The translations under genes were made by a program, and so were the position numbers. From Oscillospiraceae bacterium (lineage in GTDB: Bacteria; Bacillota; Clostridia; Oscillospirales; CAG-272), in NCBI GenBank assembly GCA_015064525.1, contig SVSC01000007.1, forward strand, positions 1 through 35,760: a stretch of 35,760 bases of DNA, written 5' to 3'. Below are positions 1-35,760 of the stretch, one piece after another. Each line of letters starts with the position of its first letter. The stretch's first letter is position 1. The notes below the pieces were generated by a model, which was not told where the DNA came from, searched no databases, and saw only the letters and a list, made by a program, of their open reading frames with translations.

Positions 1-350
1 AAGACGAGGCTCTTTCGAAAATAGAAGCTGTAGTAAAGCTGTTAGAGGATACAATGATGATTACAGATGAGGTCGTATTGCCGACATCCTGCCGTTTTAT
101 TGACGGAATGGAATGGCGAGCCAAAGAAGCTTGTCTGAATCGTAATAATAATCCCGACAGTCCCGAAGAACGATTTATCTATATTTTCACTGAAATGAAT
201 GGCATGAGCACTTGCTATTGCATATTTCCAAGCGAATATTATGATATTCTCAACGGAAATGATTTTGAACCGCTTCGTGATCATCCGAAATTTATAAAAC
301 TATGCGAACGTGTAAAAGCGTTGATTGTTACCAAACAAAAGGAAGCGTAA
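1..350 (+). CDS. Unknown protein, 3' part of gene
   Basis: The reading frame is open from the left edge (whole codons from base 3) and stops at 348-350, so the window holds only the C-terminal 115 or so residues. An ATG pair at 54-59 lies inside the frame but has no ribosome site before it, and the upstream codons read as plausible helical protein (EALSKIEAVVKLLED), so the gene probably starts outside the window. The visible part is acidic and aromatic, without membrane segments or a motif I recognise. I cannot assign a function. Confidence 0.6.
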   Translation, partial: DEALSKIEAVVKLLEDTMMITDEVVLPTSCRFIDGMEWRAKEACLNRNNNPDSPEERFIYIFTEMNGMSTCYCIFPSEYYDILNGNDFEPLRDHPKFIKLCERVKALIVTKQKEA

Positions 351-355
351 TCCTC

Positions 356-374
356 GCCCCGCTTCATGCGGGGC
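356..374 (+). terminator. GC hairpin after the first gene
   Basis: GCCCCGC, a 5-nt loop and GCGGGGC form a perfect 7-bp stem five bases after the stop codon at 350. No T-run follows, so it is at best a weak intrinsic terminator. Confidence 0.4.
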
Positions 375-442
375 TTCGCTGTGCCCACAAAAAGCAGTGC
401 TTGTCAGGAAAAGAAGACAAACTTTCGGGACGCACAAATCAA

Positions 443-577
443 AGGCTCCCTCCGGGAGGGAGCTCCCGACGAAGTCGGGTGAGGGAGAGCGCGTTGCGAT
501 ATAATCAGTACAAATCCAAAGTCGCGCGGGCTCCTTCCGTCACGCTCCGCGTGCCACCTTCCTCCCGGAGGAAGGCT
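443..577. repeat. MITE-like palindromic element
   Basis: A 135-bp stretch bounded by imperfect 19-bp inverted repeats (443-461 against 559-577, about three mismatches). Each end is itself a palindrome (CTCCCTCCGGGAGGGAG type on the left, CTTCCTCCCGGAGGAAG on the right). Internal hairpins are CCCGAC-GAA-GTCGGG (465-479) and CACG-CTCCG-CGTG (541-553). No protein is encoded. The build is that of a small non-autonomous or extragenic palindromic repeat; a second genomic copy is not visible in this window. Confidence 0.55.
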
Positions 578-642
578 ATGTTACCGCCTGACAGTACACT
601 TATAAGGTGTAACACACTATACCTTGCAGGCAAGGACGTGTG

Positions 643-688
643 AAAAGGAGTACGAACAAAATTGCTCGTACTCCTTTTGTTATTTTTT
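643..688 (+). terminator. Intrinsic terminator, orphan
   Basis: AAAAGGAGTACGA at 643-655 pairs perfectly with TCGTACTCCTTTT at 665-677, followed by a T-rich tail (TTTTGTTATTTTTT). It is a textbook bidirectional-looking terminator. No gene ends just upstream; the nearest plus-strand gene ends at 350, so it may end an unrecognised short transcript in 580-640 or be a remnant. Confidence 0.65.
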
Positions 689-708
689 CGGAAGGTGTTG
701 CCCCCTGC

Positions 709-804
709 GTGTCATCTTGAGCGGAGTCCGCTCGAGATTCTACCTTCGCTTTGCTCGGTGCTGCTTCGCAGTTCGACTCCGCTCCGCTTCGCTCAGAATG
801 ACAC
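709..804. repeat. Short palindromic repeat with GTGTCATyyTGAGCG ends
   Basis: The 96-bp segment starts GTGTCATCTTGAGCGGA and ends with the near-exact reverse complement (TTCGCTCAGAATGACAC), with further GC-rich palindromic sequence inside. Similar TCATyyTGAGCG-ended intergenic repeats are widespread in bacterial genomes (general knowledge). It is non-coding. The stretch 805-905 holds no gene I can support. Confidence 0.5.
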
Positions 805-905
805 GGGCGGACGCAGTCGAAACCCGAAGGGCGAACGGCAACGCCGTTCGGATCTCGCAGGGAGATTAAAACCTGCTTTACGGAAGACGCCCCTTGGCGT
901 ACCTT

Positions 906-1706
906 TTATTTCCGACGGTTGTATTCCGCGAATAGGCGGTCGTAGTTTTCTTTGATCTCCTTTGCGGTGGCTTTGCCAATCTCGTAGTTGAAAATACCGT
1001 TGTAGCCGATGGCTTCAAAGGCGGCGATCAGACGCATCCAGTCGATTTTTCCTTCTCCGGGGAGCAAATGCCGCTCGTCGATAAAGTCGTAGTCGGAAAT
1101 ATGGGTGGTGATGATACGGTTGCCCAGCGCGAGGATCGCGTCGCAGGGATCCTCCTTCAAAAAGTGGTTGACGTCAACGCACACCCGCACACCGGGAACG
1201 GCATCAACAATGGCGATCCCCTCGGCGGAGGTGTTGAACAGGCAGGTGCGGGGAAGCGCCTCCAACGCAATGGGGGTGGATGTGAGGGCGGTCAGCTCCA
1301 CAAGAGAGCGATGAAGCGCGTCAAGCTGAACGGGGCGCTCCTCGTTGGAAATTGGCTCGCGGCTGCCGTGAATCACGTAGCATCGGGGAGAGTACGCCTC
1401 CAGGGTGGGGAGAATGGCGCGCAGATTTTCAACGGCGCCGCGGCGGAGGGATTCGTTCGGATTGGCGAAATTCCAAAGGGCACCAAAGGAGATATGGATG
1501 CCGTTGAGGATCAATCCCGAGCGGCGAACCGTTTCCAGGGCAAAGCCAAGATGCTTTTCCTCCTCCAGCTCCAGCTCGCGATCCTTGCGGAGGGTGCAGA
1601 TATCCAGATCCACAGCGTCAAAGCTGTTTTCCACAGCCTCGCGAACGGCGTCTACCACCATGTGGCGGGGGAACCCAATGGATTTTCCCAGCTTTAATTG
1701 ATACAT
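906..1706 (-). CDS. Sugar phosphate isomerase/epimerase-like TIM barrel protein
   Basis: A 266-residue protein resembling the xylose isomerase-like TIM barrel family (AP endonuclease 2 fold). These proteins are divalent-metal enzymes that isomerise or epimerise sugars, or act on inositol derivatives. Seen: 'DAVDLDICT' near the N-terminus, 'GIHISFG', 'IALEALP' with a candidate metal Glu, 'VCVDVNHFLKED', 'THISDYDFIDERHLLPGEGKIDW' split over the late strands, and 'NYEIG' near the C-terminus; these are the usual places for the Glu/Asp/His/Glu metal ligands. The start at 1706 is chosen because AAAGGA lies about ten bases upstream; a longer frame to 1883 would run through the promoter. It stands alone, divergent from the small membrane protein pair. 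The substrate cannot be told from sequence. It is cytoplasmic, with no signal peptide. Confidence 0.75.
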   Translation of the reverse strand: MYQLKLGKSIGFPRHMVVDAVREAVENSFDAVDLDICTLRKDRELELEEEKHLGFALETVRRSGLILNGIHISFGALWNFANPNESLRRGAVENLRAILPTLEAYSPRCYVIHGSREPISNEERPVQLDALHRSLVELTALTSTPIALEALPRTCLFNTSAEGIAIVDAVPGVRVCVDVNHFLKEDPCDAILALGNRIITTHISDYDFIDERHLLPGEGKIDWMRLIAAFEAIGYNGIFNYEIGKATAKEIKENYDRLFAEYNRRK

Positions 1707-1739
1707 CGTTGACACATCCTTTCCAATTTTATTGAAATT

Positions 1740-1768
1740 AGTGTAGCACAACCGATATGAAAAGTCAA
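1740..1768 (-). promoter_or_regulatory. Sigma-A promoter of the TIM barrel gene
   Basis: On the minus strand, TTGACT (1763-1768), a 17-bp spacer and TACACT (1740-1745), placed about 33 bp before the start codon at 1706. Confidence 0.6.
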
Positions 1769-1817
1769 TAGGCTTCTGTGGTTTTTTCGTATCATCGGTT
1801 CGGATTAAAAAAAAATC

Positions 1818-1846
1818 TTGACAAATTTGGAAAAATGGTGTAGAAT
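1818..1846 (+). promoter_or_regulatory. Sigma-A promoter of the small membrane protein pair
   Basis: TTGACA (1818-1823), a 17-bp spacer and TAGAAT (1841-1846). It lies 29 bp before the ATG at 1876, with AAGGAG in between. It forms a divergent promoter pair with 1740-1768. Confidence 0.75.
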
Positions 1847-1875
1847 GGAGAAAATTTAAAAAGGAGAATTCAGCA

Positions 1876-2193
1876 ATGTCCACTCAAAAGCAACCTCCTC
1901 AGCCCGTGAAAAACCCAAAGGCGTACCTTTTTGTTGCAATTTTGGCGGCTCTGCCCCATGCCTATGCCGAGTACCGCAGATATAACCTCGGAGGCACGCT
2001 GGATGCCACCTATTGGTTGCTCAGCGCCTTGATCCTTGTTTCCGTGTGGTGTCTCTATCGGGTGATCCGTCCCTCGGTAAACGGAAAGAAGAATGACCCC
2101 ACCGAGGATGCCTGCAACGCTGCCGTTATTTGTTGCTTCATCGTTGCCGTGTATGCCTTTTTGGTGAGTGGCATTGTGCGACTGATCGGTTAA
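1876..2193 (+). CDS. Small membrane protein, first of a paralogous pair
   Basis: A 105-residue protein with a short polar N-terminus rich in Gln and Pro and three predicted hydrophobic segments (about 15-32, 44-62 and 83-104). I do not recognise the family. It is clearly related to the next gene: both have 'EYR', then 'LGG' and an aromatic segment with 'WCxY' followed by a Pro-containing end, and both finish with one more membrane segment. AAGGAG precedes the ATG and a consensus promoter lies directly upstream, so it is expressed as a real gene. Only 14 bp separate it from its paralogue, implying co-transcription. Confidence 0.7.
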   Translation: MSTQKQPPQPVKNPKAYLFVAILAALPHAYAEYRRYNLGGTLDATYWLLSALILVSVWCLYRVIRPSVNGKKNDPTEDACNAAVICCFIVAVYAFLVSGIVRLIG

Positions 2194-2207
2194 CAGAGCG
2201 AAAACGT

Positions 2208-2540
2208 ATGGGAAAGCTATGGAAATGGCTCTGTGAGCCTCGCCTTCCTCGCCCCCTCTACTTTCTGATTGGGATTGGTTGCGTGCTGATGTACGCGGAA
2301 ACCGAATACAGAAAGGTTACTCTGGGTGGCAGAATGGATTTTCAATTTTTCTTTGCCTATGCCGTGAGCTGGGTGATCGCCTTTTGGTGCTTCTATTGGA
2401 TATGGTATCCCATTATGGAGAAAAAGCTGAAGGGAACCCCAAAAGAAAAGGAATTAAAAAATCAGACGTTTGGAAACGCGGGACTCACCCTTGCCGCCGT
2501 GAATTTTACTGTGATGGGAATCATCAATTTTATCTACTAA
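2208..2540 (+). CDS. Small membrane protein, second of a paralogous pair
   Basis: A 110-residue paralogue of the preceding protein with the same three-segment membrane layout and the shared core 'TEYRKVTLGGRMDF' (compare 'AEYRRYNLGGTLDA'). The start is placed at 2208 because homology to the neighbour begins there; the ribosome site is poor (only purine-rich AGAGCGAAAA), which suggests translation is coupled to the first gene. A longer in-frame start within the previous gene is unlikely. Function unknown; the pair may form a hetero-oligomer in the membrane. Confidence 0.65.
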   Translation: MGKLWKWLCEPRLPRPLYFLIGIGCVLMYAETEYRKVTLGGRMDFQFFFAYAVSWVIAFWCFYWIWYPIMEKKLKGTPKEKELKNQTFGNAGLTLAAVNFTVMGIINFIY

Positions 2541-2559
2541 AATTGAATAACGTAGGCGC

Positions 2560-2589
2560 GCAGGCACCCTTCGCACGAAGGGTGCCTGC
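2560..2589 (+). terminator. Strong hairpin after the membrane protein pair
   Basis: GCAGGCACCCTTCG and its exact reverse complement form a 14-bp stem with only two bases between the arms, 19 bp after the stop codon. It is followed by TGCTCGTTTCTTT, a broken T-run, so it may end the operon. Confidence 0.6.
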
Positions 2590-2604
2590 TGCTCGTTTCT
2601 TTGG

Positions 2605-2812
2605 GAAGAAGTTCGTTTTGGAAGGGAGGGGGTGGATTTTGGAACCTTCTTGAAAGAAGGTTCCAAACCTCTAAGAACTTCCTCAGGGGTTGTTTTGAAG
2701 TTAGCGATACATGGCGGGCTGGTCGGCAGTTTTATGTCGCTCATCTGCGGTACGCTGATCAAGCAATAGCTCCCGCAAGCGCGCCGGTACCGCCACCCCG
2801 CGCGCTCCAAGG
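2605..2812 (-). repeat. Composite repeat unit A, inverted copy
   Basis: Read on the minus strand this matches units at 3242-3410, 20051-20219 and 20253-20423: a 10-bp stem with 9-nt loop (2778-2787 with 2797-2806), a conserved middle (AGCGTACCGCAGAT, CCGCCATGTAT, CCCCTGAGGAAGTTCTT) and a 14-bp hairpin with 2-nt loop (2638-2651 with 2654-2667). It is the most diverged copy, yet both hairpins keep their pairing through compensatory changes. It lies opposite in direction to the other copies. Confidence 0.75.
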
Positions 2813-2860
2813 AGTTAGTTTAGGAGGGACGGGGTGGATTTTGGAACCTTCTTTCAAGAA

Positions 2861-3258
2861 GTGCGGGCAAGCCCACTTTCCAAACTCGACCTTCGTATGG
2901 TTTAAATTCCTTGATACCGTCCCCGAGAATGGAATTTTATCTGTTTCCAAAACAGTTCAACCTCACTAACATCGTGGAGCGGATGGGGTGGCGGGCGGGC
3001 AAGCCCGCTTTCAAGGATCGACGTTCGTTCAGTTAAAATTTGATTATACCGTCCCCGAGAATGAAATTTTATCTGTTTCCAAAACAGTTCAACCTCACTA
3101 ACATCGTGGAGCGGATGGGGTGGCGGGCGGACAAGCCCGCTTTCAAGGATCGACGTTCGTTCAGTTAAAATTTGATTATACCGTCCCCGAGAATGAGATT
3201 TTATCTGTTTCTAAAACAGTTCAACCTCACTAACATCATGGAGCGGATGGGGTGGCGG
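2861..3258 (+). repeat. 132-bp tandem repeat array, copy 1
   Basis: The unit starting ACCGTCCCCGAGAATG recurs at 2916, 3048 and 3180, an exact period of 132 bp. The third copy is cut off near 3258 where it merges into unit A. A degenerate tail of a further unit precedes the array (2861-2915). Each complete unit contains a small hairpin of type GCGGGC-AA-GCCCGC and the string GGATCGACGTTCGTTCAG. The same array, with the same period and the same downstream partner, occurs at 19725-20064. The array, with units before and after it, fills the gap between two convergent genes (2541-3445). Confidence 0.85.
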
Positions 3259-3440
3259 GATCCAGCCGCTTGCGGCAGCTATTGTTTGGTGAGCGTACCG
3301 CAGATAGGCGGCATAAAACTATAGACAGAGCCGCCATGTATCATTAACTCCAAAACAACCCCTGAGGAAGTTCTTGGAGGTGTGGAACCTTCTTTCAAGA
3401 AGGTTCCACAATCCACCCTTTCCTTCCAAAACGAACCTTC
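3228..3440 (+). repeat. Composite repeat unit A, site 1
   Basis: The 10-bp stem is 3242-3251 with 3261-3270 (loop GTGGCGGGA), followed by the conserved middle with GGCGGC and GCCGCC, and a perfect 14-bp hairpin at 3381-3394 with 3397-3410. It ends only a few bases before the stop codon of the minus-strand ABC exporter gene, so it could also serve as that operon's 3' end structure. Confidence 0.8.
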
Positions 3441-3445
3441 CCCAC

Positions 3446-5269
3446 TTACTGAAATTGCGAGAGATACAGGGTGCTGTAGAAGCCGCCCTTTGCCATGAGA
3501 GCATCGTGGTTTCCTTGCTCGGTGATTTTTCCGTTTTGAATCACCAGAATCAGGTCGGCGCCCTGAATTGTGGAGAGGCGGTGGGCGATCACGAAGCAGG
3601 TACGACCCCGCATCAATTCGTCCATTGCTTCGCGGATTTTGATCTCGGTGCGGGAGTCCACGTTGGAGGTGGCTTCGTCCAGGATCAGCATGGGGGCGTT
3701 GGAGAGGAAGGCGCGGGCAATGGTGATGAGCTGTCGCTGCCCCTTGGAAATGTTCACGCCGTCGTCGGTGATCACCGTGTCGTAGCCTTGCGGGAGACTT
3801 TCGATATAGGAGTCGATTCTTGCCGCGCGGGCGGCGGCGCGCACCTCGTCGGGGGTGGCGTTTTCTCTGCCGTAAACGATGTTTTCGTAAACGGTTCCGC
3901 GGAACAGCCAGGTTTCCTGCAGCACCATGGCAAAGGCGCGACGCAGATCCTCGCGACGGCAGGAGGTGATCTCCTTGCCGTCGATGAGGATTTTACCCTC
4001 GTCGGCATCGTAGAAGCGCATGAGCAGATTGATCACGGTGGTTTTTCCCGCGCCCGTGGGGCCAACAATGGCAATGGTTTTGCCTTCCTCGGCGGTTACG
4101 GACACCTCGTGAAGAATCCGTTTTTCGGGCGTGTAGCCAAAGGAGACGTTCTCAAAGTCAACTTTTCCGCGCACCGAATGCAGGGGGAGGGGATCGGGGA
4201 TGTCGGGGGGTTCGGGCGCTTCGTCGATCACGCGGAAAACGCGCTCAGCCGCTGAAAATGCCGATTGAAATTCATGAAGGATGTTGGCGAACTCGTTGAT
4301 GGGACCCGCAAACTTTCTGGAATACTGCACGAACTGCGCCACGCCGCCCAGCGTGATGAAGAACAGCGCTCCCTCGGCAAATCTGCCGTTCTGCGAGTAC
4401 ATATAAAGGATGCCGCCGAACACCGTGACCAGTGAGATGGAAAGATTGTTGATGAAATTCACCGAGGGACCGAGGGCGGCGCCGTGGTATTCGGCGCGAT
4501 AGTACGCCTCCATCGACTCCTGGTTTCTTTGCGCGAAGCGACGGCAGATCTCTTCCTCACGCCCGTAAGCCGCAATGGTTCTGCTGCCCGAAAGCATTTC
4601 CTCCGCAAAGCCGTTCAGCTCACCGATCCTTCGGGAACGCTCCCGAAAGAGCGGACGTACCTTTTTGGAGCGGTAGCGGGTAAAAAGAATTGAGGCGGGA
4701 ACGGTGATGCAAAAGATCAGGATCATGGGCTTGGAAATTTTCCACATGAAGAAAAGGGAGCCAACCACCGTGTAAAGGCTGGTCATCACCTGCACCAGAT
4801 CGTGGGAAAGAGAGCTGTTCACCGTGTCGATGTCATAGGAAATGCGGCTGATCAGATCGCCCGCGGGGGTGGTGTCGAAATAGGTGACGGGCAGGGTGTT
4901 GAGCTTTTCAAAGAGCTGACGCCGCATGGTGTAAACAATTCGCTGACTCAGATGGATCATCAGAACCGCCAAGCCATAGGAGAGAATGGCGGAAACCACG
5001 TAGCAGATCAGCATTTTCCAAACGTTTTCCCAAACGGTGGAAAGCTGCACGCCCCCCTCTGCCGCAATGGCGTCGATGGCTTCTCCCGAATACATGGGGC
5101 CCATCAGCGCAAGCTGGTTGGAGAGAAGCGTGAGGGCGAGCGCCGCCAGAAAAAGGGGCGCGTGGCGAAGCACGTAGCCGGAGAGACGGCGAAAGACAGC
5201 GCCCGCCGTTTTGCGGTCTAACTTCTGATAAAGCCGCTCCTTTCCGGGAATCGGCTTGTTGCTTGGCAT
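3446..5269 (-). CDS. ABC exporter subunit with the catalytic ATPase site
   Basis: A 607-residue half-transporter: six-helix exporter membrane domain (about 35-330), then a nucleotide-binding domain (about 368-600). Seen: Walker A GPTGAGKTT (403-411), Q-loop LQETWLF (Q451), signature ISKGQ (507-511), Walker B LILDEATS with catalytic Glu532, and switch His563. It has canonical Walker B and switch residues but a non-canonical signature. The partner upstream shows the opposite pattern, so the two form a heterodimeric exporter of the BmrCD/TM287-288 kind, probably moving drugs, lipids or peptides out of the cell. The start at 5269 lies four bases after the partner's stop; an upstream frame extension would overlap that gene. 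The ribosome site is weak (TAAAGGT), fitting translational coupling. Substrate unknown; MarR control suggests a toxic compound. Confidence 0.85.
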   Translation of the reverse strand: MPSNKPIPGKERLYQKLDRKTAGAVFRRLSGYVLRHAPLFLAALALTLLSNQLALMGPMYSGEAIDAIAAEGGVQLSTVWENVWKMLICYVVSAILSYGLAVLMIHLSQRIVYTMRRQLFEKLNTLPVTYFDTTPAGDLISRISYDIDTVNSSLSHDLVQVMTSLYTVVGSLFFMWKISKPMILIFCITVPASILFTRYRSKKVRPLFRERSRRIGELNGFAEEMLSGSRTIAAYGREEEICRRFAQRNQESMEAYYRAEYHGAALGPSVNFINNLSISLVTVFGGILYMYSQNGRFAEGALFFITLGGVAQFVQYSRKFAGPINEFANILHEFQSAFSAAERVFRVIDEAPEPPDIPDPLPLHSVRGKVDFENVSFGYTPEKRILHEVSVTAEEGKTIAIVGPTGAGKTTVINLLMRFYDADEGKILIDGKEITSCRREDLRRAFAMVLQETWLFRGTVYENIVYGRENATPDEVRAAARAARIDSYIESLPQGYDTVITDDGVNISKGQRQLITIARAFLSNAPMLILDEATSNVDSRTEIKIREAMDELMRGRTCFVIAHRLSTIQGADLILVIQNGKITEQGNHDALMAKGGFYSTLYLSQFQ

Positions 5270-5273
5270 ACCT

Positions 5274-6995
5274 TTATTCAAGGAAAGCACCTCCCATCTG
5301 TGAATCGCTGATCTCCCGATAGGTGGGGCAGGACGCCAAAAGCTCCTCATGGGTGCCTCTGCCGATCACGCGCCCCTCCTCCAGAACGAGGATCAGATCG
5401 CAATCCTTCACCGAGCTGACCCTCTGCGCCACGGTGATCACCGTGGTGCTGCGGAGATTTTCCCGTAGGGCAAGGCGAAGGTTGGCGTCGGTTTTGTAGT
5501 CCAGCGCCGAGGAGCTGTCGTCCAGCACCAGAATCGAGGGGTTTGCCGCCAGCGCGCGGGCAATGAGCAGGCGTTGCTTTTGTCCGCCCGAAAGATTACT
5601 GCCCTTTTGGGCGAGGGGGTGGGCGTAGCCCTCTGTGAAGCCTCTGATAAAGTCGTCGGCTTGCGCCAGCTCGGCAGCGCGTCGGATCTCCTCGGAGGTG
5701 AGCGATCTGCCGAAGCGGATGTTTTCCTCAACCGTGTCGGCATAGAGAAAATCGTTTTGCAGAACCACACCGAACAGCTCGGTCAGCTCCTTGTGAGGGT
5801 AGGTGCGAACATCCCGCCCGTGGATGCGGATTCTGCCCTCGGTGGCATCATAGAAGCGCATGAGAAGCTTGATCAGCGTGGTTTTCCCGGCACCGGTGGA
5901 GCCAATGATCCCCAAGCGCTCGCCCTGCCGCAGAGAGAAAGAAACATCCTGCAGATGGCGGTGACCACCGGTGTAGGAAAAGCTGACGTTCTCAAACTCC
6001 ACCTGCGGCGCGTTGGGATGAGGAATGCTCTCAAGAGGGATTTCCACGGGGTCCTCGGGGGCGTTCAGCACCTGCGCGATCCGCTCCGAGGAGGCGGCGC
6101 ACTTGGTGTACATTACGAACATACGGGAAACCGACATCATTGCCATGGAAATCAGGTGGAAATATTGCATGAAGGCGATTACCGTTTCGGGATCCGAGCG
6201 ATGCCCCACCACTCTTTGGGCGCTGAGCGCCACCACGGCGGTGATGCCGCAGTTCATTAAAAGATTCATCACGGGGTTCACCACCCCCATCACGGTTCCC
6301 GCCACACGCTCGTCGTGGGAAAGGGTGCGGTTCACCCGATCGTAGCGGCGGTTTTCGTAATCGTTTTTGGAGAGCGCCTTGATCACGCGGATGCCTTGGG
6401 CGTTTTCCCGCACCACGCGGATCATGCTGTCCACCGACTCCTGCACCCGAACGTAAAGGGGAACGCCTCGGCGGGAGATCAGATAAACGGTGGCGAAGAT
6501 CAGGGGCAGAATGGCGATCATTACCAGAGAGAGGTAGGCATCCATCACCAGCGTGATGGCAATGCCGCCCACCAGCAGAATGGGCGCGCGGATGCCCAGT
6601 CGCTGGATCATGTTCACGAACTGATGCACGTGGTAGGTGTCGGTGGTGATGCGGGACTCCAGCGAGGGAAGGGTGAAGGCGTCGGTCTGGGCGGCGGAAA
6701 GCCCCAGCGTGCGGGAAAAAAGATCCATGCGGAGGCGCTGGGCGAAGTCCCGCGCAACTCCCGCCGCCATGCGGTTGGCAACCACGTTCAGCACCATGGC
6801 AACGGCGGAGAACACGATCATTGCGGCGCCCCACCAAAGAATTCCCGAAAGCGCGCCTGCGGCAACCACGTTCTTCAGTATATGACTTAAAATGTAGGGC
6901 AAGAGCAGCTCCGAGAGGGTTGCGGTCACCTTCACGCAGAGCCCCAGCGCCATTCTCAGCCGATAGGGGAGAAGATAAGAAAAAACGGTTTTCAT
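5274..6995 (-). CDS. ABC exporter subunit with the degenerate ATPase site
   Basis: A 573-residue half-transporter with six membrane helices (about 12-300) and a nucleotide-binding domain (330-565). Walker A is GSTGAGKTT (365-373) and the signature is a perfect LSGGQ (468-472). However Walker B reads LVLDDSS, with Asp493 where the catalytic Glu belongs, and the switch His is Gln524 (VAQRVSS). This site therefore pairs degenerate Walker B/switch residues with the partner's ISKGQ, while this subunit's good LSGGQ completes the partner's active site. That complementary pattern is the hallmark of asymmetric heterodimeric exporters. The start codon overlaps the stop of the MarR gene as ATGA, and GGAAGGGG lies upstream. 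Second gene of a MarR-ABC-ABC operon. Confidence 0.87.
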   Translation of the reverse strand: MKTVFSYLLPYRLRMALGLCVKVTATLSELLLPYILSHILKNVVAAGALSGILWWGAAMIVFSAVAMVLNVVANRMAAGVARDFAQRLRMDLFSRTLGLSAAQTDAFTLPSLESRITTDTYHVHQFVNMIQRLGIRAPILLVGGIAITLVMDAYLSLVMIAILPLIFATVYLISRRGVPLYVRVQESVDSMIRVVRENAQGIRVIKALSKNDYENRRYDRVNRTLSHDERVAGTVMGVVNPVMNLLMNCGITAVVALSAQRVVGHRSDPETVIAFMQYFHLISMAMMSVSRMFVMYTKCAASSERIAQVLNAPEDPVEIPLESIPHPNAPQVEFENVSFSYTGGHRHLQDVSFSLRQGERLGIIGSTGAGKTTLIKLLMRFYDATEGRIRIHGRDVRTYPHKELTELFGVVLQNDFLYADTVEENIRFGRSLTSEEIRRAAELAQADDFIRGFTEGYAHPLAQKGSNLSGGQKQRLLIARALAANPSILVLDDSSSALDYKTDANLRLALRENLRSTTVITVAQRVSSVKDCDLILVLEEGRVIGRGTHEELLASCPTYREISDSQMGGAFLE

Positions 6996-7435
6996 TGAGG
7001 GTCCGCCCCTTCCTGACCTGTCAGAATCCGCGCGCGGCGCGTGATACGGTTGAGAACCGAAAGAAAGATCTCCAGCTCACGGGCGGTGCAGTCCACGGTG
7101 ATCCCCTCGTTCCAGGTCTTGGCGATCTCACGGATTTTCGGATACAGCTCCAGCATGGCGTTGGTTGGGTAGATTTGCGTTACCCGTTTGTCGGAAGCGC
7201 TTGGAACTCTGGTGATCAGCCCCAGCGCCTCCAGCTGATCCAGGCTTCTTGCCACCGTGCTTTTGTTCAGGCAAAGGCGGCGGGCAATCTGATCCTGGGA
7301 AAGCCCCGGGGTGGCGCAGATCACAAAAACAAAGCTGTGGTGCTTTGCCTTCAGCCCCTCGTTGGGAAGCTGCTCGGCGCGGTAGAGCGCCATGCAACGG
7401 CTGACGGTGTTCAGATCTTTCATAATAGATGGCAT
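6992..7435 (-). CDS. MarR family transcriptional regulator
   Basis: A 147-residue winged-helix repressor. The core is 'GLSQDQIARRLCLNKSTVARSLDQLE' (split: helix two then recognition helix with NKSTVARS) followed by the wing 'RVPSASDKRV', the usual MarR DxR wing pattern. N- and C-terminal helices would form the dimer interface. MarR proteins typically repress their own operon until a small molecule binds. Here the promoter and a 31-bp palindrome lie directly upstream, and the two exporter genes follow with overlap or four-base spacing, so it very probably controls export of its own ligand. GGGAGGA lies five bases before the ATG at 7435. An internal Met four residues later is a less likely start. 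Confidence 0.88.
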   Translation of the reverse strand: MPSIMKDLNTVSRCMALYRAEQLPNEGLKAKHHSFVFVICATPGLSQDQIARRLCLNKSTVARSLDQLEALGLITRVPSASDKRVTQIYPTNAMLELYPKIREIAKTWNEGITVDCTARELEIFLSVLNRITRRARILTGQEGADPQ

Positions 7436-7456
7436 ACGGATCCTCCCTTACAATAT

Positions 7457-7487
7457 AGTTGCAAATGCAACGGTTGCTTTTGCAACT
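7457..7487 (-). promoter_or_regulatory. Predicted MarR operator
   Basis: A 31-bp palindrome: 15-bp arms 7457-7471 and 7473-7487 with one mismatch around a central G. Each arm also contains its own smaller palindrome (TTGCAAATGCAA and TTGCTTTTGCAA), so two dimers could bind side by side. It starts right after the -10 box and covers the transcription start, the ideal position for repression. Confidence 0.75.
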
Positions 7488-7516
7488 ATTATACACCCGT
7501 TTGGAGGATTTGTCAA
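7488..7516 (-). promoter_or_regulatory. Consensus promoter of the MarR-ABC operon
   Basis: On the minus strand, TTGACA (7511-7516), a 17-bp spacer and TATAAT (7488-7493): both boxes are exact consensus. The operator follows without a gap, consistent with a strong promoter held off by its repressor. Confidence 0.85.
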
Positions 7517-7615
7517 GAAGTTGCGAAAAAATGGGGACTGCTCCGTTTTTTGTCTGAAAAACGAGGATGTCGCGATCAAAAAAACGAAATTTTTAACATT
7601 TGTTAATATTGCACA

Positions 7616-7644
7616 TTGACAGCAGGATTGGTTTGTGTTATAAT
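7616..7644 (+). promoter_or_regulatory. Consensus promoter P1 upstream of the glycogen operon
   Basis: TTGACA (7616-7621), 17-bp spacer, TATAAT (7639-7644), exact consensus on the plus strand. It would give a leader of about 290 nt before the first glycogen gene, or drive a short RNA. The stretch 7645-7860 has no supported gene. It contains an A/T hairpin at 7823-7832 with 7837-7846 (10-bp perfect arms, 4-nt loop) and ACCGAT...ATCGGT followed by five T at 7645-7699. Confidence 0.7.
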
Positions 7645-7859
7645 ACCGATGGTCGCTTTGTTTTTTGATTTGTTTTCACAAAAAACAGGATCGGTTTTTG
7701 GAAGATTTAACATTGCAATTTTCTCTGCTTCTGATTCGGCCGAGCGATCGGTCGTTTCTTTTTTTTATGAAAAAGCGCCAAACGGTGTCCTCCTCCCCCT
7801 TTGGTTTGTTGGTTTTGCTGTAATTTTTGTTCATCCGAACAAAAATACGGCGTTGCGTA

Positions 7860-7887
7860 TTGATTTCTTTGTAATATATGGTATAAT
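7860..7887 (+). promoter_or_regulatory. Promoter P2 of the glycogen operon
   Basis: TTGATT (7860-7865), 16-bp spacer, TATAAT (7882-7887), 54 bp before the ATG at 7942. GGGGGGAG provides the ribosome site. Confidence 0.65.
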
Positions 7888-7941
7888 ATAAGGGAAATAT
7901 ATATAGAATTGTAAAAGCGGTCGGCTGAAAGGGGGGAGATC

Positions 7942-9810
7942 ATGTCGGAATTGTTGCCACGGAGGGATGCGCTGGCGGCGTATCATTTCCATCAGGGAAC
8001 CAACAGCCATGCGTATGCGTATCTTGGCGCCCACCTTGAGGAGGGCAGCGTGGTGTTCCGCGTGTGGGCTCCCAATGCCGAGGCAGTTTTCGTTTGCGGC
8101 GATTTCAACGGATGGGCTCCCACGCGCTACCCTATGAGGAGGGTTAGCACGGCGGGAATCTACGAATGCAGGATTGCCGCCGATCAGATCCCCATCGGAT
8201 CGCTGTATAAGTTTTATTTTCTTCGGGACGGTCGCGGCTTCTATAAGGCGGATCCCTTTGGCTTTTCTATGGGATGCCCCCCCGAAACTGCATCGGTTTT
8301 TTACGTGGATGACGATTATCCGTGGAAGGACGCGGGCTGGCTTCGATACCGTGCGGAGCGCTTCACACGGGAGGCGGTGGCGCGACAGCCCATCAATATC
8401 TACGAAATGCACCTCGGCAGCTGGATGCGAGCCGACGGCGGCGAGCCACTCAGCTATCCCGAAATTGCCCGTCAGGCGGCGCCCTATCTCAAGCAGATGG
8501 GCTATACCCACATTCAGCTTCTCCCCATTGGGGAATTTTCCTCGGAGGATTCGCTGGGCTACGGTGTTTGCGGCTACTACGCTCCCTCCGCCCGCTACGG
8601 CACGCCTCGCGATCTGATGGCGCTTGTGGATCTGTTCCACGAGGCGGGCATCGGTGTGATTTTGGATTGGGTGCCCACCCATTTTCCAAGGGATGAGCAT
8701 GGGCTGCGGGAATTCGACGGCGCTCCTCTCTATGAGCAAGCCCATGAGGGCAGATGGGAGGGGGCGGACGGCAGTCTTCGGTTCGATCTTTCGCGGGAGG
8801 AGGTTCGGAGCTTCCTCGTTTCCAACGCGGTCTATTGGATCAGCCGCTTCCACGTGGACGGCTTGCGGATCTCGGGAATTGCCGAGCTGATGCGGGAGGG
8901 CGGAGGCAATCCCCCCGCGCAAAGACGGGCGGCGGCGGAATTCTTCCGCGCCTTGAACGGCACCCTTGCCAAGGAGTATCCCGATGTTTTCACGCTGGCG
9001 GATGCCTCGGAGGATCCCATCAACGTCACCGATTTTTCGGACGGCGGCTTGGGCTTTACCCTTCGCCAGAATACCCAATGGACGAGAGACACGCTGTTCT
9101 ACGCTTCCATGGATCCCATTTGGCGGAAGCATCACCACGGTCTGTTGAATTATCCCATCACCTACGCCTTTTCTCAGCGCTATCTGCTGTCCATCTCCCG
9201 CGAATCGGTTTGGGAGCGGCCCCTCTGCTCTCAGCTGTTCGGAGATAAAACGATGCAGGAGGCGGGGGTGCGGCTGTTGCTTCTGTATCAGATCACCCAT
9301 CCTGGGAAAAAGTCGCTCTTTATGGGGAGCGAGTGGGGAATGCGGGAATGCCGAGACCACCGGATGGGGCTGCCGTGGGAGACTCTCTCGGCTGATCTTC
9401 AATACTACACCGCCTGCCTGAACCGCTTCTATTTGCGGGAGTCGGCTCTGTGGCAGGGGGAGGAGGCATACGGCAGGAGCTTTGTGTGGATCGACCCCGA
9501 CAACGGGGAGCAAAGCATTCTGTCCTACCGTCGAAGAGATGAAAACGGAAACGAGCTGATCGTGATCCTGAATTTTACGCCCGTTCGCAGAGACGATTTT
9601 TTGCTGGCGGTGCCCGAGGCGAGGCGCTACCGCGAGATTTTTAACAGCGACAGCGTGGAATTCGGCGGCTCGGGGGCGGTGAATTTCGGGGAGTATCCCG
9701 CGGAGCCCTGCCCAACGAGAGAAGGGCAAAGCGCCATTCGTATTACCGTTCCCCCCATGGGTGGGGCGGTGCTTCAGGCGATTCCGTGCGGCTTGCGGCA
9801 AATGCCCTGA
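7942..9810 (+). CDS. glgB: GlgB-like protein, probable catalytically dead branching enzyme
   Basis: A 622-residue protein with the full architecture of 1,4-alpha-glucan branching enzymes: N-terminal CBM48-like domain (VFRVWAPNAEAVFVCGDFNG, about 35-130), GH13 barrel and C-terminal beta domain. Framework motifs are intact: LDWVPTHFPRDEHGL, HVDGLR, GLGF, HPGKKSLFMGSEWG. The three catalytic carboxylates of active GlgB are not. The nucleophile motif DGLRVD reads DGLRIS (Ser311). The acid/base motif AEES reads ADAS (Asp354-Ala355). SHDE reads SRES (Arg420-Glu421). It therefore probably cannot make alpha-1,6 branches and may bind glycogen or scaffold the other enzymes. The gene is full length without frameshift and leads the operon glgB-C-D-A-P, 63 bp before glgC. 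An active GlgB would be expected elsewhere in the genome. The symbol reflects homology, not proven activity. Confidence 0.85.
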   Translation: MSELLPRRDALAAYHFHQGTNSHAYAYLGAHLEEGSVVFRVWAPNAEAVFVCGDFNGWAPTRYPMRRVSTAGIYECRIAADQIPIGSLYKFYFLRDGRGFYKADPFGFSMGCPPETASVFYVDDDYPWKDAGWLRYRAERFTREAVARQPINIYEMHLGSWMRADGGEPLSYPEIARQAAPYLKQMGYTHIQLLPIGEFSSEDSLGYGVCGYYAPSARYGTPRDLMALVDLFHEAGIGVILDWVPTHFPRDEHGLREFDGAPLYEQAHEGRWEGADGSLRFDLSREEVRSFLVSNAVYWISRFHVDGLRISGIAELMREGGGNPPAQRRAAAEFFRALNGTLAKEYPDVFTLADASEDPINVTDFSDGGLGFTLRQNTQWTRDTLFYASMDPIWRKHHHGLLNYPITYAFSQRYLLSISRESVWERPLCSQLFGDKTMQEAGVRLLLLYQITHPGKKSLFMGSEWGMRECRDHRMGLPWETLSADLQYYTACLNRFYLRESALWQGEEAYGRSFVWIDPDNGEQSILSYRRRDENGNELIVILNFTPVRRDDFLLAVPEARRYREIFNSDSVEFGGSGAVNFGEYPAEPCPTREGQSAIRITVPPMGGAVLQAIPCGLRQMP

Positions 9811-9873
9811 TCGCGCCGACCAACAAAATACGTTTATAAAATTTTGAAATATACTCGGAGGTTTTGAAACGCT

Positions 9874-11058
9874 ATGCTTAAGAAAAAAGAATGCGTTGTA
9901 ATGCTTCTTGCAGGCGGGCAGGGAAGCAGACTGTACGCGCTGACCAAAAAAACCGCAAAACCCTCTGTCCCCTTCGGCGGTAAGTACCGCATCATCGACT
10001 TTCCCCTTTCCAACTGCATCAATTCGGGTCTGGATACCGTTGGCGTGCTGACCCAGTACCAGCCCCTGGTGCTGAACGACTATATCGGCAACGGGCTTCC
10101 TTGGGATCTGGATCGCACCTTTGGCGGCGTGAAGATTCTGCCCCCCTATCAGGGCTATTCGGGCGCCGATTGGTACAAGGGAACCGCCAACGCCATCTGG
10201 CAGAATATGGAATTTATCAATCGCTACGAGGCTGAATACGTGCTGATTCTGTCGGGCGACCATATTTACAAAATGGACTACGCCAAAATGCTGAAGGCGC
10301 ACAAGAAAACGGGTGCCGATTGCACCATTGCAGTGATCGACGTTCCCATTGAGGAGGCGAGCCGCTTCGGTATTATGAGCACCAACGAGGATGGCTCGAT
10401 CTATAAATTCTCCGAGAAGCCCAAGAATCCCGATTCCACCAAGGCGTCGATGGGAATCTATATTTTCACCAAGTCCAAGCTGGAAAGCTATCTGCGGGCG
10501 GACGCAGCCGATCCCAATTCCTCCAACGATTTCGGAAAGAACATCATTCCCGCCATGCTTGCCGCGGGCGAGAGGATGATGGCTTATTCCTTTGAGGGCT
10601 ACTGGAAGGACGTTGGAACCATCGCGTCTCTCTGGGAGGCGAACATGGATATTCTGGGGGATCCCCCCGTGTTCAGCCTGCATGACGAGGCTTGGCGGAT
10701 CTACAGCCGCCAGGAGGCTGCGGCGCCTCAGTATATTTCCGCCGATGCGATTGTGAAGAACAGCTCCATGACCGCGGGCTGCGAGATCGAGGGCACCGTG
10801 ATCAACAGTGTGCTGGGAAGCGGCGTGAAGGTGGAGAAGGGCGCTGTGGTTGAGGACAGCGTTCTGTTCAGCGACGTGACCGTGAAGGCGGGCGCCACCG
10901 TGCGCTATTCCATTCTGGATTCCAACGTGACGGTTGGAGCGAACGCCACCGTGGGCGAGGCAAAGGGCAATGGTGTGGAGATCGCCGTGATCGGCGCCGA
11001 TTGCGTGGTTGCCGAAGGCGCTACCGTGCCCGCGGGTGCCATGATCTCGGAAGACTGA
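9874..11058 (+). CDS. glgC: Glucose-1-phosphate adenylyltransferase, catalytic subunit
   Basis: A 394-residue enzyme that makes ADP-glucose from glucose-1-phosphate and ATP, the committed step of bacterial glycogen synthesis. Seen: nucleotide motif [12 protein letters not shown] (13-24), [19 protein letters not shown], catalytic [16 protein letters not shown], and a C-terminal left-handed beta-helix with hexapeptide-type repeats (about 285-394). All key motifs are intact, in contrast to GlgD next door. GGAGG lies 13 bases before the ATG. Eighteen bases separate it from glgD; in Firmicutes GlgC and GlgD form a heterotetramer in which GlgD raises GlgC activity. Confidence 0.93.
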
Positions 11059-11076
11059 TAAGGAGGAAACGATAAG

Positions 11077-12210
11077 ATGAACGTTGCAGGCTTGATTTTT
11101 TCAAACATTCACGACAGAGGAATTCCCGAAATGACCCGTAAGCGCACCATGGCAAGCATTCCCTTCGGATGCCGTTACCGTCTGATCGATTTTCCCCTTT
11201 CCAACATGGTCAACGCCGACATCAATACCGTTGGCGTGGTAACGCATTACAACTATCAATCTCTGCTGGATCACATTGGAACCGGCAAGGACTGGGATCT
11301 TGCCCGTCGCTCGGGCGGTATCAAGATCCTCCCCCCTTATATCGCCGCTTATGAAAACAACGTGGCGGGGAAGCTCTATTCCAACCGTCTGGAGGCGCTG
11401 ATCGGCGCGGAGAATTTCATAAACCGTTGTAAGGCGGATTACTTTGTTCTTTCGGATTGCGACGTGCTGATGAACATTGATCTGAAGGACGTGATCGACA
11501 CCCACGTGCAGTCGGGCGCCCACATCACCATGGTCACCAAGCGGGTTAATGCCGCCGAAAGAGCCAATGAATACGACGTTGACGCGGTGGAGATTGCGGA
11601 CGACGGACGGATCCTTTCGGTCTCCCGTCAGCTGCCCGAGAGCGGGGAGTGCGATATCAATACAAACATTCTGGTGCTGAGCCGCGGCGAGATCCTCGCC
11701 ATTATTTCGGATTCTCTTCGCAAGGGCTACACCAGCTTTGCCACCGACGTGCTGGCGAAGAACGTGAAGGAAAAGAATTTCCGCGCTTACCGTTATGAGG
11801 GCTACTATTCCCATATCGGCACGCTGGAATCCTACTTTGCTTCCTCCATGAAGCTGCTCACCGAGGAAGCGCGGCACGGTCTGTTCGGGATCAAGAACCG
11901 TCAGATCTACACCAAGATCCGCAACAGCGCGCCCACGCAGTACGGCGCGAACGCCGTTGTGAAGAACAGCCTCATTGCCGATGGCTGCGTGGTGGAGGGT
12001 ACCGTTGAAAACTCCATTATCTTCCGCGGTGTGAAGGTGGGGAAGGGGTGCGTGGTCCGCAACTCAATCCTCCTGCAGGATACCTCCATTGGAGAGAACG
12101 TGCAGCTCAATTGTGTAATCACAGATAAAAACGCAATGGTGAAGGATGGCAGAATGCTCTCGGGTCATGAATCCATGCCCTTCTTCATCGGAAAAGGAAT
12201 GATCGTATGA
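11077..12210 (+). CDS. glgD: GlgD, non-catalytic subunit of ADP-glucose synthase
   Basis: A 377-residue homologue of GlgC that has lost the nucleotide-binding motif: the GGxGxRL position reads SNIHDRGIPEM, and GDH reads DCD ('VLSDCDVLMN'). The rest follows GlgC (ASIPFGCRYRLIDFPLSN, SGGIKILPPY, C-terminal beta-helix). GlgD is known in Firmicutes as an inactive partner that modulates GlgC; its presence is one of the better clues to the phylum. AGGAGG lies nine bases before the ATG. The stop overlaps the start of glgA (ATGA). Confidence 0.93.
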   Translation: MNVAGLIFSNIHDRGIPEMTRKRTMASIPFGCRYRLIDFPLSNMVNADINTVGVVTHYNYQSLLDHIGTGKDWDLARRSGGIKILPPYIAAYENNVAGKLYSNRLEALIGAENFINRCKADYFVLSDCDVLMNIDLKDVIDTHVQSGAHITMVTKRVNAAERANEYDVDAVEIADDGRILSVSRQLPESGECDINTNILVLSRGEILAIISDSLRKGYTSFATDVLAKNVKEKNFRAYRYEGYYSHIGTLESYFASSMKLLTEEARHGLFGIKNRQIYTKIRNSAPTQYGANAVVKNSLIADGCVVEGTVENSIIFRGVKVGKGCVVRNSILLQDTSIGENVQLNCVITDKNAMVKDGRMLSGHESMPFFIGKGMIV

Positions 12211-13673
12211 AAAAGAAAACAACCGCTACCGTTGAAAACGCCCAAAAGCTTTTGTTCGTTGGCTCGGAGGCTCTGCCCTTTGCCGCCACGGGAGGACTTG
12301 GCGACGTGATGGGCTCTCTGCCCGCTGCCCTTGCCGCTTCCGGTCAGGTGGACGTTCGGGTGGTGATGCCCCTCTACGGCGCGATTTCGGCAGAGTGGAG
12401 GAAAAAAATGAAGGAGGAGTGGGTTGGAACCGTCCGCCTCTCCTGGCGCGTGCAGTATTGCGGCATCTACAGCCTGCAAAAGGACGGCGTGACCTACTAC
12501 TTTATCGACAACGAATACTACTACAACCGCAAGGCACTCTACGGCCATTACGATGACGGCGAGCGCTATGCCTTCTTCTGTATGGCGGTGATGGAGCTGA
12601 TGGAGAAGGTTGGCTTTTACCCCGACGTTCTCCATGCCCACGATTGGCAGGCGGCGCTTTCCGTTATCTATCTCAACTGTCTCTATCGGAGCAAGGCGGG
12701 CTATGGCAATATCAAAACCGTTTTCACCATTCACAATATCGAATATCAGGGACAGTACGATTTTTCGATCCTCGGGGACGTATTTTCCTTGGGTGAGAAC
12801 GAGCATGCTTTGCTGGAGTACGGCGGCTGCATCAACCTGATGAAGGCGGCGATTGAGTGCGCCGATCGGGTTAGCACCGTGAGCCCCAGATATGCGGAGG
12901 AGATCCGCACCGAGGAATATTCCCATAAGCTTTGCCACTGCCTCAACCGCAACGCCGAAAAGCTGCTGGGAATTCTCAACGGCATCGACTACGTTTACTA
13001 TAACCCCGCCAAGGATAAGAGCATTGCCCACACCTTCTCCCAGAGGAAAATGGAGGGGAAGGCGCTGGATAAGCTGGAAATGCAGAGAGAGGTGGGGCTT
13101 CCCGAAAGAGCGGATGCTCCCATGCTTTCCATCATTTCCCGCCTGGCGTCCCATAAGGGCTTGGATATCATTGCGGAGTGCATTGATTCCATTGTTGCCG
13201 AGAACGACGTGCAGCTGATCGTTTTGGGAATGGGAGAGAAGCGCTACGAGCAGTTCTTTACCGAGCTGGAGGCGCGCTACCCCGAAAAGGTGCGGGCGCT
13301 GATCACCTACGATCGCGACCTCTCCAAGCGGATCTATGCCGCTACCGATATTTTCCTGATGCCCTCCAAATCCGAGCCCTGCGGTCTGTCGCAGATGATC
13401 GCCTCCCGCTACGGTGCCATTCCCGTGGTGCGGGAAACGGGTGGACTTTTCGATTCCATCAAGCCCGTGTGGATGGATGGCAAGGAGCTGAGAGGCAACG
13501 GCTTCACCTTTGCTAACTACAGTGCCGAGGAGCTTCGCGAGCGCACCGAGGCGGCAATCCGCCTTTGGAGCGATGAGCCCATGCGGAAAAAGCTGGTCAC
13601 CAAGATTATGAGAACCGACTTCTCCTGGGCGGCGTCCGCGGAGAAGTATCTGGAGATGTACAGGGCGCTGTAA
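12207..13673 (+). CDS. glgA: Glycogen synthase (ADP-glucose, GT5)
   Basis: A 488-residue GT-B glycosyltransferase that elongates alpha-1,4-glucan from ADP-glucose. Seen: N-terminal 'SEALPFAATGGLGDVMGSLP', HAHDWQAAL, the donor-site Arg/Lys pair in ISRLASHKGLD, and SEPCGLSQ with Glu390 followed by RETGGL. One deviation: the KxGGL motif, whose Lys contacts ADP-glucose in the E. coli enzyme, reads ATGGL (Ala27 in the Lys position). Everything else supports an active enzyme, so the change may be a lineage feature. The start overlaps the glgD stop by four bases, implying coupled translation. Confidence 0.92.
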   Translation: MKKKTTATVENAQKLLFVGSEALPFAATGGLGDVMGSLPAALAASGQVDVRVVMPLYGAISAEWRKKMKEEWVGTVRLSWRVQYCGIYSLQKDGVTYYFIDNEYYYNRKALYGHYDDGERYAFFCMAVMELMEKVGFYPDVLHAHDWQAALSVIYLNCLYRSKAGYGNIKTVFTIHNIEYQGQYDFSILGDVFSLGENEHALLEYGGCINLMKAAIECADRVSTVSPRYAEEIRTEEYSHKLCHCLNRNAEKLLGILNGIDYVYYNPAKDKSIAHTFSQRKMEGKALDKLEMQREVGLPERADAPMLSIISRLASHKGLDIIAECIDSIVAENDVQLIVLGMGEKRYEQFFTELEARYPEKVRALITYDRDLSKRIYAATDIFLMPSKSEPCGLSQMIASRYGAIPVVRETGGLFDSIKPVWMDGKELRGNGFTFANYSAEELRERTEAAIRLWSDEPMRKKLVTKIMRTDFSWAASAEKYLEMYRAL

Positions 13674-13751
13674 CACGCTCCATTTCCATTTCGCATTTTG
13701 CATTTATTCCAACAGAAAGGTTTCCCAAAGGGGAAAGAACAGAACGAAACA

Positions 13752-16175
13752 ATGAATTATCAACCCAACAGCGCAGAAGTGAAGGAACAGCTCGAGGGGG
13801 TCCTGCAGCGTCATTTCGGATGCACCGCCGCAGAGGCCTCGAGAGAACAGATGTATAAAGCCGCCGCCATCACGGTGCGGAATCTTTTGAGCGATAAGCG
13901 ATCCAAGTATAAAAAGAAGGTGAACGGGGCAGGCGCAAAAAGAGTGTATTATATGTGCATGGAGTTCCTGCTGGGTCGGTCACTCAAAACCAATCTGTGC
14001 AATTTAGGACTTGCCAAGGCATACGGCGAGGCGCTCGGTCAGCTGGGCTTTTCGCTGGAGGATCTGTATGAATGTGAGCCCGATGCGGGGCTGGGCAACG
14101 GCGGTCTTGGCCGTCTTGCCGCCTGCTTTGTGGATTCTCTCGCCTCTCTTGATTATCCCGCAACGGGCTTCTCCCTGTGCTACGAATACGGTCTTTTCAA
14201 GCAAATGATCGTGGACGGTATGCAGGTGGAGCTTCCCGACATCTGGCTTCCCGGCGGTGAGGTTTGGCTCACCCCCCGCACCGACCGCATCTATAAGGTC
14301 AAATTCGGCGGACGCGTGGTGGAAAACTGGAAGGAGGGGCATTGCGAGATCAGCTATGAGGACGCCGAGGAGTTTGAGGCGGTACCCTACGATATGATGA
14401 TTTCGGGCGCCAACAGCACCGCTGTCAGCCAGCTCCGCCTCTGGAGAGCCAGAAATATCAACAACTTCAACATGGGTCTGTTCACGCAAGGACAGTACAC
14501 CCGTGCGCTGGAGGAAAGCAACAACGCCGAGATCATCACCAAGGTGCTGTATCCCTCCGATAATCACACGGAAGGAAAGCTTCTGCGTCTCACCCAGCAG
14601 TATTTCCTGGTGTCTGCCTCGGTGCAAAGCATCATCCGCGACCACATGGCGGTTTACGGAACCATCGAAAACCTGCCCGATAAGGTTGCGATTCACATCA
14701 ACGATACCCATCCCGCTCTTTGCATCCCCGAATTGATGCGGATTCTCATCGACGAGTATTTCCTCTCCTGGGAGCAGGCGTGGAGCATGGTGACGAGAAC
14801 CGTTTCCTACACCAACCACACCGTAATGCCCGAGGCGCTGGAAACCTGGAGCGAGGATCTTTTCCGCCTCCGTCTGCCTCGAATCTACACCATCGTAAAG
14901 GAGATCAACGAGCGCTTCTGCCGCGACGCGTGGAACACCTTCACAGGCAACTGGAACACCATTTCCAAGCTGAGCATCGTGGGCTACGGTCAGGTTCGCA
15001 TGGCAAACCTTTCGGTGATCGGCTCCCACTCGATCAACGGCGTGTCCGCTCTCCACTCCCAAATTCTGAAGGATTCCACCTTCAAGGATTTCTACAAGAT
15101 GTACCCCGAGCGCTTCGATAACGTTACCAACGGCGTGGCGCACCGCCGCTGGCTCTGCTATTCCAACCCCAAGCTGGCGGAGCTGATCTCCGATTGCATT
15201 GGCGACGGCTACCGTCACCGCCCCGAGGAGCTTTCCGAGCTGGCAAAGTTTGCCGACGACAAAACGGTGCTGGAGCGTCTGCGCGCCATCAAGCATGAGA
15301 ATAAAATCGTGTTTGCCGACCTGCTCTACCGCAAAACGGGACAGAAGATCGACACGCACTCGGTCTACGACGTGCAGATCAAGCGTCTCCATGAATATAA
15401 GAGACAGCTGCTCAACGCGCTGAACGTGATCGGCTTGTATCTGGATCTGAAGGAGAATCCCGATCTGGAGCTTCAGCCGCAAACCTTTATTTTCGGAGCC
15501 AAGGCGGCGCCCGGCTACGCGATGGCGAAGCGGATCATTAAGCTGCTTTGCATGATCAGCCGCGATATCGAGCAGAATCCCCGTATTGCCGAAAAGCTCC
15601 ATCTGGTGTTCCTTGAGAACTACTGCGTGAGCATGGCGGAGGCGTTGATCCCCTCTGCCGAGATCAGCGAGCAGATCTCGCTGGCGGGCAAGGAGGCAAG
15701 CGGCACCGGTTGCATGAAGATGATGATTAACGGTGCGCTCACCATTGGAACGCTGGACGGCGCCAACGTGGAAATGCAGGCGGCGGCAGGCAAGGAGAAT
15801 ATGTTCATCTTCGGTCTTACCGCCGAGGAGGTGGAGCAACTTTGGCTGGCAGGCTACCGCTCCTCTGCCTACTACACCTCCAATGAGAAGCTGGCGAAAA
15901 TTGTTAATTATCTCACGGTTGGCTTTGCGGGCGAATCCTTTGCGGATATCGCGTCCTACCTGCTCAACGGTCACGGCATTGCCGATCCCTATATGTGCCT
16001 GGCAGACTTTGAGTCCTACCGTCTCACCCATGAGCGGATGATTCGGGCGTATCAGGACAAGGAAAAGTGGAACAGAATGTCGCTGCTCAACATTGCCGCG
16101 GCGGGACACTTCGCCGCCGATCGCTCCATTGAGGAGTACGCGCAGCGGATCTGGAGACTCAAAAAGGTAAAGTGA
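13752..16175 (+). CDS. glgP: Glycogen/starch/alpha-glucan phosphorylase (GT35)
   Basis: An 807-residue PLP-dependent phosphorylase that releases glucose-1-phosphate from glycogen ends, so the operon holds both synthesis and breakdown. Seen: GRSLKTNLCNLGL, DAGLGNGGLGRLAACF, HINDTHPAL, NHTVMPEALE, VTNGVAHRRWL, and the PLP-lysine region EASGTGCMKMMINGAL with Lys656. The residue two before the lysine is Cys where Asn is usual (GTGNMK). The start at 13752 gives the family-typical N-terminus; an upstream TTG-initiated extension is unlikely. AAAGGGGAAAG precedes it at a rather long distance of about 15 bases. A 78-bp gap follows glgA. A strong terminator ends the operon 20 bp downstream. Confidence 0.93.
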   Translation: MNYQPNSAEVKEQLEGVLQRHFGCTAAEASREQMYKAAAITVRNLLSDKRSKYKKKVNGAGAKRVYYMCMEFLLGRSLKTNLCNLGLAKAYGEALGQLGFSLEDLYECEPDAGLGNGGLGRLAACFVDSLASLDYPATGFSLCYEYGLFKQMIVDGMQVELPDIWLPGGEVWLTPRTDRIYKVKFGGRVVENWKEGHCEISYEDAEEFEAVPYDMMISGANSTAVSQLRLWRARNINNFNMGLFTQGQYTRALEESNNAEIITKVLYPSDNHTEGKLLRLTQQYFLVSASVQSIIRDHMAVYGTIENLPDKVAIHINDTHPALCIPELMRILIDEYFLSWEQAWSMVTRTVSYTNHTVMPEALETWSEDLFRLRLPRIYTIVKEINERFCRDAWNTFTGNWNTISKLSIVGYGQVRMANLSVIGSHSINGVSALHSQILKDSTFKDFYKMYPERFDNVTNGVAHRRWLCYSNPKLAELISDCIGDGYRHRPEELSELAKFADDKTVLERLRAIKHENKIVFADLLYRKTGQKIDTHSVYDVQIKRLHEYKRQLLNALNVIGLYLDLKENPDLELQPQTFIFGAKAAPGYAMAKRIIKLLCMISRDIEQNPRIAEKLHLVFLENYCVSMAEALIPSAEISEQISLAGKEASGTGCMKMMINGALTIGTLDGANVEMQAAAGKENMFIFGLTAEEVEQLWLAGYRSSAYYTSNEKLAKIVNYLTVGFAGESFADIASYLLNGHGIADPYMCLADFESYRLTHERMIRAYQDKEKWNRMSLLNIAAAGHFAADRSIEEYAQRIWRLKKVK

Positions 16176-16194
16176 AATAAATCAAAAACACGAG

Positions 16195-16234
16195 GCTCAC
16201 AAAGGCGCGCAAAACGCTTTTGTGAGCTTTTTTT
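16195..16234 (+). terminator. Intrinsic terminator of the glycogen operon
   Basis: GCTCACAAAGGCG (16195-16207) pairs with CGCTTTTGTGAGC (16215-16227) over 13 bp with one G·U, followed by seven T. Confidence 0.9.
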
Positions 16235-16251
16235 GAAAAAGCACGGGAAAC

Positions 16252-16305
16252 TTGACAAAAAGAAACCCAAACGGTATTGTGTTTTCCGGGGATGCGTGGT
16301 ATAAT
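16252..16305 (+). promoter_or_regulatory. Two overlapping promoters of the XRE gene
   Basis: First: TTGACA (16252-16257), 17 bp, TATTGT (16275-16280). Second: TTGTGT (16277-16282), 17 bp, TATAAT (16300-16305). They share bases 16277-16280, so only one can be used at a time. The GTG start follows at 16341. Confidence 0.6.
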
Positions 16306-16340
16306 TGAGGCAAGAAAAGCTCGGATGAGGAGGGATTTAC

Positions 16341-17255
16341 GTGACCTTTGGGGAAAAGCTGGCAGCCCTGCGGCGGCAGCACAACCACACGCAGGAGCAA
16401 TTGGCAGAGCTGTTGGGAGTTTCCCGACAATCGGTGAGCCGATGGGAGTCTAACGCAACCTATCCCGAAACCGAAAAGCTGTTGCGGATTGGGGAGCTGT
16501 ATGGTTGCTCCCTGGATGAGCTGTTCGGAACGGTTAAAAAGGAAGCCTCGGAGGAGGCGCTTTCGGGACTTGGGGATGCCGCCGCCGCGCGGGAGGTGGA
16601 TCGGCCGTCTGTCGGCTTGCGGGGCTTGCGTATTTCGGGAGCGATTTGCTTTTGGTTGATCCTTGCGGCGGAGATTCTGCGCGCCACAGCGGTGGATTTT
16701 GACGTTGCGCTGGTTGTGCGGATGATTCTTTTGTCGGCTGCCTCGATTCTGCTGATCCCGTGGCTCATCCGAGGAAGCTCGGGGGTGCTTGTGGCGCTTT
16801 CCGCCACCGTGCTGGCGCTCAGCGTCACACAGCTGATCTGGGGCTTCTTTACCGATTGCTATCTGTTGGAATATTCGGTGAAGAAGGTTCATTCGATGGG
16901 AGAATTTGAATTTGGAGGCGTCTACTTCTACACCGCAAAGCGCTTCCATTTGGGCTACGTGCTGCCCTATTTTTTGGAGACGCTGGCGTGCGCCCTTTGG
17001 TTCGTTTTTGGACTGTGGACGGTGTCCCCCGCAAAACGGAGGCTGTGTGAGCGGCTGTGGTTTTTGCCCGCCTGCGTGGAGGCGGTGTCCTTGCTGTGCG
17101 GCGTGCTGATGGAATTGGCGGTGGACGTGAAGGACAACTGGGGAGGCGGCTTCCGTTATTACAGCGAAATTTCCGTGGCGGAGTGCGCGCTGTTCCTTGC
17201 GGTTCTGTTGCTGACCTGCTTGGAAAGCGCTCGCAGATGGAAACCGAGGGCGTGA
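16341..17255 (+). CDS. XRE-family DNA-binding protein with membrane domain
   Basis: A 304-residue protein. Residues 4-62 form a Cro/C1-type helix-turn-helix (LAALRRQHNHTQEQLAELLG, VSRQSVSRWES, YPETEKLLRI, YGCSLDELF). After a short linker, residues 98-295 hold about six predicted membrane helices. This is a membrane-tethered regulator, a layout common in Clostridia, where the membrane part may sense the envelope or a small molecule. The start is GTG with GAGGAGGG seven bases upstream. It is transcribed alone from its own promoters and lies between two terminator hairpins. Its targets cannot be read from sequence; the neighbouring glycogen operon is only one candidate. Confidence 0.8.
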   Translation: MTFGEKLAALRRQHNHTQEQLAELLGVSRQSVSRWESNATYPETEKLLRIGELYGCSLDELFGTVKKEASEEALSGLGDAAAAREVDRPSVGLRGLRISGAICFWLILAAEILRATAVDFDVALVVRMILLSAASILLIPWLIRGSSGVLVALSATVLALSVTQLIWGFFTDCYLLEYSVKKVHSMGEFEFGGVYFYTAKRFHLGYVLPYFLETLACALWFVFGLWTVSPAKRRLCERLWFLPACVEAVSLLCGVLMELAVDVKDNWGGGFRYYSEISVAECALFLAVLLLTCLESARRWKPRA

Positions 17256-17276
17256 GCCGCGCGCAAAATATCCCCA

Positions 17277-17305
17277 GAGGGCTGTCTCACGGCGAGACAG
17301 CCCTC
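17277..17305 (+). terminator. Hairpin after the XRE gene
   Basis: GAGGGCTGTCTC and its exact complement make a 12-bp stem with the 5-nt loop ACGGC, 21 bp after the stop. No T-run follows, so termination is uncertain. The gap 17256-17565 otherwise holds only the next gene's promoter and leader. Confidence 0.5.
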
Positions 17306-17428
17306 ATGAGGTATCAACGCAACAAACAACTTTCGTCCGCGATCGGCGAAGGAACCGATCAGACCTCCGCCGCATATCCTGAAAAGGCGGAAAAAATGAA
17401 AGAAAATTGAGAAAAAATCAAAAAAATC

Positions 17429-17457
17429 TTGACTTTTTTTGATATGCGTGATATAAT
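17429..17457 (+). promoter_or_regulatory. Promoter of the SipW-type secreted protein gene
   Basis: TTGACT (17429-17434), 17-bp spacer, TATAAT (17452-17457). The leader to the ATG at 17566 is about 100 nt and ends in AAAGGAG. Confidence 0.75.
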
Positions 17458-17565
17458 GAATTGAAAACTGCCAAAATATCTTCAATTTGGCGGCTTTTCG
17501 GCAATTCCCGAATTAGAGATCCAAGAGATCTTTAAGAAATACACCCAAAAAGGAGAAAGAAGAAC

Positions 17566-19584
17566 ATGAAAATGAAAGCCATGCTTTCCTCGATTCTGAC
17601 CATTGCGCTTTGCTTGAGTCTGATCGCGGGATCCACTTTCGCACTGTTCACCAGCACCGACAAGGTTAACGTTGCCGTGAATTCCGGTAAGGTTAGCGTC
17701 GATGCATCGTACGTAGACGGTTCTCTGACGCATACCTCCACCCTTGGAGCAACGCTTCCCGAAACCAACGTCTACACCGACGGCAGCACCCTCACCATTG
17801 AAAGAATGGTTCCCGGTGATGTTGTCACCTTCAAGATCCACGTTGAGAACAGCAGCGACGTGACCGCAAAGTACAGAACCATTCTGGAATGCGTTGAGGA
17901 CACGGGTCTGCTGCAGGGTCTGGAGATCACCGTTGCAGGAGCCGATTTCGTTGGCTTCGCTTGCAGCAATTGGACCGAGCTGAAGGGCAAGGAAGCCATT
18001 GCTGACGTTACCGTTACCGTAACCCTCCCCGAGGAAAGAGGAAACGAGTATCAGGGTAAGACCGCGAAGTTTGCCTACATCGTTGAGGCTGTTCAGGGCA
18101 ACGCGAAGGTTGCTGATTTTGACGGCGCTAACGTCAGAGACATCAACGATTTGCGTCTGCTTGCATCTCAGGTTATCATGGGCAACAGCTACGACGGTGC
18201 CACCGTTGTGCTGACCGGTGATATGGATCTGCAGGGTAAGCCCATGCTTCCCATCGGCTCCAAGGGCCATGAGTTCCTTGGCGATTTCGACGGTCAGGGC
18301 TACACCGTAAAGAACTTTACCATTGCAAAGGCTGACGGCGCAGGTCTGTTCGGCTATGCCGGTAAGGCTTCCAACTATACCACCATTGCCAATGTAAAGG
18401 TTGAGAACTTCACCATCACCTCCAATCACTATGCCGGCGGTATCGTTGGTAAGATGCGGGGTAACGTGAACAACTGCTCCGCCACCAACGGAACCATCGT
18501 TGTAACTCCCGAGGGCGAGAACGGCAACTACGATAACGGCGATAAGGCAGGCGGTATTGTTGGCTGGATCGAGAACGGTAAGGTTGAGTACAACACCGCG
18601 AAGGATCTCACCATTTCCGCATATCGCGATCTCGGCGGTATTGCAGGTTGCGCACTGATGGAAGGCGTTGCAACCTCTGTTTCCAACAACACTGTTGAGA
18701 ACGTGACTCTGTTGTATGATGCATCCGGAAAGATGTATGACAGCGATCCTCATGAAAATGCCGGCAAGGTGGTCGGTCGTGTGGTTCATTCTTCTGTTGT
18801 TGTTGAGAACAATACCGTTTCCAATTGCACGCTTCCCGTGGTTGCAACCGTTACCAGCGTAAATGATTTGAATACCGTTCTGCAGAGTGCGGGCAAGGGC
18901 TCTGTGATTACCGTTAGCGGCATTACCAATGACTTTACTCTCTCCGCATCTGTTGAGGGCGTTACCTTTGTGTTCACTGAGGACACCACTGCTGTGATTT
19001 CCGTTACGGGTCAGTTGAAGGATGTTACCTTCCGCGGATACAAGAACGTTGGATATACCACCGCCGGTTATCAGGGTGGAGTTCAGTTTGCGGCAGGCTC
19101 CAGCGGAAACGTAACCTTTGTTGACTGCTATTTTGCTCCTGCTTCCGGTAAATCCGGTGTGGGTAGCAACACTTCGGATGTTGCTATTGCCTTCAAGAAC
19201 TGTGCGTTCGTTGGCGGCAGATACTCCTTCTATAAGAGCGGCGCACCCATTCAGGCGCTGACCTATGAGAATTGCACCTTTGAGGGAATTTCCTCTTGGA
19301 TCGCGCAAACGCACGGTGGAACAGAGCCTACCGTCTTGTCTGTTGTAAACTGCACCTTCACCAACTGCATGGGCGGTTTGTTTAAATGTGGCAGCGCCTA
19401 CGCGGCAGGCAGTTCGTTCACCTTCACCGGCAATACTTTGATCAACACCGTTGGTCACGACGGAAAGGAATCTAAGTTCTTTGAACTGAACCTTACGAAT
19501 GCCGCCAAATTGGTTGAGAATAACACGCTGAATGGTGCCGCATGGGCTCCCGGCGCAGCTCAGGGTTTGGCAGGTCTTCAGTAA
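17566..19584 (+). CDS. Secreted beta-helix-like protein with SipW-type signal peptide
   Basis: A 672-residue exported protein. The N-terminus (MKMKAMLSSILTIALCLSLI, then AGSTFALFTSTDKVNV) matches the TasA/CalY-type signal that is cut by the special signal peptidase SipW. Residues about 28-180 look like the TasA/camelysin beta domain (MVPGDVVTFKIHVENSSD). From about 200 on there are GLUG-type repeats (AGGIVG near 290, GGIVGW near 329, LGGIAG near 356) and then 'NCTF' and 'NCAF' repeats with Asn/Cys ladders, typical of right-handed beta-helices. In Bacillus such proteins build biofilm fibres; here adhesion or matrix function is inferred. It is Gly/Thr/Val rich. No sipW or second tasA-like gene is in the window. 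There is no LPXTG or C-terminal anchor. Confidence 0.8.
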   Translation: MKMKAMLSSILTIALCLSLIAGSTFALFTSTDKVNVAVNSGKVSVDASYVDGSLTHTSTLGATLPETNVYTDGSTLTIERMVPGDVVTFKIHVENSSDVTAKYRTILECVEDTGLLQGLEITVAGADFVGFACSNWTELKGKEAIADVTVTVTLPEERGNEYQGKTAKFAYIVEAVQGNAKVADFDGANVRDINDLRLLASQVIMGNSYDGATVVLTGDMDLQGKPMLPIGSKGHEFLGDFDGQGYTVKNFTIAKADGAGLFGYAGKASNYTTIANVKVENFTITSNHYAGGIVGKMRGNVNNCSATNGTIVVTPEGENGNYDNGDKAGGIVGWIENGKVEYNTAKDLTISAYRDLGGIAGCALMEGVATSVSNNTVENVTLLYDASGKMYDSDPHENAGKVVGRVVHSSVVVENNTVSNCTLPVVATVTSVNDLNTVLQSAGKGSVITVSGITNDFTLSASVEGVTFVFTEDTTAVISVTGQLKDVTFRGYKNVGYTTAGYQGGVQFAAGSSGNVTFVDCYFAPASGKSGVGSNTSDVAIAFKNCAFVGGRYSFYKSGAPIQALTYENCTFEGISSWIAQTHGGTEPTVLSVVNCTFTNCMGGLFKCGSAYAAGSSFTFTGNTLINTVGHDGKESKFFELNLTNAAKLVENNTLNGAAWAPGAAQGLAGLQ

Positions 19585-19650
19585 TCAGCCAACTTCGTTT
19601 GGTTGATCGGTTTTCTCTGAATTAAAAAAAGGAGAAAATTTGATTTTTCA

Positions 19651-19693
19651 AAAAGAGCCCCCGCAATCGTTTCGGTTGCGGGGGCTCTTTTTT
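19651..19693 (+). terminator. Intrinsic terminator of the SipW-type protein gene
   Basis: AAAAGAGCCCCCGCAA (19651-19666) pairs perfectly with TTGCGGGGGCTCTTTT (19676-19691), followed by further T. With A on one side and T on the other it can work in both directions. Confidence 0.92.
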
Positions 19694-19724
19694 ATCGACT
19701 TTTGTTTGATTATCATTCGGTCAT

Positions 19725-20064
19725 GCTATCCCCGAGAATGAGATTTTATCTGTTTCCAAAACAGTTCAACCTCACTAACATCGTGGAGCGTTTTGGGTGG
19801 CGGGTGGGCAAGCCCACTTTCAAGGATCGACGTTCGTTCAGTTAAAATTTGATTATTCCGTCCCCGAGAATGAGATTTTATCTGTTTCCAAAACAGTTCA
19901 ACCTCGCTAACATCGTGGAGCGTTTTGGGTGGCGGGTGGGCAAGCCCGCTTTCAAGGATCGACGTTCGTTCAGTTAAAATTTGATTATTCCGTCCCCGAG
20001 AATGAGGTTCTATCTGTTTCCAAAATAGTTCAAATAATCTAACCTTGTGGAGCGTTTTGGGTGG
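19725..20064 (+). repeat. 132-bp tandem repeat array, copy 2
   Basis: The landmark TCCCCGAG recurs at 19729, 19861 and 19993, the same exact 132-bp period as at 2916-3258. Two full units are followed by a truncated third that runs into unit A. Relative to site 1 the stem region reads GCGTTTTGGG instead of GCGGATGGGG, and the small hairpin reads GTGGGC-AA-GCCCAC in the first unit, a compensatory C-G to T-A change. Site 2 units resemble each other more than they resemble site 1, suggesting local homogenisation. Confidence 0.85.
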
Positions 20065-20241
20065 TGGTACCAAAACGCTTGCGGCAGCTATTGTTTGGTG
20101 AGCGTACCGCAGATAGGCGGCATAAAACTATAGACCGAGCCGCCATGTATTGCAAACTCCAAAACACCCCCTGAGGAAGTTCTTGGAGGTGTGGAACCTT
20201 CTTTCAAGAAGGTTCCGCAAGCCACCCTTTTCTTTCCAAAC
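20051..20241 (+). repeat. Composite repeat unit A, site 2 first copy
   Basis: Perfect 10-bp stem AGCGTTTTGG with CCAAAACGCT (20051-20060, 20070-20079) around the 9-nt loop GTGGTGGTA, then the conserved middle, then the 14-bp hairpin 20190-20203 with 20206-20219 (one G·U). Confidence 0.8.
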
Positions 20242-20450
20242 TAACATCATGGAGCGGATGGGGTGGCGGGACCCAGCCGCTTGCGGGAGCTATTGTTTGG
20301 TGAGCGTACCGCAGATAGGCGGCATAAAACTACAGACCGAGCCGCCATGTATCACAAACTCCAAACCAACACCTACGAGAAAGTTCTTGGAGGTGTGGAA
20401 CCTTCTTACAAGAAGGTTCCACAAGCCACCCTTTCCTTCCAAAACTAACT
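20242..20450 (+). repeat. Composite repeat unit A, site 2 second copy
   Basis: The stem 20253-20262 with 20272-20281 (one A×G mismatch) holds the 9-nt loop GTGGCGGGA. The terminal hairpin is 20394-20407 with 20410-20423, perfect, loop AC. It ends five bases before the stop codon of the M48 protease gene on the other strand. Confidence 0.8.
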
Positions 20451-20454
20451 TCCA

Positions 20455-22494
20455 TCAATCCTCCCGCGCGTAAATTCTGCACTTGGGAAGGCGGCGGAAG
20501 ATGGTTTTGTAGGTGGAGGGATCGTTTTCGTAGAGGAAAAGGGAATACTGCCAATCGTAGGGGGATTTATCCAAATGCTGGAAGATCCGATCCATGGCGC
20601 GGTTCACGGTGTCGGCATCGGTGTTGTCTCGGAAGCGGATTACAAAGGCGCTGGTGAAGAAGCTTTCCGTGATGGTTTTGCGAACCAGATAGACCTCGGA
20701 GAGCGCCTCGCCTGACACTTCTTGAATGAAGGCAAGGATCTCCTCGGTGCGCCCCTCGGGAAGCTGTTCCACCGAGAGCTTGTCGTTTGCGCGCAGAGAG
20801 TCGGCGTGGCTGTGGGTGTTGGCGTGTTCCTGCATTTTGTCCAGAATCTGACCGCGGAAGCGCTCCAGCTCCTCTGCCATGCCCATGCGGCGACAGAAGA
20901 GGATGACGGCGTTGATGGCGTTTTCGGTGAAATTGGCGTTGTCGTTCGCCGCCTCCTCCAAATAGGCGATGCCCGCGGGATCGTAGCGGCAGAGCAGCTC
21001 GTTGCCTTTGATGAATTTTGCGTATGCCAGCGACATGGAGGGCTGATCGCTTGCCAGCAAGCGGTCGCAGATCTCCAACGCCTCGTCGAAGCGGTTGAGG
21101 GTCATGTAGGCGTTGAGAATGGGGGTCATATCCTCCATGGAGAGCAGCGGACGCTCCTTTTCCCACCCCTCAATCACCGAGAGCGGCTCCAGATAATATT
21201 CCCGACGAAGCTCGGCGTAGCGCGGCGTTACGTCCTCGATCCATCGCAGATCCACGTTTTTCAGCGCCCGCAGAACCTCCTCCTGATAGGGCGTGGGGGA
21301 ATTGTAGGTGGGGAAAGAGACGGTGTAGGGGCAGTTTCCGAGCGCGTTCCAGCGCTCGTGGAAGGTGGGGTGAGAATCCACCAGAGCAGGCAGTTCGCGG
21401 CGGATCACGGTGTTCCAGAAGTCACCTCTCTCCCGCGCGGCGCGCATGAAAACGTCCATAAAGCAGCGGCAGTTCTCTCGGGGCTCCTCGGGAACAAAGG
21501 CGAGGGTTTCGGGATAGCGGTCGCTTTCCAGCGAGAAAAGCTCAAAATAGCCCATCTTCGCCAGCAGGGAGGCGTAGGCTTGCGGATCTCCGTGGTCGCG
21601 GATCAGCGCGTCGGCGCGGGCTTCCTTGGCGGAGGAGGTTGCCGCCTCCAGCAGACTGTAGCTGTAGAGCAGGCGATGGGCGGGATAGTCGAAAAGAACG
21701 GTAACGATACGCAGGAAGGAGGGATCTCCGTTGTCTCCCAGAATGAAGGAAAGCGCCTCGCCTGCGGCACGAGTGCGGAGAACGTCCTTGTTGGAGATAT
21801 GCGCCAGCTCGTGAAGCAAAAGCTGCTCCAGCTCCTCCTCGTTGATGATATAGAGAAGCTGCACGCCCAGATTGAGGGCGTAGTGGCGGTTGGAAAGAGC
21901 GAACACCGAGGCGTTGAACTGGGGGTCGCTCACCACGCGGCGGGGCGCGGGGATCTTGAGCCGTTTCACCACACGGTCGAGAACGGCAAACAGGTGGGGA
22001 TAGTCTGCTCTTGTCAGGTCACCGAAAAGCGTTGGCTTTTCACGGGGCTGCAGGAGACGGAGAAAAAAGCCCCAAAGAATATAGGCGGACAGCAGGTTGA
22101 GGAGGGTGACGTTTTTTTGCATCACGCCCTCGAAAAAGGCGATGGCAAGGGCAAGGAGCGGCAGAAAGCAGACGTAGAGAATGCTCAGGCGAAGGGAGCG
22201 GAAAAAGCTTTTCACCATTTTTTCGGAGTCGGTTTGCGCCTCGGCGTGCTTTTGCAGCACCGTTTGCTGCGTTTGGTGAACCGACAGCGAGCGCACCCGC
22301 GCCAGAAATCTTGCCAAAAGAAGGGCGCTGGCAAGGATCAGCAGAATCGCCAACACCGTACAGAGGATCAATGCCGTTTGCACCCACGGGGAGTCCTTGT
22401 GGGCTTGCAGAAGGAAAGCGCCTGCTCCGTAGGCACCAACTGTGGCTGCCAATGCCGCCAGAGCCGTGAGAATCAGTCGGAGATAGTTTTTCAT
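20455..22494 (-). CDS. M48 family membrane zinc metalloprotease
   Basis: A 679-residue protein. Four membrane segments (about 5-27, 38-62, 103-122, 128-147) precede an M48/HtpX-like peptidase domain with zinc motif HELAH (228-232) and downstream KEARADA supplying Glu291 as third ligand. After about residue 400 a long helical region with TPR-like spacing follows (LSMEDMTPILNAYMTLNRFD, LAYAKFIKGNELL), possibly for substrate or partner binding. HtpX-type proteases clear damaged membrane proteins. AAAGGA lies before the ATG at 22494. It follows gapA on the same strand, but a hairpin with T-run sits between them and no clear promoter of its own is visible in the short gap. Confidence 0.83.
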   Translation of the reverse strand: MKNYLRLILTALAALAATVGAYGAGAFLLQAHKDSPWVQTALILCTVLAILLILASALLLARFLARVRSLSVHQTQQTVLQKHAEAQTDSEKMVKSFFRSLRLSILYVCFLPLLALAIAFFEGVMQKNVTLLNLLSAYILWGFFLRLLQPREKPTLFGDLTRADYPHLFAVLDRVVKRLKIPAPRRVVSDPQFNASVFALSNRHYALNLGVQLLYIINEEELEQLLLHELAHISNKDVLRTRAAGEALSFILGDNGDPSFLRIVTVLFDYPAHRLLYSYSLLEAATSSAKEARADALIRDHGDPQAYASLLAKMGYFELFSLESDRYPETLAFVPEEPRENCRCFMDVFMRAARERGDFWNTVIRRELPALVDSHPTFHERWNALGNCPYTVSFPTYNSPTPYQEEVLRALKNVDLRWIEDVTPRYAELRREYYLEPLSVIEGWEKERPLLSMEDMTPILNAYMTLNRFDEALEICDRLLASDQPSMSLAYAKFIKGNELLCRYDPAGIAYLEEAANDNANFTENAINAVILFCRRMGMAEELERFRGQILDKMQEHANTHSHADSLRANDKLSVEQLPEGRTEEILAFIQEVSGEALSEVYLVRKTITESFFTSAFVIRFRDNTDADTVNRAMDRIFQHLDKSPYDWQYSLFLYENDPSTYKTIFRRLPKCRIYARED

Positions 22495-22523
22495 GGAAGG
22501 GGATCCTTTCTGTCAGAGATTTC

Positions 22524-22560
22524 AAAAAAAGGCGGGACAATCCAAAAGGAAAGCCCCGCC
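22524..22560 (-). terminator. Intrinsic terminator after GAPDH gene
   Basis: On the minus strand, GGCGGGGC and CCCGCC form a stem with a partly paired interior, followed by seven T (22524-22530). The stem is imperfect, so readthrough into the M48 gene is possible. Confidence 0.7.
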
Positions 22561-22574
22561 GCGTGTAGGAAAAA

Positions 22575-23594
22575 TTATGCCAGCTCTGCGAAATACTTAA
22601 TGGTGCGAACCATCTGGCTGGTGTAGGAGTTCTCGTTGTCGTACCAAGAAACAACCTGAACCTGGTAGGTATCGTCGTCGATCTTAGCAACCATGGTCTG
22701 GGTAGCATCGAACAGAGAACCGTAGCGCATACCGATTACGTCGGAGGAAACGATCTCGTCGGTGTTGTAGCCGAAGGACTCGTTGGAGGCAGCCTTCATA
22801 GCAGCGTTGATGCCCTCAACGGTAATGTCCTTGCCCTTCACAACAGCAACCAGAATGGTGGTGGAGCCGGTGCAGGTGGGAACTCTCTGAGCGGAGCCGA
22901 TCAGCTTGCCGTTCAGTTCGGGAATTACCAAGCCGATTGCCTTAGCAGCGCCGGTGGAGTTGGGAACGATGTTCTGCGCGCCTGCGCGAGCACGGCGGAG
23001 GTCACCCTTTCTGTGGGGGCCGTCCAGGATCATCTGGTCGCCGGTGTATGCGTGAACGGTGGTCATGATACCGCTCTGAATGGGAGCATAGTCGTTGAGC
23101 GCCTTTGCCATGGGAGCCAGGCAGTTGGTGGTGCAGGATGCAGCGGAAATGATCTTGTCCTCAGCGGTGAGGGTCTTCTCGTTTACGGAATAAACGATGG
23201 TTTTCAGATCCTTGCCTGCGGGAGCGGAGATAACAACCTTCTTCGCACCTGCGTTGATGTGAGCCATGGACTTCTCGGTGGAGCAGTAGAAGCCGGTGCA
23301 TTCCAGCACAACGTCAACGTCCAGCTCGCCCCAAGGGCAGTTAGCAGCGTCCTTCTCAGCGTAGATCTTGATGGTCTTGCCATCAACGGTGATGCTGGTT
23401 TCGTCAGCGGAAACGGTATCAGCCAGAGCGTACTTGCCCTGAGCGGAATCGTACTTCAGCAGGTGAGCGAGCATCTTGGGGCTGGTCAGGTCGTTGATGG
23501 CAACGATCTCATAGCCCTCTGCGCCGAACATCTGACGGAATGCGAGACGACCGATGCGTCCAAAACCGTTAATCGCAACTTTTACATTAGCCAT
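22575..23594 (-). CDS. gap: Glyceraldehyde-3-phosphate dehydrogenase, glycolytic
   Basis: A 339-residue enzyme oxidising glyceraldehyde-3-phosphate to 1,3-bisphosphoglycerate with NAD. Seen: Rossmann motif INGFGRIGR (9-16), AINDLT with Asp35 (favours NAD), [12 protein letters not shown] with catalytic Cys154, [10 protein letters not shown] with His181, and the C-terminal [14 protein letters not shown]. All active-site residues are present. The start at 23594 has GGAGG ten bases upstream; a TTG three codons earlier is rejected because it would sit too close to that site. Codon use is strongly biased, as for highly expressed genes. It is transcribed from its own promoter and followed by a terminator, not linked to other glycolysis genes here. 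Confidence 0.97.
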
Positions 23595-23673
23595 TGGAAT
23601 CAATCCTCCGTTTTCTTTTATCTGTTTTTTGGTTTTCCAATTGTTGAAAAGGAAAGCCTTTCCATACAGATAT

Positions 23674-23702
23674 ATTTTACCTCATTTTTGCCAAAGATAC
23701 AA
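23674..23702 (-). promoter_or_regulatory. Promoter of the GAPDH gene
   Basis: On the minus strand, TTGTAT (23697-23702), 17-bp spacer, TAAAAT (23674-23679), about 80 bp before the ATG. Confidence 0.55.
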
Positions 23703-23822
23703 GTAGTTTGAGGAAAATTTATCATTTTTGTAACATCCTATTTATTTTCGCTAAATATACAGGTTGATTTTGTGCAAATTACAGCTGAATTTTGTGGAAA
23801 AGAACGAAAATCCAAAAAGGAA

Positions 23823-23851
23823 TTGCAAAAAAAACACTTTTGTGATAAAAT
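23823..23851 (+). promoter_or_regulatory. Promoter of the LRR lipoprotein gene
   Basis: TTGCAA (23823-23828), 17-bp spacer, TAAAAT (23846-23851), 36 bp before the ATG at 23888. Confidence 0.6.
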
Positions 23852-23887
23852 ATTGGAGACAAAACCGATTGTTGGAGGGTTAAAAAA

Positions 23888-24814
23888 ATGAAAAAAAGGT
23901 GTTTTTTACTTGTGATCTGTATGCTGGCGCTTCTGCTCTGCGGCTGCGCCGAGAACAAAGAGGAGGGGAAGGAGCTGTTCACCTGCCATCTCGCAACCAA
24001 CGCCGTTCTGGAGGACGGCATGGTAACGGTGGTGTTTGCCGACGGCTTCCGCTTGGAGCTGGGAGCCATTGAGGAGCTTCCCTGGTCGTTCACCACGCTG
24101 GAGGATAAGAGCCTTTCGGTGGTTGCAGCCAGCAGCGCAACGTCCCCCGTTCTCTCCAAGGAGTGGTTTGCCACGGCTGAGGGAGCGCTGGCGCGGTTTG
24201 GCAAGGAGATTGTTTTTCAAGCCGGTGATTTTATTTATTCCTTTAATAATGGAGCTAACGGCACCTCGGAGAACGGCTACGTGATCAGCGGAAACGTGAT
24301 TGTTCAGAGCTACGAGGGCGTTGGCAATATCGTTGGAAATCTGACGCCTTCCTTCGGCGGCGGTACGGTGACCTTTGAAAACGGATTTGAGGGAAACGTG
24401 ATCTACCGTACCTATGAGCTCGGCGTGGACGGAAGCGGACTTGATTTGAATTACCATTTTTCCGCAAGCGGGATGCCTGCGAGCAATTACCTGCAATACA
24501 ACGGAACCAACTATGGCATTGTAGAGCAGGCGCTTGTTCCCTTTTTGCAGCAGGAGCTGACCGAGGTGACGGTTCCTGCCGCCAAGAACGGAGCCACCGT
24601 GACGACTGTTGGGGATCGGGCGTTTGCCAATTACGCCGCCCTGGAGACTGTGACCATTCCCGCCTGCGTAACCTCGCTGGGCAATGATCTGTTTGCGGGC
24701 TGCAGCTCCATGAAAAAGGTGATCTACCTGGGAACCGAGGAGCAATGGAATACCGTGATCCGAGCAGAAGGATGGAACAGCGGCTTGCAAATCGCCGTGG
24801 AGTTTCAGCCCTGA
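23888..24814 (+). CDS. Lipoprotein with BspA-type leucine-rich repeat end
   Basis: A 308-residue protein. The signal peptide ends in a lipobox LCGC with Cys20 as the lipidated residue, so it sits on the outer face of the membrane. The middle is a Gly/Asn-rich beta region of unknown family. Residues about 215-295 match BspA-type (LRR_5) repeats: GDRAFANYAALETVTIPACV and SLGNDLFAGCSSMKKVIYLG, ending with the typical EEQWNTV. Such repeats often mediate binding to host or surface proteins; here that is inference. GGAGGG precedes the ATG. It is a single-gene unit with its own promoter and a strong terminator downstream. Confidence 0.8.
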   Translation: MKKRCFLLVICMLALLLCGCAENKEEGKELFTCHLATNAVLEDGMVTVVFADGFRLELGAIEELPWSFTTLEDKSLSVVAASSATSPVLSKEWFATAEGALARFGKEIVFQAGDFIYSFNNGANGTSENGYVISGNVIVQSYEGVGNIVGNLTPSFGGGTVTFENGFEGNVIYRTYELGVDGSGLDLNYHFSASGMPASNYLQYNGTNYGIVEQALVPFLQQELTEVTVPAAKNGATVTTVGDRAFANYAALETVTIPACVTSLGNDLFAGCSSMKKVIYLGTEEQWNTVIRAEGWNSGLQIAVEFQP

Positions 24815-24917
24815 CGGCTTGCGCGTTCAGACTATAGACAAATTATAGAGTTTCGTCAGTTAAACGAAAGTTTTGATCAACGTACTTGCGCGTTTCACTT
24901 TTTTCAAAAGTTTGCGC

Positions 24918-24942
24918 GATCAAGGGCTCCGCGCCCTTGATC
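24918..24942. repeat. Extragenic hairpin GATCAAGGGC
   Basis: Perfect 10-bp arms (24918-24927, 24933-24942) with a 5-nt loop. The core AGGGCTCCGCGCCCT recurs as GAGGGCTCCGCGCCCTC at 35744-35760, suggesting a repeated extragenic palindrome. Confidence 0.6.
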
Positions 24943-24949
24943 TACAACC

Positions 24950-24996
24950 GGAGCGCCCCCAACGCCAAATCGGCATTGGGGGCGCTCCTTGTTTTT
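24950..24996 (+). terminator. Intrinsic terminator of the LRR lipoprotein gene
   Basis: GGAGCGCCCCCAA (24950-24962) pairs perfectly with TTGGGGGCGCTCC (24976-24988), with GCC/GGC extending the pairing inside, followed by TTGTTTTT. It lies directly before the convergent gene end at 25000. Confidence 0.88.
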
Positions 24997-24999
24997 ACT

Positions 25000-26151
25000 T
25001 CAAAAATGCTCGCAGGGATCCACCCAGAAGGGCAGGGGGAGCCAGAGGCGGGCGTGAGGGGGCAGGGCGTTGCGCGCGGGCCACACGGGGGAGAAGAGCA
25101 GGTGCATGGCGTCGAGATGGGAAAGCGTGAGGGAGCAGTCCTCGGGCTTGCAGGTCTCCACCGAGCAAGCGCCGTTTTCCACCGTCATTCGCAGGCATTC
25201 CTCTCCTGCCACTCCCAGAATCCGCAACGCAAGCGTTCCGTTGGGAAGCGCCTCGGTTGCCGCCTTCAGCTTGAAAAAGCCCGAGATCACCTCTTGAAAC
25301 CGCAGAATGGAAACGGCGCGCACAGGCTCCACGCAGTAGCTTTCAAACAGCGGCAGCATCCGCAGAACGAAATCGGTTTGCCAAAGAGGGATGCGAACGG
25401 TGAGGGAGTGGAGCCGCAAGCCATCCCAAAGGGCGATCAGCAGCTCCTCCAGGCGGTCGGGAGCAATACGAAATTCCTTCAGGTGGTCGTTGTCCATCAG
25501 GGCGTAGCCTCGATACGCTCCGTTTTCGGTGACCGCATAGAGACGGCAGAAATGCCCCGTCATGTGGCGAAGCAAGGTTTCCCTTTGACGGATGGCGTGG
25601 TAGAGCCCTTTTTTCACATCCTCGGCAACCAAGTCCATCATAGGGTCATTGTTGTCGCACAGCTCTTGCAGAGCCAAGGTGGAGGGTTTGTGAGTTTTAA
25701 AGCCATGGCGCACCGTTTGCTCCGCAATGCGGAACACGGCAACAGAACCGATCTTATCATAGGAAAAATAACGGTAGCGGTGACGGTGGCCTCCAAGAAC
25801 CGCCATGTGGGTGCCGTTTGCCTTCATGCGCTCCATGGCTTCGTTCATCAGGGTCTTCATATAACCGTTGCCGCGGTGGAAGGGATGAACCGCAACGTTT
25901 CCGATTCCCACGCAGGAAAGGGACTCGCCGCAAACGCTCACTCGGTAGGGCAACATTCCCACGGCGGCGCGGAGCCTTCCGTCCTCCACCGCCAAAAGGT
26001 TGTTTTTCTCGGGATGGCTCTCTCTGGCGTAGGCTTGGGGAATCAGCTTGGTGAAGCAGTTTTGGGTGCCGTTAAAACCGAAGACGTAGTTGAGAAAGTC
26101 GATCAGATCGTCATATTCCTCGGGGTTGCCGAAGCGGATTTCGATGCTCAT
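25000..26151 (-). CDS. GNAT acetyltransferase, Eis-like two-domain protein
   Basis: A 383-residue protein. The N-terminal GNAT domain has the acetyl-CoA motif VAVHPFHRGNGY (86-97) after 'SCVGIGN', and 'AVLGGHRHRYRYFSYDKIG' follows, the usual place of an active-site loop. A second GNAT-like part and a C-terminal region of the sterol-carrier-like type (about 280-383, ending in LPPHARLWLPLPFWVDPCEHF, split here as seen) complete the plan known from Eis/enhanced intracellular survival proteins. Those acetylate amines such as aminoglycosides or protein lysines; the substrate here is unknown. AGGAGG lies before the ATG. It is 33 bp after the EEP gene and probably the last gene of the AraC-EEP-EEP-GNAT unit. 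Confidence 0.78.
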   Translation of the reverse strand: MSIEIRFGNPEEYDDLIDFLNYVFGFNGTQNCFTKLIPQAYARESHPEKNNLLAVEDGRLRAAVGMLPYRVSVCGESLSCVGIGNVAVHPFHRGNGYMKTLMNEAMERMKANGTHMAVLGGHRHRYRYFSYDKIGSVAVFRIAEQTVRHGFKTHKPSTLALQELCDNNDPMMDLVAEDVKKGLYHAIRQRETLLRHMTGHFCRLYAVTENGAYRGYALMDNDHLKEFRIAPDRLEELLIALWDGLRLHSLTVRIPLWQTDFVLRMLPLFESYCVEPVRAVSILRFQEVISGFFKLKAATEALPNGTLALRILGVAGEECLRMTVENGACSVETCKPEDCSLTLSHLDAMHLLFSPVWPARNALPPHARLWLPLPFWVDPCEHF

Positions 26152-26184
26152 GCGATACCTCCTGTTTAACGTACCTTCCGAAGA

Positions 26185-26865
26185 TCAGGAAAGCCCGATC
26201 TCGCAAGCGAACAGAAAGTGATCGGAATGTTCGCTTGGAGTAACGGTGACCGTTCCTTTTTGGATCCCCTTGGAGAGGATCATGTTATCAAAGCAATGCC
26301 CATCGTGGGTGGTGATGATGGGGGCGGGGGAGAGATTGGCAAAGGACGCCTCCGGAAAGCTCCTTTGAAACGGGGAAAGCTCCGAATAATTGAAGTCACC
26401 CATCACAACGTAAGGCTCCTTGCCTGCCGCCTCCTCCGCCATTGCCTGCAGCTGCTCCCCAATGGAGCCTTGGTTGCAATGGCAAACGAAGCAGGCGAGG
26501 TTTGTTTCGCCAACGCGGATGACCGCCTCCAAAAGAGCCCGACGCTCAAGCCCCTGCATACGGGGGTTTTCGGGAAGCTCCATGGAATCGGTGGAGACGA
26601 TGGGGTGCTTGGAAAGAATGGCAATGCCGTACTGTCCGCCGCGGTAATTTTCCAAACCCGCAACGAAATAGCCGTGTTGCCAGCCCGTGTATTCCTTGAG
26701 CAGCGCCAGAGTGTCTTGATTTTGGTTGCGGGTGGTGTTCTGATCCACCTCCTGCAGGGCAACAATCTCGGCTCCGCTTTCCAGAATGTCGTTGGCGATG
26801 AGACGAAAATCGTAGGCAACGTCGGCGCCGTTGTGAATGTTATAGCTGAGCAGCTTGAGCTTCAC
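26185..26865 (-). CDS. Endonuclease/exonuclease/phosphatase family protein, cytoplasmic
   Basis: A 226-residue single-domain EEP (DNase I-like) metal-dependent phosphodiesterase or phosphatase. Seen: SYNIHNG with Asn9, ALQEVDQN with Glu39, MGDFNY with Asp157 and Asn159, and the C-terminal SDH (Asp215-His216): a complete catalytic set. It lacks a signal peptide and is nearly identical in length and sequence (by eye about three quarters of residues) to the EEP domain of the lipoprotein encoded just upstream. The start codon is GTG with AAGGAGG nine bases before. A gene duplication with gain or loss of the export part explains the pair. Confidence 0.85.
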   Translation of the reverse strand: MKLKLLSYNIHNGADVAYDFRLIANDILESGAEIVALQEVDQNTTRNQNQDTLALLKEYTGWQHGYFVAGLENYRGGQYGIAILSKHPIVSTDSMELPENPRMQGLERRALLEAVIRVGETNLACFVCHCNQGSIGEQLQAMAEEAAGKEPYVVMGDFNYSELSPFQRSFPEASFANLSPAPIITTHDGHCFDNMILSKGIQKGTVTVTPSEHSDHFLFACEIGLS

Positions 26866-26906
26866 GGTGGTGTCCTCCTTTTTGTCTTACGGTATTACGG
26901 TGGAAT

Positions 26907-28121
26907 TCAGGGAAGCGGGATCTCTACCTCGCAGGCGAGGATATGGTGATCGGAATGATCGGTTTCGGTTACGGTCACCTGTCCCTTTTTGATGCCCGGA
27001 GAGAGGATCATGTTGTCGAAGCAATGTCCGTCGTCGGTGGTGGGGATGGAGGTGGGAGAAAGATTGGCAAAGGAGGCGCCGGGGAAGACGGTTTGGAAGA
27101 GGGCGAGGCCCGAATAGTTAAAGTCGCCCATGATCACGTAGGGGCTCTTGCCTGCCGCCGCCTGCGCCATTGCCTGCAGCTGCGGGGTGATGGATTTCTG
27201 ATTGCAATGGCAAACGAAGCAGGTGAGCCGCAGCTCCCCGATCTGCACAACAACCTCCAGCAGCGCCCGACGCTCCAGCCCCGCGATTCCGGGGGTTTCG
27301 GGAAGCTCCATGGAATTGGTGGAAACGATGGGATGCTTGGAAAGAATGGCAACGCCGTACTGACCTCCCTGATAGCTTTCCAAGCCTGCCACGAAATAGC
27401 TGTATTGCCAGCCCGTGTATTCCTTGAGCAGTGCCATGGTGTCCTGATTCTGGTTGCGGTTGGTGTTCTGATCCACCTCCTGCAGGGCAACGATCTCGGC
27501 GCCGCTCTTTTTGATATCGTTGGCAATGATGCGGTAGTTATAGGCAACGTCGGCGCCGTTGTGGATGTTGTAGGTAAGGAGCTTGACCGAAACGGTCTTT
27601 TCCTCGGGGATGATCGGCTCAACCGATTCGCGAACATTTAGTTCGCCCGAAAGGATGGCGTTTCCGTCCCTGATCTCAATCAGCTCCAGAAAGCGGGCGA
27701 TCGCGGCGGTAAGATAGTCCTCGGAGGCGGCGAGAATGAAGATCCGTTCGCCCTGCGCGCGGATCAGAATTTCGCTTGGGGCAAGGACCGCGTCAAAATC
27801 CGTGCGGTTGGTGGTTGCTAGGCAGATCTCGGTCGCGGCGGGAGAGATCGCGTCGGTGGAGATGGGGAGAAAGATTCCCGTTTTTTTCTGAAGGTCATTC
27901 ATGAGCTGCTTGGTTGCCTCCTGCACCGTTTCGGATGCGTTGGAGGGAAAAATGATCTGATACCGATGGCTCAGGATGATCTCGGATGCGGGGGCGTTGG
28001 TTGCCGCCTCGGTAGCCTGCTCGGTTGTGGCGGAGGACCCCTGCGGTGCCGAGGGCGCGCAGGCGCCCAGAAGCAGAAGAACGGAAAGAAGAAGGGGAAG
28101 AGCTTGACGGATGCGTTTCAT
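26907..28121 (-). CDS. Lipoprotein with EEP phosphodiesterase domain
   Basis: A 404-residue protein anchored outside the cell: lipobox LGAC with Cys21, then a Ser/Thr/Ala linker to about 48. Residues 53-160 form an alpha/beta domain (RYQIIFPSN, LMNDLQKKTG, ATEICLATT, IFILAASEDYLTAAIARFLE) that resembles the domain found twice in the MBL lipoprotein at 30889-33027 and recalls the accessory domain of GH20-like enzymes (tentative). Residues 180-404 are EEP: TYNIHNG (Asn186), LQEVD (Glu215), MGDFNY (Asp333, Asn335), SDH (Asp391-His392), all catalytic residues present. It may cleave nucleic acids, phospholipids or sugar phosphates outside the cell. AAGGAG precedes the ATG; it starts 19 bp after the AraC gene and is followed 41 bp later by its paralogue. 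Confidence 0.85.
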   Translation of the reverse strand: MKRIRQALPLLLSVLLLLGACAPSAPQGSSATTEQATEAATNAPASEIILSHRYQIIFPSNASETVQEATKQLMNDLQKKTGIFLPISTDAISPAATEICLATTNRTDFDAVLAPSEILIRAQGERIFILAASEDYLTAAIARFLELIEIRDGNAILSGELNVRESVEPIIPEEKTVSVKLLTYNIHNGADVAYNYRIIANDIKKSGAEIVALQEVDQNTNRNQNQDTMALLKEYTGWQYSYFVAGLESYQGGQYGVAILSKHPIVSTNSMELPETPGIAGLERRALLEVVVQIGELRLTCFVCHCNQKSITPQLQAMAQAAAGKSPYVIMGDFNYSGLALFQTVFPGASFANLSPTSIPTTDDGHCFDNMILSPGIKKGQVTVTETDHSDHHILACEVEIPLP

Positions 28122-28140
28122 ATGAAAAAACTCCTTATTT

Positions 28141-28980
28141 TCAGCGGGCGCCTTTGCGGAACGCCAACGGGGAAATGCCGTTGTTGAAGCGCTGGAATAC
28201 GCAACAGAAATAGTTTGGGTTGGAAAAGCCTACCATATCCGAAACGGTGTGGATTGAAAGATTGGTTTCGGAAAGCAGGCTCATGGCGCACTTGATGCGG
28301 TATTGATTCAGGTAGCGGATGGGAGAGGTTCCCGTTTCCTCCTTGAAGATCTTGTGCATATATCGGGTGGAAAGGTGAACCAGATCCGCCAGCTCCTTTT
28401 CGCAGGTGATGGTGGCGTAGTTTTCGCGGATATAGTTGCGAATGGTGCGAACGTAAACCGTGTTGGTGTTGGTTCGGTGGGGCTCGTAGACCGCCGCGTG
28501 GAGGGAGAGCAGGCGGCACAGGGCGGAAACCGTGAGAAAATGATCGTGCTTATCGGCGTAGCTCTCCTCCTCAAACAGCTCGCGGAAGATGGCGCACACC
28601 TGCTCCATATAGGGGCAGGGAAGGCAGACGGGGGTGTTGGGGAAGCCCGCCTCGGAAAGCCAGGAATCAATGCTTCCTCCCGTGAACATGATCCAGTATT
28701 GCTCCCAATCGGGGGCTGCGGGATCGGCCTCCACCTCATAGTAATGAACGGTGTTCGGGGTTTCCAGGAAAACGCAGGGGCCGTTTACGTCGTAATCGTA
28801 GTAGCGCCCCTTGCCGCTGATCACGTAGTGCAGAACGTACACGTTTCGGTTCAGGCGCTGGGAGGTGTAGCCCTTTGGAGGGGTGGAATGACCGATCTCA
28901 ATAAGGTAGGGAGAATCGGCTTTCTTGTTGTCGTAGAAAATACTGTCGGTGTTGTTTTGGGGACGATGTACCTTATACAT
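28141..28980 (-). CDS. AraC family transcriptional regulator
   Basis: A 279-residue regulator with an N-terminal cupin-like sensing domain (NVYVLHYVISGKGRYY, CVFLETPNTVHYY) and a C-terminal double helix-turn-helix (ITCEKELADLVHLSTRYMHK, 'TSPIRYLNQYRIKCA', SIHTVSDMVGFSNPNYFCCV). The pattern is that of AraC activators of sugar uptake in Firmicutes, which respond to a carbohydrate. The start at 28980 is fixed by AAAGGAG eight bases upstream; a longer frame runs through the promoter. It is divergently transcribed from the solute-binding protein operon and is the likely regulator of both directions. Confidence 0.9.
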   Translation of the reverse strand: MYKVHRPQNNTDSIFYDNKKADSPYLIEIGHSTPPKGYTSQRLNRNVYVLHYVISGKGRYYDYDVNGPCVFLETPNTVHYYEVEADPAAPDWEQYWIMFTGGSIDSWLSEAGFPNTPVCLPCPYMEQVCAIFRELFEEESYADKHDHFLTVSALCRLLSLHAAVYEPHRTNTNTVYVRTIRNYIRENYATITCEKELADLVHLSTRYMHKIFKEETGTSPIRYLNQYRIKCAMSLLSETNLSIHTVSDMVGFSNPNYFCCVFQRFNNGISPLAFRKGAR

Positions 28981-29022
28981 GGCGTTCTCCTTTTGACATG
29001 GTGTCGGGAGGTTGTTCACTTT

Positions 29023-29051
29023 ATTATACCTTTTCCTGCGTGGATTGTCAA
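29023..29051 (-). promoter_or_regulatory. Consensus promoter of the AraC unit
   Basis: On the minus strand, TTGACA (29046-29051), 17-bp spacer, TATAAT (29023-29028): exact consensus, 42 bp before the start codon. Confidence 0.82.
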
Positions 29052-29092
29052 GAACAGGACAAAAATTTGAAGATTTTAGTGAAAAACCAATA

Positions 29093-29121
29093 TTTACATT
29101 TCCGAATAAGTATGCTACAAT
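29093..29121 (+). promoter_or_regulatory. Promoter of the solute-binding protein operon
   Basis: TTTACA (29093-29098), 17-bp spacer, TACAAT (29116-29121). It lies back to back with the AraC promoter, 41 bp between the -35 boxes, which leaves room for AraC binding. Confidence 0.65.
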
Positions 29122-29352
29122 CATGGTGCATAACAATACGATTTGTCAAAACACAAAAAGAGTTTGATTGATATTTGTTAAAAATCAACAAATTGTTGGA
29201 ATGTCCCACTTCGCTCAAAAGATCAAAGTTTTAACAAAAAAGCGGAGGAACCCGTTTCGGCGGAACGGGAGCCGCGCGCATTTGCAATCACTTTCGGTTT
29301 TCCCGCGCGGGAGGACGGAAAATGAAAATACAAGATACACAAGGAGGTTTTT
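29122..29352 (+). other. Structured leader of the solute-binding protein gene
   Basis: About 225 nt of transcribed leader without a supported gene. It contains the hairpin CCCGTTTC-GGC-GGAACGGG (29251-29269) and the 12-bp palindrome TCCCGCGCGGGA (29301-29312), then AAGGAGG at 29340-29346. No known riboswitch was recognised. The hairpins could protect the message or regulate translation. Confidence 0.45.
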
Positions 29353-30873
29353 ATGAAAAGAATACTTTTGTTGATCCTTTGCTTGATTATGGTGCTGGCG
29401 GCGCCGCTCGCAATGGTATCCTGCGGCGAGCAGCCCTCGAACCAACCCACTGCTACAGGCACGAAAAAGCCGACGCTCTCTAACGGCGAAACCGAGGATC
29501 CCGAGAAAAATCTTTACGATCATTTCGAGCCGAAGGATTTTGAAGACGAGCCCTTCAGGGTTCTCAATTCCGATAGCGACTGGGGACTTGTTTTGATGGA
29601 CACCGAGGTGATCAGCACTCCCGTGGATTCCGCCGTCTACAGTCGCAACCAGTATCTGGAGGAAAACCTGTGCGTGGACATTGAGGTGACACAGATGGAA
29701 TACCACGCGGTGAACGACACCATCTATAATCAGGTAACCGGTGACCTTTATCAGTATGACATCTGCTACAACGAATCCTGGAAGCAGACCGCGCTGGTAA
29801 CCAAGGGAGTATATAAGTCCGCAATGTCATACGATCAGTATTTGGATTTCGGCAAGCCTTGGTGGTATGCCGACGTGCTTTCGGATATGACCGTTGCCGA
29901 TAACCTCTATCTGATCGCGGGTGACATGAACATGATGCTCAACGATTCGCTGTGGTGCATGGCGTTCAACGTGGATATTATCAATAAGTTCGGAGAAACC
30001 TCTCCCTATGAGCTGGTTTATGACGGAAAGTGGACCTACGAGGAGCTTTACCGCCTTTCCAAGGATACCCGTTTGGAGGGCAAGTACGGGATTGTTTCCC
30101 ACATTGCCTTTGCCGATGCGCTGATCGTTGGCGCCGATCTGACCCTTACCTATAAGGATGAGGAGGGAAGATTGAACCGCTCCGAGATCGGCGACAATTT
30201 CGTAACCGCCTACCAGAAAATGGTAACCTATTTCTTTGAAAACAACGAGATGGGCGGAGAGAACGGCATTCGTACCTCCTACGATTCCGATAGCTACACC
30301 GGCGGTAAATTTGATAAAGAGGTGTACAACCACCACAACGAGTTCACCGCGGGCAACGCCACCTTCCATGCGGGAACCGTTGGCGATATGAGAGTGTATA
30401 TGCCCTCCAGCGAGATTGAATACGGCATCATTCCGATTCCCAAGTACAACGAGACGCAGGAGGATTACGTCAGCTACGTTTACCGCGCGGCATCGGTTTG
30501 CGGCGTTCCCGCCAACATCGATAACCAGTCCTCCGGCACGCTGGAGCGCGTTTGCACCGTGATGGAATGGATGTGCGCCTACTCCTACAAGCTGGTGAAG
30601 CCCGTTTATTATGAAGTGATCCTCTACGGACGTATCTCCAGACAGCCCGAGGCAGTGGATATGCTGAAGATCATCTTCGGTCTGACCGAGGACGGCGTGA
30701 AGCGCGTGGAATTGGATACGGTCCTCACCCTGGGCATGATGAACGCGATCGAGCTTTTCGCCTCCGACTGCAAGATGGGAATCTCCACCAAAATTCACAC
30801 CATTTCGGAATTGGTGAAGGAACTGCTGGATACCACCCACGATTACTACGCGGAGCATCTGCCCACCAACTAA
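29353..30873 (+). CDS. Extracellular solute-binding lipoprotein, orphan
   Basis: A 506-residue lipoprotein (lipobox MVSC, Cys24) with the general look of family 1 ABC solute-binding proteins: 'PFRVLNSDSDWG', YDICYNESWKQTALV, 'FGKPWWYADV', YELVYDGKWTYEELYRLSKD, a pattern seen in large sugar-binding proteins of Firmicutes. No permease or ATPase gene lies in the window, so it either uses a transporter encoded elsewhere or acts as a sensor. It is divergent from the AraC gene and 15 bp before the MBL lipoprotein, so these are likely co-transcribed. AAGGAGG precedes the ATG. Confidence 0.82.
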   Translation: MKRILLLILCLIMVLAAPLAMVSCGEQPSNQPTATGTKKPTLSNGETEDPEKNLYDHFEPKDFEDEPFRVLNSDSDWGLVLMDTEVISTPVDSAVYSRNQYLEENLCVDIEVTQMEYHAVNDTIYNQVTGDLYQYDICYNESWKQTALVTKGVYKSAMSYDQYLDFGKPWWYADVLSDMTVADNLYLIAGDMNMMLNDSLWCMAFNVDIINKFGETSPYELVYDGKWTYEELYRLSKDTRLEGKYGIVSHIAFADALIVGADLTLTYKDEEGRLNRSEIGDNFVTAYQKMVTYFFENNEMGGENGIRTSYDSDSYTGGKFDKEVYNHHNEFTAGNATFHAGTVGDMRVYMPSSEIEYGIIPIPKYNETQEDYVSYVYRAASVCGVPANIDNQSSGTLERVCTVMEWMCAYSYKLVKPVYYEVILYGRISRQPEAVDMLKIIFGLTEDGVKRVELDTVLTLGMMNAIELFASDCKMGISTKIHTISELVKELLDTTHDYYAEHLPTN

Positions 30874-30888
30874 CGGCGAGGAAGATCT

Positions 30889-33027
30889 ATGAAGCTCATG
30901 CAATCAAAGAAAAATATGCTCCGCAGATGGGGCGCCTTGGCGCTGGCAGGCTGGATGGCACTCTCCTGCCTCACCTCCTGTAAGGCGGATCCACCCGCTG
31001 CAGGGGAGACAACCACCGAGGCGCCCTCGGATAGCTCCACGCAGGAGGGCTTGGGCGATTCCGTTCTCTCTCTTGCCGAGAACGGTACGGCGAACTACCG
31101 TATCGTGTACCCCATGATTGCGGGCATTTATCTGGGCGAATCCATGCAAACGTTGAAAAGCGAGTTGCAAGCTCTTTCGGGGGCAGCGTTCACCGCTGTG
31201 AGCGACGCGCTGGCAAAGGACGACAAGGACGGTCACACCGAGATCCTTTTGGGCGTTACCTCCTTTGCGGAATCCGAGGCGGCGGCAGGGCAGCTGGCGG
31301 AAAACGCCTATTCGATCACCGTTTCGGAAGGAAGGATCGTGATCGTTGCCTCCAACGAGGGGCTCTATCCCACCGCCGTGGCAGAGCTACTGTCCGCGCT
31401 GTCGGTGTCGGACGGAAGGCTCACGCTGAAGCGCGACTATACCCGTATCAGCGGCAGTCACGTTGCCGCCAAGCTGGTGGAAAACGGGGAAAGTCGCTAT
31501 CGGATCGTTTATCAACGCAAGTCCGAGGAGATGAAGGCGCTGGCGCTGGAGCTGCAGGAGATGATCCGCAAGACCACGGGCGTCACCATTCCCACCGTTG
31601 GGGATTCCGAGGCGTCTATGGATAACTATGAGATCCTCCTGGGAGATACCAATCGGAAGTTTTCGATCGCTTCGGAAATGCATTTTAAAAATTACGGCGT
31701 GCTTTTCCAGAAGGAGCGCAGAACCATCGCGCTCACGGGTGACCTTCACGCCGCGATGGCGCTCTTTCAGAAAATGCTGAGCGCCATGGGCAAAAAGGGC
31801 TCCCTGGAGCTTCCCGAGCCGATCTTCGGTCGGTTTACCGCGGAGGGCTGCGGCGATATCCCCGCCTTCCGCGACAGCCTCTACGACACGCTGGTGGACG
31901 GAGACTACGGCTCCTACCACGTGCTGTATTCCAAGGCAACGGCAGAGGAGTATGAGGCTTACGTCAAGCGCCTCACCGAAGCCGAGGGCTACACCCTGAG
32001 AGACGCGAGAACCGTGAACGGCAACCGCTTCGCAACCCTTGTGAATGAGGAAACGGTGCTGACGGTGAGCTATATCGCCTTCCGCGCAAGCGTTCGCATC
32101 AGCTGCGAGCTGCTTTCCACCGTATCCCTGGCGCCTGTCACACAGCAGGCGTTTGAAAGGGTCACAACCCCGCAGCTCACCCAGATCAACGGCAACTGCT
32201 CCTTTATTCTCCGCCTTTCCGACGGTCGCTTCCTTGTGGTTGACGGCGGCTTGAACCGCACCGAGAACGTGGACGGTCTTTACGAGCAGCTGGTGGCGCA
32301 GAACGTGCTGGGAGAAAAGCCCGTGATCGCCGCGTGGATTCTTTCGCACGCCCACTCGGATCATTACGGCGGATTTATCGGCTTCGCGGATAAGTACGCC
32401 TCCAAGGTGACCGTGGAGAACGTGGTGCTGAGCCCTCCCTCCTATACCGTTTATTCGCAGAACGGAGAGGCTTCGGACACCACTCCCACCATGAAAAGTC
32501 TGATCACCAAGGCAAAGGACGTGATCCGCGTGAAATATTCCAAGGCGGGTGTGATCATTCCTCACGCCGGGCAGATCCTGTGGTTTGCCGACGCCATGGT
32601 GGATATGCTCTACACCTATGAGGATCTCACTCCTTCGCCCATGAAGGTTACCAACTCCTCCTCTTTGGTTTACACCGTTACCATTGCGGGGCAGCGGATC
32701 TGCTTCCTCAACGATGCCCACGACGATACCTCCGAGATCATTTATAAGACCTACGGAGACACCTTGAAGCTGGATATCGTGCAGATCGCGCACCACGGCT
32801 ACAACGGCGGTCATAAGGGAATGTACCAAAAAATGAACGCCGCCACGGCGCTTTGGACCAGTCCCTACGAAACGGTTGTAAGCGGCGGACTCTGGAACAA
32901 TCCGCGTAACAATTTTGATATCAACAGCGTTCAAGAGAACCTGATGATGCCCAATCACCACGCAATGGTGATTCCCTTGCCTCACGCGGTTGGAGCGCTT
33001 CCCACCTACTCCCGCACCTTCTCTTGA
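30889..33027 (+). CDS. Lipoprotein with ComEC-like metallo-beta-lactamase domain
   Basis: A 712-residue lipoprotein (lipobox LTSC, Cys31). Two copies of an alpha/beta accessory domain follow: about 65-185 (YRIVYPM, LKSELQALSG, TEILLGVT, GRIVIVASNEGLYPTAVAEL) and about 200-310 (RYRIVYQ, LQEMIRKTTG, NYEILLGDT). The C-terminal half is a metallo-beta-lactamase fold: SHAHSDHYGG (His487, His489, Asp491, His492), LNDAHDD (Asp609) and AHHGYNGGH (His635-His636). The HxHxDH and AHHG pattern resembles the ComEC-type MBL nucleases rather than antibiotic-cleaving enzymes. Export by lipid anchor means it acts outside the cell, perhaps on nucleic acids or other phosphodiesters (inference). GAGGAAG precedes the ATG. 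Confidence 0.83.
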   Translation: MKLMQSKKNMLRRWGALALAGWMALSCLTSCKADPPAAGETTTEAPSDSSTQEGLGDSVLSLAENGTANYRIVYPMIAGIYLGESMQTLKSELQALSGAAFTAVSDALAKDDKDGHTEILLGVTSFAESEAAAGQLAENAYSITVSEGRIVIVASNEGLYPTAVAELLSALSVSDGRLTLKRDYTRISGSHVAAKLVENGESRYRIVYQRKSEEMKALALELQEMIRKTTGVTIPTVGDSEASMDNYEILLGDTNRKFSIASEMHFKNYGVLFQKERRTIALTGDLHAAMALFQKMLSAMGKKGSLELPEPIFGRFTAEGCGDIPAFRDSLYDTLVDGDYGSYHVLYSKATAEEYEAYVKRLTEAEGYTLRDARTVNGNRFATLVNEETVLTVSYIAFRASVRISCELLSTVSLAPVTQQAFERVTTPQLTQINGNCSFILRLSDGRFLVVDGGLNRTENVDGLYEQLVAQNVLGEKPVIAAWILSHAHSDHYGGFIGFADKYASKVTVENVVLSPPSYTVYSQNGEASDTTPTMKSLITKAKDVIRVKYSKAGVIIPHAGQILWFADAMVDMLYTYEDLTPSPMKVTNSSSLVYTVTIAGQRICFLNDAHDDTSEIIYKTYGDTLKLDIVQIAHHGYNGGHKGMYQKMNAATALWTSPYETVVSGGLWNNPRNNFDINSVQENLMMPNHHAMVIPLPHAVGALPTYSRTFS

Positions 33028-33101
33028 TTTTCCCTTTTCGGAGGAATCCGAAAGGAAAAATAATATTTTATCGCTGTGTATCGCAGCAGAAAGGAAAAAA
33101 C

Positions 33102-35537
33102 ATGAAACGTACACTCTCCTTTGTCCTCGCTCTGATGATGCTTGTGCCGATGCTGGCGGCTCTGCCGGTGTCCGCGGCATACCATCCCGAGGGAACCGTT
33201 CTCTACTCCGCCGATTTCGCGGAGCGCTATGCCAACGGCGGGTTCACCGCGGCTGTTGATCAGTCTGCCTTCGGCATTGGCGTTACTCCGCTGAAGTACG
33301 GCGCGAGCAGTGCCAAGAACGGCTGCTATAACAACCTCACCGCAAATGGCTTGGAATTCGGTTCTGTGAAGAACGGCGTTACCGGCTTTGTGCTGAACAA
33401 CTATGATCTCACTCAGCACGCCAGCTACACCGTTTCCTTTGATCTGAAGGTAACCACCCCCGCCACCGGAACCTATCTGTGGTTCGGTTTCGGATACAAC
33501 GGAAAGACCGACACCTATGCGCCTTACGCCTCCCATACCAACTTCCGCTACAACGGCGGTTCCAAGCTGGTGGTGAACGGTGGCTACACCGCGGGTGCCG
33601 AGGATAAGGTTGGGGATCTGTGGAAGGATATCGTAACCAATTCCTCCGTGGTGAACTACAAGTTTGTTGTTACCGAGAATCGCCTCACCAACGTGATCGT
33701 GACCTGTGGCGAAAACTCCGCCAACTTTGTGAACACCACCGACACCGCTCTGGATGCATCCAAGGGTACCTTTGGTCTTACCTGGAGAGCCGATGAAGAG
33801 AATACTCCCTCCTCCGTGCTGAAGAACCTGACCGTTACCGTTGGTGAGGAGAAGGTTCATGACGTGGATTTTGCGAAGCTCTACACCGAGAAGGGCTTTA
33901 CCACCGCCATCGACGCCGGTGCTATTGCAAGCATGGGCGTTGGCGTGATCAACAAGACCGTTGGCTCCACCGCTCCCTCCGAGGAGCTGGCTGCCAAGAT
34001 CAAGGTTCAGCTCACCGATCAGGGCTATACCGTTGCGGGTGTGAACCGTAACACCGTTGGCGCCTACATCAATGAGTTTGATCTCACGCAGGAGGAAAGC
34101 TACATTGTCAGCGTGGATCTGGCGATGGATCTCCCCGCCGACGGCGCGAATGCGTACCTGTACTTTGGATTTGGCTACGACGAGGCGAAGGAGCATTATG
34201 AAACCTGGTCCTCCTCCTCCAACCTCCGTTGGAACGGCAAGCTCAACGATAAGTCTGCCCTGCTGGTCAATAAGTATAACGCCTCCGATGCCACCGTTGC
34301 TCAGGAGCTTTGGGCAGAGACGCTCACCAACAAGGCAATGACCAACTATCAGTTCGTTGTGGAGAACAACAAGCTGGCAAAGGTGATCGTTACCTGCGGC
34401 GACAAGAGCGTAACCTATACCGCAACCGTTGCTGATCAGCTGGATGCCTCCAAGGGCACCTTTGGCATCAACCTCCGCACCGCCAACGACGCTCTGAATC
34501 CCGGCTTCACCCTGAAGAAGGTGGAGGTGACCGCGCATATCGCTCCCGATGCCGAGCCCATTGTGAACATCCTCGATATCGAGCGTGTGGCTCCCACCGA
34601 GGCAGAGTATGACTATGAGGACACCAAGGCAACCAAGTACGTGGACGGCTACGTGCTTCACTACATGGATTTCTCCAAGGTGGAGTCCTTCGATAAGACC
34701 GGCTACTTTGTAACCAAGGACGGCGAGCCCTACGGTTTCCAGATCAAGAACGGCGTTCTGGACGTGATTACCGGCTCCGCAAAGGTGAATATGCTGCTCA
34801 CAGGAAACAACATTCCCAAGAATATTCAGGAGTACACCTTCAGCACCACCTTCCGTTTCGTTGAGCCCTCCGAGAAGTACCTTGTGTACATCCACGGCGA
34901 CACCATCAAGGAGAACAACACGGCATCCGGCGGTAAGAATACCTGCCTCCGTTACAGCGGCGTGATCGACAACGCAGCCTACACCTCCAAGTACGCCGAG
35001 GCGCAGGGAAAGCTGCTTGCCGCTATGCAGGCGGGCGAATGGGTGACCTTCACCTACACCGCTTTCGAGCGTGAGACCGCGGGCATTGTGATGGAATGCG
35101 GCGGCAATACCGTGAAGTGGACCAAGACCTCCAACACCAACGCCGCAGAGGGCTATATGGGTCTGATGTTCGGCGTAGGCTCCCACATTCAGGTCTCCAC
35201 CATTCAGCTGGTTGCAGGCTACAATGAGAATTATGAGTCTCTCGTATGGCCCGAGGCAGAAAAGGCTCTGGTGCAAACCGTGAACGCCGCTGCCATTAAG
35301 ACCGAGGAGCCCCCCATCATCACCGATGAGCCCACGCAGGAGCCTACCAAGGAGCCTACCAAGGAGCCTACCAAGGAGCCCACCAAGGAGCCCACCAAGG
35401 AGCCCGCTCAGCAGCCCACCGCCGAGGCGCCCAAGACCGAAAAGAAGGGCTGTGGCGCATCTGTTACCGCAGGCGCCCTGGCGGCAATCCTTGCGCTTTC
35501 CGCAGTACCCTTCTTCGTGAAGCGTCGCGAGGACTGA
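33102..35537 (+). CDS. Surface protein with repeated beta domains and C-terminal anchor
   Basis: An 811-residue protein. A Sec signal peptide ends near VSA-AYH (25). Then come three related beta-rich domains of a lectin/laminin-G-like character: about 30-275, 280-512 and 520-735. The first two align clearly (YDLTQ/FDLTQ, WFGFGY/YFGFGY, VIVTCG, LDASKGTFG), and the third begins similarly (VLHYMDFSKVESFDK). Next is a Pro/Thr/Lys/Glu spacer with about five EPTK repeats (741-768), and at the end KKGCGASV, a hydrophobic helix (787-806) and KRRED. This end resembles a surface-sorting or membrane-anchor signal without LPXTG. The start at 33102 is chosen for AAAGGAAA just upstream and the signal peptide. 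It lies 74 bp after the MBL gene, probably in the same operon. Confidence 0.83.
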   Translation: MKRTLSFVLALMMLVPMLAALPVSAAYHPEGTVLYSADFAERYANGGFTAAVDQSAFGIGVTPLKYGASSAKNGCYNNLTANGLEFGSVKNGVTGFVLNNYDLTQHASYTVSFDLKVTTPATGTYLWFGFGYNGKTDTYAPYASHTNFRYNGGSKLVVNGGYTAGAEDKVGDLWKDIVTNSSVVNYKFVVTENRLTNVIVTCGENSANFVNTTDTALDASKGTFGLTWRADEENTPSSVLKNLTVTVGEEKVHDVDFAKLYTEKGFTTAIDAGAIASMGVGVINKTVGSTAPSEELAAKIKVQLTDQGYTVAGVNRNTVGAYINEFDLTQEESYIVSVDLAMDLPADGANAYLYFGFGYDEAKEHYETWSSSSNLRWNGKLNDKSALLVNKYNASDATVAQELWAETLTNKAMTNYQFVVENNKLAKVIVTCGDKSVTYTATVADQLDASKGTFGINLRTANDALNPGFTLKKVEVTAHIAPDAEPIVNILDIERVAPTEAEYDYEDTKATKYVDGYVLHYMDFSKVESFDKTGYFVTKDGEPYGFQIKNGVLDVITGSAKVNMLLTGNNIPKNIQEYTFSTTFRFVEPSEKYLVYIHGDTIKENNTASGGKNTCLRYSGVIDNAAYTSKYAEAQGKLLAAMQAGEWVTFTYTAFERETAGIVMECGGNTVKWTKTSNTNAAEGYMGLMFGVGSHIQVSTIQLVAGYNENYESLVWPEAEKALVQTVNAAAIKTEEPPIITDEPTQEPTKEPTKEPTKEPTKEPTKEPAQQPTAEAPKTEKKGCGASVTAGALAAILALSAVPFFVKRRED

Positions 35538-35566
35538 TCGGCGAAAGCGTCAACGCAAACCTATCG

Positions 35567-35592
35567 GGAACCGCCGCTGACGCGGCGGTTCC
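35567..35592 (+). terminator. Hairpin after the surface protein gene
   Basis: GGAACCGCCGC, loop TGAC and GCGGCGGTTCC form a perfect 11-bp stem 29 bp after the stop. No T-run follows, so it is a moderate terminator candidate. Confidence 0.6.
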
Positions 35593-35656
35593 GCAGACCA
35601 CTGACAAACCGTATTGCCAAAATGACAGTTTGATAAATAGTACTAATTTGTTAGCC

Positions 35657-35760
35657 ACTTTTTCTTTGCAGAAAGAGGCGCAAAGAAAAAGTTATCAAAA
35701 AGAAACGCCGATTAGGGGAATTTCGCCCGTTGCGACGGGCGAGGAGGGCTCCGCGCCCTC
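35657..35760. repeat. Cluster of extragenic hairpins at the right edge
   Basis: Three palindromes in a row: ACTTTTTCTTTGC with GCAAAGAAAAAGT (35657-35669, 35680-35692), CGCCCGT-TGCG-ACGGGCG (35724-35741) and GAGGGC-TCCGC-GCCCTC (35744-35760). The last shares its core with the hairpin at 24918-24942. The cluster may continue past the window. No gene is seen in 35538-35760. Confidence 0.6.

Follow-up and report, generated by a model that had tools for sequence, protein, structure and literature searches.

A predicted catalytically dead GlgB at the head of a glycogen operon, and its recurrence in genomes with a second branching enzyme

The first gene of the glg operon in the DNA stretch analysed here (35,760 nucleotides, hereafter the window) encodes a full-length homologue of the branching enzyme GlgB in which all three catalytic acids are replaced. 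The same genome carries a second branching enzyme with an intact triad, called BE8. Across related genomes, broken operonic GlgBs are associated with BE8, have arisen more than once, and evolve in a non-neutral manner. The joint reading of these results, to which we give somewhat better than even weight, is that the gain of BE8 freed the operonic GlgB of catalysis, and that the dead GlgB would persist as a folded glucan-binding or scaffold part that is often lost later.

The window glgB is an open reading frame with an ATG start and no internal stop. Its product showed family-level similarity to TIGR01515 (511.8 bits, cut-off 463.95) and scored narrowly below the cut-off of 577 against PRK12313 (573.1), and its top solved relative was the bacterial branching enzyme 3k1d (E 1.3e-122). 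Pfam matched CBM_48, Alpha-amylase and Alpha-amylase_C, corresponding to a CBM48 module, a (beta/alpha)8 barrel and a C-terminal beta domain. The gene and its motifs, the latter placed by alignment, are located as follows.

7942-9810, + strand: glgB, operonic GH13_9-type branching-enzyme homologue, predicted catalytically dead (622 aa)
8023-8259, + strand: CBM48 domain of GlgB (aa 28-106)
8665-8685, + strand: region I, DWVPTHF (live form DWVPAHF), mostly retained
8857-8880, + strand: region II, DGLRISGI, with Ser for the nucleophile Asp at aa 311 (8872-8874)
8992-9015, + strand: region III, TLADASED, with Asp for the acid/base Glu at aa 354 (9001-9003) and the adjacent Glu changed to Ala
9196-9207, + strand: region IV, SRES, with His changed to Arg and the transition-state Asp to Glu (aa 420-421)

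Compared with solved and related enzymes, the window GlgB thus reads DGLRIS for DGLRVD, LADAS for IAEES and SRES for SHDE, and its catalytic-acid columns are S-D-E versus D-E-D in live enzymes; DWVPxHF, HPGKK.LFMG and the framework are retained. The initial annotation had called all three catalytic positions changed, which the alignment bears out with one refinement: the second Glu-to-Ala change of ADAS is not diagnostic, since an intact-triad relative (L003, with the same protein in family member G084) reads RVD, AEAS and SHDE, and the diagnostic change is the first Glu to Asp. The intact frame leading glgBCDAP and the retained CBM48-like domain, barrel framework and HPGKK motif, also part of that annotation, were recovered by Pfam and alignment. 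The loss also goes beyond the three acids. In 157 live relatives, 140 positions reach an invariance of 95% or more; 39 of them are altered in the window GlgB, and in its N-terminal part (reference positions 1-125) all 16 live-invariant sites are retained. The protein was classed as a homologue and not as an active branching enzyme because its triad reads S-D-E; judged from sequence, it would be devoid of branching activity. Sequencing or assembly error was rejected as a source of these changes, given that several separate motifs are altered within a full-length open frame and that other genomes are altered differently. The possibility that the true catalytic residues lie elsewhere, raised initially as a potential refutation, is contradicted by an alignment that is collinear with solved enzymes around all regions. 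An AlphaFold model built from a two-row alignment had a mean pLDDT of 37.6, too low to inform on the fold.

The gene order in the window is glgB-glgC-glgD-glgA-glgP, with glgB first. The downstream genes and the upstream signals are listed below; promoter-like and terminator-like sites are consensus matches, and their number is only slightly above the shuffled expectation.

7616-7644, + strand: promoter-like site TTGACA-17-TATAAT 5' of glgB, matching 12/12 with TG preceding the second hexamer (consensus match only)
7860-7887, + strand: second promoter-like site 5' of glgB, 10/12 (consensus match only)
7929-7938, + strand: Shine-Dalgarno-like purine-rich stretch ahead of the glgB ATG (from sequence)
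9874-11058, + strand: glgC, ADP-glucose pyrophosphorylase
11077-12210, + strand: glgD, non-catalytic GlgC homologue with signature motifs lost
12207-13673, + strand: glgA, glycogen synthase
13698-16175, + strand: glgP, glycogen phosphorylase

The promoter-like and Shine-Dalgarno-like signals suggest that the dead GlgB may still be made, and the glgB-glgC gap has no listed terminator-like site on the + strand. A terminator-like stem with a T run (7737-7754) separates the strong promoter-like site from glgB and is followed by the second promoter-like site, so that attenuation of the operon at this place is possible. Further upstream, positions 3446-7435 hold a divergent MarR-type regulator and two ABC exporter half-transporters. 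On the minus strand, a 950-aa open frame (7831-10683) runs antisense to glgB and is probably a by-product of codon composition. The GlgD of the window lacks the AGGQGSRL and SGDH motifs, both of which are retained in the adjoining GlgC, and scored 357.5 bits against TIGR02092; the parallel drawn initially between GlgB and GlgD as inactive homologues is therefore fair.

The source genome, a metagenome-assembled genome (MAG; 81.55% complete, 149 contigs), contains one further GlgB-like gene, the BE8 gene on contig C17 (G000:C17). Its closest solved relatives were 4bzy (692 bits), which we take to be the human enzyme, and the rice enzyme 3amk (636 bits), with bacterial GlgBs at 203 bits or less. 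The triad is intact (RFD, AED and SHD), and the gene adjoins a polymerase-like gene outside the glg operon. As to the search for a second, canonical glgB proposed in the initial annotation, an intact second branching enzyme exists and accompanies GlgB loss; it is of a different, GH13_8-like type. D-E-D was intact in all 36 BE8 loci read, which came from 36 of the 44 BE8-carrying family genomes (the G025 piece ends ahead of the motifs, and seven others were outside the count). The BE8 tree was discordant with genus: seven full BE8s from the genus of the window were scattered among those of other genera, forcing at least five changes (starred branches), and a single clade of the seven was rejected (p-AU 1.4e-64). 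Since the BE8s of the genus do not form one clade, BE8 was gained repeatedly, presumably by horizontal transfer. G034 (L108) has, near its full BE8, another BE8 copy that is partial and contains an in-frame stop; the full copy was itself reported with one stop.

To follow the fate of GlgB, 35 genomes of the genus and 196 of the family, taken from a larger group (five common to both sets), and 245 genomes of the order were searched. An operon-type GlgB was found in 33 of the 35 genus genomes and is catalytically broken in six of these 33 (the window, G020, G025, G011, G006 and G019), each broken differently. BE8 occurs in nine of the 35, comprising five of the six genomes with a broken GlgB together with G002, G015, G017 and G034, whose triads are intact. 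The exception, G011, has a dead GlgB and no detected BE8; completeness of this assembly is 87%, and BE8 is present in G006, the sister of G011 by GlgC, GlgD, GlgA and GlgP. Over genus and family, the operon GlgB was broken in 14 of 25 genomes with BE8 (11 intact) versus one of the 155 readable GlgBs whose genomes lack BE8, a status that depends on incomplete MAGs; the other 154 keep D-E-D, four of them being second copies within a genome. Fisher's test, computed on 14/11 versus 1/152 prior to the addition of two more live GlgBs, gave 2.9e-13. To arrive at these 180 readable triads, two rows truncated at contig ends were taken from 178, and G153, G046, G090 and G194 were added. The rows left out were G138 and G202, in which contig ends cut the catalytic region, and G163, G091 and G211, fragments without the motifs. 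The very diverged G153 and G046 were found only through their position ahead of glgC, an approach applied in BE8-carrying genomes only, and remnants split by stops into pieces of less than 90 aa were counted as lost.

The association was also compared within genera because the sequences are related. In 12 genera with members both with and without BE8, the share of dead or lost GlgB was higher in BE8 carriers in ten, equal (none) in two and lower in none (p 0.002). A tree-based pair test confined to the genus of the window did not reach significance with its four pairs (median p 0.5). In the order, BE8 was detected at E 1e-120 or better in 36 of the 245 genomes, of which 34 lie in other families. 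A GlgB scoring above the BE8 cross-match was present in 15 of the 34, in every case directly before glgC, and seven of the 15 triads were broken, across four families; all of these genomes carry BE8, the BE8-free comparison being that of the family. In the other 19, nothing besides BE8 was found by a search that would miss very diverged copies.

The losses are apparently many and independent, as far as can be judged from the sequences. The triad columns vary among dead lineages (SDE, DAE, CDD, PET, SDD, RCR, GKT, LEE, IER, DGD and CGD), and dead GlgBs occur in eight family genera, five of which (g1, g7, g19, g41 and g53) also contain live ones. A single ancient dead clade is therefore unsupported. 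The clade sharing the substitutions of the window, for which the initial annotation had suggested looking, was not recovered; no other lineage has this set, and many lineages appear to have broken the site on their own. We give no exact number of origins, because origins cannot be counted reliably on a GlgB tree with long branches.

Separately, G020 (L089) and G025 (L090) have glgC and glgD proteins that are 98.5-99.5% identical, with glgB and everything upstream either unalignable or at about 55% DNA identity; between their BE8 parts, identity is 78%. Either the contig is chimeric or recombination took place recently where glgB meets glgC. G020 has two rpoB genes (G020:C107 and G020:C52), one matching that of G022 in score and size, and its assembly is likely contaminated.

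Variation in the triad columns also bears on the idea that the changed active site acquired a new activity, which we regard as very improbable. The fold and substrate-binding scaffold are kept, and some cleft residues remain in the window GlgB (Y207 and H247), as such a gain would lead one to expect. However, with triad columns differing in nearly every dead lineage there is no common new site, and of these aromatic residues of the cleft, W205 survives in one of the 15 dead GlgBs and W277 in none.

More weight attaches to decay, in which GlgB, made superfluous by BE8, would be degenerating in the operon without function and the open frames would be a snapshot; we consider this rather unlikely, though a real contender. 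In 18 of the 44 BE8-carrying family genomes, glgC is present with no recognisable glgB ahead of it (one further genome has no glgC in its assembly). This is as decay would predict, and it also indicates that the dead GlgB is dispensable. Shortened dead copies point the same way (395 aa in G006, 506 aa in G019 and 479 aa in the order member G396), as do long GlgB tips in BE8 carriers even where the triad is intact (0.91 in G002 and 0.59 in G015, versus a median of 0.31). In-frame stops were reported in the intact-triad GlgBs of G022 (L121), G135 (L045) and G093 (L341), showing that broken frames occur among intact copies or their assemblies.

Against decay, the frames are open in all 22 dead genes (15 from the family and seven from the order), although ascertainment favours open frames, above all for G153 and G046, which were found by theirs. 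In neutral simulations from a live relative, 0.2 substitutions per codon produced a mean of 4.3 stops, some 1 run in 300 staying free of them; at 0.4 substitutions per codon the mean was 7.8 stops and every run had at least one. On the window branch, omega = 1 was rejected (2dlnL 102). The branch time was fixed from glgC, glgD, glgA and glgP (2.0-3.4) because synonymous sites are saturated; free fits drove branch times to the bound, and with these borrowed times, on which the estimate depends, omega was 0.50-0.29 versus 0.07-0.08 elsewhere, a relaxation of about 4-7 fold. A dN/dS near one, which had been put forward initially as the mark of decay, is thus contradicted for this branch: the window glgB appears not to be in plain decay, yet constraint on it is clearly relaxed. 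For the dead pair G108-G041, both of which lack the nucleophile and probably descend from a common dead ancestor, omega was about 0.17 at the BE8-derived time of 6.1, versus 0.04 for BE8; the shorter time of 1.9 given by a short glgC piece would push it above 0.26, the value at t = 4. The dead pair G011-G006 gave about 0.49 at the time of its neighbours, which is closer to what decay would produce.

Which residues are kept was informative beyond the overall rate. Across the 140 invariant positions, site retention among 15 dead GlgBs had a variance of 17.5, versus a permuted mean of 3.1 and a maximum of 4.5 in 5000 permutations, meaning that the same structural sites are kept across genera. Invariant cells were kept at 219 of 240 in the N-terminal/CBM48 part and 1111 of 1815 in the barrel. 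The least-kept sites include W205, Q208, H247, Y266, W277, D312, M389, N393 and V435. W58 and K90, which we take by comparison with AMPK-type CBM48 to be glucan contacts, were kept in 14 and 13 of the 15, respectively. With sites classed as fragile or robust from nine dead proteins of other genera, the window GlgB had lost 21 of 27 fragile versus 5 of 54 robust sites (p 8.5e-10), and the test was significant in all 15 dead GlgBs (largest p 3.4e-5). These patterns argue against decay and indicate, at the level of sequence comparison, that catalytic residues are lost and fold-determining residues are kept by selection. The window GlgB carries 54 changes at hydrophobic-only columns, of which 41 remain hydrophobic, versus about 50% for stop-free neutral change; the live G030 has 24 changes at such columns, all hydrophobic, and after this baseline the window remainder is 17 of 30, near neutral, as decay would allow. 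The maintained pseudoenzyme proposed in the initial annotation accordingly stands as regards catalytic death and non-neutral evolution, but its maintenance is under clearly relaxed constraint and the gene is lost in many BE8-carrying genomes.

Open frames could also result from polarity, if the frame of a first gene must stay translatable for expression of glgCDAP and selection acts against stops and not for the protein. The position of glgB, first in the window operon and directly before glgC in examined relatives, and the stop-free dead frames would suit this explanation. It is nonetheless improbable in our judgement, as particular residues are selectively kept across genera, omega is low in the G108-G041 pair, and operons without glgB exist in the 18 BE8-carrying genomes noted above; moreover, a promoter-like site can arise anywhere, making long-term dependence on the frame unnecessary.

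The joint reading, in which BE8 replaces GlgB in catalysis and the dead protein persists, would proceed in four steps. A horizontally moving, eukaryote-like GH13_8 enzyme would enter the genome and supply branching; we infer that BE8 came first because 11 BE8-carrying family genomes have a live GlgB and one dead GlgB lacks a detected BE8. Branching by the operonic GlgB would then be redundant and its active site free to change. The fold and the glucan-binding module would stay under relaxed but real selection for some time, with the protein presumably folded as a CBM48-barrel-C protein and most likely serving the Glg machinery as a scaffold or glucan-binding part that has no catalytic role, in the manner of plant isoamylase 2 (ISA2) or GlgD. 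Finally, the pseudoenzyme state would often be transient and end with gene loss. We put forward more tentatively a general form of this idea: whenever a mobile BE8 enters one of these gut-type bacteria, the native GlgB may be liable to become, through differing substitutions, a glucan-binding subunit devoid of catalysis, which would tune how the glycogen built by GlgA and BE8 is structured or nucleated. Such a subunit would be a convergent bacterial counterpart of ISA2.

Many apparently independent losses, close live relatives and a likely trigger open non-catalytic roles of the branching enzyme to direct study, and the steps from redundancy through pseudoenzyme to loss can be watched in this order. 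Annotation of a glgB within an operon is no guarantee that its product branches glycogen, and where it does not, glycogen structure predicted from the genomes of gut Clostridia would be mistaken. Earlier work records glgB duplication in bacteria (PMC6339891) and several glgB homologues per genome in gut Clostridia (PMC10395257); no paper on an inactive or pseudoenzyme bacterial GlgB was found in the open-access literature. Pseudoenzymes of storage-glucan metabolism are known from ISA2 and from GlgC/GlgD, and the new element here is that they are convergent and linked to a replacing enzyme.

Compared with known systems, the window protein is like GlgB (GH13_9) in sequence family, CBM48-barrel-C order and position at the head of glgBCDAP, but all three of its catalytic acids are replaced, as is much of the cleft. 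GH13_8 is described as comprising eukaryotic GBEs and GH13_9 prokaryotic ones (PMC6339891); the C17 enzyme resembles the eukaryote-type GH13_8 and keeps the triad but sits outside the operon. GlgD, described as a regulatory subunit of GlgC (PMC10395257), is likewise an inactive homologue of a pathway enzyme within the same operon as the dead GlgB. However, GlgD proteins form a separate family of long standing, for which a dedicated model exists (TIGR02092), whereas dead GlgBs are scattered within live GlgB diversity. Plant ISA2 (GH13_11), as described in PMC12510319, is a non-catalytic GH13 paralogue that diverges faster than its active relatives, is kept, and alters the physical form of the glucan, and it shares with the dead GlgBs the condition of an inactive GH13 paralogue in alpha-glucan metabolism alongside an active relative. 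ISA2 differs in being a plant debranching-enzyme homologue with one ancient origin and experimentally shown complexes, whereas the dead GlgBs are branching-enzyme homologues with many recent origins, analysed here by sequence.
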